Part shown: piece by piece, positions 1-64,000 of the stretch
Position numbering within the stretch: the first letter of the stretch is position 1
Layout of the letters: each line of letters begins with the position of its first letter
Source: Erythrobacter sp.
GTDB lineage: Bacteria; Pseudomonadota; Alphaproteobacteria; Sphingomonadales; Sphingomonadaceae
Reading direction: 5' to 3'
Assembly (NCBI GenBank): GCA_024642565.1
Contig: JAHEAV010000010.1
Span: forward strand, 1 to 64,000
DNA: 64,000 nt
Translations under genes and position numbers: made by a program
Notes under the pieces: generated by a model
Database searches by the model: none
Seen by the model: only the letters and a program-made list of their open reading frames with translations
Told to the model about the DNA's origin: nothing

Positions 1-43
1 CTGACGGGGGACAGTCTCGTTCCGAAATCTTCGTCGGACTGTT

Positions 44-130
44 TGGTGCGGTCGAGAAGACTCGAACTTCCACGGGCTTTCGCCCACAACGACCTCAACG
101 TTGCGCGTCTACCAATTCCGCCACGACCGC
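44..130 (-). tRNA. tRNA-Leu (anticodon GAG)
   Basis: Read on the minus strand the segment folds as a class II tRNA. The acceptor stem GCGGTCG/CGACCGC closes it, the D arm holds the usual tRNA-Leu GGAATTGGTAGACG string, the anticodon stem CAACG/CGTTG encloses loop TTGAGGT, a long variable arm follows, and the T arm contains GTTCGAGTC. The anticodon is GAG, which reads CTC/CTT leucine codons. The discriminator A and a genome-encoded CCA (44-46) are present. Boundaries were set by pairing the acceptor stem by hand. Confidence 0.95.
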
Positions 131-328
131 ACCTGAAGTCAGGGTGCGCGAGCGCCTCCCTGCGGGGTAGGAGCGGGCCACTAGCAAAGGCCTCTCCCGC
201 GCGCAAGCTGTCGATTGAACAGGCGGATAAAAGGCCCTGTACAAACTCTCGCAAGGAACTGTCCCGCTAAGGGACCAGGTTTCCGCTTTACTTGCAGATA
301 TGGTAAATCGCGTGGAAACCATTTGCCT

Positions 329-541
329 ATGGTATCCTTCGTCACCCTGCTGCTTGCCGCCAGCGCGCCCATCCAGGGCGCCGGTGATATGCCGCGCAGT
401 GACATTGTGGTGCAAGCCAGCGCCACAGTGCGGATCATTACCGGCGCAGAAATCCGTTTCGATCGGCATGAGAGCAAAGGGAAATCCAAGCCTAACGTCC
501 GGCTGGACCAGACAGGCACGGTCTGGTTCGAATTCAGTTAA
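329..541 (+). CDS. small predicted secreted protein, unknown function
   Basis: A 70-residue protein if read from the internal ATG at 329. From this start the first ~18 residues form a credible signal peptide (MVSFVTLLLAASAPIQG) followed by a short charged, beta-rich domain with ATVRIITGAEIRFD near the middle and an aromatic C-terminus. A longer in-frame ORF begins at 215 but its extra 38 residues look like translated non-coding sequence, so I prefer 329. No family is recognised. It lies between tRNA-Leu and the convergent zinc-ribbon gene (18-bp gap). Probably a periplasmic protein if expressed. Confidence 0.55.
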   Translation: MVSFVTLLLAASAPIQGAGDMPRSDIVVQASATVRIITGAEIRFDRHESKGKSKPNVRLDQTGTVWFEFS

Positions 542-559
542 AGAAGGCGGTGGGCAAGT

Positions 560-1381
560 TCAGCCCGGCTTCCAGCCTATTTCAGCCCATTTCGCCGATT
601 TGGGGACGTCTGTGACCGCTTCGTTGATCGTCACATTCTCGCCAGGAGCAAGACTGGGCTTGGGCGGTGTCACTTCCCAGCTATAGACGACCCGGTCCCG
701 CGCATCGCGCATCACAATGAGGATCGAGGGGACCCTGCGCGTTTCGCGGCCGATATTCGTGATCGTGCCACTGGCCCCGAAAAATTCGGTGCCATTGGGT
801 AACGTCCGGCGATCTTGTTGGGCAGGAGGAAACTCCAGCACCAGGTCCGGCTGGTTCACCGCAAAGGTTGGGCGTTGAATTGGCACCCATTCCGGCAGGC
901 CCCAGTAGCTGACAGCGGCGATAGTGCCAAAGGCGATCAGAGCGAATACAACTCCGGCAGCGGTCCATAATTTCAGAGGATTGCGCCGCTTGCGGAACGG
1001 GGGCTCGTAATTGAATTGCGAGGGTTCATCGCTGATTTCTTCGACGATTCCGGGCTGGGCGGTAGGCGAAGCTTCAACCGCACTCGGCAGAGGCGGAGCA
1101 GCGCTCTCTTCCTCCCGGTGTCGAAAAGCCTGTATATCGGGCTCCGGCTCGGAGTTTTCTTCCATCACTGGTTGTGCCGGCGCGGGTGGCGGCGCGGGTG
1201 GTGGTGGTGCAGCAGTCGGAGCCGCAGGACTTGGCACAGGTGCTTCTGCCCGTTCGATTCGAGCGCCTTCCTGGAACCAGCTATGCCGGCATTTGGCGCA
1301 ACGGACGGTGCGTCCGTCCACACCAACAGCGCTGTCTGGGACAACGTAGCGCGTGGAGCAGGCGGGGCAGGCGATAATCAT
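560..1381 (-). CDS. MJ0042-type zinc-ribbon membrane protein (DUF3426-like)
   Basis: The 273-residue protein starts at the ATG at 1381, because the zinc ribbon begins at residue 2. Residues ~5-29 hold two CxxC pairs (CPAC and CAKC) spaced as in the MJ0042 zinc-ribbon family. A long Pro/Ala/Glu linker follows, then one transmembrane helix near residue 150 (LWTAAGVVFALIAFG). The C-terminal ~110 residues form a periplasmic domain of the DUF3426 kind. Family members are common in proteobacteria and their function is mostly unknown. It is divergent from ftsEX across 167 bp, which hints at a cell-envelope role but proves nothing. Confidence 0.8.
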   Translation of the reverse strand: MIIACPACSTRYVVPDSAVGVDGRTVRCAKCRHSWFQEGARIERAEAPVPSPAAPTAAPPPPAPPPAPAQPVMEENSEPEPDIQAFRHREEESAAPPLPSAVEASPTAQPGIVEEISDEPSQFNYEPPFRKRRNPLKLWTAAGVVFALIAFGTIAAVSYWGLPEWVPIQRPTFAVNQPDLVLEFPPAQQDRRTLPNGTEFFGASGTITNIGRETRRVPSILIVMRDARDRVVYSWEVTPPKPSLAPGENVTINEAVTDVPKSAKWAEIGWKPG

Positions 1382-1548
1382 GGTTGATGCAACCTTTACG
1401 ACGATGAATGAATCGCAACAAGGCTCGTAGCCCGATCTAAGGGAATACGGTGGCTTTTTTCCACACCGAAGCATAGCTATAGGCGGATCATCATGCCTGA
1501 ATTTCCCCTTTTCCAAGCCAATCGCGCCAATTCCGGCCTTCTGCCGGC

Positions 1549-2298
1549 ATGATTACTGCGGCGAACGATGTCGTGACATTCGACAATGTCGGGCTGCGCT
1601 ATGGCACCGAGCGGGAAGTATTGAGTGATGTATCCTTCTCTTTGCACCCGGGAAGCTTCTATTTTCTCACAGGTGCCAGCGGGGCGGGTAAGACTTCTTT
1701 GTTGAAGCTGCTGTACCTTGCCCAACGCCCTTCGCGAGGGATGATCTCGATGTTTGGCGCCGATGTCATTACCCTTCCGCGCAACCGACTGCCCGCCTTC
1801 CGGCGGCGGCTGGGCGTGGTGTTTCAGGATTTCCGACTAGTGCCGCATCTCTCGGCCTTCGATAATGTCGCCCTTCCCTTGCGGGTATCGGGCGTTCGAG
1901 AGGCCGATCTGCGTAAATCTGTGTCTGATATGCTTGAATGGGTCGGCCTGGCACATCGCAGCGACGCCCGCCCTGCGACATTATCTGGCGGTGAACAGCA
2001 GCGCGTGGCGATCGCCCGCGCGGTGATCGGGCGACCTGACATGCTGGTGGCGGACGAACCGACCGGCAACGTCGATCCTGAAATGGCTCTCAAGCTTCTG
2101 CGACTGTTTGAAGCGCTCAACCGTTTGGGCACAACTGTGGTCGTCGCCACCCATGATGTGCATCTTCTGCGCAAGGTGCCGGATTCGATGATCATGCGGC
2201 TGGATAAGGGGCGGCTGTCCGACCCTACCGGCGCACTACGCTATCCGCCCAAACGTCCAATGCGTGCGCCAGACGCCCATGAGAATGGCCAGTCATGA
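1549..2298 (+). CDS. ftsE: cell division ABC transporter ATP-binding protein FtsE
   Basis: This 249-residue ABC ATPase has Walker A GASGAGKT at residues 42-49, signature LSGGEQQR from residue 145, and Walker B MLVADEP from 165. FtsE pairs with FtsX at the divisome to control peptidoglycan hydrolases. The identity rests on the small size, the GLRYG/FQDFRL motifs and the downstream ftsX overlapping by four bases (ATGA, 2295-2298). The N-terminus is a little longer than usual. The ATG at 1549 has no clear Shine-Dalgarno sequence, and a 5-bp GC hairpin (1533-1547) sits directly before it, so the exact start is uncertain. Confidence 0.93.
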   Translation: MITAANDVVTFDNVGLRYGTEREVLSDVSFSLHPGSFYFLTGASGAGKTSLLKLLYLAQRPSRGMISMFGADVITLPRNRLPAFRRRLGVVFQDFRLVPHLSAFDNVALPLRVSGVREADLRKSVSDMLEWVGLAHRSDARPATLSGGEQQRVAIARAVIGRPDMLVADEPTGNVDPEMALKLLRLFEALNRLGTTVVVATHDVHLLRKVPDSMIMRLDKGRLSDPTGALRYPPKRPMRAPDAHENGQS

Positions 2299-3227
2299 GC
2301 CGCGCATCGGATAGCGCGGCGCCTTCACGCCAAAGCTTCTTGCCCTTCCGTAGAAACACGGCGACGCAGCTGGTCCCCCAGGCGCGGCTGGCTGGACCGA
2401 TGCCCTGGGTCCTTGCGATAATGGTCACCTTGACGGTGATTGCAGCTGCTGGCGGCCTGGCGCTCAGCAATCTGGCAGACGGTGCGCGGGGCGAACTGTC
2501 AGGTGGTGCAACCGTGCAAATTGTTGAGGCCGCACCTGCCGAACGCAATCGTCAGGCCGCAGTTTCGGTGCAATTGCTGACCCGACATCCGTCTGTCGCT
2601 TCGCTGCGCCGCGTTCCCGATGAAGAATTGAGTCGGTTGCTTGAACCCTGGCTGGGTGTGGGGGCCAGCAACGAAGCGGTGCCAATACCGGCGCTGATAG
2701 ACGTTCGGCTGCGAACCGAAGCAACCGAAGATGAACTGCGATCCATTCGCCGCCTGCTCGCAGACCAGGCTCCGGCGGCACGGATTGATGCGCAATCGAA
2801 TTGGCTAAGGCCGGTATTCGCGACAATCCGTTCTTTGCAATGGCTGGCAATTGCCTTGGTTGCATTGCTTGGTCTGACCAGTGCATCGGCAGTATGGTTG
2901 GCTGCTCGGTCTGCTCTTGGCACCAACCGTAATACCATAGAGGTGGTCCACCTGCTTGGTGGAACCGATGGTCAGATCGCCCGGATTTTCCAGCGTTCGA
3001 TCGGGATTGATTCAACTCTCGGCGGTGCAGTCGGTCTGATGCTGGGGTTGGGCGTGGTTCTGCTGCTAGGGCGCCAGTTCGCCGGACTCGATTCGGGCAT
3101 GATTGCGAGTGGCGGACTGGAATGGAGGGACTGGCTTGTGTTGGCTGCAATTCCAATAGCGGGCGTTGCTATCGCCATGCTGACAGCGCGCCTGACCGTG
3201 CTCGCCGCACTAAGGCGGATGTTGTGA
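2295..3227 (+). CDS. ftsX: cell division protein FtsX (permease-like)
   Basis: The 310-residue protein is translationally coupled to ftsE. It has the FtsX layout: a cytoplasmic N-terminus, TM1 near residues 35-57 (WVLAIMVTLTVIAAAGGLAL), a periplasmic domain of ~120 residues, then three TM helices in the last 130 residues. A conserved cytosolic loop with TIEVVHLLGGTDGQIARIF lies between TM2 and TM3 and is typical of FtsX. It anchors FtsE in the membrane and transmits ATP hydrolysis to envelope amidase activators. Sequence divergence in the periplasmic part is normal for the family. Confidence 0.92.
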   Translation: MSRASDSAAPSRQSFLPFRRNTATQLVPQARLAGPMPWVLAIMVTLTVIAAAGGLALSNLADGARGELSGGATVQIVEAAPAERNRQAAVSVQLLTRHPSVASLRRVPDEELSRLLEPWLGVGASNEAVPIPALIDVRLRTEATEDELRSIRRLLADQAPAARIDAQSNWLRPVFATIRSLQWLAIALVALLGLTSASAVWLAARSALGTNRNTIEVVHLLGGTDGQIARIFQRSIGIDSTLGGAVGLMLGLGVVLLLGRQFAGLDSGMIASGGLEWRDWLVLAAIPIAGVAIAMLTARLTVLAALRRML

Positions 3228-3766
3228 TCCGGCGCGCGGTTGCGGCTGTTCTCATACTGTGGAGCTTTGGCTTTGCGATATTTGCGATCGCCTTGCCGGG
3301 ACCCGCTATTTTATCCGGATCGGCTGCGAAGACCGATGCAGTGGTTGTGCCAACTGGCGGCGCAGGGCGGATCGAACGCGGCTTGGCCGTTCTCGATAGT
3401 GGCCTGTCGGGTAAGATATTGATTAGCGGGGTTGATCCGGAAGTGAAGCCGGGTGAATTTGCGGCGCAGTTCGGCGTTTCGGCAAAAGTCATGAAATGCT
3501 GCGTGACTCTTGGTTTTGCTGCCGTAGATACGCGCGGCAACGCAGCGGAAACCGCCTTGTGGATCAAACAACGCGGCTATGTGTCGGTACGCCTTGTCAC
3601 CACGGATTGGCATATGTGGCGCGCGGCCAATGAATTGCGTAAAGCGCTACCCAACAATGTCATGATCATCGAGGATGCTGTACCGTCCCGGCCGACATTG
3701 CGAATTCTCTTTCTTGAATATCACAAACTTCTGGCAAGCCAGATGTCACTGCTATGGCCCGATTGA
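3224..3766 (+). CDS. YdcF/SanA-like DUF218 membrane-anchored protein
   Basis: The start is the GTG at 3224, which overlaps the ftsX stop (GTGA), giving 180 residues. A single N-terminal TM helix (~4-24) leads into a DUF218 domain. It shows the family's TDAVVVPTGG strand near residue 36, a DTRGNAAETA loop and an RLVTTDWHMWRA strand-helix. DUF218 proteins such as SanA, ElyC and YdcF are implicated in envelope or peptidoglycan precursor homeostasis, but the biochemical activity is unresolved. The coupling to ftsEX and then plsC fits an envelope-biogenesis operon. Confidence 0.82.
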   Translation: MIRRAVAAVLILWSFGFAIFAIALPGPAILSGSAAKTDAVVVPTGGAGRIERGLAVLDSGLSGKILISGVDPEVKPGEFAAQFGVSAKVMKCCVTLGFAAVDTRGNAAETALWIKQRGYVSVRLVTTDWHMWRAANELRKALPNNVMIIEDAVPSRPTLRILFLEYHKLLASQMSLLWPD

Positions 3767-3773
3767 TCACTGC

Positions 3774-4451
3774 ATGATTTTCCTTCGCAACATACTGTTC
3801 TATATATTTTTTTATGGGGGAAGCCTTTTCTATGTGCTTGCCTCGCTTTTGTCGATTCCCCTGGGTATGGGGCCGTTGCGCAAGGCCGTGGCGGGCTGGT
3901 CAAACTATCACCGGACCTGCGTGCGACATCTGCTGGGCATTACTATAAGGATTGAAGGTCAACATGCCGCCGAACCGGTATTATATGCCGTGCGACACGA
4001 AAGTTTTTTCGAAGCGATCGATGCACCTGCAATGTATGACTTCCCGGTGACGTTTGCCAAACACGAGCTGTCACTCATCCCCGGCTGGGGCAAGGCGGCC
4101 AAGGTTTATGGCATGATCTTTGTCGAGCGCGACCAAGGGGCCAGGGCGCTGCGCAAGATGGTGGCGGCAGCGCGTGACTATTCAGCGGACGGCCGCCCGT
4201 TGGTGATTTACCCGGAAGGCACGCGGACGCCGCATGGTACATCGGGTAAGTTGCAGGCAGGCTTTGCTGGTCTTTATAAGCTCATAGGCCTGCCGGTCGT
4301 GCCGGTCGCGGTGGACAGTGGCCCGCTTTATCACAGGTTCTGGAAGCGGCCGGGTGTCATCACCTACCGTATCGGGGAGAAGATTCCGCCGGGTCTGCCG
4401 CGTGACGAAATTGAAACCCGCGTAACCCAGGCGATCAACGCGCTAAATTAA
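3774..4451 (+). CDS. plsC: 1-acyl-sn-glycerol-3-phosphate acyltransferase (PlsC)
   Basis: Starting at the ATG at 3774 gives 225 residues with an N-terminal membrane helix (RNILFYIFFYGGSLFYVL). The acyltransferase block I reads HESFFE, so the family HX4D motif appears here as HX4E. Block III is VIYPEGTRTP, and the PVVPVAVDSG strand is block IV. The enzyme would acylate lysophosphatidate to phosphatidate. HX4E versions occur in some proteobacterial PlsC homologues, so I regard it as active. It follows the DUF218 gene by 7 bp and probably ends the ftsEX operon. It converges with tyrC, and the two overlap by 4 bp. Confidence 0.88.
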   Translation: MIFLRNILFYIFFYGGSLFYVLASLLSIPLGMGPLRKAVAGWSNYHRTCVRHLLGITIRIEGQHAAEPVLYAVRHESFFEAIDAPAMYDFPVTFAKHELSLIPGWGKAAKVYGMIFVERDQGARALRKMVAAARDYSADGRPLVIYPEGTRTPHGTSGKLQAGFAGLYKLIGLPVVPVAVDSGPLYHRFWKRPGVITYRIGEKIPPGLPRDEIETRVTQAINALN

Positions 4452-5371
4452 GCATCCGATTCACTGCCGTGATCGGCCCGCCCGAAATCGGGCCGTGCAT
4501 CGTCTTGACCCATTTCGATGATTGAACGGCGGATATCGCGCGTTCGGCTGAACAGGTCAAACAAAGCGTCTCCGTCTCCAGACCGGATTGCTCGCTGCAT
4601 TGCGGTGAGATCTTCGGTAAACCGGCCGAGCATTTCCAGAACCGCGCTGCGATTGTGAAGGAATACGTCGCGCCACATGGTCGGATCCGACGCTGCAATA
4701 CGGGTAAAATCGCGGAAACCACCCGCAGAATATTTGATGACTTCGCCGCGCGTCACGTCTTCCAGATCCGAAGCGGTGCCAACGATGGTGTAGGCGATAA
4801 GGTGCGGTATATGGCTGGTTACCGCCAGCACCAGATCATGGTGTGCGGCATCCATTATTTCAATTCTAGCGCCGAGTGCTTCCCAAAAGCTGCGAAGATT
4901 TGACAGCGCAACCGGATCGGCATCGGCTTCGGGCGTCAAGATGCACCAGCGGTGCTGGAATAATGTGGCAAAACCGGCATCTGGCCCGCTGCGTTCCGTG
5001 CCCGCAACCGGATGTGCGGGAATGACAATGTGGCCGGGCAGGGCGCTGCGCAGGGCTTCGCTCACAGTTTGTTTGGAAGAGCCAACGTCGCTGACGATTG
5101 ATCCTGCCGGCAGGCTGCCGGCGATTTGCGCCGCGGCAAGCGGAATTGCTCCAACAGGGACGCAGAAAATGACCAAATCGGCCTTTTCCACTGCCTCAGC
5201 AGGCGTGTCGCAAACCTGCCCGACAAGGCCGCGCTGCGCCGCGCGGGCACGGGTTTCGGGGTCGATATCAAAACCGGTTGTTTGCACGCCGGGCAGGCAT
5301 TCCGTGCAAGCAAGGCCGATCGATCCGCCAAGCAGGCCCAATCCGATGATGGCAACCCGCTCTATGGTCAT
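4448..5371 (-). CDS. tyrC: prephenate/arogenate (cyclohexadienyl) dehydrogenase
   Basis: The 307-residue protein begins with a Rossmann motif, VAIIGLGLLGGSIG (residues ~6-19), and contains SDVGSSKQTV, HPVAGTERSGPDAG and VTSHIPHLIAY, all diagnostic of the TyrA/TyrC prephenate dehydrogenase family. It oxidatively decarboxylates prephenate or arogenate in tyrosine synthesis. The ATG at 5371 shares its A with the hisC stop codon (TAATG), so the two genes are translationally coupled. In Sphingomonadales and Zymomonas the hisC-tyrC pair is a known arrangement, where HisC also serves as an aromatic aminotransferase. Confidence 0.93.
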   Translation of the reverse strand: MTIERVAIIGLGLLGGSIGLACTECLPGVQTTGFDIDPETRARAAQRGLVGQVCDTPAEAVEKADLVIFCVPVGAIPLAAAQIAGSLPAGSIVSDVGSSKQTVSEALRSALPGHIVIPAHPVAGTERSGPDAGFATLFQHRWCILTPEADADPVALSNLRSFWEALGARIEIMDAAHHDLVLAVTSHIPHLIAYTIVGTASDLEDVTRGEVIKYSAGGFRDFTRIAASDPTMWRDVFLHNRSAVLEMLGRFTEDLTAMQRAIRSGDGDALFDLFSRTRDIRRSIIEMGQDDARPDFGRADHGSESDA

Positions 5372-6495
5372 TATTCCGGCTCGACCAGTTGGCGCAGTGC
5401 GTGTGCAACTTCGGCCATTTGTTCTGCCGTACCGATAGTTATCCTGAGACCCTGGGGAAGCCCCTGACCGGCCAGCCACCTTGTGGCATACCCCGCATCG
5501 GCAAGGGCATTCAGCGCCATTTCCGCAGAAACCGTGCCTTCAAACATTATGAGCAGGAAATTCGCCTTGCTCGGCAGCGGGCGCAAGCCGTAATTGCCCA
5601 AGCTTTCGACCACTTCGACAAACTTTTTCAATTCGTGCGCATTATGCAAGCGCGCACGTTCAACGAAATTCTGATCGCCAATCGCGGCCAAGGCTGCGGC
5701 CTGCCCATGATTGGTTACATTGAACGGGCCGCGAATGCGGTTGAGGTTGGTAATCAGATGCGGGGCGCCAGTGGCCCACCCGATCCTTTCCCCTGCCAGA
5801 CCATAAATCTTGGAGAAAGTTCGCGTCACCAGCACATTATCAGCCTGCTCGGCGAGAGCCATGCCGCCATCATCCTCGGACGGCTCCAGATATTCGGCAT
5901 AGGCCTGATCCAGCACGAGCAGGACATTACCGGGAAGCGCGGCGTGGAGACGCGCAATCTCCGACGCGGGCAGATAGCTGCCAGTCGGGTTATTGGGATT
6001 GGCGACAAACACAACGCGGGTCTGCGGCGTCACATGGGCCAGCAGCGCGTCGACATCGGTGCCATAATCCCGGTCAGGTGCGATGACAGGTGTGGCCCCG
6101 CAGCGTTTGGCGGCGATTTCATAAACGGCAAAGCTGAAGCGGGAAAATAACACTTCATCGCCCGGTCCTGCATAGGCTTCGGCGGCAAGGTTCAGCAATT
6201 CATCGGAACCTGTGCCGCAAACGATCCTGCCGGGTTCGATATCGAACAGCGCCCCGATTGCCGCGCGCAGCTCCGTTGAATCCGGATCGGGATAGTTTGC
6301 CGGCGCTGCGGCATGGGCCAAAGCGGCAAGCGCCAGTTCGCTGCAGCCCAGCGGATTTTCATTGGCCGACAGCTTTATCAGTTTGCGCCCGTCGCTCGAA
6401 TGCGCCTGACCTGGCACATAGGCCTTGATGGATTCAATCCACGGTTTGGGGACCGGCGGGGAAGCTGTCTCTTTTGTCATATCGGCGGCGCGCAT
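5371..6495 (-). CDS. hisC: histidinol-phosphate/aromatic aminotransferase
   Basis: This 374-residue class I/II PLP aminotransferase has the HisC landmarks LSANENPLG (42-50), [12 protein letters not shown] (165-176), the DQAYAEY strand (196-202), and the PLP-lysine motif [15 protein letters not shown] (lysine ~229). It converts imidazole-acetol phosphate to histidinol phosphate and, in this context with tyrC, probably also works in Phe/Tyr synthesis. The ATG at 6495 has a weak AGGG upstream. A second ATG at 6480 is equally possible. It is divergent from metX across a very short gap. Confidence 0.92.
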
Positions 6496-6563
6496 AGCGG
6501 CTTTGCACCCTGATGGACAGCCCGATTGACAGTTTGCACTGTCTGCCCCAATTCACGCGGCCC

Positions 6564-7676
6564 ATGGCCCCGCAAACTGCCTCAAACAGCTTCACGCTTC
6601 CTTCCAGCTTGCCGCTTGATAGCGGACAGGACCTGGATGGCGTTGCGATTGCCTATGAAAGTTACGGCACATTGTCCCCGGCCAGGGATAATGCCATTCT
6701 TGTTTGCCATGCGCTGACCGGTGACCAATATGTTGCCAGCACCCATCCGGTTACGGGCAAGCCCGGCTGGTGGGAACGGATGGTCGGCCCTGGCCTGCCC
6801 ATCGATACTGACCGTTTCCATGTAATTTGCGCCAATGTGGTGGGCAGTTGCATGGGATCGACCGGTCCGGCCAGCCTGGCGGCGGACGGCAAGCCCCACG
6901 CCATGCGTTTTCCGGTAATCACCATCCGCGACATGGTGCGTGCGCAGATCGCGCTGCTCGATGGCCTCGGGATCGATCAGCTCCATGCAGTGATCGGCGG
7001 ATCAATGGGCGGGATGCAGGCGCTCAGCCTTGCGGCCAATTTCCCCGAGCGGGCCGCCCGTGTGCTGGCCATCGCCGCCACGGCCCGGCATTCGGCGCAG
7101 AACATTGCCTTCCACGAAGTCGGGCGGCAGGCGATCATGGCCGATCCGGCATGGGCAGACGGCGATTATTACGCGAACGAAGCCCGCCCCGATGCGGGTC
7201 TGTCGGTTGCCCGGATGGCGGCCCATATCACTTATCTGAGCGAGGCCGGACTGACCGAGAAATTCGGACGCCGCCTGCAGGACAAGGCCGATGGCAGCGC
7301 GGGTACCAAGAGCTTCGGCTTCGATGCCGATTTTCAGGTGGAAAGCTATCTGCGCTATCAGGGCAGCGGCTTCACGCGGCGTTTCGATGCCAATTCCTAC
7401 CTCTATATCACGCGGGCGATGGACTATTTCGATCTGGCGGAAGAACATGGCGGGCATTTGGGCAAAGCCTTTGCCGGAACATCGGCGCGGTTCTGCGTGG
7501 TCAGTTTCGACAGCGACTGGCTGTACCCCACGGCGGAAAGCCGCCATGTGGTCCACGCCCTCAACGCCGCAGGCGCGGCGGTCAGCTTTGTCGAACTGTC
7601 CGCCCCTTTTGGCCATGACAGTTTCCTGCTCGAAGTTCCCGCGCTGGACCGGGTGGTGAAGGGGTTTCTGGAATGA
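6564..7676 (+). CDS. metX: homoserine O-acyltransferase (MetX)
   Basis: An alpha/beta-hydrolase-fold protein of 370 residues from the ATG at 6564. An upstream in-frame ATG at 6513 would add 17 unconserved residues. The nucleophile elbow [10 protein letters not shown] (Ser ~147) and the terminal GHDSFLLE histidine are the MetX signature, and [12 protein letters not shown] lies between. It activates homoserine for methionine synthesis by O-acetylation or O-succinylation; specificity cannot be told from what I can see. The overlap with metW (ATGA) is the usual alphaproteobacterial metXW pairing. Confidence 0.93.
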
Positions 7677-8263
7677 GCGCGCTGCGCCCCGACCTTGCGG
7701 TAATTGCCGACCATATCGAACCGGGCACGCGGGTGCTGGATATCGGTTGCGGCGACGGGGCGTTGATGGCGGCGCTGCGCGATGACAAGCAGGTTGACGC
7801 ACGCGGGCTGGAGATTGATCCGGCAGAGGTCGAACGCTGCGTGGCGCGCGGGCTCAGCGTGGTGCAGGGCGATGCCGACCGCGATCTGGCGTTCTATCCC
7901 GATGGCGCGTTTGATTATGCGATCCTGAGCCAGACCTTGCAGACGGCGGAGCGGCCCGATCTGATGCTCGACCAGCTTTTGCGTGTGGGGCGGCAGGCCT
8001 TTGTCAGCTTTCCCAATTTTGCGCACTGGCGGATGCGTAGTGCATTGCTGCTCAGGGGGCGGATGCCGGTGACCCGCCATTTGCCGGTCAGTTGGTATGA
8101 AACGCAGAATATCCACCATGTGACGGTGACCGACTTCCGCGAATTGCTGGCCGCCAAGGGCGTAGCGGCGGATCGCAGCTGGTTCTTTGCCGGGGGGCGG
8201 GAAATCGGCGCAACCGGTGCCAATTGGCGCGCGGAATATGCGGTGTTTCAAGTGGGCAGATAA
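7673..8263 (+). CDS. metW: methionine biosynthesis protein MetW
   Basis: The 196-residue protein has a SAM-methyltransferase-like fold: motif [13 protein letters not shown] lies near residues 22-33 and [21 protein letters not shown] further on, both typical of MetW. In alphaproteobacteria MetW is required with MetX for full homoserine acyltransferase function. The start overlaps the metX stop by 4 bp. The operon ends here; the next gene, fghA, is convergent. Confidence 0.92.
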
Positions 8264-8284
8264 GGCCTCCACCTTTGCGGCCGG

Positions 8285-8501
8285 GGTTACACAAGTGACA
8301 CATCCAACAAAGGCTGTCCGCCATGTTATCCTTATGAATTATATGCGGATTCTACATTTGGACGTCACAACAGTGCGGCCCGCAAAATCGGCCATTTTTG
8401 TCCGATAGGCGCAAGACGATCCTGCGCCTTGAGCCGCGAGTAAGACCAACAATGGGAAAGAGCCGCCAGAAGAATAGCGGCCAAACGGCGTGTAGGAAAA
8501 T
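8285..8501. repeat. intergenic element, copy 1 (convergent metW/fghA gap)
   Basis: This gap of 275 bp has no credible gene. It contains an 18-mer (8285-8302) matching 15 of 18 bases of a block at 27512-27529, then CCGCCATGTT (8318-8327), and at its far end an exact 12-mer GTGTAGGAAAAT (8490-8501). The last 57 bp align without a gap to the end of the second copy. Both copies sit between convergent genes. It could be an intergenic repeat family or a small RNA gene. Confidence 0.45.
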
Positions 8502-8538
8502 GGGGTTAACGCCCTCGATTGGATTACTTCAACCCCGT

Positions 8539-9369
8539 TTACCCCAACCGCTCCGCGTGCCAGCGGATGTGGTCCGCCATGAAGCTTTCGATGAAGTAAT
8601 AGGAATGGTCGTAACCTTCCTGCATCCGGATCGTGGCCGGGATGCCGGCTTTTTTACAGGCGAGGGCGAGCAGGCCGGTTTTTAGCTGATCGGTCAGGAA
8701 ATTGTCGGCTGTGCCCTGGTCCACCAGCAGGTCCGGCAGCCGCGCGCCGCTGTCGATCAGGGCGACCGCGTCATAATCGCGCCAGGCCGCTTTGTCCGGC
8801 CCGAGGTAGCCGCCCAGCGCCTTTTCGCCCCAGGGGCAATTGAGCGGGCTGGTTATCGGCGCGAAGGCGCTCACGCTTTTGAAGCGGTCCGGGTTGCGCA
8901 GTGCGATTGTCAGCGCGCCGTGGCCGCCCATGCTGTGCCCGGTGATGCCCTGACGGCCCATATCGGCGGGGAAGTTTTTCGCAATCAGCGCGGGCAATTC
9001 GCGTTCGATATAGCTGCGCATCCGAAAATTCTGCGCCCAGGGTTCCTGCGTCGCATCGACATAAAAGCCTGCGCCCTTGCCGAAATCATAGGCATCATCA
9101 TCCGGCACATCATCGCCTCGGGGGGACGTGTCTGGCGCAATGAAGATCACTCCATGCTGCGCACAGGCGGCGCGGTAGCCGCCTTTCTCGGTCACATTGG
9201 CATGGGTGCAAGTGAGGCCGGAAAGATACCACAGCACCGGCAATTTTGTGCCTTCGGCATGGGGCGGCACATAGACCGAAAAATTCATATCGGTGCCGGT
9301 TTCGGCGGAGGCATGGGAATAAACCCCCTGCACCCCGCCGAAACTCAGGTTTGTAGAAAGTGTTTCCAT
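8539..9369 (-). CDS. fghA: S-formylglutathione hydrolase
   Basis: 276 residues from the ATG at 9369. The esterase D family is recognised by WYLSGLTCTHANVTEKGG (48-65), APDTSPRG (78-85), the nucleophile elbow GHSMGGHGAL (Ser146), and the terminal catalytic YDHSYYFIESF. It hydrolyses S-formylglutathione to formate and glutathione, the second step of glutathione-dependent formaldehyde oxidation. It shares the strand with adhC, with one VOC gene between, so the three form an operon. The formate produced could feed the FdsGBA formate dehydrogenase encoded near 48-54 kb. Confidence 0.95.
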   Translation of the reverse strand: METLSTNLSFGGVQGVYSHASAETGTDMNFSVYVPPHAEGTKLPVLWYLSGLTCTHANVTEKGGYRAACAQHGVIFIAPDTSPRGDDVPDDDAYDFGKGAGFYVDATQEPWAQNFRMRSYIERELPALIAKNFPADMGRQGITGHSMGGHGALTIALRNPDRFKSVSAFAPITSPLNCPWGEKALGGYLGPDKAAWRDYDAVALIDSGARLPDLLVDQGTADNFLTDQLKTGLLALACKKAGIPATIRMQEGYDHSYYFIESFMADHIRWHAERLG

Positions 9370-9379
9370 CAATCGGGGC

Positions 9380-9757
9380 TTAGCCCATCCGGTGCAGCGC
9401 GCACAGTTTGTTGCCATCCGGATCGCGCAGATAGGCAAGGTAGAGGCTGCCCATGCCGCCGGTGCGCACGCCTGGCGGATCTTCGATTGCCGTGCCGCCA
9501 TTGGCCGCGCCGGCGGCATACCATGCGTCCGCCTGTTCAGGGCTCATCGCAAGGCCGATGGTGCAGCCATTGCCGGCGGTTGCGGGATTTCCGTCGATCG
9601 GCTGGGTGACGATGAAGATACCGCCACCATGCATATAGATAAGCCGGCCCTTGTCGTCCGTTATGCCTTCCTTGCCGCCCATGGCCTTGAAGGTGGCATC
9701 GTAAAATGTCTTGGACCGGGCAATGTCATTCGATCCGACCATCATGTGACTGTACAT
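9380..9757 (-). CDS. VOC superfamily (glyoxalase-like) protein
   Basis: 125 residues starting at the ATG at 9757, preceded by AAGGAGAG as a strong Shine-Dalgarno sequence. The N-terminal HMMVGSNDIARSKTFYDATF and the C-terminal YLRDPDGNKLCALHR are the two beta-alpha-beta modules of the vicinal oxygen chelate fold. Lying between adhC and fghA with 10-22 bp gaps, it is probably cotranscribed for formaldehyde or aldehyde-glutathione handling. Similar VOC genes are common in such loci. Metal ligands are not complete enough to assign glyoxalase I activity. Confidence 0.8.
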   Translation of the reverse strand: MYSHMMVGSNDIARSKTFYDATFKAMGGKEGITDDKGRLIYMHGGGIFIVTQPIDGNPATAGNGCTIGLAMSPEQADAWYAAGAANGGTAIEDPPGVRTGGMGSLYLAYLRDPDGNKLCALHRMG

Positions 9758-9779
9758 TTCGACTCTCCTTGTTGGTAAT

Positions 9780-10886
9780 TCAGTAGACAACAACGCTGCG
9801 GATGCTTTCACCGGCGTGCATCAGGTCGAAACCCTTGTTGATTTCATCCAGCGTCAGGACATGGGTGATCATCGGATCGATCTGGATTTTCCCGTCCATG
9901 TACCAATCGACGATCTTGGGCACATCGGTGCGCCCCTTGGCGCCGCCAAAGGCTGTGCCGCGCCAGTTGCGCCCGGTCACCAGTTGGAATGGGCGGGTGG
10001 AGATTTCCTTGCCCGCTTCGGCCACGCCGATGATGATGCTGGTGCCCCAACCTTTGTGACAGCATTCGAGCGCCTGCCGCATCACATCGGTATTGCCGGT
10101 GCAATCGAACGAATAATCGGCCCCGCCGTCCAGCATGTTGACCAGATGCGCAACCACATCGCCGACATCTCTGGGGTTCACGAAATCGGTCATGCCGAAT
10201 TTGCGGCCCCATTCTTCGCGGTCCGGGTTGATATCGACCCCGACGATGCGGTTCGCGCCAGCCATCTGCGCGCCTTGCAGCACGTTGAGGCCGATCCCGC
10301 CAAGGCCGAACACCACCACATTATCGCCGGGTTTGACCTGCGCGGTATTGACCACGGCACCAACCCCGGTGGTGACCCCGCAACCGATGTAGCAACTGGT
10401 CTTGAAGGGTGCATCCTCGCGGATTTTCGCGAGGGCGATTTCGGGCAGTACCGTGAAATTCGAAAAGGTGCTGCAGCCCATGTAATGGAAAATCTGCTGG
10501 CCCTTGTAGCTAAAGCGGCTGGTTCCATCGGGCATCAGCCCCTTGCCTTGCGTTTCACGAATGGCGCTGCACAAATTGGTTTTGCCCGACAGGCACATTT
10601 TGCATTGGCGGCATTCGGGCGTGTACAGCGGAATCACATGATCACCCGGCTTTACCGAAGTCACGCCCGCGCCCACTTCGCGCACGATACCGGCGCCTTC
10701 GTGGCCCAGGATGCTGGGAAAGATCCCTTCGCTATCGAGCCCGTCCAGCGTGTAGGCATCGGTATGGCAGATGCCCGTCGCCATGATTTCCACCAGCACC
10801 TCGCCCGCCTTGGGGCCTTCCAGGTCCAGTTCGACAATCTCTAGCGGCTTCTTGGCCTCGAAGGCTACGGCGGCGCGGGTTTTCAT
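9780..10886 (-). CDS. adhC: S-(hydroxymethyl)glutathione dehydrogenase / class III alcohol dehydrogenase
   Basis: A 368-residue zinc MDR. Catalytic zinc ligands are Cys40 in [12 protein letters not shown] and His62-Glu63 in GHEGAGIV. The structural zinc lobe has Cys92, 95, 98 and 106 ([16 protein letters not shown]). The Rossmann motif [15 protein letters not shown] and [10 protein letters not shown] show NAD specificity. The length and the [13 protein letters not shown] segment match class III enzymes. It oxidises the spontaneous adduct of formaldehyde and glutathione to S-formylglutathione, which the downstream fghA product hydrolyses. It is the first gene of the operon, with a 43-bp gap to the gene upstream. 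Confidence 0.96.
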
Positions 10887-10929
10887 GAGGGGTATCTACT
10901 CCGGTGGGTTGTACATGTTACCTACGGTC

Positions 10930-12360
10930 TTAACTCTCATGAACGGTTTTGACCACCATGCAAGCCGCGACGCCTTCGGCACCGTCTTCGCTGCCGTGGC
11001 CGGACCATTTGACCCCGCCAAAAGGCGCGTCAACCGCGCTCACACCAGCACCGTTCAGGGCGATCATTCCCGCTTCGATCTGATCGGCCAAGCGGCGGCG
11101 GCGGACGGGGTCCTGTGTCCAGGCATAAGCGGCGAGGCCGTAGGGCAGGCGATTGGCCTCTGCGATCATCGCATCCTCTCCGGCGTAGGCATTGAGCAGC
11201 GCGACCGGTCCGAAGGGTTCTTCATTCATGATCTCTGCATCCAGCGGAATGTCGCTCAACACGGTGGGGGCATAGAAGAAACCCTGGTTGCCGATCCGCT
11301 CGCCGCCGGTATCGAGCCGGGCGCCTTTGGCGACGGCATCGGCAATTTTTGTGGCCAGCCCTTCGGTGCCGCGGGCATTGGCCATGGGGCCCATTTGTAC
11401 GCCATCTTCCAGCCCATTGCCCACCTTGATCGCCTTGGCCCGGGCAATGAACCCGTCGCGGAAGCGATCGTATATGCTGTCTTCCACCACGAAGCGGGTC
11501 GGGCTGACGCAGACCTGGCCGGCATTGCGGTATTTTGTCGCAACCATCGTATCGAGCACCTTGTCGACATCGCTATCGGCAAACACCAGCACTGGCCCGT
11601 GCCCGCCCAATTCCATGGTAGTGCGCTTCATATCTTCGGCGGCAAGTTTCGCGAGATGTTTGCCGATTGCGGTTGATCCGGTGAAGCTCAGCTTGCGGAT
11701 GATCGGCGAAGCCAGCAAATGGCGGCTCACTGTATCGGGAACGCCGAACACCACCTGGCACACTTCGGGCGGGCAACCGGCATCGAGCAGGGCCTGCACC
11801 ACAGCCAATCCCGCTGCCGGCGTTTCTTCCGATGGCTTGACGATCACCGAACAGCCGGCCGCGATCGGGCCGCCGACCTTGCGCGCCACGTTGATGGCCG
11901 GGAAATTCCACGGCGCAAAGGCCGCGACCGGGCCGACGGGTTCATAACGGACTTCGGCGCGGCTTGCCGCCGGGCGCACCAGCATTCGGCCGTAGCTGCG
12001 CTTGCATTCCCCGGCATAGAATTCGAACAGCATGGCCGAATAGATCGCCTCGCCCGTGGCTTCGGCCAGGGGCTTGCCCTGTTCCCGGGTCATCATCTGC
12101 GCGATATCCCCCGCCCTCTGGCGCAGCAGGGCAGCTGCATCCTGCAGCACTTTGGCGCGCTTTTCCGCAGGCGTTGCGCGCCAGATGCGGAAACCGCGAT
12201 CCGCATTGCCAAGTGCGGCATCAAGATCGGCCGGGGTGGCAAAGGGAACGTGACCCAAAATCTCTCCGGTTGCCGGGTTGATCACTTCCCCAGTGGCTCT
12301 GCCGCCCCCGTCTATGGTTTCGCCGCCGATGAGCATGTGGAGGCTGGGATAGTCGGTCAT
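10930..12360 (-). CDS. NAD(P)-dependent succinate-semialdehyde dehydrogenase-like aldehyde dehydrogenase
   Basis: A 476-residue ALDH superfamily member with general-base Glu250 in MELGGHGPV and nucleophile Cys284 in GQVCVSPTRF. The FAPWNFP and FTGSTAIGKHL motifs place it in the GabD/SSADH-like branch, so it probably oxidises succinate semialdehyde or a related short aldehyde. Substrate cannot be fixed by sequence alone. It lies 43 bp upstream of adhC on the same strand, so cotranscription with the formaldehyde operon is possible. Confidence 0.87.
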   Translation of the reverse strand: MTDYPSLHMLIGGETIDGGGRATGEVINPATGEILGHVPFATPADLDAALGNADRGFRIWRATPAEKRAKVLQDAAALLRQRAGDIAQMMTREQGKPLAEATGEAIYSAMLFEFYAGECKRSYGRMLVRPAASRAEVRYEPVGPVAAFAPWNFPAINVARKVGGPIAAGCSVIVKPSEETPAAGLAVVQALLDAGCPPEVCQVVFGVPDTVSRHLLASPIIRKLSFTGSTAIGKHLAKLAAEDMKRTTMELGGHGPVLVFADSDVDKVLDTMVATKYRNAGQVCVSPTRFVVEDSIYDRFRDGFIARAKAIKVGNGLEDGVQMGPMANARGTEGLATKIADAVAKGARLDTGGERIGNQGFFYAPTVLSDIPLDAEIMNEEPFGPVALLNAYAGEDAMIAEANRLPYGLAAYAWTQDPVRRRRLADQIEAGMIALNGAGVSAVDAPFGGVKWSGHGSEDGAEGVAACMVVKTVHES

Positions 12361-12533
12361 GGGCTTGTCCTTGGCTTAAGCTGAACATTGGGAGCTGAGC
12401 AATCGGGGATCTGTCTGCAAATAGGGTGCGGTGCCATGAATTCACACCCTGAAATTCCAACTTTCGTTGCGCATGCCGAATTCTGGGCGATTTGTGCTGG
12501 TGCCATTCAGAATTGACGGTCTAGATTGGCGGG

Positions 12534-12902
12534 ATGATCCTTCGCATACTCCCGCTCGCCCTGCTCCTGACCGCCACTGCCGCCGGAGCGGCCGCCGGCA
12601 ATGATGAAGCCAAACCCCTGAAACCTGCCGCACAGGAATCGCTGCGCTGTGCCGCCGCATTTGCAACCGTAGCCAACGCGCAGGCGCGGGGTGACCGCGA
12701 AGCGCTGGCCTATCCGCCACTGGATCAACGCGGGCGCGAATTCTTCACCCGCGTAAGTGCAAAGCTGATGGACGATACCGGCATGAACCGGGGCGAAGTG
12801 GCGGCCCGGCTGAAATCGGAAGCCGAAAAATTGTATAGTGCCCATTCGGCCTACCAACTCATGCCGGGCTGCATGGTACTGCTTGACGCTTCGGGTCTTT
12901 GA
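12534..12902 (+). CDS. predicted periplasmic protein, unknown function
   Basis: The 122-residue protein has a clear Sec signal peptide (MILRILPLALLLTATAAGAAAG) and an expected cleavage near residue 22. The mature part is mostly helical and carries two cysteines, in SLRCAAAF and MPGCMVLL, which could form a disulphide. No domain family is recognised. It stands alone between the divergent ALDH gene and the downstream GST, with 170 and 98 bp gaps. Codon use looks like its neighbours, so I think it is a real gene. Confidence 0.72.
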   Translation: MILRILPLALLLTATAAGAAAGNDEAKPLKPAAQESLRCAAAFATVANAQARGDREALAYPPLDQRGREFFTRVSAKLMDDTGMNRGEVAARLKSEAEKLYSAHSAYQLMPGCMVLLDASGL

Positions 12903-13000
12903 CCGGACGGCGTAAAAACGCGCCGGAATCCCCAATCTTTATTGCAAAGTGACGGTTCAGGCGGTGGACGGCTCTTCTGCCATGGGGCAATAAGGTAGGC

Positions 13001-13672
13001 ATGTGGCGCCTCCATCAGTTCCCGCTCTGCCCTTTCAGCCGCAAAGTCCGCTTACTGCTGAGTGAGAAGGGCGTTCCGTACGAATTGTGGCGCGAAGACC
13101 CCTGGGACGCGAGCGAGGAATTCTGGTCCCTGAACCCGGCTGGCCGCACGCCGGTGCTGCAGGATCCGGATAAGAAGATCACCTTGTGCGACAGCCGGGC
13201 GATCTGCGAATATTTCGAAGAAACGGTCGACAAGAACCCGATGATCAACGGGACCATGACCGGGCGGGCGGAGATCCGGCGGCTCGTCGCCTTGTTCGAC
13301 GAGAATTTCTATAATGATGTGACCGGCCCGCTTCTGCACGAGAAGATGAAAAAGCGGCTGGTGCTGCGCCAGCCGCCCGATAGCCGGGCGATCCGGGAAG
13401 CGATGAAGATGGCGCATGGCCATCTCGATTATATCGACTATCTGATCGACACACGGCCGTGGCTGGCGGGATCGACCATGAGCCTGGCCGACCTTGCGGC
13501 GGCAGCGCAGATTTCGGTCGCGGACTATCTGGGCGGCATCGACTGGACCGGGCACGAACAGACCCGCGGCTGGTATTCCGTTTTCAAGAGCCGCCCCAGC
13601 TTTCGCCCGCTCTTGTCAGAACGCATGGAAGTGATCCAGCCGCCGACACATTATGCGGAGCTGGACGGGTAG
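13001..13672 (+). CDS. glutathione S-transferase family protein
   Basis: 223 residues. The N-terminal thioredoxin-like domain reads [19 protein letters not shown], with a CPxS arrangement at the position of the catalytic Cys/Ser of bacterial GSTs, then NPAGRTPVL (cis-proline) and [11 protein letters not shown] (glutathione gamma-glutamyl contact). The C-terminal helical domain has [20 protein letters not shown], a standard GST helix-6 capping motif. Substrate is unknown. It precedes msrB by 46 bp on the same strand. Confidence 0.85.
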
Positions 13673-13718
13673 ATTTCTGTCCGGAGCGGCCCCATATTCC
13701 GATCCGAAGGAGTTTCCC

Positions 13719-14123
13719 ATGTCCAAAAAGATGCACCTCACCGATGCCGAGTGGCGCGAGCGGCTTACCCCGGAGCAATATCACATTCTACGCGAAGCCG
13801 GGACCGAGCGTGCCTTCACCGGGTCGCTGGAGAAGAACAAGGCTTCGGGCGCTTATCTCTGCGCAGCTTGCGGAGAGCCGCTGTTCCAGTCGGATGCCAA
13901 ATATGACAGCGGTTCGGGCTGGCCCAGTTTCACTGCACCTGTCGCGTCCGAAGCGGTGGAGGAAGAACGCGATATCTCCCTCGGCATGATCCGGACAGAG
14001 GCAAAATGCGCACGCTGCGAAAGCCATCTCGGGCATGTCTTCCCGGATGGGCCTGGCCCCGAAGGGATGCGCTATTGCATCAACAGTGCCAGTCTCGAAT
14101 TTGTGCCAGAGGACGATAGCTGA
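13719..14123 (+). CDS. msrB: peptide-methionine (R)-S-oxide reductase MsrB
   Basis: 134 residues from the ATG at 13719, which has a good AAGGAG eight bases upstream. Zinc is bound by Cys48/Cys51 (CAAC) and Cys97/Cys100 (CARC). The active-site block is GHVFPDGP...[11 protein letters not shown] with catalytic Cys120. It reduces methionine-R-sulfoxide in proteins. No signal peptide is visible, so it is cytosolic. An msrA gene for the S-epimer is found separately at 27.7 kb. Confidence 0.96.
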
Positions 14124-14192
14124 ACCGGTACCTGCAATTGCCCGTTCACGCGGCGTTACAACTGCCCTATGCAACCCGATCAGGATTGAGAT

Positions 14193-16415
14193 TTGACCCC
14201 CGGCAACCGGGGAAAAGGTAAAACATTACGCATGGCAAGGCGGGGTAGCAGGCGCGGATCGGGTAACCAGACGAGACCGCGGGTAACAGAACGGACCCGG
14301 TTCGCACGCTGGACCAGGCGGCTGTTGTTATGGGGTGGCGGCGTGGCATTGCTGGGGCTGCTGTTCCTCGTGCTCGCCGTGCTCTTTGCCGCCCGCTCCC
14401 TACCAAGTTACGATGAACTGAAGGCGACACAGACCGCGCAGACCATCGTTGTTCGCGCGCGCGATGGTACGCAAATTGCGGAGCTTGGACCCAGTTTCGG
14501 CCAGTGGTTAAGCAGCAACCAGATTCCCGCCGTTATGAAGGAAGCCATGGTCGCGGTCGAAGACCGCCGGTTCCGTTCGCACCCCGGGGTCGATCCTCTT
14601 GGTTTGTTGCGCGCGACTTATGTCTGGGCGACGGGCGAAAAGCGTTTTGGTGCCACTTCCACAATTACCCAGCAACTTGCCCGCAACCTGTTCCTGAACA
14701 ACAATCGTTCGTTAGATCGCAAATTGCGCGAAGGCGTGCTGGCCATGGCCTTGGAAAGCAAATTTTCCAAAGACCAGATCCTCGAACTCTATCTCAACAA
14801 GGTCTATTTCGGCGGCGGTGCTTACGGGGTCGATAGTGCCAGTCGGAAGTTTTTCAGCCACCCGGCGACAGAGCTTTCCACGGCCGAAGCGGCGATTATC
14901 GCAGGTCTGGTCAAGGCCCCATCGCGCTATTCCCCCACGGCCGATGTCCAGGCCGCGGTTGGCCGTGCCAATGTGGTGCTTTCGCTGATGCGCGAACAGG
15001 GCCGGATTTCCGCGAGCGAGGCCAATGTCGATGTCTCGGCGGTGAAGCTGAAAGAGGATACGGCGCAAAGTTCCGTCCGCTATTTCACGGACTGGGCGCT
15101 TCCACAGCTCGATCTTTTGCTGCCTGAAACTTTCGAACCGATCGAGGTCTGGACCACGATCGACATCGGTATGCAGCAGGCTGGCACTGCGGCGATCACG
15201 GCGAATACACCAAAGGGTGCACAAGGGGCGCTAGTCAGCCTCGATCGTGACGGGGCCGTGCTGGCCATGGTGGGGGGCACAGATTATGTGACCACCAGTT
15301 ATAACCGCGCAACCGAATCGGTGCGCCAACCCGGTTCTGCCTGGAAACTCTTCGTCTATCTCGCCGCGCTGGAAGCGGGTTACACGCCGGAAGACCGGGT
15401 CAAGGATGTACCGGTCACGATCGATGGGTGGAGCCCGCGAAATTCGGGCGGCACCTATTCGGGCGAAATCGATGTTCGCACCGCATTTGCCTATTCGAAG
15501 AACACCGTTGCCGCGCAACTGGGCAATGAAGTCGGCTTCGGGACAGTCGCCTCGATGGCGCGGCGGTTCGGGATTACGACGCCGATCTCCACCTTTCCGG
15601 CGATGGTGCTGGGCAGTTCCGAAGTGCGGGTGATCGACATGACCCGCGCCTTTGCGGCTGTGGCGGCAAAGGGCACCGCGATCAGCCCTTATGGCATCGT
15701 CAAGGTAACATCGTCCAAGGGAGAGGTGCTGTACCAGCACACACCGTCCGCCAGGACCAGACTGGTCGCAGATTACGTTGCCGCCGGGATTACGGACCTG
15801 TTGCAGACAGCTGTCAGCACGGGCACTGGCAAGGCGGCGCAGATTGGCCGCCCCGCCGCCGGCAAGACCGGGACAACATCCTCGAACAAGGATGGCTGGT
15901 TCCTCGGCTTTTCCAGCGGGATCACGACCGGCGTATGGATGGGGCGGGATGATGCCAAGGCAGTGCCGGGCCTGCAAGGCGGCACTGCGCCGGCCCGCGC
16001 CTTTGCGGCCTATATGCGCTTTGCGGTCAAGGATCGCCCGGTAGAAGAATTTGAAACCGAGCTGAAATTGCCGGAATGGCAGCTCGAACCGGACGATGAA
16101 TATTATTACGGCGAACCGGGTGATTATTATTACGTGGACGAACAGGGCAACCTGATTGATCCGGGCCGCAACCAGACGCCCGGTGGCCCGATGCCGTTTC
16201 CCGCCGAAGGAGAAGGCGTACCTCCGGGCACAGCGCAGCGGCCCGGAAACGATCCGGCCCCTCCGGCCGATGGCGCACCGCAAGCCGCCAGTGACGAATT
16301 TCTCAATCGGGCCACTGGGGGCAATCAATCGCGGCCGGCAGCCGCGCCAACCCGTCGTGCGCCGCCAACTCCTGTGCAATTTCCGCCCTCGGCCAGTCCG
16401 GTTCCCCCGCGATAG
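14193..16415 (+). CDS. class A penicillin-binding protein (PBP1A/1C-like, transglycosylase-transpeptidase)
   Basis: 740 residues from a TTG at 14193, which has AGGA upstream; the ATG at 14232 is an alternative start. A basic N-terminus is followed by one TM helix (~45-72). The GT51 domain has EDRRFRSHPGVD, GATSTITQQLARN and LELYLNKVYFGGG. The transpeptidase domain has SxxK as SAWK (Ser382, Lys385), SxN as YSKNTVA, and KTG as GKTGTTSSN. A Tyr/Asp-rich stretch and a Pro-rich tail (~640-740) lie at the C-terminus. It polymerises and cross-links peptidoglycan. It is monocistronic and ends at a strong terminator. Confidence 0.93.
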   Translation: MTPGNRGKGKTLRMARRGSRRGSGNQTRPRVTERTRFARWTRRLLLWGGGVALLGLLFLVLAVLFAARSLPSYDELKATQTAQTIVVRARDGTQIAELGPSFGQWLSSNQIPAVMKEAMVAVEDRRFRSHPGVDPLGLLRATYVWATGEKRFGATSTITQQLARNLFLNNNRSLDRKLREGVLAMALESKFSKDQILELYLNKVYFGGGAYGVDSASRKFFSHPATELSTAEAAIIAGLVKAPSRYSPTADVQAAVGRANVVLSLMREQGRISASEANVDVSAVKLKEDTAQSSVRYFTDWALPQLDLLLPETFEPIEVWTTIDIGMQQAGTAAITANTPKGAQGALVSLDRDGAVLAMVGGTDYVTTSYNRATESVRQPGSAWKLFVYLAALEAGYTPEDRVKDVPVTIDGWSPRNSGGTYSGEIDVRTAFAYSKNTVAAQLGNEVGFGTVASMARRFGITTPISTFPAMVLGSSEVRVIDMTRAFAAVAAKGTAISPYGIVKVTSSKGEVLYQHTPSARTRLVADYVAAGITDLLQTAVSTGTGKAAQIGRPAAGKTGTTSSNKDGWFLGFSSGITTGVWMGRDDAKAVPGLQGGTAPARAFAAYMRFAVKDRPVEEFETELKLPEWQLEPDDEYYYGEPGDYYYVDEQGNLIDPGRNQTPGGPMPFPAEGEGVPPGTAQRPGNDPAPPADGAPQAASDEFLNRATGGNQSRPAAAPTRRAPPTPVQFPPSASPVPPR

Positions 16416-16445
16416 GCGCCGCTTTGTATTGCAGACCTGGCAAAG

Positions 16446-16481
16446 AAAGGGCCCCGTGCGCACCATGCGCCGGGGCCCTTT
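16446..16481. terminator. bidirectional stem-loop terminator
   Basis: AAAGGGCCCCG (16446-16456) pairs perfectly with CGGGGCCCTTT (16471-16481), with a further inner GCGC pairing and a short loop. It lies between the convergent PBP and degP genes and starts and ends with A/T runs, so it could terminate both transcripts. Confidence 0.8.
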
Positions 16482-16505
16482 CGTATGGGGTGCTAATGCG
16501 CGGGC

Positions 16506-18041
16506 TTAGCGAAGGCGTACCGGCACATATTGCGCCGGCTGGCCGCGGCGCTGTACGCGCAGCAGCACGGCCTCACGACCGGATTTCTTGGCATCGGCTG
16601 TGACGCTTTCAAGATCCGCAGGTGCGGTAACGGACTTGTAATTGGCGCTCAGGATAATGTCGCCACGCTGCAGGCCCTTGGCCCCGGCATCGGCGTTGGG
16701 ATCAACAGCGGCCACGACCAGGCCCGACACATCGCTGCCCACACCCAGCTGACTGGCGATCTGCGGCGTCAGGGTGATCACCTGCAGGCCGATCGACTTT
16801 TCGATCAAACCGCTGTTGGCGCTGCCGCTTTCCGGCATTTTGGTGTCGGCATTGGGATCGAACAGCTGCTGGTTGGCGATTTCGACTTCCGACGGGCGTT
16901 TGCCCACCAAGACATTGACTGTGCGCCTTTCTCCGTCGCGGTAGAGTTCGACAGGAACCCGCGTTCCCGGCGCAATATTGGCGACCAGGAACGACAGGGT
17001 CTGATCCGGGGTCACTTCCTTTCCGGCAACCTTGACCACCACATCACCGGGTAGAATACCGGCGGCTGCGGCGGCGGCCTTGGGCTCTACGGCCTGAACG
17101 AATTCGCCGCGGTTCTTGGGCAGGCCCAGCGACGATGCAAGGTCATCGTCAACCGGCTGGATTCGCACGCCGAGATAACCGCGCTGGATTTCCTGGCCAG
17201 ACTTGAGTTTGTCTACAATCGGGGCGGCGATTTCGGCGGGAATTGCGAAACCGATCCCCACGCTGCCGCCAGAAGGCGAGAAGATGGCATTGTTGATGCC
17301 GATCACATTGCCTTGCATGTCGAACATTGGTCCACCCGAGTTGCCGCGGTTGATGCTGGCATCGGTTTGCAAATAGCGGTCATAGGCACCGCCGCTGCCG
17401 GTGTTGCGGTAAACCGCTGAAACGATCCCCTGCGTGACCGTTCCGCCAAGGCCGAAGGGATTGCCGATTGCGATGACCCAATCGCCGACGCGGGCATCCT
17501 TGGAATTGCCGAATTTGACGAAGGGGAAGGGTTGGCTGCGGTTGATCTTGAGCACGGCAAGATCGGAAGCCGCGTCATTACCGACCAGCGTGGCGGGATA
17601 TTCGGTGCCATCGGGCATGGTGACCGTGATCTGTTCGACCGTTCCGCGTTCTGTCGGGCTGATCACGTGATTGTTGGTCACCACATAGCCGTCAGCCGAA
17701 ACAATGAAGCCGGAACCCAGCGACTGGGCTTCGCGCGTTTGCGGCTGCTGCGACTGCGACTGGCCGCGCTGCCCGAACAGATCGGCAAAGGGGGAGCCGG
17801 CGAAAGGATTGGTGTTCGCCTGCACTTCGACCCGCTGGCGGGTGGAGATATTGACCACGGCGGGCTGCAACTGTGCCGTCAAATCGGCAAAGCTTTCCGG
17901 AGCGCCAGCCCGGGGGACCACCCGCTCCATATGGATATCGTCGTTCTGCGCCACTTGCGCCCCGGCAGGGTAACCGGTGACCAGCGAAATGGCGGCACCG
18001 CCGACCAGCAGGGCCGATGTTAATCCGTAAGCATATCGCAC
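16506..18041 (-). CDS. degP: periplasmic serine endopeptidase, DegP/HtrA family
   Basis: A 511-residue protein with a signal peptide (~1-28), a trypsin-like protease domain and two PDZ domains. The catalytic triad is His125 (VTNNHVI), Asp160 (ASDLAVLKI) and Ser235 (GNSGGPMF). A glutamine/serine-rich LA loop lies at ~90-105, as in DegP/DegQ. PDZ1 starts near 285 (GYLGVRIQPV) and PDZ2 near 410. It degrades misfolded envelope proteins. The neighbouring hflKC operon lies upstream on the same strand, an association often seen in proteobacteria. Confidence 0.93.
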   Translation of the reverse strand: MRYAYGLTSALLVGGAAISLVTGYPAGAQVAQNDDIHMERVVPRAGAPESFADLTAQLQPAVVNISTRQRVEVQANTNPFAGSPFADLFGQRGQSQSQQPQTREAQSLGSGFIVSADGYVVTNNHVISPTERGTVEQITVTMPDGTEYPATLVGNDAASDLAVLKINRSQPFPFVKFGNSKDARVGDWVIAIGNPFGLGGTVTQGIVSAVYRNTGSGGAYDRYLQTDASINRGNSGGPMFDMQGNVIGINNAIFSPSGGSVGIGFAIPAEIAAPIVDKLKSGQEIQRGYLGVRIQPVDDDLASSLGLPKNRGEFVQAVEPKAAAAAAGILPGDVVVKVAGKEVTPDQTLSFLVANIAPGTRVPVELYRDGERRTVNVLVGKRPSEVEIANQQLFDPNADTKMPESGSANSGLIEKSIGLQVITLTPQIASQLGVGSDVSGLVVAAVDPNADAGAKGLQRGDIILSANYKSVTAPADLESVTADAKKSGREAVLLRVQRRGQPAQYVPVRLR

Positions 18042-18176
18042 AGCTGTCTAATCCTCTTCTTGTACATCACACTGGCGCAAGTCGCGCCAAAACCTCCAGC
18101 ATAATATCACGCCCTTGGCCCTGAACACCAATTGAACGGCCCAGCAGGATTCTGCGGGTAAAGGCCAAAGGGAAAG

Positions 18177-19037
18177 TTAGCGTCCCCCGCGGAACTGCCG
18201 CAGATATTCATTGTCGGGTGACAGGATGATACTGCTTTCGCCCTTAACCTCGCCCGGCGCAGCCTTGCCAAAGGTTTGGTCGTAGCTCTGCATGGCGCGG
18301 TAGAAATCATAAAAGCCGGGATCCTTGCCATAGCTTTGCGCGTAAATCTGCGCTGCCCTGGCGTCGGCTTCGGCACGGATGATCTGGGCGTTCTTTTGCC
18401 CCTGTGCACGCAGCGTTGCCGCTTCGCGCTGGCGATCGGTTTCCATCCGGGTAAACGCTGAATCCAGCGGGGTACCTTCTGGCAGATCGGTGCGTTTGAT
18501 CCGCACATCGATAACCTGCGCCCCATATTCGCGCGCCTGTTCGTCCAGCTTGCGGCGGATATTCGACATCGCGGTACCGCGTTCCGCCGTCAGCATGGCA
18601 GCAAAGGTGCGCCGCCCCAATTCCTGGCGCAATACGGAAGTCAGGATCGGTTCAAGCTGCTGGCGTACACCATCAGAGGTGCCCGCGCTTTGGACCATCT
18701 TGACCGGATCGATAATGCGGAAGCGTGCGTAGGCATCAACCTGCAGGCGCTGCTGATCGCTGGAAAGAACCTGTTGCGGTTCCATGTCGAGCGCGAGAAC
18801 GCGCTTGTCGACCCGTTCCACCCGGTCAATGAAGGGCACAACCAGCCGGACCCCGGCACCTGTTTCGCCAAACGGCTTGTCCGGCCGGAAACGGTTGATT
18901 GTGTAAAGCGGTTCACCAGTGCGAATGACCACAGCCTGTTCGGTTTCAGGCACCACCACGACGCTGGACATTAGGCCAATCAGCAGTGCGGCCACTGCGA
19001 AGATCGAGAGTTTGTGATTTTCCCAGATATTTTCCAT
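18177..19037 (-). CDS. hflC: protease modulator HflC (SPFH/band 7)
   Basis: 286 residues with an N-terminal TM anchor (~9-28) and a band-7 domain: EQAVVIRTGEP (~33-43), RVDKRVLALDMEPQQVLSSD and DVRIKRTDLPE are typical of HflC. A long coiled-coil rich in Ala/Glu/Arg follows (ETDRQREAATLRAQGQKNAQ). With HflK it forms a large membrane assembly around FtsH that restricts protease access. The start codon lies 3 bp from the hflK stop, so the two are cotranslated. Confidence 0.94.
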   Translation of the reverse strand: MENIWENHKLSIFAVAALLIGLMSSVVVVPETEQAVVIRTGEPLYTINRFRPDKPFGETGAGVRLVVPFIDRVERVDKRVLALDMEPQQVLSSDQQRLQVDAYARFRIIDPVKMVQSAGTSDGVRQQLEPILTSVLRQELGRRTFAAMLTAERGTAMSNIRRKLDEQAREYGAQVIDVRIKRTDLPEGTPLDSAFTRMETDRQREAATLRAQGQKNAQIIRAEADARAAQIYAQSYGKDPGFYDFYRAMQSYDQTFGKAAPGEVKGESSIILSPDNEYLRQFRGGR

Positions 19038-19040
19038 GGC

Positions 19041-20210
19041 TTATTGTCCTCCCGCAGGTGCGGGTGTGGCGGGCGCTTGCTGCGCGCGTTTGCGAATTTC
19101 GGGCAGCGGCAGATAGGTTGTCACGCCGGAGGCTTCGACGATTGTCTTGTCCGTGCCGCTCAACACGCGTTCCATGGTTTCATAATAAAGCCTCCGCCGG
19201 GTTACTTCGGGGGCCAATTTGTACTGGGCATAAACCTTGTCGAAAGACGCGGTGTCACCTTCTGCACGGGCCAGGATCTGCTGCGCAGCGGCGCGTGACC
19301 GGTTGATGGCCGCATCGGCATCCTGCTGGGCAGCCGAAACATCCTTGAACGCTTCAACCACACGGGCTGGCGGATCGGTCTTGTCGATCTGCACACCCTG
19401 CACGGCCACACCCGAATCATAGGCATCCAGTACAGCCTGCATCCGGCGGCGAACGCGATCTTCAATCTCAGCCCGGCCTTCACCCGAGAACGTATCGTCC
19501 AGGGTTTTTTCCGCCACCGATGCCCGCATCGCGGCCTCGGCAACTTCTTCTACCGTGCCTGCGGGATCGGCGAGTTCGAACTTGAATTTCTTCAAATCCT
19601 TGATGTTCCAACGGATCAGATAGGACAAGTTGACCAGATTCTGGTCACCGGTCAGGATCAGTTTTTCCTCGCTGCCGGAAGGGATCTGCACGGCGCGGAT
19701 TTCACTGACATTTTCGACCGACACCACTTCGATTGGCCAGGGCAGAGTAAAACTCAGACCCGGATTGAGCGTGCGGCTATAAATACCGACCGTTTGCACG
19801 ACTGCCTTTTGCTTCGGGCCGATCAGATGGGCCGAGCTGATGCTTATCCATACCGCGCCGAGCACCAACGCTATGATTGGAACCCAGCTCTTGCCGTCAG
19901 GGCGTTGGGGGAAACGGAAGTTGGGCCCGCCGCCATCGCCGCCGCCCCGTCGCGGTCCTTCCGGTCCGCGATGTTTGAAGATATCTTCGATTTTTGCCGA
20001 ACGCCGCGTATCGTCTTCGCCGGCAGGAAGCCAGGGATTGCGCGGCCCACCGCCTTTTTTGCCGGGATCCTTCGGTTCCGAACCGGAACCCGATTCGGCA
20101 GGGCCGCTGTCGCCGGAATCGTCGCCCCCGCTGCCCTTGTTTCCGCCCCACGGACTTTTGCCTGCCATGGCCAGCCCGATGCTCCTGGTAAAACCACCCA
20201 ATATATCCAT
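19041..20210 (-). CDS. hflK: protease modulator HflK (SPFH/band 7)
   Basis: From the ATG at 20210 the protein has 389 residues; an ATG at 20168 is an alternative start. The N-terminus is Gly/Ser/Pro-rich and disordered (WGGNKGSGGDDSGDSGP), as in HflK. One TM helix follows (VPIIALVLGAVWISISS), then a band-7 domain with TVGIYSRTLNPGLSFTLPWP and NVSEIRAVQIPSG, and the FtsH-contact coiled coil. It partners HflC downstream. The 5' end faces the divergent mrp gene across ~46 bp, so promoters for both must lie there. Confidence 0.93.
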   Translation of the reverse strand: MDILGGFTRSIGLAMAGKSPWGGNKGSGGDDSGDSGPAESGSGSEPKDPGKKGGGPRNPWLPAGEDDTRRSAKIEDIFKHRGPEGPRRGGGDGGGPNFRFPQRPDGKSWVPIIALVLGAVWISISSAHLIGPKQKAVVQTVGIYSRTLNPGLSFTLPWPIEVVSVENVSEIRAVQIPSGSEEKLILTGDQNLVNLSYLIRWNIKDLKKFKFELADPAGTVEEVAEAAMRASVAEKTLDDTFSGEGRAEIEDRVRRRMQAVLDAYDSGVAVQGVQIDKTDPPARVVEAFKDVSAAQQDADAAINRSRAAAQQILARAEGDTASFDKVYAQYKLAPEVTRRRLYYETMERVLSGTDKTIVEASGVTTYLPLPEIRKRAQQAPATPAPAGGQ

Positions 20211-20256
20211 GAAGCCTTTATAGGGTCGGATTGCTGGAAAAACAGGGGTTGCAGCC

Positions 20257-21258
20257 ATGAATTTGCTGCTAGGGACTGCGGCGATGGATCAGGAAGACAT
20301 GCAGGCACGGTTGCCCGGCTCGATTGCGGCGCGGGTTCAATCGGCAAGAATGAAAGATGGCGTTGCGACACTTGTGCTGGATGCAGGTGGGCTGGGCGCT
20401 GCCGCTCGTGAAGAGCTGGAGGCTGCCGTGCGCGACATTATCGGCGCTGTTGACGGTGTGGCGGATGTGCGCGTGGCCATGGTGGCGGATCGCGCTGCAC
20501 CGGTGGTGCGGCCGATCATTGCGATCGGATCGGGCAAGGGCGGGGTTGGTAAATCAACGCTGACGGCAAATCTGGCGGTTGCGCTGTCGCGCATGGGGCG
20601 CAAGGTCGGTGTTGTCGATGCCGATATTTATGGCCCGTCGCAGCCGACCATTCTTGCGAACAAGGGTGAGCGCCCCGAGGCGGAAGGCCAGAAATTGATA
20701 CCCGTGCCCAGCAAATGGGGTGTGTCGCTGTTGTCGATGGGGCATCTGGTCGAACCGGGCAAGGCGATTGCATGGCGCGGACCGATGGCGGGCAATGCGC
20801 TGGGCCAGTTGATCGATGCCCACTGGGGTGATGCAGAAGTGCTGCTGGTCGATTTGCCGCCCGGCACTGGCGATGTGCAATTGTCGATGCTGCAGAAACA
20901 CAAACCGGCGGGCGCAATTCTGGTGTCCACTCCGCAGGATCTGGCGCTTATCGATGCGCAGCGTGCAGCCAATCTGTTTGAAAGCGGCAAAGTGCCGATC
21001 ATCGGACTGGTCGAAAACATGGCGGGTTACACCTGTCCGCATTGCGGTGAGGTCAGCAATCCCTTCGGCAGTGGCGGGGTTGAAGCGGCGGCCGGGCACG
21101 CGGGCATTCCATTCCTGGGGCGGATACCTCTGGAACTGCAAATCCGGGAACAGAGCGACGCCGGAACGCCGACCGCAGCCGGAGAAGGGGCTGGCGCCGA
21201 TGCCTTCAACGCCATCGCTGCAAAGCTTGCGGCATGGCTTGATGGAAGAGAAGTTTGA
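20257..21258 (+). CDS. mrp: Mrp/ApbC/NBP35-family iron-sulfur carrier ATPase
   Basis: 333 residues. The N-terminal ~90 residues are a MIP18-like domain. The deviant Walker A is [12 protein letters not shown] near residues 91-102, followed by [11 protein letters not shown] and the C-terminal CPHC motif ([14 protein letters not shown]) that binds a bridging Fe-S cluster in this family. It assembles or carries Fe-S clusters. The start could also be the ATG at 20284 or 20299. It overlaps the molybdopterin hydroxylase gene by 4 bp, so Fe-S delivery to that or neighbouring products is an attractive idea. Confidence 0.93.
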
Positions 21259-23549
21259 CGATGCAAGTGACCCGCCGTGGAGTGCTGACAGGCGCTGCGC
21301 TGGGCGGCGGGTTACTGGTCATGTGGACTTTGCAAAGGCGTGATTTCCCGATGCCGCTGACGCCGGGTCGCGGTGAATTTGCCTTTGATGCCTGGCTCAA
21401 GATCGGTCAGGACGGGGTGGTCACGGTGGCTGTGCCGCAGCTTGAAATGGGGCAGGGCATCACAACCTTGCTGCCGCAGATCGTGGCGCTTGAACTGGGC
21501 GCGGACTGGCGGCAGATCGCCGTGGAGCCGGCACCGGTGAGCGGTGCCTATGCCAATTCCCCGCTGGCGGCAAAATGGGCGCCGTTGTGGACACCGAATT
21601 TTGCATCCTGGGCGGACGAGCCCGATGATCTTCTGGCGGTGCGTTATGCGCAGGACAAAAGGTTCAATGTAACCGCCGATGGTACTGCGCTTGCCGCCTA
21701 TGAAATGCCCTGCCGCAAGGCCGCCGCATCAGCGCGGGCAATGCTGTGTATGGCGGCCGCGGATCGTTGGGGAGTTGGCTGGGAAGAATGCGCGGCGGAC
21801 AGTGGTTTCATCCTGCATCAGGACAAGAAGCTGAGTTTTGCGGAACTGGCCGAAGAAGCCGCGGCCTATTCACCGCCCGATCCGCCGCCAATCATGCCCG
21901 AAGCGGCATCGGAGCAACCCATTGCTGGACTGTCCGATGCGCCGATCGGTTTTCCCCGGCTCGACCTGCCATCGAAGGTGGACGGTTCCCATCTGTTCGC
22001 TGGCGATGTCCGTTTGCCGGACATGGTCTATGCATCAATCCGCCATGGCCCGGTCGATCGCGCGACCCTGACCTATTTCGACAAGGATGCAGCAGCAGGT
22101 CTCGGCGGTCTGGTCAGCGTGGTCGATGGCAAACGCTGGCTGGCGGCCGTCGCCGATAGCTGGTTTATCGCTGACAAGGCGCTGAACCTGATGGCACCGC
22201 GCTTCGACGTGGCGGAGGCGGCGGCAAGCGAGGCGATTGAACAGGCGCTCGACACGGCGCTGCGTGGCGGCAGCAAAGCGACCATCATCGCGACCCGCGG
22301 CGAAGGTGACGATCTGATCGATAAACCAAGCCTGGCCTTGCGTTACGATATTGCCCCCTCCTTGCATGCAACTCTGGAAACGTCCTCGGCCACCGCTCGT
22401 TTTGCGTCGGGACGGCTGGAATTGTGGATGGCCACGCAGGCGCCCGAATTCGCCCGAGAAGCTGCGGCAAAAGCGCTGAATATCGCGACATCCGACGTAG
22501 TGCTTTATCCGATGCCTGCCGGGGGCAGCTTTGACCGGCGGCTGGAACATGACCACGCGATTGAAATTGCCCTGATCGCCCGAGAGATTGGCCGGGACAG
22601 CGGCCGCCCGGTGCAACTGGTCTGGTCGCGCGGGCAGGAACTGCTTGTTGGCCGTCCGCGTATGCCGGCTGCGGTGCTGGTGGCGGCAAAACTCAAATCC
22701 GGTGGTCAGGGCGAAATCCATTCGCTGCGGCTGCGCATGGCGGCCCCCTCTTCCGCGCTGGAATTCGGACAGCGCCTGTTCGGCAACAAGACCAGCTGGG
22801 CAGCAATCGACGCGGTCAAGGATCAGGCTGACCCGATGGTGACCGAAGGCGCGATGCCGACCTATTCGATCCCCAATGTCGCGCTGTCTCATGTGCCGGT
22901 GCGGATCGGCTTGCCTACCGGGCGGATGCGCGGCAACGCCCACGGCATCACGGCCTTTGTCATGGAAAGCTTCATCGACGAGGTGGCATGGCGGCAGCAA
23001 CGCGAGCCGCTTTCCTACCGGATCGAAATGCTGGCAGATGATGTACGACTGGCCCAGTGCCTGCAGAATGTGGCTCGGCTGGCCGGTTGGGATGCGGGTA
23101 AGGACCAAAGCGGTCAAGGGCTCGCCTGCCACCGGATTGGCGAAGGGGACAATGCCGGTCGTATCGCCTGCATTGCCACCGCGAGGCTGGGCGATGGCGG
23201 CGCGCGAGTAACCAAGTTGAGCGCCGTGGTGGATATCGGCCGGATCGTAAATCTCGACATTGCCCGCCAGCAAATCGAAGGCGGGCTGGTTTTCGGCATG
23301 GCCATGGCGCTGGGAGCGAGCACGACCTATCTGGGCGGGCAACCGGAAATCAAACGTCTGGCCGAGCTGGGGCTTCCACAGTTGGCGGATTGTCCGGAAA
23401 TCGAAGTCGATTTCATCCCAAGCAAATCCGAACCCTTCGATCCGGGAGAGCTGGGCGCGGTAGTGGCTGCACCGGCCATCGCCAATGCACTCTATTCCGC
23501 AACCGGGCTGCGCATCCGGCGCCTGCCATTATTTTCTGAGGGCATATGA
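21255..23549 (+). CDS. molybdopterin-binding subunit, isoquinoline 1-oxidoreductase/aldehyde oxidase type
   Basis: 764 residues. It resembles the large subunit of the IorB/CoxL-like branch of xanthine-oxidase-family hydroxylases: the [27 protein letters not shown] start, [23 protein letters not shown], and [21 protein letters not shown]. The N-terminus [19 protein letters not shown] has an RR motif followed by a hydrophobic stretch, consistent with Tat export. Such subunits normally work with a 2Fe-2S partner, which is not found here. It overlaps mrp and hemH by 4 bp each, so the three are translationally coupled. Substrate is unknown. Confidence 0.85.
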
Positions 23550-24568
23550 CCTGGACACCGCAAGAACTGCCAAGCAGCCATCCGCCCGTTCACAGTGGCG
23601 GTGTTGGTGTGCTGCTGGTGAATCTTGGCACGCCCGATGCGCCAACGCCGCAAGCGGTAAAGCGATATCTGGCTGAATTCCTGTCCGACAAACGGGTTGT
23701 GGAAATCCCTGCGATCATCTGGCAGCCGATTTTGCGTGGGATCATCCTGAACACCCGGCCCAGAAAATCGGCCCATGCTTACAGTCAGGTCTGGACCGAG
23801 AAGGGTTCGCCCCTGGCCGCAATTACGGCCGAGCAGGCAGAAGCCTTGCAGGCGCGGCTGGGTACATCGGTCAAGGTCGGCTGGGGGATGCGTTACGGCA
23901 ATCCCTCCATTGCGCAGGAACTGACCCGGCTAAAGGAACAGGGCTGCGACCGGATTTTGCTGGCGCCGCTCTATCCGCAATATTCGAGCGCGACGACGGC
24001 CACGGTGGTGGACAAGACTGCCGAGGCGCTTGGCGATATGCGCTGGCAGCCCAGCTTGCGGGTCTTGCCGCCATACCATGATGATCCCGCCTATATTGCC
24101 GCGCTGGCACGTGATCTGTCCCGTCAGCTGGATGGATTATCCTTTGAGCCGGAGCTGCTGCTGCTCAGCTTTCACGGTATGCCGCAGCGCACGCTCGAAT
24201 TGGGCGATCCCTATCACTGCCACTGCCGCAAGACCGCGCGGTTGTTGCAAGCGTTGATGGATCGCCCCGGTCTCCGCTTCGAAACGACATTCCAGTCGCG
24301 CTTTGGCAGGGCGAAATGGCTCGAGCCGGCGACCGATGCCACTTTGGAAGCACAGGCAAAGGGTGGCACCCGGCGCATTGCCATCGCCGCACCCGGTTTT
24401 TCGGCCGACTGCCTTGAAACATTGGAAGAACTGGCAATCCAGGGCCGCGAGCAATTTCTGGAAGGTGGCGGTACGCATTTTGCCGCCCTTTCCTGCCTCA
24501 ATGCCGGCGATGCGGGAATGGACATGCTCGACGCTATCGTGCGGCGAGAACTTTCCGGCTGGATTTAG
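23546..24568 (+). CDS. hemH: ferrochelatase
   Basis: 340 residues with the HemH signature: VGVLLVNLGTPDAPTP at the N-terminus, YLAEFLSDKRVVEIP, the catalytic-histidine strand LLLSFHGMPQRTLELGDPY, and the SRFGRAKWLEPATD segment near the C-terminus. It inserts Fe2+ into protoporphyrin IX. It is coupled by a 4-bp overlap to the molybdenum hydroxylase gene, and a P450 gene (a haem protein) starts 42 bp downstream, though the intervening inverted repeat suggests separate control of the P450. Confidence 0.96.
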   Translation: MTWTPQELPSSHPPVHSGGVGVLLVNLGTPDAPTPQAVKRYLAEFLSDKRVVEIPAIIWQPILRGIILNTRPRKSAHAYSQVWTEKGSPLAAITAEQAEALQARLGTSVKVGWGMRYGNPSIAQELTRLKEQGCDRILLAPLYPQYSSATTATVVDKTAEALGDMRWQPSLRVLPPYHDDPAYIAALARDLSRQLDGLSFEPELLLLSFHGMPQRTLELGDPYHCHCRKTARLLQALMDRPGLRFETTFQSRFGRAKWLEPATDATLEAQAKGGTRRIAIAAPGFSADCLETLEELAIQGREQFLEGGGTHFAALSCLNAGDAGMDMLDAIVRRELSGWI

Positions 24569-24577
24569 CCTCGGGAT

Positions 24578-24599
24578 TTACTTACACTAAGGTAAGTAA
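24578..24599. promoter_or_regulatory. 8-bp inverted repeat, putative operator of the P450 gene
   Basis: TTACTTAC and GTAAGTAA form a perfect 8-bp inverted repeat separated by six bases, ending ten bases before the P450 start codon. Symmetry and size fit a TetR-type dimer site. It overlaps the region where the promoter or leader must be, so repression is likely. No regulator gene lies next to it in this window. Confidence 0.6.
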
Positions 24600-24609
24600 G
24601 GAACGAAAA

Positions 24610-26022
24610 ATGGCCAGCGCAGCGAAAGCTCCAACTAACTTTGCCGATGTCCCCCATGCCGGGATCGTGCCCCAACCCACGCATTGGAGCCAGCATTTGC
24701 CCGAAGGGGCACTGTCGCATATTCCCGGTGAACGCGGGCTGCCGGTGGTCGGCAATACTTTCAAGATGCTGGCCGATCCCCATGCTTTCGCCAAGCGGAT
24801 GTACGAAACTTTCGGCCCGGTTTACACCAACCGCGCCTTCGGGCGCTGGCATGTCGCGTTGATCGGCGCCGATGCCAACGAACTGATGCTGTTCGACCGG
24901 GAAAAGCTGTTCTCATCCGAACAGGGTTGGGGACCTGTGCTCGACCAATTGTTCCCGCGCGGGTTGATGCTGATGGATTTTGATCCTCATCGCGCCGACC
25001 GCCGCGCTTTGTCGATTGCCTTCAAGCCTGAACCGATGCGCCATTATGCCGATTCGCTGAACCGCGGGATTGCCGAACGGGTGGTGCAATGGGGCGGGGC
25101 ATCGATGCAATTCTACCCGGCGATCAAGGCGCTGACTCTGGATCTGGCGGCCGACAGTTTCATTGGTTTGCCGCTGGGTGAAGACGCGGACCGGATCAAC
25201 CAGGCCTTCGTCTACATGGTGCAAGCCTCGGTCGCGCCGATCCGCAAGCCTTATCCCGGCACCTTGATGCGCAAAGGCGTGAAGAGCCGCGAATATCTGG
25301 TCGATTTCTTTACCAAGGAGACTTTGCGCCGCCGTGCCGAGGGCGGCGGGCAGGATATGTTCAGCCAGTTCGCTACCGCCACGCTGGAGGATGGATCGCT
25401 TATGCCGGTCGATTCTGTTGTCGATCACATGAACTTCCTGATGATGGCGGCGCATGACACGATTACGTCCAGCGCGACCTCTCTGATCTGGTTGCTGGCC
25501 GCAAATCCGAAATGGCAGGAACAATTGCGGCAGGAATTGCGCGCCGTAACCGGCGGGGAAGGCCGGCCGCTTGCCTATGACGACCTGGGCAAGCTCGAAC
25601 TGACCGAAATGGCCTTCAAGGAAGCGCTGCGGATGATCCCGCCCGTGCCTTCGACCCCGCGCCGCGCGCTGCGTTCGTTCGAATATGGCGGATATACCAT
25701 TCCGGGCGGCGCGCAGGTCGGTATCAATGCCCATCTGGTCCACCATCAGGAAGAACATTGGGACGATCCCTATCGCTTCGATCCGATGCGTTTTACGCCG
25801 GACAAGGTAAAGGCGCGGCACAAATATGCCTGGGTGCCGTTTGGCGGCGGCGCGCATATGTGCCTGGGGCTGCATTTTGCCTATATGCAGGTCAAGATCC
25901 TGCTGGCGCATGTGCTGACCCGCTACGAGATCGAACTGGCCGAAGGGTACACGCCGGAATGGCAACCCTGGCCGATCCCCAAGCCGAAGGACGGGCTGAA
26001 AGTTACGTTTCGGCCGCTCTAG
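24610..26022 (+). CDS. cytochrome P450
   Basis: 470 residues with all P450 landmarks: an I-helix MMAAHDTITSS (Asp283-Thr284), the K-helix ExxR in KEALRM, a PERF-like DPMRF, and the haem loop FGGGAHMCLG with thiolate Cys418. There is no membrane anchor, so it is a soluble bacterial enzyme needing separate redox partners, none of which are adjacent. The N-terminal IPGERGLPVVGN is the proline-rich hinge seen in CYP51/CYP26-like families. Shine-Dalgarno AAGGAA precedes the ATG. Substrate is unknown. Confidence 0.92.
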   Translation: MASAAKAPTNFADVPHAGIVPQPTHWSQHLPEGALSHIPGERGLPVVGNTFKMLADPHAFAKRMYETFGPVYTNRAFGRWHVALIGADANELMLFDREKLFSSEQGWGPVLDQLFPRGLMLMDFDPHRADRRALSIAFKPEPMRHYADSLNRGIAERVVQWGGASMQFYPAIKALTLDLAADSFIGLPLGEDADRINQAFVYMVQASVAPIRKPYPGTLMRKGVKSREYLVDFFTKETLRRRAEGGGQDMFSQFATATLEDGSLMPVDSVVDHMNFLMMAAHDTITSSATSLIWLLAANPKWQEQLRQELRAVTGGEGRPLAYDDLGKLELTEMAFKEALRMIPPVPSTPRRALRSFEYGGYTIPGGAQVGINAHLVHHQEEHWDDPYRFDPMRFTPDKVKARHKYAWVPFGGGAHMCLGLHFAYMQVKILLAHVLTRYEIELAEGYTPEWQPWPIPKPKDGLKVTFRPL

Positions 26023-26028
26023 CCAAAG

Positions 26029-26211
26029 CTAGAAATCAATTGCGATGCCGTTCTTTTCCCAATCGCCATAGCGGGTTGGGCTGAGGCCGTGTTTGTCCCC
26101 GTCCCCATGCGTGTCTGCCGGTTTTGCCGGGGCCGGTTCGGGCGGCGCTTCATCGCTCCAGTAACTGGGCTTGTCGAAACGTTCGGGCCGGATGGTTGCA
26201 CGCTTGGTCAT
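26029..26211 (-). CDS. DUF1674 small protein (SdhAF4-like)
   Basis: A 60-residue reading frame from the ATG at 26209-26211 to a stop at 26029. The C-terminal HGLSPTRYGDWEKNGIAIDF matches the DUF1674 consensus, a short motif ending in Asp-Phe that is shared with the eukaryotic succinate dehydrogenase assembly factor SDHAF4. The N-terminal half is Pro/Ala/Glu-rich and probably disordered. The gene is nested at the end of a long spurious antisense ORF, which hides it. It converges with the P450 gene and is divergent from rsmB across 54 bp. Function in SDH maturation is inferred from the family only. Confidence 0.8.
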   Translation of the reverse strand: MTKRATIRPERFDKPSYWSDEAPPEPAPAKPADTHGDGDKHGLSPTRYGDWEKNGIAIDF

Positions 26212-26265
26212 GGCCGGAACATGGTATCGCTGGCTCTCAATTGCAATCGCGGATAGGGGCCTTGC

Positions 26266-27507
26266 ATGGTTGATACCCCCGGATTGCCCGCCCGCCGCGC
26301 TGCCCTGCGCATGATGGATGCCGTTCTGCACCGGGGGGAGACCCTCGAACAGGCGGAGCGATCGGCCCTGCGGACCATCAATGGCCCTGCTGACCGCGCT
26401 CTGGCCCGTGCCATCGCCAGCGAAGTGATGCGCTGGCTGGTCGATCTGGACGATATGATCGACAGCGCCACCCGGAACCGGTTGGCAGATGATGCCAAGG
26501 TGCGCAGCGTGCTGCGGCTGATGCTGGTCCAGTGGCTGCGCTTTGACACTCCGCCCCATGCCGTTATCGCCACGGCACTGCCACTGCTGGATGGCGGGCC
26601 GCGCAGGCTGGCCCACGGGGTGTTTTCGACGCTTAACAAACAGGCCATGAGCTTGCCCGAAAGCCCGACCCCGCCGGATCCGGTGGCAATGCGCTGGGGC
26701 GACCGTGCGCTCGACATTTTTGGCGCATTGGGGGAACCGCCGCCGCTCGATCTGGCCCTGCGCGACTGGACGCAAACCGACCATTGGGCTGCCGAATTGG
26801 GCGGCCACAGCCTCGCCCCCGGCCATGTCCGCCTGCCACGCGGGACACGGGTGGAGGAAATTCCCGGTTTCGAGGAAGGGGCATGGTGGGTGCAAGACCT
26901 TGCCGCGACCTTGCCCGCCCGGCTTTTGGGCCGGGGTGAAGGCCGCCGCGTCCTCGACCTCTGCGCCGCGCCGGGCGGCAAGACGTTGCAATTGGCCGCT
27001 GCTGGCTGGCAGGTAACCGCGCTGGATGTGCACGAACGGCGGCTGGATATGCTCCGCGCCAATCTGGAACGGACGGGGCTTTCCGCCGAGATTATCACGG
27101 CCGATGCGCTGAAATGGCAGCCGGCCGGACCATTCGACGCCATTTTGCTGGATGCACCCTGCACTGCCACCGGCACTTGCCGCCGACATCCCGATGTGCT
27201 GCACCGGATCGGCCAGCGCCAGATCGCCGAGATGGCAGAGCTGCAGGCGGCGCTGCTGAAGCGCGCCGCATCGTGGCTGAGTGGGGGCGGCACGCTGGTT
27301 TACGCCGTATGTTCGCTGGAAGATGCCGAAGGCGCGGAACAGACCGGCGCGGTAAAACTGGCTCAGGTGCCAATTACCGCGGAAGAACTGCCCGCAGGTT
27401 TGCAGCCTGACGCAGATGGCTGGCTGCGCACGGATCCGTCGATGCTGCCAGAAGCCGGTGGGCTTGACGGGTTCTATGTCGGGCGCTGGCGGCAGGCCGC
27501 CGCTTGA
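26266..27507 (+). CDS. rsmB: 16S rRNA (cytosine-C5)-methyltransferase, RsmB/Sun family
   Basis: 413 residues. The N-terminal ~130 residues match the NusB-like RNA-binding domain of RsmB (ARRAALRMMDAVL, ADRALARAIASEVMRW). The Rossmann methyltransferase domain has LDLCAAPGGKTLQLA (SAM motif I), the LDAPCTATGTCRRHPDV motif IV with one catalytic cysteine, and YAVCSLEDAEG motif VI with the nucleophilic cysteine. It methylates C967 (E. coli numbering) in 16S rRNA. It is monocistronic. Confidence 0.92.
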   Translation: MVDTPGLPARRAALRMMDAVLHRGETLEQAERSALRTINGPADRALARAIASEVMRWLVDLDDMIDSATRNRLADDAKVRSVLRLMLVQWLRFDTPPHAVIATALPLLDGGPRRLAHGVFSTLNKQAMSLPESPTPPDPVAMRWGDRALDIFGALGEPPPLDLALRDWTQTDHWAAELGGHSLAPGHVRLPRGTRVEEIPGFEEGAWWVQDLAATLPARLLGRGEGRRVLDLCAAPGGKTLQLAAAGWQVTALDVHERRLDMLRANLERTGLSAEIITADALKWQPAGPFDAILLDAPCTATGTCRRHPDVLHRIGQRQIAEMAELQAALLKRAASWLSGGGTLVYAVCSLEDAEGAEQTGAVKLAQVPITAEELPAGLQPDADGWLRTDPSMLPEAGGLDGFYVGRWRQAAA

Positions 27508-27511
27508 ACCG

Positions 27512-27707
27512 GGTGACAAAGGTGACACAGTGTCACCCGCCATGTTTCCTATCAATCTATTGAAATATCAGCATTATCAGCAAATATTGACGGGTGACAC
27601 TCTTGCTGTGTCGGAACCGTTTTGCCGCTGGTGGGATCAACCCCTGTACGATCAACACTGATAAAGAGCCTGCGCCGGTCTAACAGCCTTGTCCGGTGTA
27701 GGAAAAT
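27512..27707. repeat. intergenic element, copy 2 (convergent rsmB/msrA gap)
   Basis: The 222-bp gap between convergent rsmB and msrA shares ordered blocks with the metW/fghA gap: GGTGACAAAGGTGACACA (27512-27529), CCGCCATGTT at about 27537, and GTGTAGGAAAAT (27696-27707) at its end. It also contains a perfect palindrome GGTGACAC-A-GTGTCACC at 27521-27537. A second GGGTGACAC lies near 27592. No ORF is convincing here. Confidence 0.45.
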
Positions 27708-27729
27708 TCCCTTTCGCGGCGCGCCGGAC

Positions 27730-28269
27730 TCAGCCCTTCAGCCGTTCGCTAAAGCCTTTGCGCAGTTTTGCCAGTTTTGGCGGGATCACCGCCATGCAAT
27801 AGGGGTTTCGCTGGCCTTCGCCTTCCCAATATTCCTGGTGGTAATCCTCAGCCGGATACCAGATTGTTGCTTCTTCGATCGTGGTCACCGCCTGCTGCCC
27901 TTCATGCTCTGCGTTCCAACGGGTGATCGCGGCTTCGGCCTCGGCACGCTGCGCATCGTCGAGCGGAAAGATCGCACTGCGATATTGGGTGCCGATATCG
28001 TTACCCTGGCGGTTCAATTGCGAAGGATCATGCGTCGCCATGAAGACATCGAGCAGATCGGCATAGGTGATGGTTTCAGCGGCGAAGGTCACCCGAATCG
28101 CTTCGGCATGGCCGGTGGTACCGCTGCAGACCTGTTTGTAAGTCGGGTCTGACATGGTGCCGCCGATATAGCCGCTTTCAACCTCGCTCACGCCGCCCAA
28201 TTGGCGGAACACGGCTTCGGTGCACCAGAAACACCCGCCGGCAATGATGGCCTGTTCGGTAGCTGACAT
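27730..28269 (-). CDS. msrA: peptide-methionine (S)-S-oxide reductase MsrA
   Basis: 179 residues from the ATG at 28269. The catalytic motif GGCFWCTEAVF places the nucleophile at Cys13. VESGYIGG, YKQVCSGTTGHAEAIRV and DYHQEYWE are standard MsrA motifs. It reduces methionine-S-sulfoxide. No signal peptide is visible. The ~13 in-frame codons upstream to 28326 are not needed for the fold and lack conservation. Confidence 0.95.
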   Translation of the reverse strand: MSATEQAIIAGGCFWCTEAVFRQLGGVSEVESGYIGGTMSDPTYKQVCSGTTGHAEAIRVTFAAETITYADLLDVFMATHDPSQLNRQGNDIGTQYRSAIFPLDDAQRAEAEAAITRWNAEHEGQQAVTTIEEATIWYPAEDYHQEYWEGEGQRNPYCMAVIPPKLAKLRKGFSERLKG

Positions 28270-28387
28270 TTTCGCTGATCTCCGTAATTCACCGATGCAG
28301 ATAGGAAGCCCGCACGCTCTTGTCATGCCCTAGCCAATCACTAAAGTACGCCGCAGACCAATCCCCCTGAATGTCCGGAGAGAATTC

Positions 28388-29221
28388 ATGCGCCCGTTTC
28401 TTGCTGCAACCGCCGTTCTTGCCGCATTGGCAATGGCCGCACCCGCCATTGCCGACCACCACGCGGCATCCGGCGGCAGTGCTGCCCATGCGCTGGCGGA
28501 TGTGCTGAACAGCCCCGCCCGATCGGCCGACCAGCCGCGCGACCAGTTTCGCCATCCCGCGCAAACGCTCGAATTTTTCCAGGTGAAGCCCGGCATGACC
28601 GTGGTGGATATGGTGCCCGGCGGCGGCTGGTACACACGCGTTCTGGTCCCCTATCTCGGGGCGCAGGGCAAATATATCGCTCTCAGCCCGGATGTCGCCA
28701 ACACGCGTAATGACCGGATAAAGGAAAGCTGGGGCGGACTGTCCGGAACATTTCCGGCGCAATTGGCCGAATGGGGCCTGGCCGGCACCACGGCTGCGGG
28801 CATGAACAGCGACCAGTTGACGCCCGAAATGAACGGCACGGTGGACCGGGTACTGATCTTCCGTGAAATGCACAATCTCCACCGCTTCGGCTTCCTGCAT
28901 TACGAACTCGGCACGATCCATTCGCTCCTCAAGGATGATGGCCTGCTCGGCATTGTTCAGCACCGTGCGAAGGACGATGCGCCCGTAGCCTATGTTTCCG
29001 GCGCCAATGGTTACATGCGCCAGAAAGACATTATCGGCATGGTCGAATCGCATGGCTTCGAACTGGTCGGAACCAGCGAAATCAATGCCAATGCCAAGGA
29101 TCCGGCAAACCACCCGCGCGGCGTGTGGGAAATGCCGCCGGTGTGGGGCAGCAAGCGGCCGGAACTGGAACAGCTGGGTGAAAGCGACCGCATGACCTTG
29201 CTGTTCCGCAAGCGGCAGTGA
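28388..29221 (+). CDS. predicted secreted methyltransferase-like protein (COG4798 type)
   Basis: 277 residues with a signal peptide (MRPFLAATAVLAALAMAAPAIA). A class I SAM methyltransferase fold follows, with VKPGMTVVDMVPGGGWYTRVL as motif I, where the usual GxGxG is GGG, and ALSPDV ending strand 2. Homologues are annotated only as predicted methyltransferases. Export of a SAM-dependent enzyme would be odd, so its real activity is open. It precedes aguB by 7 bp and they are probably cotranscribed. Confidence 0.8.
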   Translation: MRPFLAATAVLAALAMAAPAIADHHAASGGSAAHALADVLNSPARSADQPRDQFRHPAQTLEFFQVKPGMTVVDMVPGGGWYTRVLVPYLGAQGKYIALSPDVANTRNDRIKESWGGLSGTFPAQLAEWGLAGTTAAGMNSDQLTPEMNGTVDRVLIFREMHNLHRFGFLHYELGTIHSLLKDDGLLGIVQHRAKDDAPVAYVSGANGYMRQKDIIGMVESHGFELVGTSEINANAKDPANHPRGVWEMPPVWGSKRPELEQLGESDRMTLLFRKRQ

Positions 29222-29228
29222 TGGCACC

Positions 29229-30080
29229 ATGACCACGCTTACCGTCGCGGCATTGCAATTGCCCCTGGGTTCGGCTGACGAGGCCGAAAACATCGCCGCC
29301 GTTTCCGCACTGGTGGAACAGGCGGCGGGCCAGGGCGCGCAGTTGATCCTGCCGCCGGAATTGTTCTCCGGCCCCTATTTCTGCCGCGAAGAAGATGAAT
29401 CCCTGTTCGCGCTGGCGCGCCCGCTGGGCCAACATCCATCGGTCCTTGCGATGCAGGCGCTCGCCGCAACGTTGAAAGTCGCCATCCCGACCAGTTTCTT
29501 CGAACGCGACGGCCAGCATTACTACAACACGCTGGCGATGATCGGGCCGGATGGCGGGATCATGGGCACCTATCGCAAAAGCCACATTCCCGATGGGCCG
29601 GGTTACGAGGAAAAATACTATTTCCGCCCCGGCAATGGTGGATTCAAGGTGTGGGATATCTTCGGCGCGCGGATCGGCGTGGGGATCTGCTGGGACCAGT
29701 GGTATCCCGAATGCGCGCGGGTCATGGCGCTGATGGGGGCCGAAGTGTTGCTTTACCCCACGGCCATTGGCTCGGAACCCTATGATGCCGATCTCGACAC
29801 CAGCCGCATGTGGCGCCGCGCCATGCTGGGCCATGCGGTATCCAATTGTATGCCGGTCATCGCCGCCAACCGGATCGGCGCCGAAGGGGACCAGACCTTC
29901 TACGGCCACAGTTTCATTGCGGACGAATGGGGGGATTATCTTGCGGAATATGCCGCCGGGGAAACCGGGGTGCTGACCGCCACGCTCGACCTTGCGCGTT
30001 CAGCAAAACATCGTGCCGGAATGGGGTTCTTCCGCGATCGCCGGCCCCAGCTCTATGGCCGGATTTGCGAGGACATCTGA
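29229..30080 (+). CDS. aguB: N-carbamoylputrescine amidase-like carbon-nitrogen hydrolase
   Basis: 283 residues of the nitrilase superfamily with the catalytic triad Glu44 (LPPELFSGPYF), Lys117 (GTYRKSHIPDG) and Cys154 (VGICWDQWYPE). The KYYFRPGNGGFKVWD segment and the length match AguB, which converts N-carbamoylputrescine to putrescine, CO2 and ammonia in the agmatine route. An agmatine deiminase gene is not in the window, so the exact substrate is by family resemblance. It is followed immediately by folK, with its stop overlapping the folK start (CTGA). Confidence 0.88.
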   Translation: MTTLTVAALQLPLGSADEAENIAAVSALVEQAAGQGAQLILPPELFSGPYFCREEDESLFALARPLGQHPSVLAMQALAATLKVAIPTSFFERDGQHYYNTLAMIGPDGGIMGTYRKSHIPDGPGYEEKYYFRPGNGGFKVWDIFGARIGVGICWDQWYPECARVMALMGAEVLLYPTAIGSEPYDADLDTSRMWRRAMLGHAVSNCMPVIAANRIGAEGDQTFYGHSFIADEWGDYLAEYAAGETGVLTATLDLARSAKHRAGMGFFRDRRPQLYGRICEDI

Positions 30081-30622
30081 ACCAGCATTACCTTATCGCG
30101 CTTGGCTCCAATGTTCCGCATCAGGTGCATGGCCGCCCGGCCCGCGTGCTGGCGGCATCGCTGGCGGAACTGGCGGCGCTGGGGATCGAAGTGCTGGCCT
30201 GGTCGGGCGTAACCACTGCGCTGCCGCTCGGCCCTTCGCGCCGCCGCTATGCCAACGGTGCCGCCGTGATCGCGGCCGATCTCGGCCCGGAAGAACTGCT
30301 CGAAACGCTGAAGCAGGTCGAGCGCGGATTCGGCCGGCGCGGGCGCGGGCAACGCTGGACAGCCCGCGTGCTCGATCTCGATATTATCCTGTGGAGCGGC
30401 GGAAATTATGCCAGCCCCGAACTGGTCATTCCGCATCCCGCCTTCCGCAACCGGCGGTTTGTTCTGGGGCCGGCAAGGGCGATTGCCGGCAATTGGCGCG
30501 ATCCTGTCACAGGTTTGACCATAAAACAGCTCCAAGCCCGCTTGACCCGCCCGCGCGCCGCCCCTAGGTGGACCGCCGGTGTTGGGGCCCTTAGCTCAGT
30601 CGGTAGAGCAACTGACTTTTAA
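30077..30622 (+). CDS. folK: 2-amino-4-hydroxy-6-hydroxymethyldihydropteridine diphosphokinase
   Basis: HYLIALGSNVPH at the N-terminus, RRYANGAAVIAADL, GRRGRGQRWTARVLDLDIILW, and VIPHPAFRNRRFVLGP identify FolK of folate synthesis. I infer a CTG start at 30077, preceded by GAGG and overlapping the aguB stop as CTGA; a TTG at 30065 is the other choice. No stop occurs before the tRNA-Lys gene, so the frame ends at 30622 inside the tRNA anticodon loop, giving 181 residues with a C-terminal tail of ~24 that looks non-conserved. A frameshift or a recently lost stop is possible. Confidence 0.82.
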   Translation: MNQHYLIALGSNVPHQVHGRPARVLAASLAELAALGIEVLAWSGVTTALPLGPSRRRYANGAAVIAADLGPEELLETLKQVERGFGRRGRGQRWTARVLDLDIILWSGGNYASPELVIPHPAFRNRRFVLGPARAIAGNWRDPVTGLTIKQLQARLTRPRAAPRWTAGVGALSSVGRATDF

Positions 30623-30660
30623 TCAGTAGGTCGCTGGTTCGAACCCAGCAGGGCTCACCA
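30585..30660 (+). tRNA. tRNA-Lys (anticodon TTT)
   Basis: A 76-nt cloverleaf: acceptor stem GGGCCCT/AGGGCTC (one G-T pair), D arm AGCTCAGTCGGTAGAGC, anticodon stem CTGAC around loop TTTTAAT, variable loop AGGTC, T arm GCTGGTTCGAACCCAGC, discriminator A and encoded CCA (30658-30660). The anticodon TTT reads AAA/AAG. The folK frame extends 38 bases into this gene. Confidence 0.97.
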
Positions 30661-30740
30661 CCTTTCAAAATATCGCGGACGATGGGCAGTCGGAAGGTCG
30701 CTCGCTGCGGAGCCTCGGCCGTATTGGCCGGGATCGGCGG

Positions 30741-30757
30741 GCGGCTTGAGCCGCTTT
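30741..30757 (+). terminator. possible weak terminator after tRNA-Lys
   Basis: GCGGC-TTGA-GCCGC followed by TTT lies about 80 bp after tRNA-Lys. The stem is only five or six base pairs and the T run is short, so termination is uncertain. The rest of the 319-bp gap 30661-30979 holds no credible gene and includes the operator at 30875. Confidence 0.3.
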
Positions 30758-30874
30758 GCAGTTAGATCGCCCTACTTTCGATGCCGAGCCCAACAGACAT
30801 CCGGAAGGAGCGGGCTGGTGGGCCTGTCCATGCAGACGGGCGGTCCATTGGACTTGACCTGATCCTTGTATCTC

Positions 30875-30889
30875 GTATGTGTGACATAC
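30875..30889. promoter_or_regulatory. palindromic operator site 1 (perfect copy)
   Basis: GTATGT-GTG-ACATAC is a perfect 15-bp palindrome, 91 bp upstream of the PQQ dehydrogenase ATG. A TTGACC hexamer at 30854-30859 is followed after 16-17 bp by TATGTG inside the palindrome, so the site would overlap the -10 element. It is the best copy of a motif present in six gaps of the aromatic island. Confidence 0.7.
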
Positions 30890-30979
30890 AAAAAGTTTCA
30901 GCTTGATTGGGCGGACTATGGCAGGATGATTTGGCATTCTGTACCGACAGCCGATCAAGGGCGTTGGGAGAAGATGCTT

Positions 30980-33091
30980 ATGCGGCGCAGATCGCAATTA
31001 ATCATGCTGTTGGCTTCGCTTGTTGCCGGTTGCTCGCAGGCACCGGTTTTTGACAAGAATGCACCGGGCGCGGTTGACGAAGCGCGGCTGCTGGCCGCCG
31101 ATTCCGATGCTGACAACTGGTTGGCGTTCGGCCGTACGCCGGATGAACAGCGCTTCAGCCCGCTGGACCAGATCAATCCCCAGTCGGTCAAGGATCTTGG
31201 CATGGCATGGTCGGCCGATATGGACACGGCGCGCGGTCAGGAAGCCACGCCGCTGGTAGTCGACGGGGTTCTCTATGTCTCGACCGCATGGTCGATGGTC
31301 AAAGCCTATGATGCGGCAACCGGAAAACCGATCTGGTCCTATGATCCCGAGGTGCCACGCGATACCTTGTCCCGCGTGTGCTGCGATGCGGTCAATCGCG
31401 GTGTGGCGATTTATCACAACAAGGTTTTCGTCGGCGCGCTGGATGGGCGGCTGATCGCGCTGGATGCGGCAACCGGCAAACCGGTATGGTCGAAAGTGGT
31501 GGTTCCGGATCAGAAGAACTATTCGATTACCGGCGCACCGCGGGTCGTGAAGGGGCGCATCATCCTTGGCAGCGGCGGTTCGGAGTATAAGGCGCGCGGT
31601 TCGATTGCGGCCTTCGATCCCGAAACAGGCGAGGAGGTTTGGCGCTTCCACACGGTTCCGGGCAATCCGGCTGACGGGTTCGAAAATGCGGCAATGGAAA
31701 AGGCCGCCAAGACCTGGACCGGCAAGTGGTGGGAACTGGGCGGCGGTGGATCGGTGTGGGATTCGATCAGTTACGACCCGGACTTCAATCTGATCTATTT
31801 CGGCACCGCCAATGCAGAGCCGTGGAACCCGGCGCCCATGGGCCGCACTGGTGACAATCTATACACCAGTTCGATTGTGGCGGTGAATGCCGATACCGGG
31901 GAATATGTCTGGCATTTTCAGGAAACGCCGGAAGATCGCTGGGATTTCGATTCCAACCAGTCGATCATCCTGGCGAATCTGGAGTTCGGCGGAAAGCCGC
32001 GGCGGGTCATCATGCATGCCCCCAAGAACGGCTTTTTCTATGTACTCGATGCCAGGACCGGTGAATTCCTGTCGGGCAAGGCGTTCACCTATGTCAACTG
32101 GGCGAGCGGCCTTGATCCCAAGACCGGATATCCCGCCATCAATCCCGAAGCCCGTTATGAAAAGACCGGCAAGCCATTCCTTGCGGTTCCCGGGGCAGGG
32201 GGCGCGCACAGTTGGCAGTCGATGTCCTTCAGCCCGAAGACGGGATTGGTCTATATTCCGGTGCAGGAAGTGGGTTTCCCCTACGCTGCCGAGAAAGACT
32301 GGAAGCCCAGCTCCATTGGTTTCCAGACCGGCATAGACAGCGCCACAACCGCCATGCCGGCCGATGCCAAAGTGCAGGCCGAAGTGAAAAAGGTAACTAC
32401 CGGTACGTTGCTGGCGTGGGATCCGGTGGCGCAAAAGGCGGTCTGGTCGGTGAAATATCCCGGACCCTGGAACGGCGGAACTCTGGCCACGGCGGGTAAT
32501 CTGGTTTTCCAGGGCACGGCGGGCGGACAATTTGTTGCCTACAGCGCCGACAAGGGTAAAAAACTGTGGTCCTTCCCCACCCAGAGCGGCGTGATCGCGT
32601 CCCCCATCACCTATCGGATCAAAGGGGAACAATATGTTGCCATTCTGGTCGGCTGGGGCGGCATCTGGGATGTGGCGACTGGCGTTCTTGCCGGCAATTC
32701 GGGCAGCACCCGCAATATCAGCCGCCTGATGGTGTTCAAGCTGGGGGCCAAGGGATCGCTGCCGCCACCGCCACCTCTGGCGCAAATGCCCCTCGACCCT
32801 CCGCCGGTCACGGGTACTCCCGAGCAGATTGCCGAGGGTGCGCGCAATTACGGGCGCTACTGTTCGGCGTGCCACGGCGATGCGGCGGTGGCAGGGGGGC
32901 TGAATCCGGACCTGCGCCACAGCGGCACCTTGAACGATGCAGCGGTGTTCAAATCGATCGTGATTGATGGCATATTGCAGCATCAGGGAATGGTTTCGTT
33001 CCGATCCGCCCTGAAGCCGAAAGATGCCGATGGGATCCGTCATTATGTGATCAGCCGCGCGAATGAGGACAAGAAACTCCACGCGAAATAG
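30980..33091 (+). CDS. PQQ-dependent quinohaemoprotein alcohol dehydrogenase, lipoprotein
   Basis: 703 residues from the ATG at 30980, with GGGAG nine bases upstream; an ATG at 30974 is too close to it. A lipobox LVAGC (Cys18) predicts a lipoprotein. The eight-bladed propeller has the vicinal disulphide Cys134-Cys135 (SRVCCDAV), which is typical of PQQ alcohol dehydrogenases, and several W-motifs (TGEEVWRFHTV, DTGEYVWHFQ). The C-terminal cytochrome c domain has YCSACHGDA (Cys628, Cys631, His632), so this is a type II or III enzyme. It oxidises an alcohol in the periplasm; a lignin-derived aromatic alcohol is a guess from context. PQQ synthesis genes are not in the window. Confidence 0.9.
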   Translation: MRRRSQLIMLLASLVAGCSQAPVFDKNAPGAVDEARLLAADSDADNWLAFGRTPDEQRFSPLDQINPQSVKDLGMAWSADMDTARGQEATPLVVDGVLYVSTAWSMVKAYDAATGKPIWSYDPEVPRDTLSRVCCDAVNRGVAIYHNKVFVGALDGRLIALDAATGKPVWSKVVVPDQKNYSITGAPRVVKGRIILGSGGSEYKARGSIAAFDPETGEEVWRFHTVPGNPADGFENAAMEKAAKTWTGKWWELGGGGSVWDSISYDPDFNLIYFGTANAEPWNPAPMGRTGDNLYTSSIVAVNADTGEYVWHFQETPEDRWDFDSNQSIILANLEFGGKPRRVIMHAPKNGFFYVLDARTGEFLSGKAFTYVNWASGLDPKTGYPAINPEARYEKTGKPFLAVPGAGGAHSWQSMSFSPKTGLVYIPVQEVGFPYAAEKDWKPSSIGFQTGIDSATTAMPADAKVQAEVKKVTTGTLLAWDPVAQKAVWSVKYPGPWNGGTLATAGNLVFQGTAGGQFVAYSADKGKKLWSFPTQSGVIASPITYRIKGEQYVAILVGWGGIWDVATGVLAGNSGSTRNISRLMVFKLGAKGSLPPPPPLAQMPLDPPPVTGTPEQIAEGARNYGRYCSACHGDAAVAGGLNPDLRHSGTLNDAAVFKSIVIDGILQHQGMVSFRSALKPKDADGIRHYVISRANEDKKLHAK

Positions 33092-33161
33092 GTTGATCTG
33101 GCCCCTGAGCGCTGGCCGTTTGGGCCGGGAAATTCTTGCCAGAGGCCGTCGAATATGGTTT

Positions 33162-33176
33162 GTATGTAACACACAC
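33162..33176. promoter_or_regulatory. palindromic operator site 2
   Basis: GTATGT-AAC-ACACAC differs from the perfect palindrome at one base. It lies 56 bp before the aldehyde dehydrogenase ATG, in the gap after the PQQ dehydrogenase gene, which suggests that this gene has a separate promoter. Confidence 0.6.
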
Positions 33177-33232
33177 TAATAATGCCGCCTGAGTCGCATT
33201 TCGGGCGAGCCTGTAATCGAGAGGATTTTCCG

Positions 33233-34744
33233 ATGAACGACCTGTCACCGACCCATTTTCAGCAGCGTGAATATTCGGCGGCAGCGAAGGCCTTTCTGGC
33301 GCGTACGCCGCAGCTTTTCATCAATAACGAATGGGTCAATTCGTCGGCGGACGCGACGATTCCGGTAGAAGATCCATCCTCCGGCAAGGAAATCGGCCGC
33401 GTGGTCGATGCGTCGGACAAGGATGTTGATCGGGCGGTTTCTGCGGCCCGGGTCGCGTTCGATGATGGCCGGTGGAGCGGTCTGCCCCCGATCCAGCGCG
33501 ATCGCACGATGAACAGGCTGGCGGACTTGCTCGAAGCCAATGCCGATCTGTTTGCCGAACTGGAAGCAATCGACAATGGCAAACCCAAGGGCATGGCCGC
33601 TGCGGTTGATGTGCCGGCAGCCGCCAGCCAGATCCGCTTCATGGCCGGCTGGGCGTCCAAGGTGAATGGCGAAGTCATCCAGCCATACACCATGCCGACC
33701 GGCGCCGTGTTCGGTTATACCTCACGCGAACCGGTGGGCGTCTGTGCCCAGATCGTGCCGTGGAACTTCCCGTTGCTGATGGCGTGCCTCAAGATTGCGC
33801 CAGCGCTGGCGGCGGGCTGCACGATTGTGCTGAAACCGGCGGAGCAGACCTCGCTTACGACACTGCTCCTTGCCGATATGGTGGCGCAGGCCGGTTTTCC
33901 GGCCGGAGTGGTCAACATTATTACAGGCAATGGCCACACAGCGGGTGACCGTATGGTCAAGCATCCCGACGTGGATAAGGTTGCCTTCACCGGTTCGACC
34001 GAGATTGGCAAACTGATCAACCGTAATGCCACGGACACGCTCAAGCATGTCACGCTGGAACTGGGCGGCAAGTCGCCGGTGGTCATCATGCCCGATGTTG
34101 ATGTTGCCGAAGTGGCACCCGGTGCAGCCGGGGCAATTTTCTTCAATTCAGGTCAGGTCTGCGTTGCCGGGTCGCGTCTGTTCGCGCACAGTTCGATCTT
34201 TGACAAAGTGATTGAAGGTGTGGCGGCAACCGGCCCGTTCTGGGGCCCGAGGCCGTCGCTCGATCCCGAAGGCCATATGGGACCGCTGGTGTCGAAGGAA
34301 CAATTCGACAAGGTCATGGGCTATATCGAAGCGGGCAAACGCGATGGCGCAAGTGTGGCCATGGGCGGCGATGCGCCAGCCACCGATGGCTATTATGTGA
34401 ACCCGACCATCCTGGTCGACGTGAACCCGCAAATGAGCGTGGTGCGTGAAGAAATCTTCGGGCCGGTCGTCGTGGCACAGCGGTTTGATGATCTTGACGA
34501 AGTGGCCAAGGCGGCCAACGATACATGCTATGGTCTGGGCGCTGGCGTGTGGACCCGCGATGTGGCGACCATGCACAAACTCGCTTCGAAGATCAAAGCC
34601 GGCACGGTCTGGGGCAATTGCCACGGCGTGATTGATACCGCACTGCCATTTGGCGGTTATAAGGAATCAGGTGTTGGCCGGGAACAGGGACGCAATGGCA
34701 TCGAAGCCTATCTGGAAACCAAGACCGTCATTATCCAGATGTAA
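33233..34744 (+). CDS. NAD-dependent aldehyde dehydrogenase, probable aromatic aldehyde substrate
   Basis: 503 residues from the ATG at 33233. ALDH catalytic residues are Glu276 (LELGGKSPVV) and Cys310 (GQVCVAGSRLF), with VPWNFPLLM and FTGSTEIGK for NAD binding. The sequence resembles phenylacetaldehyde/betaine-aldehyde dehydrogenases more than the shorter LigV/Vdh group. In this island it could oxidise vanillin or 4-hydroxybenzaldehyde released by the hydratase-lyase, or the aldehyde made by the PQQ enzyme or by the decarboxylase at 42 kb. It is the only ALDH in the island. Confidence 0.88.
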   Translation: MNDLSPTHFQQREYSAAAKAFLARTPQLFINNEWVNSSADATIPVEDPSSGKEIGRVVDASDKDVDRAVSAARVAFDDGRWSGLPPIQRDRTMNRLADLLEANADLFAELEAIDNGKPKGMAAAVDVPAAASQIRFMAGWASKVNGEVIQPYTMPTGAVFGYTSREPVGVCAQIVPWNFPLLMACLKIAPALAAGCTIVLKPAEQTSLTTLLLADMVAQAGFPAGVVNIITGNGHTAGDRMVKHPDVDKVAFTGSTEIGKLINRNATDTLKHVTLELGGKSPVVIMPDVDVAEVAPGAAGAIFFNSGQVCVAGSRLFAHSSIFDKVIEGVAATGPFWGPRPSLDPEGHMGPLVSKEQFDKVMGYIEAGKRDGASVAMGGDAPATDGYYVNPTILVDVNPQMSVVREEIFGPVVVAQRFDDLDEVAKAANDTCYGLGAGVWTRDVATMHKLASKIKAGTVWGNCHGVIDTALPFGGYKESGVGREQGRNGIEAYLETKTVIIQM

Positions 34745-34819
34745 TGCGATTTGGCGGGATCCGGAACTGCGATGGAGGGGGCCGGAACCCTGCCAGACGA
34801 ATGTTGACGGGACCCGATT

Positions 34820-35692
34820 ATGCCAATTGACCTGACGAAGATCCGCGCAATCGACGTGCATGTACACGCAGAAGTATCATGCCATGATCCGGAAGATCCG
34901 GTCATGGGCAAATATTTTGACGCGGCCAGCGCCTATTTCAAGGCCCCGCGAGAGCGCCCGAAAATCCCGGAAATCATCGATCTTTATCGTGAACAGCAGA
35001 TCGCCTTCTGCCTGTTCACCGTCGATTGCGAAAGTGCGATCGGGGCCAAGCGGGTGAGCAATTACGAGATAGCCGAATTTGCCGCGAAAAACGATGACAT
35101 CTGCATGGCATTTGCGTCCATCGACCCGCACAAGGGTAAATTCGGTGCGCGTGAAGCGCGGGACCTGATCGAGAATTACGGGGTCAAGGGCTTCAAGTTT
35201 CACGGCATCATGCAGGATGCGCATCCCGCAGACCGGATGGCCTATCCGATTTATGAAGTGATTGCCGAATATGGTCTGCCCGCCATTTTCCACACTGGCC
35301 ATTCCGGAATGGGTACGGGAATGCGCGGCGGCGGCGGCGTGCGCCTGAAGTGGGGGCAACCGATCCTGATCGATGATGTGGCCGTCGATTTTCCCGACAT
35401 GAAGATCATTCTTGCCCACCCGTCCTGGCCATGGGTGGATGAAAGCCTGTCGATGGCCCTGCACAAGGACAATGTGTTTATCGATTTATCAGGTTGGAGC
35501 CCCAAATATTTCCAGCCGCAAATCATTCAATACGCCAATGGCCAGTTGAAAAAGAAGATGCTGTTCGGATCGGACTTTCCGTTGATCCATCCGGACAAAT
35601 GGATCGAAGCGGCCAAGCAGGTCGGTTTCAAGGACGAAGTCATGCCCGGCATCATGAAAGATAATGCCGCCCGGCTTCTGGGGCTAAGCTGA
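34820..35692 (+). CDS. amidohydrolase family 2 protein (ACMSD-like TIM barrel)
   Basis: 290 residues. The metal site begins at IDVHVHAE (His14, His16), continues with a barrel histidine in IFHTGHSGMG and LAHPSWPW, and ends with GSDFPLIHPDKW. This is the ACMSD/gamma-resorcylate decarboxylase/LigI-type fold. Homologues in ferulate loci of Agrobacterium have been described as 4-hydroxyphenyl-beta-ketoacyl-CoA hydrolases, and other members are decarboxylases such as LigW, so hydrolysis or decarboxylation of an aromatic acid is possible. It follows the ALDH by 75 bp in a likely operon. Confidence 0.8.
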   Translation: MPIDLTKIRAIDVHVHAEVSCHDPEDPVMGKYFDAASAYFKAPRERPKIPEIIDLYREQQIAFCLFTVDCESAIGAKRVSNYEIAEFAAKNDDICMAFASIDPHKGKFGAREARDLIENYGVKGFKFHGIMQDAHPADRMAYPIYEVIAEYGLPAIFHTGHSGMGTGMRGGGGVRLKWGQPILIDDVAVDFPDMKIILAHPSWPWVDESLSMALHKDNVFIDLSGWSPKYFQPQIIQYANGQLKKKMLFGSDFPLIHPDKWIEAAKQVGFKDEVMPGIMKDNAARLLGLS

Positions 35693-35728
35693 CCACTAAC
35701 CACCTGTTTGCCTGAAATGAGGATTATT

Positions 35729-36748
35729 ATGCGTTCCTGGACATTGCCTGCCGGCTGTCAGTCGATTGACCAGCTTGAATTGAACGAAGGGCCGGCACCG
35801 GTTGCCGGGCCCGGTGAAATCCTGATCCGGGTCAAGGCCTGTTCGCTCAACTACCGCGACCAGTTGATCCCCAAGGGACTCTATTTCGGCGGCGCGATCA
35901 CCGCTGCCGGCACGCCGCTGTCCGACGGTGTGGGGACGGTTGAGGCGGTGGGTGCCGGGGTAACCGAGTTTGCCCCGGGCGACCGGGTGGCTGGCACATT
36001 CTTCCAGGAATGGCGGGATGGGCCGCCCACGCCTTTCATGGGTGATGCGTTGGGTGCGCCGCCAGCCAAGGGGATGCTGGCGGAATATGTGGCGCTGCCT
36101 GCACACGGCGCGGTCAAGATCGCGGAAAGCCTGACTTTTGCCGAGGCCGCGACGCTGCCTTGCGCCGGGGTCACGGCCTGGAACGCACTGACGTGCGGTA
36201 TCCGTCCGATCAAGGCCGGGGACAGTGTGTTGCTGATCGGCAGTGGCGGCGTGTCGTTACTGGCGTTGAAGCTGGCCAAGGCAGCTGGCGCGCGGGTGAT
36301 TGCGACATCTTCGAGCGATGAAAAACTGGCCCGGCTCAAAGCCATGGGCGCGGATGAATTGATCAATTATCGCCAAGTGCCGGAATGGGGTGCCAAGGCC
36401 GCCGAACTCGCGGGCGGCGGTGTTGATCACGTGGTCGAAGTTGGCGGTCCCGGCACGCTCGGCCAATCGCTGCAGGCGGTCGGATTCGGTGGGGAAGTGG
36501 CGCTGATCGGCGTGCTTTCGATGCAAGGAGACAGCAGCCCGATGCCGCTCATGGTCAAGGGGGCTTCGCTGCGCGGGATTTTCGTGGGATCGGCGCAAAT
36601 GGCAAAAGACCTCCACGCCTTCATCGATCACCATGGAATCAAGCCCCATGTCGACCGTGCCTTCGACTTTGCCGATGCCAAGGCGGCTTATGAATATCAG
36701 TCATCGCCGGATCTGTTTGGCAAAGTCGTCATCACGCTGGACAGTTGA
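35729..36748 (+). CDS. zinc-independent MDR oxidoreductase (quinone oxidoreductase-like)
   Basis: 339 residues from the ATG at 35729, with GAGG seven bases before it. The medium-chain dehydrogenase fold is shown by NYRDQLIPKGLY, GAGVTEFAPGDRVAG and the Rossmann motif DSVLLIGSGGVSLLALKLA. The structural-zinc cysteine lobe is absent and the catalytic zinc ligands are not evident, so it resembles the quinone reductase or enoyl reductase branch. It might reduce an aryl ketone or alpha,beta-unsaturated intermediate. It sits between the amidohydrolase and alpha/beta hydrolase genes with gaps under 40 bp. Confidence 0.83.
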   Translation: MRSWTLPAGCQSIDQLELNEGPAPVAGPGEILIRVKACSLNYRDQLIPKGLYFGGAITAAGTPLSDGVGTVEAVGAGVTEFAPGDRVAGTFFQEWRDGPPTPFMGDALGAPPAKGMLAEYVALPAHGAVKIAESLTFAEAATLPCAGVTAWNALTCGIRPIKAGDSVLLIGSGGVSLLALKLAKAAGARVIATSSSDEKLARLKAMGADELINYRQVPEWGAKAAELAGGGVDHVVEVGGPGTLGQSLQAVGFGGEVALIGVLSMQGDSSPMPLMVKGASLRGIFVGSAQMAKDLHAFIDHHGIKPHVDRAFDFADAKAAYEYQSSPDLFGKVVITLDS

Positions 36749-36754
36749 TCGGCT

Positions 36755-37492
36755 GTGGCAAGTTTCATTCTGATTCACGGCTCGTGGCACGGCGGATGGT
36801 GTTTTGATAAGGTCCGCGAGATTCTGGAAGCTGCGGGGCATGAAGTCATCGCGCCAGACTTGCCGGGTATGGACGGTAGCGAAGCCGAATTGCGCGCGGC
36901 CACTCTGGACCTATGGGCGGATTTCGCGGCCGGACTGTGCCGGGGCGCCGCGCAAAAGCCGGTGATCCTTGCCGGGCATAGCCGCGGCGGGCTCGTTGTG
37001 AGTCAGGCAGCCGAGCGGGCGGCGCAGGACATTGATGCACTTGTCTATATCTGCGCGATGATGCTGCCAAACGGCATGTCACGGGCCGAATTCAAGGTGT
37101 TGGAAGGCCCCAATCCGGCCTTTGATGCGATCATTTCGCCGGTGGCGGGCGGGGCTGGCACAATCGTGGACACCGCGGCAGCTCCGCAGGTCTTTGCCCA
37201 GCTGTCACCGCCTGATCTGGTGGCCGCAGCGATGGACCGTCTGGCAATCGAACCGCACGGGCCGCGCGCCACCCCGCTGCAGCTGAGCGAAGCCAATTTC
37301 GGCAGTCTGCCGCGCAGCTACATCGAATGCACCCATGACCGGACAATCCCGATTGCCAGCCAGCGCAAAATGCAACATTTGGTGCCCGGCGCGCAGATTG
37401 CCACACTGGAATCCGATCATTCGCCGTTCTTGTGCAAGCCGGCAGAACTCGCGGATCTGCTGATCGCGGCGGCGGACGCGGTCAGTCCTTGA
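36755..37492 (+). CDS. alpha/beta hydrolase (methylketone synthase/salicylate esterase-like), copy A
   Basis: 245 residues from a GTG start at 36755. The oxyanion loop [14 protein letters not shown] starts at residue 5, the nucleophile elbow is AGHSRGGLV, and the catalytic histidine lies in ESDHSPFL near the C-terminus, as in the plant MES/HNL and bacterial EstC group. It starts 6 bp after the MDR gene and overlaps purU, which is on the other strand, by 11 bp. A similar protein is encoded at 40.7 kb. Substrate is unknown; an ester or beta-keto acid in the pathway is plausible. Confidence 0.83.
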
Positions 37493-38342
37493 ACACTACG
37501 GTCTTGTGGCCGTTGACAAAAACCCGATCATCCAGATGCGCCCGCACGGCGGTGGCCAGAACCCGGCGCTCGATATCCCGGCCCTTGCGAACCAGATCTT
37601 CGGCGGCATCGGCGTGGCTGATCGCTTCGACATCCTGATGGATGATGGGGCCTTCATCGAGATCGGCGGTGACATAATGGGCCGTTGCCCCGATCATCTT
37701 CACCCCGCGATTGAACGCCTGATGATACGGCTTTGCGCCCTTGAAGCCTGGCAGGAAACTGTGGTGGATATTGATGCAGCGGCCTGACAGGAAGCTGGCC
37801 AGATCATCTGACAGGATTTGCATATAACGCGCCAGAACCACCAGTTCGGCACCCGTGCTGGTCACGAGTTCCTTGATCTGCGCTTCCTGCTGCGGTTTGG
37901 TGTCCTTGGTAATCGGGAGATGATGGAAGGGAATATCGCCGACCAGCGAGATATTGAGCGCATCGGCCGGATGGTTGCCGATTATCCCGACCACCTCCAT
38001 GTTGAGCTCCCCAATCCGGTTGCGGTACAGCAGATCGCCCAGGCAATGGTCGAATTTGGATACCATCATCAGCACTTTTCGCCGTGCTGCCGCGCTGCGC
38101 ATTGACCATTGCATGGCAAAGGCATCGCCCAGCGGGGCAAATTTTTCCTGCAGTTCCGGGAGCAGTTCGGGCGATTCCATTTCAAACGCCACACGCATGA
38201 AAAATTGCCGTGATTCGGTATCGTTGAACTGCTGCGAATCCAGAATATTGCCGCCATTGTCGGCCAGAAGGCGGGCAACATTGGCCACCAATCCGGGCTG
38301 ATCCGGACAGGAGATCGTGAGAATCTGCCGATTGTCTGACAT
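37482..38342 (-). CDS. purU: formyltetrahydrofolate deformylase
   Basis: 286 residues from the ATG at 38342, with GGGAGG upstream. The N-terminal ACT domain ([20 protein letters not shown], ~6-85) is followed by a formyltransferase domain with [11 protein letters not shown], the catalytic [20 protein letters not shown], and DEGPIIHQD. PurU hydrolyses 10-formyl-THF to formate and THF. Sitting divergent from ligM and sharing its operator, it probably recycles THF and drains methyl carbon from demethylation to formate rather than serving purine synthesis. Confidence 0.94.
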
Positions 38343-38369
38343 TTGCGAGCCTCCCAACTCGAATATAAT

Positions 38370-38384
38370 GTTTGTGTTACATAC
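38370..38384. promoter_or_regulatory. palindromic operator site 3 (purU/ligM gap)
   Basis: GTTTGT-GTT-ACATAC has one mismatch to the consensus palindrome. It lies 27 bp before the purU start and 51 bp before the ligM start, so one bound dimer could control both divergent promoters. Confidence 0.6.
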
Positions 38385-38411
38385 AAAAAATGGTATGCGC
38401 TAGGTCAATAA

Positions 38412-39839
<1,428 letters not shown>

Positions 39840-39874
39840 GCATCACCGCACCACGACGCTTGGGAGAAACGATC

Positions 39875-40750
39875 ATGACTGCACCGATTATCCATCCCAA
39901 TTGGGATCTTGAACCGGCGGGTGTGACCGATGGCTATTCGCTTGAAATCACCGCCAAGGATGTAGCGGCACTGCGCGAAGCTGCGCCGCTGATCCCGCCG
40001 GACACCCCCATAGCCATCACCTTTCTGCCTGGTGAGGAAGCCCAAGCGCGCATTGCCGCTGCGGTGGCCGTGCGCGAACTTGGTTTCGAGCCGATGCCGC
40101 ATTTTTCCGCCCGGCGTATTCTGTCGCATGAAGAATTCGGCAGCTATCTGGAAGCGGTTGTTGGCGATGCCGGTGTACGGCGCTGCTTTGTCGTGGCGGG
40201 CGATCCCGCCGAACCGCAAGGTCCGTTCTTCGATACTTCCGCCATGCTCGCCACGGGCGCATTCGAACGGCTGGGAATCAAGGCAATCGGCGTTGGCGGG
40301 CATCCCGAAGGGCACCCCGTTATGACCGATCAGGAATGCTGGGATGTGCTGGATAGCAAGATCGCGGACATCCAGCGCCGCAATATGGCCCCGCTGGTGG
40401 TGACCCAGTTCAGTTTTGATCCGGACGCGGTGCTGGCGTGGCTCGTCCAGCTGCGCGCGCACGGGATCGATGCCCCTGTGCGGATCGGCGTTCCCGGACC
40501 AGCCGGAATCAAGACTCTGTTGCGCTTTGCGGCGCATTGCGGAGTGGGCGCGTCGGCGGCGGTGATGACCAAATACGGCGTGTCGATTACCAAGCTGCTG
40601 GGCACCGCCGGGCCGGACAAGCTGGTCGAAGCTTTCGCGTCCCGTCTTGGCGAAGAACATGGCCGGGTGCGTTTGCATTTCTATCCCTTTGGCGGGGTGG
40701 GCAAGACGGTCGAATGGATTGCCGATTTCAACCGCAGGCAAGGCCTCTAG
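39875..40750 (+). CDS. metF: methylenetetrahydrofolate reductase, demethylation-associated
   Basis: 291 residues from the ATG at 39875, preceded by GGGAG. The TIM-barrel MTHFR family is shown by VRRCFVVAGDPAEPQGPF, IGVGGHPEGHP, APLVVTQFSFDPDAV and RIGVPGPAG. Here it would run oxidatively, converting methyl-THF from LigM to methylene-THF. It is shorter and more divergent at the N-terminus than biosynthetic MetF. It lies in the ligM operon and its stop abuts the next hydrolase gene. Confidence 0.9.
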   Translation: MTAPIIHPNWDLEPAGVTDGYSLEITAKDVAALREAAPLIPPDTPIAITFLPGEEAQARIAAAVAVRELGFEPMPHFSARRILSHEEFGSYLEAVVGDAGVRRCFVVAGDPAEPQGPFFDTSAMLATGAFERLGIKAIGVGGHPEGHPVMTDQECWDVLDSKIADIQRRNMAPLVVTQFSFDPDAVLAWLVQLRAHGIDAPVRIGVPGPAGIKTLLRFAAHCGVGASAAVMTKYGVSITKLLGTAGPDKLVEAFASRLGEEHGRVRLHFYPFGGVGKTVEWIADFNRRQGL

Positions 40751-40751
40751 C

Positions 40752-41420
40752 ATGGCCGATTATGTGTTGGTGCACGGCGCGTGGGGTGGCGGGCACCTGT
40801 TTGGCCGGCTGGGCGATGATCTGCGCAAAGCCGGTCACCGCGCGTTGATTGCGCAACTGACCGGATTGGGTGCACGAACGCATCTGGTATCGCCCGCAAT
40901 CGACCTGGCGATGCATATCGACGATGTCGTCAAACAGATCGAGGATGCCGATTATACCGATCTGGTCCTGGTTGGGCACAGCTATGGGGGAATGGTGATT
41001 TCCGGTGTAGCCAGCCGGATTGGCGGGCGAATTGCCCATATCATCTATCTCGATGCCTTTCTGCCGCAAGATGGCCAATCGTTGTGGGACATGGTTGGCG
41101 ATTTTGAACGCGACCACTACATTTCCGGCCAGCGGGAAACTCCGGGACTGGTCACCCCCTTGCCCGGTCTCGACCCGACCGGGATGACCCATCACCCCTT
41201 GCTGACCCTTATCCAGCCGGTGAAATTCAGCGGCAAGGAACAGGAGATTTCCCGCCGCAGCTATATTTATGCCAGCGGGTGGGATCATTCGCCCTTTGGC
41301 CCGTCCTATGGGCGGGCGAAGGACGATGCTGCCTGGCAGACACATGTCCTTGACTGCGGCCATTTCGTGATGGGCGAACGGCCGGATGAACTGCGCGCGA
41401 TCCTGCTGGACGCGGCTTAA
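40752..41420 (+). CDS. alpha/beta hydrolase, copy B
   Basis: 222 residues from the ATG at 40752, one base after the metF stop. It belongs to the same MES/EstC-like group as the gene at 36.7 kb: YVLVHGAWGGGHLF, the nucleophile elbow VGHSYGGMV, and a C-terminal histidine in DCGHFVMGERPDEL. Sequence identity with copy A looks moderate, so it is a paralogue rather than a recent duplicate. Its stop codon shares bases with that of the convergent VOC gene (TTAA). Role in demethylation is unknown. Confidence 0.83.
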   Translation: MADYVLVHGAWGGGHLFGRLGDDLRKAGHRALIAQLTGLGARTHLVSPAIDLAMHIDDVVKQIEDADYTDLVLVGHSYGGMVISGVASRIGGRIAHIIYLDAFLPQDGQSLWDMVGDFERDHYISGQRETPGLVTPLPGLDPTGMTHHPLLTLIQPVKFSGKEQEISRRSYIYASGWDHSPFGPSYGRAKDDAAWQTHVLDCGHFVMGERPDELRAILLDAA

Positions 41421-41815
41421 CCTCCAAAGAAATTAAGCTCCAGCAAGATGCCGTTGGGATCTTCGGTGAATATCTGGTCGAGATTGATCGCATCGACCCG
41501 GTTGAGTTTGTAGTCGGCGCCGCGTGCATCGAGCCGGTCAATCATTTCGGCAAAGCCGTGACAGCGCAGCGCGACATGATGGATCGAACCGGTCGGTCCG
41601 GCCACCACATCCCGTTCATAGGTGCGCGGACAATCCAGGCTGTTGATATGGAGGATCGCCCGGTCCGCGTGGTCGTACATCCATTGGGCATTGGTTGGCG
41701 TCAGCGGCGGCGGTGCATTGCGCCGCTGCAGGCCCAGAAGGCTGGAATAGAAGGCGCAGCTGGCATCAATATCGGGGGTGATGATGTTGATATGGTCAAG
41801 CGCTTCAACCTGCAT
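41417..41815 (-). CDS. VOC superfamily protein (extradiol dioxygenase/glyoxalase-like)
   Basis: 132 residues, a single VOC module pair. Potential metal ligands are His at VEALDHINIITPD (~His8), His-His in SIHHVALRC and Glu in ILLELNFFGG, which match the spacing of type I metal-binding VOC enzymes. It is too short for a two-domain extradiol dioxygenase. It is divergent from the decarboxylase gene and shares operator site 4, so it probably acts in the same route. Substrate is unknown. Confidence 0.8.
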   Translation of the reverse strand: MQVEALDHINIITPDIDASCAFYSSLLGLQRRNAPPPLTPTNAQWMYDHADRAILHINSLDCPRTYERDVVAGPTGSIHHVALRCHGFAEMIDRLDARGADYKLNRVDAINLDQIFTEDPNGILLELNFFGG

Positions 41816-41847
41816 CGCTATGCTCCCTCATCCTGCTCTGATAATTT

Positions 41848-41862
41848 GTATCTAATACATAC
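41848..41862. promoter_or_regulatory. palindromic operator site 4 (VOC/decarboxylase gap)
   Basis: GTATCT-AAT-ACATAC has one mismatch, and the flanks extend the symmetry (TTTGTAT on one side, ATACAAA on the other). It lies 33 bp before the VOC start and 118 bp before the decarboxylase start. Confidence 0.65.
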
Positions 41863-41980
41863 AAATCGCGCTGGCTGAAACTGTTTTAGCCTGTTAGGCC
41901 GCAGTTGGAGGGACAATTTGTATGACGGCCTATCCTGCCTTGCACATGCTGATTGATGGAGAAAGGATCGGCGTCGGATC

Positions 41981-43543
41981 ATGAGTGAAGTCACTGTACG
42001 CGAGGCCACGATTGCCGTGCTTGACCGGTTGGGGATGACCACGATCTTCGGCAATCCCGGATCGACCGAACTGCCGATGTTCCGCGATTTTCCCGAGCAT
42101 TTCAGCTATGTGCTGGGGCTGCAGGAATCGGTCGTTCTGGGGATGGCCGATGGCTATGCGCAGGCCACACGCAACGCGGCGCTGGTGAATTTGCATTCGG
42201 CGGCGGGCGTGGGTCATGCGCTGGGCAATCTGTTTACCGCTTATAAGAATCAGACGCCACTGGTTGTTACCGCTGGCCAGCAGGCTCGCTCGATCCTGCC
42301 CTTCGAACCTTTCCTGTTTGCCGAACGGCCAACCGAATTCCCTCGGCCCTATGTCAAATGGGCGGTCGAACCGGCACGCGCGCAAGATGTGCCGGGGGCT
42401 ATCGCCCGCGCCTATCATATCGCGATGACGCCGCCGTGCGGTCCGGTGTTTGTCTCGATCCCGATCGATGATTGGGACCAAATGTGTACACCGCCGGCCG
42501 CCACCCGCATGTTTGCCCGCACCTGCGGCGATGCCGCCGCGCTGGGCGAAGTGGCGGATGCTCTGGCCCATGCGCGCAAGCCGGTCTTTGTTGTCGGGGC
42601 GCAGATTGCGCTCGACGATGCATGGGACGCGGTGATTGCGCTGGCCGAACGGCACAACGCACCCGTGTGGGTCGCGCCCATGAATGCGCGCGTATCCTTT
42701 CCGGAAGATCACCCGTTGTTCCAGGGCTTCCTTGACGCCTTTCGCGAACGGATCGTCGCTGCGCTGGGTGAAACGGATCTGGTGCTGGTGCTAGGCGGCC
42801 CGGCCTTCACCTATCATGCCGAAGGCTTTGGCCCGCATGTGCCCGATGGTGCCGCCTTGTTCCAGCTGACAAATGACTCGTCCATGGCAAGCTGGCTGCC
42901 GGAAGGCACGGCTGTGGTAACTGATCTCAAAGCGGGTCTGACCCAATTGCTGGCTGGGCCAGAACCCCGGATGCGCCCGGCAGTGCCTGCAAGGGCAAAA
43001 CCTGCGGCGCTGCCCGATATGCCTTTGACCGATGCCATGGTGATGCAGCGTATTGCTGCCTTGCGTCCGGCAAACAGTGTAATCGTCGAAGAAGCGGCGA
43101 GCAGCCGCGGGGCAATGCATGACCATTTGCCGATTGTGGCAAAGGATGGTTTTTACACCTGTGCCAGCGGCGGGCTTGGGCATGGCCTGCCTGCGGCCAT
43201 CGGTGTGGCTCTGGGCCGCCCCGATGCGCATGTGATCGCCTTGCTGGGCGATGGCGCGACAATGTATGCGGTGCAGGGCCTGTGGTCGGCGGCCAAGCTG
43301 GGGCTCAACATGACTTTTGTGATCGTGAACAACAGCCGCTACGAAGCCCTGCATGTTTTTGGCCGGCATTTCGGTTTGCAGTCGCTGGTAGGAACCGATC
43401 TTTCGGGACTGGACTTTGTGGCGATGGCTGCGGCGCAAGGAGTTGCCGGGGTCCGGGCCGATAGTGTCGAAGCGCTTGATGCCGCCTTATCGGCCGCTTT
43501 CACGTCATCAGGACCAAGGCTGGTGGAGGTGCTGGTTACGTGA
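41981..43543 (+). CDS. benzoylformate decarboxylase homologue (ThDP-dependent)
   Basis: 520 residues. The FGNPGSTELP start (Ser28), LGLQESVVLGMADGYAQA (cofactor Glu49), NLHSAAGVGHA (His72) and FTYHAEGFG (His279) reproduce the catalytic Ser, Glu and two His of MdlC. The ThDP-binding LGDGATMYAVQGLWSAAKLG and VIVNNSRYEALHVF follow. It should decarboxylate an aromatic 2-oxo acid to an aldehyde; with this context, 4-hydroxy- or vanilloyl-formate would be natural substrates, giving an aldehyde for the ALDH at 33 kb. No mandelate racemase or dehydrogenase is present in the window. Confidence 0.88.
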   Translation: MSEVTVREATIAVLDRLGMTTIFGNPGSTELPMFRDFPEHFSYVLGLQESVVLGMADGYAQATRNAALVNLHSAAGVGHALGNLFTAYKNQTPLVVTAGQQARSILPFEPFLFAERPTEFPRPYVKWAVEPARAQDVPGAIARAYHIAMTPPCGPVFVSIPIDDWDQMCTPPAATRMFARTCGDAAALGEVADALAHARKPVFVVGAQIALDDAWDAVIALAERHNAPVWVAPMNARVSFPEDHPLFQGFLDAFRERIVAALGETDLVLVLGGPAFTYHAEGFGPHVPDGAALFQLTNDSSMASWLPEGTAVVTDLKAGLTQLLAGPEPRMRPAVPARAKPAALPDMPLTDAMVMQRIAALRPANSVIVEEAASSRGAMHDHLPIVAKDGFYTCASGGLGHGLPAAIGVALGRPDAHVIALLGDGATMYAVQGLWSAAKLGLNMTFVIVNNSRYEALHVFGRHFGLQSLVGTDLSGLDFVAMAAAQGVAGVRADSVEALDAALSAAFTSSGPRLVEVLVT

Positions 43544-43667
43544 TCGTGGGCTTGGCTCATAATCTGCCGGTGCAAAACCGTTCGACATGCGCGATGCGGA
43601 TCAGTTCTGCCGATGTTGAAGTGCAGGGCCGATCATGCGAAAGGGCGCCCAGCACAAAGGGAACGCT

Positions 43668-44141
43668 ATGATTGCCAACAAAGAAACGCTGGTCCCGACC
43701 ACGCCGCATGTCGAAGGTGATGAGGATATTGGCGAAATCGCCAATATCGTGGGTTTTCATATCCGGCTCGCCCATGGGGCAACCTACCGCCATTTTACCG
43801 AAACATTTGCCGATCTGGATCTGACCCAGAAGCAGGTCTCCGTCCTGTGGCTCATTGGTGATCATCCGGATATCGCCCAGACAGACCTGGCGCAACGTAT
43901 GCGCATGGACCGCGCAACCACCATGGCCATTGTCAACCGGCTGGAAGCGCGCGACTATCTCGTCCGCGGTAAATCCAAAACTGATGGCCGCAAGCAGACA
44001 TTGAATCTGACGGATTCCGGGCAGGAAATGCTGACCGTCGCAAAATCGGCCATCAACGAGCATGAACAATGGCTAAAAAGCCGGTTCACGGACAAGGAAG
44101 TTGAACAATTGATCGAGATGCTAACGCGCATCCACGAATAA
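43668..44141 (+). CDS. MarR-family transcriptional regulator, candidate DesR-like regulator of the island
   Basis: 157 residues from the ATG at 43668, with AAGGGA upstream. The winged helix-turn-helix spans about residues 50-125: LTQKQVSVLWLIGDHPDIAQ, DLAQRMRMDRATTMAIVNRLEARDYLVRG (recognition helix), and the wing KTDGRKQTLNLT. Dimerisation helices flank it. In Sphingobium SYK-6 a MarR regulator, DesR, controls vanillate/syringate demethylation genes. This is the only regulator gene in the island, so it is the best candidate to bind the six palindromes. No copy of the site lies before it. Confidence 0.9.
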   Translation: MIANKETLVPTTPHVEGDEDIGEIANIVGFHIRLAHGATYRHFTETFADLDLTQKQVSVLWLIGDHPDIAQTDLAQRMRMDRATTMAIVNRLEARDYLVRGKSKTDGRKQTLNLTDSGQEMLTVAKSAINEHEQWLKSRFTDKEVEQLIEMLTRIHE

Positions 44142-44166
44142 ATCGCTCTTTGGGGGAAGGGACGCA

Positions 44167-45483
44167 ATGACACCGAAACAGATTATCGAAAACGGCAGGA
44201 TGCATCCGCGCCAGTGGACCGCCGTAATGATCACGGTGTTTCTGAACGCACTGGACGGTTTCGACATCCTGTCGAGCGCCTTTGCCGGACCCGGCATCAA
44301 GCAGGAATGGAACCTTGCGCCCGATGGCCTTGGCGCGGTTCTGGCGATGGAACTTGTCGGCATGGGTGTCGGTTCACTGTTGCTGGGCGGTGTCGCGGAC
44401 CGGATCGGCCGCCGCAAGACGATACTTCTGTGTTTGTCCCTCATGTCTATGGGGATGTTTTTGGCGGCCTTTGCGGCTTCCCCGCAATCGCTTTCCCTAT
44501 GGCGGTTCATGACCGGTCTCGGGATCGGCGGAATGCTGGCCTCGATCAACGCTGTTGCGAATGAATTTTCCAGCGCGAAAGGCCGCAGCATCGCCATGGC
44601 GCTGATGGTGATAGGCTATCCGGTGGGCGGGTTTATTGGCGGGCTGGTGGTTAAATACGGCCTGCCACCCAACGATTGGCGCGCCATTTTCGAATTTGGC
44701 GGCACAGCCACCGTTCTGTGCATTCCCCTGGTGTGGTTCTTCGTTCCTGAAACCCCGTCCTACCTCAATTTTCGCCGTCCGCCCGGTGCGCTGGAAAAAA
44801 TCAACAAGACCCTGACCAGTTTCCGCCTGACCCCGCTAACCGAATTGCTGCCGCTGGAAGAGGCTCAGGCCAAGGCGAGCGTGGCTGACATCTTCAAGCC
44901 GGCCTATCTGCGCAGCACCCTGTTATTGTCTTTTGCCTACGCATTCCACGCTGTGACCTTCTATTTCGTGCTCAAGATGGCACCTATCATCATGTCCGAC
45001 CCGTCCTATGCCGGGCAGACATTCACGCGCGCGGAAGGGGCCGGTGTGCTGGCCTATGCCAATCTGGGCGGCGCGGCAGGCGGGCTGGTATTCGGCTGGT
45101 TCATGCACCGGTTCGGGATCAAACGTGCGACAATCGTGGCGCTTGCCCTGTCAAGCGTCCTGGTCGCCTATTTCGGGGTCGGTCAAAACAGCCTTGTAGG
45201 CTGGACGATGGCCGTAATCGGCGTCGGACTATTCACCAATTCGGCGATTGTCGGTTTCTATTCGGCGTGGGCGCTGGCCTATCCGACCCATGTCCGCGCA
45301 ACCGGCACCGGTTTTGCCCTCAGCATCGGGCGGGGCGGGGCCGCCCTGTCACCCGTGCTGGCCGGGGTCCTGTTCGCCAATCACCTGAACCTGCAAACGG
45401 TGGCCATTGTGATGGGCAGCGGCTCTCTGATTTCGCTGGTCCTGTTCGCCATGGCCAATTTGAAGGATGCCGAAGGGTCCTGA
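44167..45483 (+). CDS. MFS transporter, aromatic acid:H+ symporter family
   Basis: 438 residues with about 12 hydrophobic segments. TM1 carries FLNALDGFDILSSAFAGPGI, the AAHS-type acidic motif, and the loop 2-3 motif GGVADRIGRRKT is the MFS signature; GHxGR-like TGTGFALSIGRGGAALSP lies in the second half. Family members such as PcaK and VanK import protocatechuate, vanillate or 4-hydroxybenzoate. It follows the MarR gene by 25 bp, suggesting coexpression, and its stop codon directly abuts that of the convergent CoA ligase gene. Confidence 0.9.
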   Translation: MTPKQIIENGRMHPRQWTAVMITVFLNALDGFDILSSAFAGPGIKQEWNLAPDGLGAVLAMELVGMGVGSLLLGGVADRIGRRKTILLCLSLMSMGMFLAAFAASPQSLSLWRFMTGLGIGGMLASINAVANEFSSAKGRSIAMALMVIGYPVGGFIGGLVVKYGLPPNDWRAIFEFGGTATVLCIPLVWFFVPETPSYLNFRRPPGALEKINKTLTSFRLTPLTELLPLEEAQAKASVADIFKPAYLRSTLLLSFAYAFHAVTFYFVLKMAPIIMSDPSYAGQTFTRAEGAGVLAYANLGGAAGGLVFGWFMHRFGIKRATIVALALSSVLVAYFGVGQNSLVGWTMAVIGVGLFTNSAIVGFYSAWALAYPTHVRATGTGFALSIGRGGAALSPVLAGVLFANHLNLQTVAIVMGSGSLISLVLFAMANLKDAEGS

Positions 45484-46995
45484 TCAGCCAGCGCGTTCCT
45501 TTGCAAGCTCTGCAATTGCCCGTGCTTGCAAGAGGTGCTTCTGCACTTTGCCGGAGGCTGTCCGGGGAATGGTATCGGTGATCGCCGCAGTCTTGGGCAC
45601 CTTGAATTTTGCCAGTCGGCTTGTGCAATGGGCAATGATGTCTGCGCCCGTCACCGCCCGCCCTGCCACCGGGATGACATAGACCCGGCCCACTTCGCCC
45701 CACCGGTCATCGGGCACACCGACGACCGCGCATTCGGCGACATCGGGCAGTTCGGCGATTGCCGCTTCGACTTCGGCCGGATAGACATTTTCGCCGCCGG
45801 AAATGTACATGTCCTTCTTGCGGTCGACGATGTAAAAATAGCCTTCTTCGTCGCGCACCGCGGCATCGCCGGTCACAAACCAGCCATCGACAAAGGCCTT
45901 GGCCGTCAGTTCGGGTTGGTTCCAGTATCCCATCGCCACGCTCGGCCCGGAAACCAGCAATTCGCCCCGTTCACCGGCGGGCACTTCCGCGCCGGAATCA
46001 TCGACGATCTTGGCCCGAATGGTCATCAGCGGCAAGCCGCAGCTACCCGCTTTGGACAGCATCAGATCAAGTTCGAAGGGCGGAATGGCAAAGTTGCTGC
46101 CCGTCTCCGACATGCCGAACCCTTCGGAAATTCTGACCCCTGCACTAAGATAGCGTTCGCTTTGTGCCTTGGGATTTGGCGCGCCGCCGATTGCCCAGGC
46201 AACGATCTTGCGAAGCTTCTCTGCGTCAAATTCAGGCCGCTGCCACAGGGTCGCTGCCATCTGCGGGACCGAGAAATAATGCGTTACGCCCAGTTTTTCA
46301 TCCGTCATTCGCCTCAGCGTCATTTCCGGATCGAACCCTTCGGAAATCAGGACTGCGCCGCCCGCGAGTAACGGAGTCCGCATCGCCGCCATCAGACCAG
46401 CGGTGTGAAACAGGGGCATGTCGCACAGGAAGGTACTGCTGATGGTCACGGCATTGCCGTGAATCAAATTGGTGCAGCCCCAGAAATTGTTCTGTTCCGA
46501 AAGCATCACCCCTTTCGGCCGTCCGCTGGTGCCGGAGGTGTAGAGCAAGGTTGAAACATCGGTAAAATCCCGGCGGGCCTGAGCTGGCGGCGCGCCACCG
46601 GCTTCGCCGAGGCCCAGCATATCGCCGATCGCGAGTGTTTCTGGCGCATTGTCCGGCGCGGTAAAGGCTTCCTGCATGAACAGGGCCGCCGGCTGACCAT
46701 CATCAACCAGCCCTTCCAGTTCCTTGACGGCCAAACGCCAGTTCAGCGGCATGAAGATCGTGCCGGACCGGATGCAGGCGAACTGCAGGATGGCCATCTC
46801 GGCGCAATTCTTCGACAAACTCGCCAGGCGCTGGCCGCTTTGGGGGCCAAATTTGGCCACGATCCAGGCGGCCAGCCGGTCGATTGCCCGATCAAGTTCG
46901 GCGTAAGTCCACTCCCGCCCAGTGGCGAGATCGACCATCGCGCGCTTGCTGGGCATTGCATCGGCATAAGTGGAAATGGCATCGAGCCTGATCAT
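45484..46995 (-). CDS. AMP-forming acyl-CoA ligase, probable feruloyl/4-coumaroyl-CoA synthetase
   Basis: 503 residues of the ANL superfamily: the P-loop LLYTSGTSGRPKGVMLS, EGFGMSETGS (A5), GWFVTGDAAVRDEEGYFYIVDRKKDM (A7/A8), and the adenylation lysine in IPRTASGKVQKHLL. Three bases separate it from the hydroxycinnamoyl-CoA hydratase-lyase gene upstream, the usual fcs-ech pairing, so it should activate ferulate and p-coumarate. SYK-6 FerA is of the unrelated NDP-forming type, so this island uses a different ligase for the same step. Confidence 0.88.
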   Translation of the reverse strand: MIRLDAISTYADAMPSKRAMVDLATGREWTYAELDRAIDRLAAWIVAKFGPQSGQRLASLSKNCAEMAILQFACIRSGTIFMPLNWRLAVKELEGLVDDGQPAALFMQEAFTAPDNAPETLAIGDMLGLGEAGGAPPAQARRDFTDVSTLLYTSGTSGRPKGVMLSEQNNFWGCTNLIHGNAVTISSTFLCDMPLFHTAGLMAAMRTPLLAGGAVLISEGFDPEMTLRRMTDEKLGVTHYFSVPQMAATLWQRPEFDAEKLRKIVAWAIGGAPNPKAQSERYLSAGVRISEGFGMSETGSNFAIPPFELDLMLSKAGSCGLPLMTIRAKIVDDSGAEVPAGERGELLVSGPSVAMGYWNQPELTAKAFVDGWFVTGDAAVRDEEGYFYIVDRKKDMYISGGENVYPAEVEAAIAELPDVAECAVVGVPDDRWGEVGRVYVIPVAGRAVTGADIIAHCTSRLAKFKVPKTAAITDTIPRTASGKVQKHLLQARAIAELAKERAG

Positions 46996-46998
46996 TGC

Positions 46999-47838
46999 TT
47001 AATCCTTGATCTTGCTGGCATCAAAGGTGCCAAGGCCCGGCTTGAAGCTTTTCTCGTCAAGAAACTGGCGCGTGGCTTCCTTTCGCGCGGCGGCACCACC
47101 GAAGCTGTGCAGGGCTTCCTGTGCGCGGATCTGGTAATCCAATGCGTTATCATAGGTCATGTCGACCATGCGGCGCACGGCCCATTTTGTGGCCCGCAGC
47201 GCGTTGCCATCTTTCTTTTTGAGTGCTTCGGCAATTTCTGTCACCCGCGCCTTCAGCTGGCTGGCGGGGACAGCTTCGGTCACCAGCCCTTGTTCTTCAG
47301 CTTGCTTGCCCGTCAGGTTCTCGCCCATCATGGCATGGTACATCGCCTTGCGGAACGGCATCAGTTCCTGCACGACCTTGGATGCGCCGCCGCCGGGCAG
47401 AATACCCCAATTGATTTCACTCAGCCCGAAGGTCGCATCTTCGCTGGCAATGGCGATGTCACAGCCGAACAGCGGGCCGTAGCCGCCGCCGAAACACCAT
47501 CCGTTGATCATCGCGATAGTCGGCTTTTCATACCAGCGCAGCCGTTCGAACCAGCCGTAGGATTCGCGCTGGGATTTGCGAATGGCCCACAATCCCTGTT
47601 CTTCGGTTTCGCGGAAATATTCCTGCAAATCCATACCGGCCGTCCAGGCATCGCCTTCACCGGCCAGGACCAGGACTTTCACATCTTCTCGGAACTCCAA
47701 CTGCTCCAGCACGCGGAGCATTTGGCGGTTCAGCTTGGGGCTCATACAGTTGCGTTTTTCGGGCCGGTTGAAGCTGACCCACGCAATCCCGCCCATCACG
47801 TCAAAAGAAACAGTGTCTTCTTCGCTACGCTCGGCCAT
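46999..47838 (-). CDS. ech: p-hydroxycinnamoyl-CoA hydratase/lyase (feruloyl-CoA hydratase-lyase)
   Basis: 279 residues from the ATG at 47838, which has GGGAGA upstream; an earlier in-frame GTG adds four residues. The crotonase fold is of HCHL type: WVSFNRPEKRNCMSPKLNRQ, GEGDAWTAGMDLQEYFRETE, RWYEKPTIAMINGWCFGG and FGLSEINWGILPGGGASK, which include the conserved catalytic Glu and the phenol-binding tyrosine region. It converts feruloyl-CoA or p-coumaroyl-CoA to vanillin or 4-hydroxybenzaldehyde plus acetyl-CoA. It is the first gene of the operon, behind operator site 5. Confidence 0.93.
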   Translation of the reverse strand: MAERSEEDTVSFDVMGGIAWVSFNRPEKRNCMSPKLNRQMLRVLEQLEFREDVKVLVLAGEGDAWTAGMDLQEYFRETEEQGLWAIRKSQRESYGWFERLRWYEKPTIAMINGWCFGGGYGPLFGCDIAIASEDATFGLSEINWGILPGGGASKVVQELMPFRKAMYHAMMGENLTGKQAEEQGLVTEAVPASQLKARVTEIAEALKKKDGNALRATKWAVRRMVDMTYDNALDYQIRAQEALHSFGGAAARKEATRQFLDEKSFKPGLGTFDASKIKD

Positions 47839-47886
47839 ATTGTCTCCCACTCGATATCTTCTATACTGTTTGCAGCCCTAGATATT

Positions 47887-47901
47887 GTATGTATAGCATA
47901 C
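47887..47901. promoter_or_regulatory. palindromic operator site 5 (ech/fdsG gap)
   Basis: GTATGT-ATA-GCATAC has one mismatch to the consensus. It lies 48 bp before the ech start and 65 bp before the fdsG TTG, so one site may regulate hydroxycinnamate activation and formate oxidation together. Confidence 0.6.
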
Positions 47902-47966
47902 TAAAAAACGGGTCAATGTAATGTCGGTCATGGCATTACCGATTATCCGGGAGAGCGGCTATAACG

Positions 47967-48374
47967 TTGGAACCGATCCTTGCGCGCCACCGGGCGACAC
48001 AGGACAGCTTGCTGCCCATCCTGCATGATGTGCAGGCCGAATTTGGGCACATAAGCGAGGATGCGATCCGCACGATCGCAGAAGCACTGAACCTGACCCG
48101 TGCCGAGGTATACGGGGTGGTCAGTTTCTATCACGATTTCCGCAGCCAGCCAGACCCCCGTCCAGCGATCAAGATTTGCCGGGCCGAAGCCTGCCAGGCG
48201 CGCGGGATCGAAGCCCTTATGCCCGCGATCGAGGCCGCTGCCGGTGCCAGGGTGCGGGTCGAAACCACCTATTGCCTCGGGCTATGTTCGGTCGGCCCCG
48301 CCGCAATGATCGGCAAGGATGTACATGCCCGCCTGACAGAAGGCAGCGTTGGCGATCTGGTGAATTCCCTGTGA
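47967..48374 (+). CDS. fdsG: NAD-dependent formate dehydrogenase, gamma subunit
   Basis: 135 residues from a TTG start at 47967, with GGGAG about 12 bases upstream. It is a NuoE-like thioredoxin-fold 2Fe-2S protein with ligands Cys71 and Cys76 (CRAEACQARG) and Cys103 and Cys107 (CLGLCSVGPA). It relays electrons in the soluble FdsGBA complex. The gene overlaps fdsB (GTGA) and begins the formate dehydrogenase operon. Confidence 0.93.
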   Translation: MEPILARHRATQDSLLPILHDVQAEFGHISEDAIRTIAEALNLTRAEVYGVVSFYHDFRSQPDPRPAIKICRAEACQARGIEALMPAIEAAAGARVRVETTYCLGLCSVGPAAMIGKDVHARLTEGSVGDLVNSL

Positions 48375-49873
48375 CGGACCCGGCAACCGGCCAACCGAAG
48401 ATCACGGTCCGGATTTCCGATGATGCGGCCGCTCTGGCTTGCGGGGCAGACGCAGTGGCCGCAGCCTTTGTGAAAGCCGGCTGCGAAGTCCAGCGGGTTT
48501 CAAGCTGGGGCATGCACTGGCTGGAACCGCTGGCCGAAATCAGCGGTATCGGCTTTGGGCCGATTACTGCGGCAGATGTGCCGGATATACTGGATGGCAA
48601 GGGAGATGCCGTATGTATCGGGCCCGTTGCGGCACATCCCTTCATTACTCGCCAGCAGCGCCTGACCTTTGCCCGCGCGGGCAAGACACGCCCGCTCAGT
48701 CTGGAGGATTACAGCGCCACCGGTGGTTGGGATGGGTTGGAAAAAGCCCGGTCAATGGGGCCGCAGGCGATCGTGCAAACGGTGATCGACAGCGGTTTGC
48801 GGGGGCGCGGTGGGGCCGGATTTCCGGCCGGAATCAAGTGGCGCACCGTGGCCGCGGCAACCGGCACCCAAAAATACATCGTCTGCAATGCCGATGAAGG
48901 TGACAGCGGAACCTTTGCCGACCGGATGGTGATGGAAGGCGATCCGTTCATGCTGATCGAAGGCATGGCGATTGCTGCCCATGCCGTTGGCGCGGGCAAG
49001 GGCTATGTCTATATCCGCAGTGAATATCCCCACGCGATTGCCAAGATGCAGGCGGCCATTGCCGCGTGCCGCGACAGGATCGCACCGTTTGAAATTGAAG
49101 TGCGAGTGGGCGCAGGGGCCTATGTTTGCGGGGAAGAAACTTCGCTCCTCAACAGTTTGGAAGGCAAGCGGGGCGAAGTTCGTGCCAAGCCGCCGCTACC
49201 AGCCCTGCAGGGCTTGTTTGGCCAGCCGACGGTGGTCAACAATGTGCTGACCCTGGCCGCCGTACCGTGGATATTGTCCCATGGCGGCGCTGCCTATGCG
49301 GATTACGGCATGGGCCGATCCCTTGGAACCATGCCAGTGCAACTGGCCGGGAATATCAAGCATGGCGGCTTGTTCGAAATAGCCTTCGGCGTGACTCTGG
49401 GTGAATTGGTCAATGACATTGGCGGAGGGACCGCCAGTGGCAGGCCGGTGAAGGCCGTGCAGGTCGGCGGGCCACTGGGCGCCTATATTCCGCCCGAACA
49501 GTTCGATCTGCCGTTTGATTATGAAGCTTTTGCCGCAGCCGATGCGCTGATCGGTCATGCGGGGATTACCGTGTTCGACGACACAGTCCAGATGGCCGCC
49601 ATGGCGCGGTTTGCCATGCAATTCTGTGCGGTGGAAAGTTGCGGCAAATGCACACCCTGCCGGCTCGGCAGCACACGCGGAATTGAAACCATCGACCGGA
49701 TAATTGCGGGCGAAAATATTGCGGACAATGTCGAGTTGATCCGCGACCTGTCCGAAACCATGAAGTTCGGGTCGCTCTGCGCCTTGGGCGGGTTCACGCC
49801 TTATCCGGTGATGAGCGCGATAAACCACTGGCCGGAGGATTTCGGCCTGCCAGTCAGGCTGGCCGCCGAATGA
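48371..49873 (+). CDS. fdsB: NAD-dependent formate dehydrogenase, beta subunit
   Basis: 500 residues from a GTG start at 48371 that overlaps the fdsG stop. The NuoF-like domain binds NAD and FMN (GLRGRGGAGFPAGIKW, NADEGDSGTFADR) and a 4Fe-4S cluster (ESCGKCTPCRLG); the N-terminal ~120 residues are the thioredoxin-like extension found in FdsB. It passes electrons from formate to NAD+. It overlaps fdhD downstream by 4 bp. Confidence 0.94.
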   Translation: MTDPATGQPKITVRISDDAAALACGADAVAAAFVKAGCEVQRVSSWGMHWLEPLAEISGIGFGPITAADVPDILDGKGDAVCIGPVAAHPFITRQQRLTFARAGKTRPLSLEDYSATGGWDGLEKARSMGPQAIVQTVIDSGLRGRGGAGFPAGIKWRTVAAATGTQKYIVCNADEGDSGTFADRMVMEGDPFMLIEGMAIAAHAVGAGKGYVYIRSEYPHAIAKMQAAIAACRDRIAPFEIEVRVGAGAYVCGEETSLLNSLEGKRGEVRAKPPLPALQGLFGQPTVVNNVLTLAAVPWILSHGGAAYADYGMGRSLGTMPVQLAGNIKHGGLFEIAFGVTLGELVNDIGGGTASGRPVKAVQVGGPLGAYIPPEQFDLPFDYEAFAAADALIGHAGITVFDDTVQMAAMARFAMQFCAVESCGKCTPCRLGSTRGIETIDRIIAGENIADNVELIRDLSETMKFGSLCALGGFTPYPVMSAINHWPEDFGLPVRLAAE

Positions 49874-50676
49874 AGCCCCAATCCGCCCGTTCCATTTCGG
49901 TCCGGCGCATCGCATTTGGCGGATCGCAGGATGGGCAGCGTGATCGCTGCATCGCGCTCGAAGTGCCGGTTGCACTCGAATATTGCGGCATTGGCTATGC
50001 GGTTATGATGGCCACGCCGGTCGATCTCGAAGAATTCGCCATTGGCCATGCCGTGGCCGAAGGGCTGGTTACTTCGCCCGCCGACGTCAGCCATGTTGCC
50101 GCTGCCGAGCTGGACGGCGGGTGGATTGTGCGGGCCCAGCTGCCCGTTACAGCACGCGATGCGATCTTCGCCCGCGCCCGTACGCGCGTGTCGGACAGCA
50201 GCTGCGGCCTGTGCGGGGTGGACAGTATCGCGGAGGCCTTGCGCCCCCTGCCGCAGGTTACAGCGACAATCAGGACCAGCCGCGAAGCGGTAGCCAGGGC
50301 TTTGGCGGCGTTACCGGAACACCAGACCCTCAATAACGCAACCGGTGCGGTGCATTCGGCAGCTTTCTGTGCGCCCGATGGCGCGATCCGGTTTATCCGC
50401 GAGGATGTTGGCCGGCATAACGCTCTCGACAAATTGGTCGGTGCGATGGGCCTTGCCGGTGCCGCGATGGCGCAGGGCTTCGTGTTGCTGAGCGCCCGTT
50501 GCAGTTTCGAACTGGTGGAAAAAACGGTTCGCTGCGGCGCGCCCATGCTGGTGACGATCTCCGCTCCGACCAGCCTTGCGGTTGACCGTGCGCGGGCAGC
50601 GGGGCTGACCCTATGCAGCCTGGCACGGGCGGATTCGATGTTGCTGGTCAACGATCCGACAGGCGTTTTTTCATGA
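49870..50676 (+). CDS. fdhD: formate dehydrogenase accessory sulfurtransferase FdhD (FdsC)
   Basis: 268 residues. The essential cysteines lie in SDSSCGLCGVDS, and FIREDVGRHNALDKLVG plus MLVTISAPTSLAV are family signatures. FdhD passes sulfur to the molybdenum cofactor so that formate dehydrogenase becomes active; in the Rhodobacter fds operon the same protein is called FdsC. Here it comes before fdsA rather than after it. It is coupled to fdsB and mobA by 4-bp overlaps. Confidence 0.94.
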   Translation: MKPQSARSISVRRIAFGGSQDGQRDRCIALEVPVALEYCGIGYAVMMATPVDLEEFAIGHAVAEGLVTSPADVSHVAAAELDGGWIVRAQLPVTARDAIFARARTRVSDSSCGLCGVDSIAEALRPLPQVTATIRTSREAVARALAALPEHQTLNNATGAVHSAAFCAPDGAIRFIREDVGRHNALDKLVGAMGLAGAAMAQGFVLLSARCSFELVEKTVRCGAPMLVTISAPTSLAVDRARAAGLTLCSLARADSMLLVNDPTGVFS

Positions 50677-51200
50677 AAGTGCTCGGGGCGATTCTTGCGG
50701 GCGGCAAGGCGCGCCGGTTCGGCGCCGACAAGGCCCTTGCCCTGTATAACGGTGTCCGTCTGATCGACCATGTTCTTGCCGCCCTGCGCCCGCAGGTTGA
50801 TGCCGTGGTGACCGTCGGCCGCGAATTTCCCGAACTGCAATCCACCCCGGATCGGCCCGGCCCGGATATGGGCCCTCTTGCCGGGCTGGCCGGGGCGCTC
50901 GCCTTTGCGCAGGCCGGGGGATTTGACGCGGTGATCAGCGCCGGGGTCGACAGCCTTGGCCTTCCGGCCGATCTGGTTGAGCAATTGAGTCCCGCGCCTG
51001 CCTATCTGGACATCCAGCCGGTGGTTGGTTTGTGGCCCGTATCGGCGCTGCCTGAACTTGATCGTATTTTGGCGAGTGACCAGCGCCATTCCATGTTATC
51101 TTTCATCGGCAGGATCGGTGCGCGCGCGGTTCGGCTGGATGTGCCACCCGCCAATATCAACACTGCCGCCGACCTTCGGAAACTGGAGCAACTGCCATGA
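50673..51200 (+). CDS. mobA: molybdenum cofactor guanylyltransferase
   Basis: 175 residues from the ATG at 50673. The nucleotidyltransferase motif ILAGGKARRFGADKAL starts at residue 6, and the DAVISAGVDSLGLP strand carries the metal Asp. It attaches GMP to molybdopterin to form the bis-MGD cofactor that FdsA needs. The protein is a little short for MobA (usually ~190). It overlaps both neighbours by 4 bp, so cofactor synthesis is coupled to production of the enzyme. Confidence 0.9.
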   Translation: MKVLGAILAGGKARRFGADKALALYNGVRLIDHVLAALRPQVDAVVTVGREFPELQSTPDRPGPDMGPLAGLAGALAFAQAGGFDAVISAGVDSLGLPADLVEQLSPAPAYLDIQPVVGLWPVSALPELDRILASDQRHSMLSFIGRIGARAVRLDVPPANINTAADLRKLEQLP

Positions 51201-54039
51201 CTTTCCAACCGCAGAGCGATTTCGGCACACCCGCATCCACATCCGAAGCGCAGGTCTCCCTTACTATCGATGGCCGCACCGTCACCGTGCCGGAAGGCAC
51301 CAGTGTGATGCGCGCTGCCGCAGAACAAGGCACAGCAATCCCCAAACTTTGCGCGACAGACAGCCTTGAAAGTTTCGGATCCTGCCGGCTGTGTCTGGTC
51401 GAAATCGATGGCCGCAGGGGCACCCCGGCCAGCTGCACAACGCCGGTGGAACCGGGGATGGTGGTGCACACACAGACACCGCGACTGGCCAAATTGCGCA
51501 AGGGCGTGATGGAATTGTATATCTCCGATCACCCGCTCGATTGCCTGACTTGCGGGGCCAATGGCGATTGCGAATTGCAGGATCAGGCGGGCGCGGTTGG
51601 CCTGCGCGATGTGCGCTACGCCGTCGAAGCGGATCACCTCAATCAGCCAAAGGACCATTCCAACCCCTATTTCGATTTCGATCCGTCCAAATGTATTGCC
51701 TGTTCGCGCTGCATCCGTGCCTGCGATGAAGTGCAGGGCACGCTGGCGCTGACGATGGAAGGGCGCGGTTGGGATTCCAAAATTTCTGCGGGGCTTGGCA
51801 GCGATGATTTCATGGGTTCGGAATGTGTTTCCTGCGGGGCCTGTGTGCAGGCCTGCCCGACAGCCACTCTCATCGAAAAAAAGGTGGTCGAAATCGGCAC
51901 ACCCGAACGCAGCGTTGTCACCACTTGCGCCTATTGCGGGGTGGGCTGCACATTCCGGGCCGAAATGCGCGGCGAACAGGTCGTGCGCATGGTGCCCAAC
52001 AAGGATGGCAAGGCCAATCGCGGCCATAGCTGCGTGAAGGGGCGCTTTGCCTGGGGCTATGCCCAGCATCAGGAACGCATCCTCAAGCCGATGATCCGGG
52101 GAGACATCAATGAGCCTTGGCGCGAAGTCGAATGGGAGGAAGCCTTTGCCTATACCGCTGCCGAACTGAAACGCATTTCGGAAAGCTACGGCAAACACGC
52201 GCTTGGCGGGATCACTTCCAGCCGCTGCACCAATGAAGAGACCTATCTGGTGCAGAAACTGGTCCGGGCCGGTTTTGGCAACAACAATGTCGATACCTGC
52301 GCGCGGGTCTGCCATTCCCCGACTGGCTATGGCCTCAAGACCACTTTTGGTACCAGTGCTGGCACGCAAGATTTTGACAGTGTTGAGGAATGTGATGTCA
52401 TCCTGATAATCGGGGCGAACCCGACAGACGGGCATCCGGTCTTTGCCAGCCGCATGAAAAAGCGCCTGCGCGAAGGGGCAAAGCTGATTGTGGTCGATCC
52501 GCGCCGGATCGATATGGTGCGCACCGCACATATCGAGGCCGATCACCATTTGCCCTTGCGGCCCGGCACCAATGTTGCCGTGCTAACCGCGATGGCTCAC
52601 GTGATAGTGACCGAAGGGCTGGCTGACGAAGCCTTTATCCGGGAACGGTGCGACTGGGACGAATATCAGCACTGGGCTGAATTTGTGTCCGATGCCCGCA
52701 ATGCGCCGGAAACGCTTGAACCGGTTACAATGGTGCCTGCGGGGGAATTGCGCGCCGCAGCCCGCCTATTTGCAACACAGCCAAACGGCGCGATCTATTA
52801 CGGGCTTGGCGTGACCGAGCACAGTCAGGGCAGCTCGACCGTTATGGCCATCGCCAATCTGGCCATGGTGACGGGCAATATCGGGCGGCGCGGGGTCGGG
52901 GTAAACCCGCTGCGCGGCCAGAACAATGTTCAGGGGGCCTGCGATATGGGCAGCTTCCCGCATGAATTGCCCGGCTATCGCCACATCAGCGATGGCGAAA
53001 CGCGCAAATTGTTCGAAGCGGATTGGGGGTTGGCACTGGACCCCGAACCGGGCCTGCGGATTCCCAATATGCTCGATGCCGCAGTCGATGGGGTGTTCAA
53101 GGCGCTCTATGTGCAGGGGGAGGATATCCTTCAGTCGGATCCGAATACCAAGCATGTATCCGCCGGTCTGGCGGCGATGGAATGCGTTATCGTCCACGAT
53201 CTGTTTCTCAACGAAACTGCCAATTACGCGCATATTTTCCTGCCCGGTTCGACCTTCCTTGAGAAGAACGGAACTTTCACCAATGCGGAACGGCGCATTC
53301 AGCCGGTGCGCAAGGTCATGACACCGATGAACGGCCTGGAAGACTGGGAAGTTACCCAGAAGCTGGCCCAGGCAATGGGACTGGATTGGCGCTATGACCA
53401 CCCATCCGAAATCATGGATGAAATCGCGCGGCTGACCCCGTCCTTTGCCGGCGTCTCCTTCGATAGGCTGGACGAAGAAGGTTCGCTGCAATGGCCAGTG
53501 AATGAAGCCAATCCTGATGGCTCGCCGATCATGCATGTTGATGGATTTGTCCGCGGGAAGGGTAAATTCGTGGTCACGGATTATGTCCCTACCGACGAAA
53601 AAACCGGCCCGCGCTTCCCCTTGCTGCTGACGACCGGGCGAATTCTTTCGCAATATAATGTTGGCGCGCAGACACGCCGCACGGAGAATGTCGTCTGGCA
53701 CCCGGAAGATCTGCTGGAAGTGCATCCCGCCGATGCCGAGGATCGCGGGATAAAGACCGGCGACTGGGTCAAACTCTCCAGCCGTTCGGGGGAGACGACT
53801 TTGCGGGTGACGGTAACCGATCGGGTCGCGCCGGGCGTGGTCTATACGACGTTTCATCACCCTGCGACCCAGGCCAATGTCGTCACCACGGACTTCAGTG
53901 ACTGGGCAACCAATTGCCCGGAATACAAGGTCACCGCTGTACAGATCAGCGCATCGAACGGCCCGACGGACTGGCAGGAAGACTACCAGGAACTCAGCGA
54001 GGCCTCACGCCGGATTGCCGCAACAATCGAGGCCGCAGA

Positions 54040-54043
<4 letters not shown>
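51197..54043 (+). CDS. fdsA: NAD-dependent formate dehydrogenase, alpha (molybdenum) subunit
   Basis: 948 residues. The N-terminal 2Fe-2S ferredoxin domain has SFGSCRLCLVEIDG; further clusters are bound by LDCLTCGANGDCELQD, CIACSRCIRAC and CVSCGACVQACPT. The bis-MGD domain starts with 4Fe-4S motif CAYCGVGCTFRAE and has Cys372 in DTCARVCHSPT as Mo ligand, so it is a cysteine rather than selenocysteine enzyme. The MopB C-terminal domain is complete. It oxidises formate to CO2 with NAD+ as final acceptor. Confidence 0.96.
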
Positions 54044-56165
<2,122 letters not shown>

Positions 56166-56173
<8 letters not shown>

Positions 56174-56843
56174 ATTTCAGGCCCATTTCCGCCAGCTTTT
56201 CGCGCATCCGGTACATGTCCAGACCCAATTCCCCGCTGGCCAGCCGGCGGCGCTTTTCACCTTCATTGGCTTCACGTGCCCTTGCCAGTTCAAGAACCGC
56301 GGCCGCGGTTGCGCGGGGAACCACGCATACACCGTCATCATCGGCCACGATGATATCGCCCGCCTGGATAGAGGCGCTGGCGCAGACCACCGGCACGTTA
56401 ACCGATCCCAGCGATGCCTTGATCGTGCCTTGGGCAAACACGGCCTTGGACCATACCGGAAATTGCATTTCGGTGAGATCGCGCACATCGCGAATGCCGG
56501 CGTTGATGATCAAACCGCGGCAACCACGAGCCTGTGCCGATGTCGCCAGAAGATCGCCAAAATACCCGTCCTCACAAGGGCTGGTCGGGGCGATCACCAA
56601 TATGTCGCCCTCCTTCAATTGTTCGATTGCGACATGGACCATCCAATTGTCTCCCGGCGGGGCAGAGATGGTCACCGCCGAACCTGCGATACGGGCGCCA
56701 GAATAAATCGGCCGCATGTAACTCGCCAGAAGGCCGGTCCGCCCTTGCGCCTCGTGCACGGTGGCGACACCGCATTGGGCCAGGCCATCAATCACCGCCG
56801 GATCCGCCCGTTCGATATTCTGCACTACTATGCCTGTCGCCAT
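56166..56843 (-). CDS. ligK: 4-carboxy-4-hydroxy-2-oxoadipate aldolase
   Basis: 225 residues of the RraA-like class II aldolase family: [14 protein letters not shown], the [14 protein letters not shown] motif and [15 protein letters not shown], which provide the divalent-metal and substrate contacts seen in HMG/CHA aldolases. It cleaves CHA to pyruvate and oxaloacetate, the last step of the 4,5-pathway. It is the first gene of the leftward operon, about 70 bp from operator site 6. Confidence 0.94.
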
Positions 56844-56913
56844 CGCTTTTCTCCCGCCGCGAAGCCTGCTGCTTCGTGTATATCATCCTAGGAATCAACT
56901 TGCACGAATGATA

Positions 56914-56928
56914 GTATGCGTTACATAC
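56914..56928. promoter_or_regulatory. palindromic operator site 6 (ligK/lig operon gap)
   Basis: GTATGC-GTT-ACATAC has one mismatch. It lies 20 bp before the oxidoreductase start at 56949 and 70 bp before ligK. A TTGCAC hexamer at 56900 followed by TACATA 16 bp later would place the site over the -10 element of the rightward promoter. Confidence 0.65.
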
Positions 56929-56948
56929 AAAGAGCAATGGGAAAGGTG

Positions 56949-57785
56949 ATGTCAGACTTGGCTCTCATCGGATTCGGTGAAGCAGGGCGCAATTTTGCGT
57001 CTGACGGTGACTGGGCAGCCCAGTGCCGGGTGTTCGACGTTCGCAGCGACGCCGAAATGGTCGCCGCAATCCATGCCGCAGGCGCGATCCGCTGCGATAA
57101 TGCCAATGCGGCTGTTCGCGGCGCTGATGTTGTGCTGAGCCTGGTGACGGCCGACCAGTCGCGAAAGGCTGCCGAGATTGCTTCGCAGGCGATTTCGCCG
57201 GGAACGCTCTTTTTCGACATGAATTCGGTCGCGCCGGACACCAAGAGAGGTTCTGCCGAAATCATCGAAGCGGCTGGTGGGCGCTATGTCGATGTCGCGA
57301 TCATGGCCCCCGTTGATCCAGGATCTCTGCACGTGCCCTTGCTGGTTTGCGGGCCGAATGCAGTTCAGGCGATGGAAATTCTCGGGCAAATAGGTTTCAC
57401 CAATGTCCGCAATGTCGGGCCGGAAATTGGCCGCGCTTCAACCATCAAGATGCTGCGTTCGGTGATGTATAAAGGCGTTGAGGCACTGACGGCTGAATGC
57501 CTGATTGCCTGCGAGAGAGCTGGTGTTACGCAAGAAGTGATGGACAGCTTCGGCAATGATTGGTCGAACCAGGCGAATTATCGGCTGGACCGGATGATGG
57601 TGCATGGCGTCCGGCGCGGTGCCGAAATGTCCGAAGCTGTTGCCACCTTGCGCGGCCTGGGTGTGGAACCCATGCTGACCAGCGGAACCGTTCGCCGGCA
57701 GCACGAATTGGGCGAATTGGCGGTGGCGCCTGTTCCGCATGCTTTGAAAAGCAAATTGAAGACCATCCTTGGGAAGTTGCCATGA
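56949..57785 (+). CDS. NAD(P)-binding beta-hydroxyacid dehydrogenase-like protein (DUF1932 C-terminal domain)
   Basis: 278 residues from the ATG at 56949, with GGGAAAGG upstream. The N-terminal Rossmann domain reads LALIGFGEAGRNFA, with LSLVTADQS and FFDMNSVAPDTK as in 3-hydroxyisobutyrate and 6-phosphogluconate dehydrogenases. The C-terminal helical half (KMLRSVMYKGVEALTAECL) fits DUF1932, and the lysine of STIKMLRSV is at the catalytic position. It overlaps ligJ by 4 bp at the head of the ligJABC operon, yet no step of the known pathway needs such an enzyme. Confidence 0.85.
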   Translation: MSDLALIGFGEAGRNFASDGDWAAQCRVFDVRSDAEMVAAIHAAGAIRCDNANAAVRGADVVLSLVTADQSRKAAEIASQAISPGTLFFDMNSVAPDTKRGSAEIIEAAGGRYVDVAIMAPVDPGSLHVPLLVCGPNAVQAMEILGQIGFTNVRNVGPEIGRASTIKMLRSVMYKGVEALTAECLIACERAGVTQEVMDSFGNDWSNQANYRLDRMMVHGVRRGAEMSEAVATLRGLGVEPMLTSGTVRRQHELGELAVAPVPHALKSKLKTILGKLP

Positions 57786-58794
57786 TTATCGATTGCCACG
57801 GCCATTACACTGTCCTCCCCAAGGCGCATGATGATTGGCGCGAAGCGCAGAAGGCGGCATTCAAGGCCGGCGAGCCTGCGCCCCCCTATCCCGACATTTC
57901 GGATGACGAGATCCGGGAAACGATTGAAGCCAACCAGCTGCGTCTGCTCAGGGAACGCGGGGCTGACATGACCATCTTCAGCCCGCGCGCTTCGGCCATG
58001 GCGCCGCATGTTGGCGATCAGTCGGTTGCGGTGCCCTGGGCACAGGCGTGCAATGATCTGATTGCACGGGTTGTTGCGCTTTATCCCGATACATTCGCCG
58101 GTGTTTGCATGTTGCCGCAATCGCCCGAAGCGGACATGGGCAGCAGCATTGCCGAACTGGAACGCTGCGCTGGGATGGGCTTTATCGGCTGCAACCTTAA
58201 TCCCGATCCGGGCGGAGGCAAATTTGAACACCCGCCGCTGACCGATCGGTTCTGGTATCCTTTTTACGAGAAGATGGTGGAGCTGGATGTTCCGGCGATG
58301 ATCCATGTCTCGGGCAGCTGCAATCCGGCGATGCATGCGACGGGCGCCTATTACATTGCGGCCGATACGATTGCCTTCATGCAGCTGATACAGGGCGATC
58401 TGTTCAAGGATTTCCCGACCTTGCGCCTGATCATCCCGCATGGCGGCGGCGCGGTGCCGTACCATTGGGGGCGTTACCGCGGCTTGGCCGATATGCTCAA
58501 GCAGCCAGACCTTTCGGGACATCTGATGAACAATGTCTATTTTGACACCTGTGTCTATCACCAGCCGGGGATCAATTTGCTGGCCGATGTGATTGACAAC
58601 AAGAACATTCTGTTCGGCAGCGAAATGGTTGGTGCGGTGCGCGGTATTGACCCCACCACCGGGCATTATTTCGACGATACCAAACGCTATGTCGATGCGC
58701 TGCCGATCAGCGATGCCGAACGTCATGCGATTTTCGAAGGCAATGCGCGCCGCGTTTACCCACGCCTGGACCAGCAATTGAAAGCGAGAGGCCT

Positions 58795-58798
<4 letters not shown>
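57782..58798 (+). CDS. ligJ: 4-oxalomesaconate hydratase
   Basis: 338 residues of the ACMSD-like amidohydrolase fold. IIDCHGHYTVLPKAHDDWR (His6, His8), CNLNPDPGGGKF, AMIHVSGSCNP and IPHGGGAVPYHWGR are LigJ hallmarks. It hydrates 4-oxalomesaconate to 4-carboxy-4-hydroxy-2-oxoadipate, the LigK substrate. It overlaps the upstream oxidoreductase and downstream ligA genes by 4 bp each. Confidence 0.95.
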
Positions 58799-61037
<2,239 letters not shown>

Positions 61038-61041
<4 letters not shown>

Positions 61042-62207
61042 AAACGCAAGTGGCCATAATCGGGGCCGGTCCGGCAGGTTTGCTGCTCGGCCATGCGCTT
61101 CGGGCCGAGAATATTGATTGCGTGGTGATCGAAAAGGCCAGTGCGGACTATGTGCTGGGCCGCATTCGGGCAGGCGTGCTGGAGGAAACCACTACAGATC
61201 TGTTGCGCCAGTTGGGCCTGAGTGCCCGGCTCGACAAGGAAGGCATCCGCGAAGAAGGCTTTGCCTTTGCCGATGGCGAGCGGCTGGTCCGGATCGACAT
61301 CTTGGCACTGACCGGCAAACACACGACCGTCTACGGCCAGACCGAAATTACCCGTGATCTGATGGATGCCGCAGCCGGGCGCGGACTTGAAATCTTCTAC
61401 GAAGCGGCGGAAGTTGCCCTCCACGATGTGGCAGGCGATGCCCCCTTTGTGACCTTCACCAGGGATGGCCGGGAGCAGCGAATTGACTGCCGGTTCATTG
61501 CCGGCTGTGACGGTTTTCACGGCGTTTCCCGGCAATCCATTCCAGCCCGGGCTGACCGTATTTTTGAGCGCGTCTATCCCTTTGGCTGGCTGGGCATACT
61601 GGCCGATGTCCCGCCCTGTCATGACGATATCGTTTATGCCAGCCATCCGCGTGGATTCGCCCTGGCTTCCAAAAGGTCTCCGACCCGAAGCCGCTATTAT
61701 ATCGATGTCGCGCTTGATGAACGGCTGGAGGACTGGAGCGATGATCGGCTCTGGGATGAACTGTCCATCCGGCTCGGCCCCGATCTGGCGGCAAACATTA
61801 CCACCGGCCCGGCCTTGGAAAAAAGCATCGCTCCGCTGCGATCGTTCGTTTTTGAAACCATGCGCCACGGAAGCCTGTTTCTGGCCGGTGATGCCGCGCA
61901 TATCGTACCGCCAACCGGGGCCAAGGGACTGAATCTGGCGGTATCCGATGTGATCTATCTTGCGCGGGCACTGACCGGTTATTTCAACCGCCATGACAAT
62001 GATGGCCTGGCGTCCTATGCCGAAATCGCTTTGGCGCGCGTGTGGAAAGCATCGCGGTTCAGTGCATCGCTGACCCGGTTGCTTCATCAATTTCCTGAGG
62101 ATACGGCTTTTGACCGGCGGATGCGAAAAGCAGAAATGGACTTCATCGCCAGCAACACCGCTGCCCAAAAAGCCATTGCAGAAAACTATGTAGGATTGCC
62201 GTTATGA
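61038..62207 (+). CDS. pobA: 4-hydroxybenzoate 3-monooxygenase
   Basis: 389 residues from a GTG that overlaps the ligC stop. FAD-binding GxGxxG is VAIIGAGPAGLLLG (~5-18); the C-terminal FAD motif is LAGDAAHIVPPTGAKGLN (~282-299); TRSRYYIDV aligns with the substrate-tyrosine region. The length and motifs fit PobA (394 in Pseudomonas). It makes protocatechuate from 4-hydroxybenzoate, so it links the p-coumarate branch to LigAB. Placing pobA within the ligJABC operon is notable. Confidence 0.95.
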
Positions 62208-63184
62208 TTGCGAATTTTGAATCCCATCCGGCGCTCGGCGGTTTGCCGATTGTACTTGGCGGCAATGTTTTTGGCTGGACCGCCGACAAACAGGCCAGTT
62301 TTCGCATTCTCGATGCCTTTGTGGCGGCGGGTGGCAGCATGATCGACACGGCCGATGTCTATTCAGCATGGGTTGAAGGGCATCAGGGCGGTGAATCGGA
62401 AACTGTCCTTGGCGAATGGCTGAAAAGTTCCGGCCTGCGGGACAAGGTAAAGATTGCGACCAAGGTCGGGATGCTGCCAGGAGAAGGCGGGAAAGGGCTG
62501 GCCCCGGCGCGCATAGCCGCGGCCTGCGATGCCTCGCTTGGCCGTTTGGGCGTCGACCGGATTGATCTCTATTACGCCCATCAGGATGACGACGAAGTGG
62601 AACAGGGCGATGTTGCAGAAGCTTTTGCCAGCCTGATCAGCGCGGGCAAGATTGCCTGTCTTGGCGCCTCCAACTTCACCCCGGAAAGGCTGGCATCAGC
62701 CCTTGCAATCGGCACGCCCTATACGGTCCTGCAGCCCGAATATAATCTGGTCGCGCGCGGGCCTTTCGAAGCCCGCATTAAGCAGCGGCGCGGATCCATG
62801 ATACCTTATGAAGGCACCTTGCAGGACATGTGTGTCGCGCGGGATATCGCCGTATTGCCCTATTTTGGTCTGGCATCGGGTTTCCTGACCGGGAAATATC
62901 GCACCAAGGATGATCTGACCGGCAATCGTAGCTACCGGGTTGCAGACTATTTCTCCGATGAAGGTTTGGCCATGCTCGCCGCAATGGACGATGTTGCTGC
63001 CGAAAGCGGGGCGAATCTGACACAGATTGCCTTGGCATGGTTGATGGCACAGCCGGGCATAGCCGCGCCAATCGCCAGCGTTTCGCGCGTCGAACAGCTG
63101 GATGATCTGATCGCTGCGACCCGGCTGCAACTTACCGAAGCGCAGCTGGCCCGGCTTTCGAATGCGGGCATGGACGGATCATGA
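62204..63184 (+). CDS. aldo/keto reductase
   Basis: 326 residues of the AKR superfamily. The catalytic tetrad is visible as Asp and Tyr in IDTADVYSAW, Lys in IATKVGML and His in LYYAHQDDDE. The LGASNF segment and the PEYNLVARG strand fit the AKR11/YajO-like group that prefers NADPH. It overlaps pobA and the next AKR gene by 4 bp each, so it is expressed with the lig operon. No known step requires it; reduction of toxic aromatic aldehydes is a possible role. Confidence 0.9.
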   Translation: MIANFESHPALGGLPIVLGGNVFGWTADKQASFRILDAFVAAGGSMIDTADVYSAWVEGHQGGESETVLGEWLKSSGLRDKVKIATKVGMLPGEGGKGLAPARIAAACDASLGRLGVDRIDLYYAHQDDDEVEQGDVAEAFASLISAGKIACLGASNFTPERLASALAIGTPYTVLQPEYNLVARGPFEARIKQRRGSMIPYEGTLQDMCVARDIAVLPYFGLASGFLTGKYRTKDDLTGNRSYRVADYFSDEGLAMLAAMDDVAAESGANLTQIALAWLMAQPGIAAPIASVSRVEQLDDLIAATRLQLTEAQLARLSNAGMDGS

Positions 63185-64000
63185 CCGACACCCGGAGGAT
63201 CAATGGCCGCGCCGTGAACCCGATTGGTCTTGGGTGCATGTCGCTAAGCTGGGCCTACGGCGTACCGCCGTCAGATGAAGACGGGGCGAAGGTTTTGCAC
63301 CGCGCGCTCGACCTTGGGTATGACCATCTCGACACGGCGAATATCTATGGGCTCGGCCACAACGAAACCTTGATCGGCAAGACCCTGCGCGAAAATCGCG
63401 GCAAGTTCTTTCTGGCTTCGAAAATGGGTATCATCGTCGACGGACCGCGGCGCGGAGTCGATTGTTCGCCGGAGGCGATCCGCCAGAGTATCGACGAAAG
63501 CCTGACCCGCCTCCAGACCGATCACATCGATCTTTATTACATGCACCGCCGTGATTTCACGGTTCCCATTGAGGAATCGATGGGTGCGATGGCCGAACTG
63601 GTACAGGCCGGCAAGATTGGCAGTATTGGCCTGTCGGAAATGTCCGCCGAAACGCTGCGCCGGGCCGTAAAGGTCCATCCCGTGGCGGCCATGCAGACCG
63701 AATATTCGCTATGGACGCGCAATCCCGAGATTGCCGTTCTTGACGCCTGCGCCGAGGTGGGGACGGTGCTTGTTGCCTTCTCACCTGTCGGGCGCGGTGT
63801 TTTGGCGGGCGGGGTTCACGATGTCGGGGCGCTGGTGGAAAAGGATCTGCGCCGCAACATGCCGCGTTTCAATGCCGATAATTGGCCGCGCAATCGCGTG
63901 CTGATCGATCGTTACGAAGCGATTGCCGCTGAACAGGGGATTACACCGGCACAGCTGGCGCTGGCCTGGGTCCTGTCGCGCGGACCCCATGTGGTTGCCA
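63181..64000 (+). CDS. aldo/keto reductase (partial, runs off the window end)
   Basis: The ATG at 63181 overlaps the stop of the preceding AKR gene (ATGA), and the frame stays open for 273 codons to the last base, so the gene is cut by the window edge. Catalytic residues are Asp and Tyr in LDTANIYGLGHNE, Lys in LASKMGII and His in LYYMHRRD; the TEYSLWTRNPE and FSPVGRGVLAGG strands match the YajO/AKR13 type. It differs clearly from the upstream AKR, so the pair is not a recent tandem duplication. Confidence 0.9.
   Translation, partial: MTDTRRINGRAVNPIGLGCMSLSWAYGVPPSDEDGAKVLHRALDLGYDHLDTANIYGLGHNETLIGKTLRENRGKFFLASKMGIIVDGPRRGVDCSPEAIRQSIDESLTRLQTDHIDLYYMHRRDFTVPIEESMGAMAELVQAGKIGSIGLSEMSAETLRRAVKVHPVAAMQTEYSLWTRNPEIAVLDACAEVGTVLVAFSPVGRGVLAGGVHDVGALVEKDLRRNMPRFNADNWPRNRVLIDRYEAIAAEQGITPAQLALAWVLSRGPHVVA

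Follow-up and report, generated by a model that had tools for sequence, protein, structure and literature searches.

A DesR-type regulon cluster in Erythrobacter as a candidate route from beta-hydroxypropiovanillone to vanillate

The window analysed here, 64,000 nucleotides of an Erythrobacter sp. contig (JAHEAV010000010.1), contains, next to a lignin-degradation cluster, five consecutive genes on the same strand, as an earlier note had described, encoding a PQQ-dependent dehydrogenase (PQQ-DH), an aldehyde dehydrogenase (ALDH), an amidohydrolase, an MDR-type oxidoreductase and an alpha/beta hydrolase. Genes for PurU, LigM, a MarR-family regulator and an acyl-CoA ligase also lie in the window (Table 1). 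The ligase, a likely partner of the amidohydrolase, was left out of the earlier gene list.

Table 1. Genes and operators of the proposed module and its surroundings
Feature	Coordinates	Strand	Basis
DesR-type operator GTATGTGTGACATAC	30875..30889	+	upstream of PQQ-DH; 13 of 15 letters as in IR-B
PQQ-dependent quinohemoprotein alcohol dehydrogenase, lipoprotein	30980..33091	+	TIGR03075 above cut-off
DesR-type operator GTGTGTGTTACATAC	33162..33176	-	upstream of ALDH; 13 of 15 letters as in IR-M
Aldehyde dehydrogenase	33233..34744 (ORF from 33182)	+	PF00171
Amidohydro_2 protein, proposed aryl-beta-ketoacyl-CoA hydrolase (CouO/HpeF type)	34820..35692	+	PF04909
MDR-type oxidoreductase	35708..36748	+	ORF
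Alpha/beta hydrolase	36755..37492	+	DesC position
PurU, formyltetrahydrofolate deformylase	37482..38357	-	model score above cut-off
DesR-type operator GTTTGTGTTACATAC	38370..38384	+	purU/ligM gap; 14 of 15 letters as in IR-B and as in IR-M
LigM, vanillate/3-O-methylgallate O-demethylase	38436..39839	+	NF047885, 896 bits (cut-off 580)
MarR-family regulator, candidate DesR counterpart	43635..44141	+	related marR genes with operator
AMP-forming acyl-CoA ligase, candidate amidohydrolase partner	45484..46995	-	similar ligases near the amidohydrolase in relatives

The PQQ-DH combines a lipobox (VAGC, residues 15-18), a PQQ beta-propeller domain and a fused C-terminal cytochrome c domain (PF13442; CxxCH at residues 628-632), and its nearest solved structure is 1kv9, a type II quinohemoprotein alcohol dehydrogenase. 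It shares with enzymes of this type a Cys-Cys pair and residues E202, N278 and D322, which we take to be the metal site. Within the motif WDFD, D322 and D324 form a lanthanide-type D-x-D; the aligned motif is WDFT or WDYT in 1kv9, 1kb0, 1yiq and 8gy2, and WDFD in 6zcv. An extra Asp two residues past the catalytic Asp is the lanthanide-type criterion given in PMC11996626, and by its sequence the window enzyme may be a lanthanide user. Neither PqqC nor PqqE was found in the host genome, and no etherase-type glutathione S-transferase (GST) was found there either (no LigF2-type match at 1e-20; the best BaeA-type match just 28% over 97 aa), so both PQQ and substrate would come from outside.

The start of the ALDH at 33233 was picked from the operator position and from relatives' proteins, which open with MNE; its best NCBIfam model is StyD, at a score under that model's cut-off, and its position suggests a counterpart of Saro_2869 of Novosphingobium aromaticivorans. 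Across 92 other amidohydrolase loci, with neighbours counted within 10 kb, an MDR counterpart (54-73%) occurs in 39 and an alpha/beta hydrolase counterpart (48-80%) in 22. From its position the latter hydrolase may be DesC, which has been proposed, together with DesD, to turn the 3-methylgallate ring-cleavage product CHMOD into OMA, and PurU may recycle C1 units on behalf of LigM. The earlier note had assigned all five genes to a single route; we retain the PQQ-DH, the ALDH and the amidohydrolase, and the other two probably lie outside side-chain conversion.

Three sites in the window match the motif GTNTGTGTNACATAC without mismatch, upstream of the PQQ-DH, ALDH and ligM genes, which bears out the earlier claim that two of the five genes share an operator; with up to one mismatch there are four sites, against 0.01 expected. 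They resemble published DesR sites of Sphingobium SYK-6, which include IR-B and IR-M, and so uphold the suspected tie to lignin and vanillate. The 2.49-Mb host genome holds six sites, every one on the window's contig (control, 0), and a scan of 93 amidohydrolase loci (1.76 Mb) returned 54, again with a control of 0, a regulon-wide signature usable for finding such operons. Counted by locus in that scan, the operator lies upstream of ligM (30), baeA-type GST genes (6), ALDH genes (4) and marR (3), and in some further loci it precedes C-alpha-dehydrogenase-type SDR genes. At the same stringency, the window is the only one of 54 loci with a PQQ-DH gene in which that gene carries the operator; the PQQ-DH of the closest relative, L074, has none. 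The operator between the PQQ-DH and ALDH genes suggests at least two transcription units, and because of it a single five-gene operon is not established. As for the regulator, MarR genes 56-64% alike have the operator upstream in three of the seven loci having such a gene (L103, L106 and L232). The window's MarR protein also scores 251 bits against the Saro_0803 model (cut-off 200), whose published operator differs.

No NCBIfam model matched the amidohydrolase. Over about 290 aa it is 51.5% identical to an annotated Rhizobium 4-hydroxyphenyl-beta-ketoacyl-CoA hydrolase, supporting the kinship with a ferulate-pathway enzyme noted earlier, and 50.2% identical to a Rhodococcus opacus homologue. 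These two proteins, used as stand-ins for the CouO and HpeF sequences, are encoded next to feruloyl-CoA synthase and enoyl-CoA hydratase genes and next to AMP-ligase, SDR and MaoC genes, respectively. Residues H14, H16, H158, H200 and D252, presumably the metal ligands, are invariant in 34 sequences. The predicted fold also matches dihydroxybenzoate and 5-carboxyvanillate decarboxylases (Z about 21-23), as would be expected of an ACMSD/LigW/LigI-type decarboxylase or lactonase; we consider this assignment improbable, as those matches share a mere 14-19% identity, against 50-52% for homologues in clusters of the beta-ketoacyl-CoA hydrolase type.

A likely missing partner is the CoA ligase of the window, or else the equivalent enzyme encoded within the operon of the relatives. 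In L083, L085, L114 and L216, ligases 55-62% alike are encoded no more than about 4 kb from the amidohydrolase, and a ligase of at least 28% identity lies within 10 kb of it in 20 of the 92 loci; that of the window is 8-10 kb off.

Among the 92 loci, the amidohydrolase gene is accompanied by PQQ-DH in 49, ALDH in 53, and ligM and etherase-type GST genes in 56 each, with PQQ-DH and GST together in 39. The PQQ-DH slot is filled by a lanthanide-type enzyme in 17 cases and a calcium-type enzyme in 32, and the types swap between loci. The earlier note knew of no matching pathway; instead, the set looks like a reduced form of an operon widespread among sphingomonads, which probably serves to oxidise and remove the three-carbon side chain of lignin fragments. 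The N. aromaticivorans counterpart of that operon, Saro_2860-2873, is partly published.

A general-purpose role for the PQQ-DH and ALDH is unlikely in our judgement; in it, the pair would oxidise aryl or short aliphatic alcohols and would have joined the cluster without any specific tie to the amidohydrolase step. PQQ-DHs are indeed described as promiscuous in PMC11996626, and a paralogous PQQ-DH (69%) stands apart with its own ALDH on host contig C18, as do such pairs in relatives L065, L066, L068, L070 and L071. No ligM, ligABC, ligI or ligU counterparts were found beside the relatives' pairs (20 kb per locus); purU is near the pair in two relatives. Against this role, PQQ-DH recurs near the amidohydrolase in more than half of the 92 loci, and in the window it has the shared DesR-type operator upstream.

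We give a similarly low probability to a coniferyl-type pathway, in which PQQ-DH and ALDH would yield ferulate from coniferyl alcohol. Feruloyl-CoA would then undergo CoA-dependent beta-oxidation, with the amidohydrolase acting at its end, as in Agrobacterium and Rhodococcus. The gene context examined for three homologues that share 50-62% identity with the amidohydrolase fits this pathway: two lie in ferulate-type clusters (L169, L129) and the third, L170, in what we take from its gene composition to be a coumarate-type cluster. A VAO/eugenol-oxidase-type gene, which could yield coniferyl alcohol from eugenol, occurs within 10 kb in 10 of the 92 loci, and a FAD-linked oxidase gene lies farther along the host contig. 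However, no enoyl-CoA hydratase or 3-hydroxyacyl-CoA dehydrogenase gene was found adjoining the module in the window, none of 36 more distant amidohydrolase loci (mostly Burkholderiales) has a PQQ-DH, and 56 of the 92 near loci have etherase-type GST genes instead.

The most likely substrate, and one that the earlier note had listed, is beta-hydroxypropiovanillone (HPV), the three-carbon phenylpropanone remaining after reductive beta-O-4 ether cleavage, or its syringyl analogue. The alcohol-aldehyde-acid sequence proposed earlier is supported. We see an even chance that the module works as follows. The lipoprotein PQQ-DH would oxidise the terminal alcohol of HPV in the periplasm to vanilloyl acetaldehyde, passing electrons through its heme c to the respiratory chain; the ALDH would produce vanilloyl acetate, the acyl-CoA ligase would activate it, and the amidohydrolase would hydrolyse the beta-ketoacyl-CoA to vanillate and acetyl-CoA, leaving vanillate for demethylation by LigM. 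Build-up of vanillate or syringate would make the DesR-type MarR repressor let transcription go, and the host would scavenge HPV and PQQ from its neighbours. When an N. aromaticivorans ligE mutant is fed GGE, HPV builds up transiently in its medium and could thus come within reach of a periplasmic oxidase.

Several observations touch on the HPV route. In SYK-6, the locus tags place the HPV oxidase gene hpvZ (SLG_12830) between ligM (SLG_12740) and desR (SLG_12870), which we count in its favour. Counting against it, deletion of the flavoprotein gene hpvY in N. aromaticivorans JMN123 abolishes growth on HPV even though this species carries the PQQ gene Saro_2870, a phenotype that a medium without PQQ or lanthanide could explain. 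Saro_2870, published as a putative PQQ-dependent ALDH, is absent from the enzymes listed as acting on DC-A or DC-L; Saro_2869 does oxidise DC-L, and the pair may thus have other substrates. Also against it, among the 56 loci carrying an etherase-type GST, 17 (e.g. L055-L058) have no PQQ-DH within 10 kb; at the stringency used, the PQQ-DH operator is seen in no locus but the window; and the ligase is distant, on the opposite strand and only 28-32% identical to operon-type and Rhodococcus ligases. The module contains no GMC-type HPV oxidase, its alcohol dehydrogenase being the PQQ enzyme; two GMC oxidoreductase genes elsewhere in the host genome could be HpvZ-like, a further point against the route.

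We propose, tentatively and as less likely than not, that sphingomonads have a branch of beta-O-4 lignin catabolism undescribed in the papers searched, in which a periplasmic quinohemoprotein oxidises HPV, a CouO-type hydrolase and CoA ligase convert vanilloyl acetate to vanillate, and the lanthanide- and calcium-type slot has been exchanged repeatedly. Since only a few of these bacteria seem to synthesise PQQ, ordinary laboratory medium would leave such a route silent, and growth tests without PQQ could miss the PQQ-DH candidate. If true, lignin turnover would be tied to PQQ and rare earths, with a lanthanide-type enzyme pointed to in lignin catabolism, and etherase-less bacteria such as the window host would subsist on HPV that other organisms release. 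Candidates are thereby named for both HPV oxidation and cleavage. A 2025 paper describes the HPV-to-vanillate stretch in N. aromaticivorans as incompletely known; PMC11837543 states that F199 lacks VceA/VceB homologues and that further HPV enzymes 'remain to be discovered'.

One of the closest known systems is the N. aromaticivorans cluster, where BaeAB has been shown to be an etherase. Read from Saro_2873 to Saro_2860, it agrees in order with the most complete loci of the relatives at each of the eight positions bearing published names (baeA, baeB, the PQQ gene, the ALDH, desD/ligF2, desC, ligM and metF); comparing through these names, gene count would make Saro_2868 the amidohydrolase and Saro_2871 the ligase. 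The window keeps the same order for PQQ-DH, ALDH, amidohydrolase, DesC-type hydrolase, PurU, LigM and MetF, but baeA, baeB, the SDR and the LigF2/DesD-type GST are missing from it; it contains an MDR gene, and its CoA ligase is sited elsewhere. Relative to the SYK-6 DesR regulon (desB, ligM, desR), with which the operators agree at 13-14 of 15 letters, the window regulon also takes in PQQ-DH and ALDH, and six relatives' loci add baeA-type genes. HPV catabolism in SYK-6 (HpvZ, ALDHs, VceA, VceB) and N. aromaticivorans (HpvY) shares the chemical order of alcohol, aldehyde, beta-keto acid and vanillate; HpvY, however, shares 39% identity with HpvZ and is predicted to be a choline dehydrogenase, whereas the window module has a PQQ quinohemoprotein. 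That protein has the domain order and sequence kinship of 1kv9, 1kb0 and 1yiq, but differs in its lipoprotein signal and in the Asp replacing Thr two residues past the catalytic Asp. Finally, the amidohydrolase has its kin in clusters such as Rhodococcus HpeE/HpeF and CouL/CouO and that of the Rhizobiaceae hydrolase. HpeE/HpeF, to which VceA/VceB are non-homologous, have been proposed to act on vanilloyl acetate by the same reaction; the Rhodococcus and Rhizobiaceae routes are fed via acetovanillone carboxylation or ferulate beta-oxidation, whereas that of the window would be fed via alcohol and aldehyde oxidation.

Gene calls and an operator scan confirmed what the earlier note had reported, a run of five consecutive genes on one strand with a shared operator; the run consists of a PQQ-dependent dehydrogenase (PQQ-DH), an aldehyde dehydrogenase (ALDH), an amidohydrolase, an MDR oxidoreductase and an alpha/beta hydrolase. 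By sequence, the solved structure that comes closest to the PQQ-DH is 1kv9, a type II quinohemoprotein ADH (E 1.1e-223); the structure model of the PQQ-DH was middling (mean pLDDT 72.9) and was left out of the analysis. Given LigA, LigB, purU and ligM in the window and a DesA-type O-demethylase gene, over its cut-off, just past the window end, the contig represents a lignin-aromatics island. Promoter and terminator scans yielded about as much as shuffled sequence. A match of 32 bases was recorded for C6.

Features of the window, of the host contigs C18 and C24, and of compared loci (L numbers)
Feature	Location	Strand	Remarks
PQQ-DH	30980-33091	+	lipoprotein signal VAGC, residues 15-18; passes TIGR03075; C-terminal cytochrome c
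ALDH	gene 2 of run	+	StyD-type models closest, score under their cut-offs
Amidohydrolase	34820-35692 (gene 3)	+	Amidohydro_2 protein; no NCBIfam model
MDR oxidoreductase	gene 4 of run	+	
Alpha/beta hydrolase	36755-37492 (gene 5)	+	at DesC position
purU	after module	-	family model over cut-off
ligM	after purU		family model over cut-off
Alpha/beta hydrolase	40752-41420		near ligM; within 10 kb of amidohydrolase in 31/92 loci among matches listed
VOC-family protein	41417-41815		near ligM; within 10 kb of amidohydrolase in 49/92 loci among matches listed
Benzoylformate decarboxylase-type gene	41981-43543		between ligM and MarR gene; NF005485, 755 bits, cut-off 493
MarR gene	43635		candidate repressor; passes Saro_0803 family model
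Operator	56914-56928		one mismatch; lig ring-cleavage region, no catalogued gene start nearby
LigA, LigB	58.8-60.1 kb		pass family models
Two operators	C24 67896 and 81166 (L236)		one mismatch each; at or just before TonB-receptor genes
Paralogous PQQ-DH	C18 (L005 7194-11377)		69% identical, also WDFD; own ALDH and phosphatase-like gene
Ferulate beta-oxidation-type cluster	L129 6347-10888 (Burkholderiales)		synthase, hydratase, dehydrogenase, amidohydrolase

The repeat that precedes PQQ-DH, ALDH and ligM matches the published binding sites of DesR, a MarR-type repressor of Sphingobium SYK-6 (IR-B GTTTGTGTCACATAC and IR-M GTTTGTGTAACATAC), from which vanillate and syringate release it (excerpts of PMC6888825). 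Allowing at most one mismatch, there are six sites in the whole 2.49-Mb host genome, all on the same 85-kb contig as the window, and the reversed pattern, used as a control, is absent from that genome. The window alone has four sites versus 0.01 expected, and the 93 distinct amidohydrolase loci among the matches listed (1.76 Mb) have 54, with no control matches. Among these matches the operator precedes ligM in 30 of the 57 loci that have it, the baeA-type glutathione transferase (GST) gene in 6/30, ALDH in 4/54, marR in 3/7 and PQQ-DH in 1/54, the single case being the window itself; it was not seen before PQQ-DH in the closest relative, L074. Some others precede C-alpha-dehydrogenase-type SDR genes among the loci listed, and two of the 54 have no catalogued gene nearby. 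Relatives frequently have the site at the first gene of a unit. The operators before PQQ-DH, ALDH and ligM, together with these counts, place the window module in a DesR-type regulon. Besides the two TonB-adjacent operators, this stretch of C24 includes a gene of DesA type and one for an FAD-linked oxidase; vanillate-regulated uptake of lignin fragments is possible there. Naming the regulator after Saro_0803 was set aside, as the Saro_0803 inverted repeat (GCAATA-N6-TATTGC; excerpt of PMC10046596) differs from the window operator; hence the label 'DesR-type' only.

The amidohydrolase is present in 57 of 397 family genomes (E 1e-80). We compared 93 distinct loci from the matches listed, window included, after dropping three duplicates; presence was scored by tblastn identity (thresholds of 28% for ligase and BaeB-type GST, 45% otherwise) rather than by annotation, on contigs that are often short (in 64 of the 92 other loci each side extends about 8-9 kb). 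Counted up to 10 kb from the amidohydrolase, these 92 loci have PQQ-DH in 49, ALDH in 53 (two query ALDHs combined), ligM in 56, LigF2/DesD-type GST in 52, BaeA-type and BaeB-type GSTs in 30 each, CoA ligase in 20 and any lig-type gene in 75. PQQ-DH and an etherase-type GST occur together in 39/92, and 17 of the 56 loci having such a GST have no PQQ-DH within that distance. PQQ-DH and ligM are both absent from all 36 loci at greater distance (60-69% identity, for the most part Burkholderiales). In the fullest order, seen for example in L079, 14 catalogued genes run BaeA, BaeB, CoA ligase, PQQ-DH, ALDH and amidohydrolase, then eight more: phosphatase-like (PTP-like; Pfam BLH_phosphatase, PF04273, under cut-off here and over it in L005), SDR, LigF2/DesD-type GST, alpha/beta hydrolase, VOC, PurU, LigM and MetF. 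The BaeB-/BaeA-type labels (GSTs c9/c10) follow gene order and published S. xenophagum genes, not sequence comparison, and we take L106 to be the region of those genes. Calling the relatives' LigF-like GST plain LigF was rejected, since its position is published as both NaLigF2 and DesD; GSTs elsewhere in genomes G037 and G055 begin with an N-terminus unlike that of the operon GST, presumably that of LigF.

The module therefore has a known parallel, contrary to the earlier note: it is a shortened version of a sphingomonad operon known in part. A single five-gene pathway was rejected on account of the hydrolase at the DesC position and the second operator dividing the run, and the last two genes (MDR and alpha/beta hydrolase) probably serve other steps. 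What stood was the amidohydrolase's kinship and beta-hydroxypropiovanillone (HPV), one of the substrates proposed, which is now the leading candidate.

That kinship, with the beta-ketoacyl-CoA hydrolase of a ferulate pathway, is borne out by 51.5% identity to an annotated 4-hydroxyphenyl-beta-ketoacyl-CoA hydrolase of Rhizobium Q54, whose gene adjoins feruloyl-CoA synthase, enoyl-CoA hydratase and MarR genes; a Rhodococcus opacus protein adjoining AMP-ligase, SDR and MaoC genes is 50.2% identical. Among the 36 distant loci, L129 (Acidovorax delafieldii) was the one viewed gene by gene; its 62% counterpart adjoins genes that correspond to the ferulate genes of Rhizobium. In 34 sequences five residues, the presumed metal ligands, do not vary; we label the protein 'CouO-type'. 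Structure prediction (mean pLDDT 88) gives a decarboxylase/hydrolase-type fold that lies nearest to 3irs (Z 27), with LigY not among the comparison rows shown; as a guide to function the comparison was set aside, for it resolves the superfamily level only. HpeE/HpeF of Rhodococcus GD02 are proposed to convert a beta-keto acid via its CoA ester to vanillate and acetyl-CoA, and SYK-6, which lacks them, uses the non-homologous VceA/VceB (excerpts of PMC9618137).

The window PQQ-DH carries Asp two residues after the catalytic Asp, as does 6zcv, where 1kv9, 1kb0, 1yiq and 8gy2 have Thr; this extra Asp is taken as a sign of lanthanide use (excerpt of PMC11996626), and such use is predicted here. Across 49 loci among the matches listed, window included (PQQ-DH at least 50% identical in the stretch), 17 have Asp and 32 Thr. 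In a PQQ-DH tree of 58 rows, built by a quick method with the motif columns removed, the types fall on two sides of one branch (one change, support 100). On the amidohydrolase tree the same label needs 13 changes versus a shuffled-label mean of 14.2, well-supported branches alone force six, and the near-identical pair L199/L203 differ in type; two old clades have therefore supplied new occupants of the PQQ-DH slot many times. C18-type PQQ-DH/ALDH pairs stand away from lig genes, both on C18 itself and at five loci of relatives, so a general chemistry is possible for the pair; the C18 phosphatase-like gene (PF04273 over cut-off) resembles the one after the amidohydrolase in L079.

Searches of the host gave no PqqE or PqqC above cut-off, and its PQQ-DH would depend on an external supply of PQQ. 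Of the 397 family genomes, 7 have PqqC above cut-off, none of them among the 57 with the amidohydrolase; about one was expected by chance, and the lack of overlap is thus no evidence of avoidance. Of 118 relatives drawn from the genus, the family and the order, 53 have close PQQ-DH homologues and two have PqqC over cut-off, possibly reflecting widespread dependence on foreign PQQ.

The route, for which we infer all five reactions, would lead from HPV through vanilloyl acetaldehyde, vanilloyl acetate and its CoA ester to vanillate and acetyl-CoA. The host lacks a LigF2-type GST (search at 1e-20), a BaeA-type GST (28% over 97 aa at best) and any close C-alpha-dehydrogenase (nearest SDR 33%). The phenylpropanones it uses would therefore come from other organisms; Novosphingobium MBES04 is reported to accumulate these as end-products (excerpt of PMC10866074). 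When a ligE-deletion strain is given GGE, HPV builds up transiently in its medium (excerpt of PMC6369299), where a periplasmic enzyme would be able to act on it. Against HPV, the window's CoA ligase is remote both in sequence and in location, two GMC oxidoreductases are encoded by the host, the operator precedes PQQ-DH in no compared locus but the window, the C18-type pairs stand apart from lig genes, and hpvY deletion abolished growth on HPV in a strain of a species having Saro_2870. Excerpts of PMC11323797 likewise list Saro_2869 as active on DC-L but not Saro_2870 on DC-A or DC-L. Among the papers listed, the sole co-mention of HPV and an amidohydrolase was in unrelated places of one (PMC12628177, in excerpt); PMC8612281 was negative for the terms looked for. 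Literature searches found nothing on Saro_2867, Saro_2868 or Saro_2871, and RS locus tags gave unrelated papers alone among the matches listed.

In Novosphingobium aromaticivorans, excerpts of published work assign BaeA to Saro_2873 and BaeB to 2872 (PMC6369299), the PQQ-dependent enzyme to 2870 and ALDH to 2869 (PMC11323797), DesD/LigF2 to 2865 and DesC to 2864 (PMC8091115; LigF2 from PMC6369299), and LigM to 2861 and MetF to 2860 (PMC12997858). Counted along the 14-gene order of the relatives, all eight names fall at the right places; the same counting would put the amidohydrolase at Saro_2868 and the ligase at 2871. The HPV-to-vanillate stretch, incompletely known in that species (PMC11837543), is where such an operon fits, with BaeAB/LigF2 ether cleavage at one end, LigM at the other, and alcohol oxidation, aldehyde oxidation and a CouO-type hydrolase in between.
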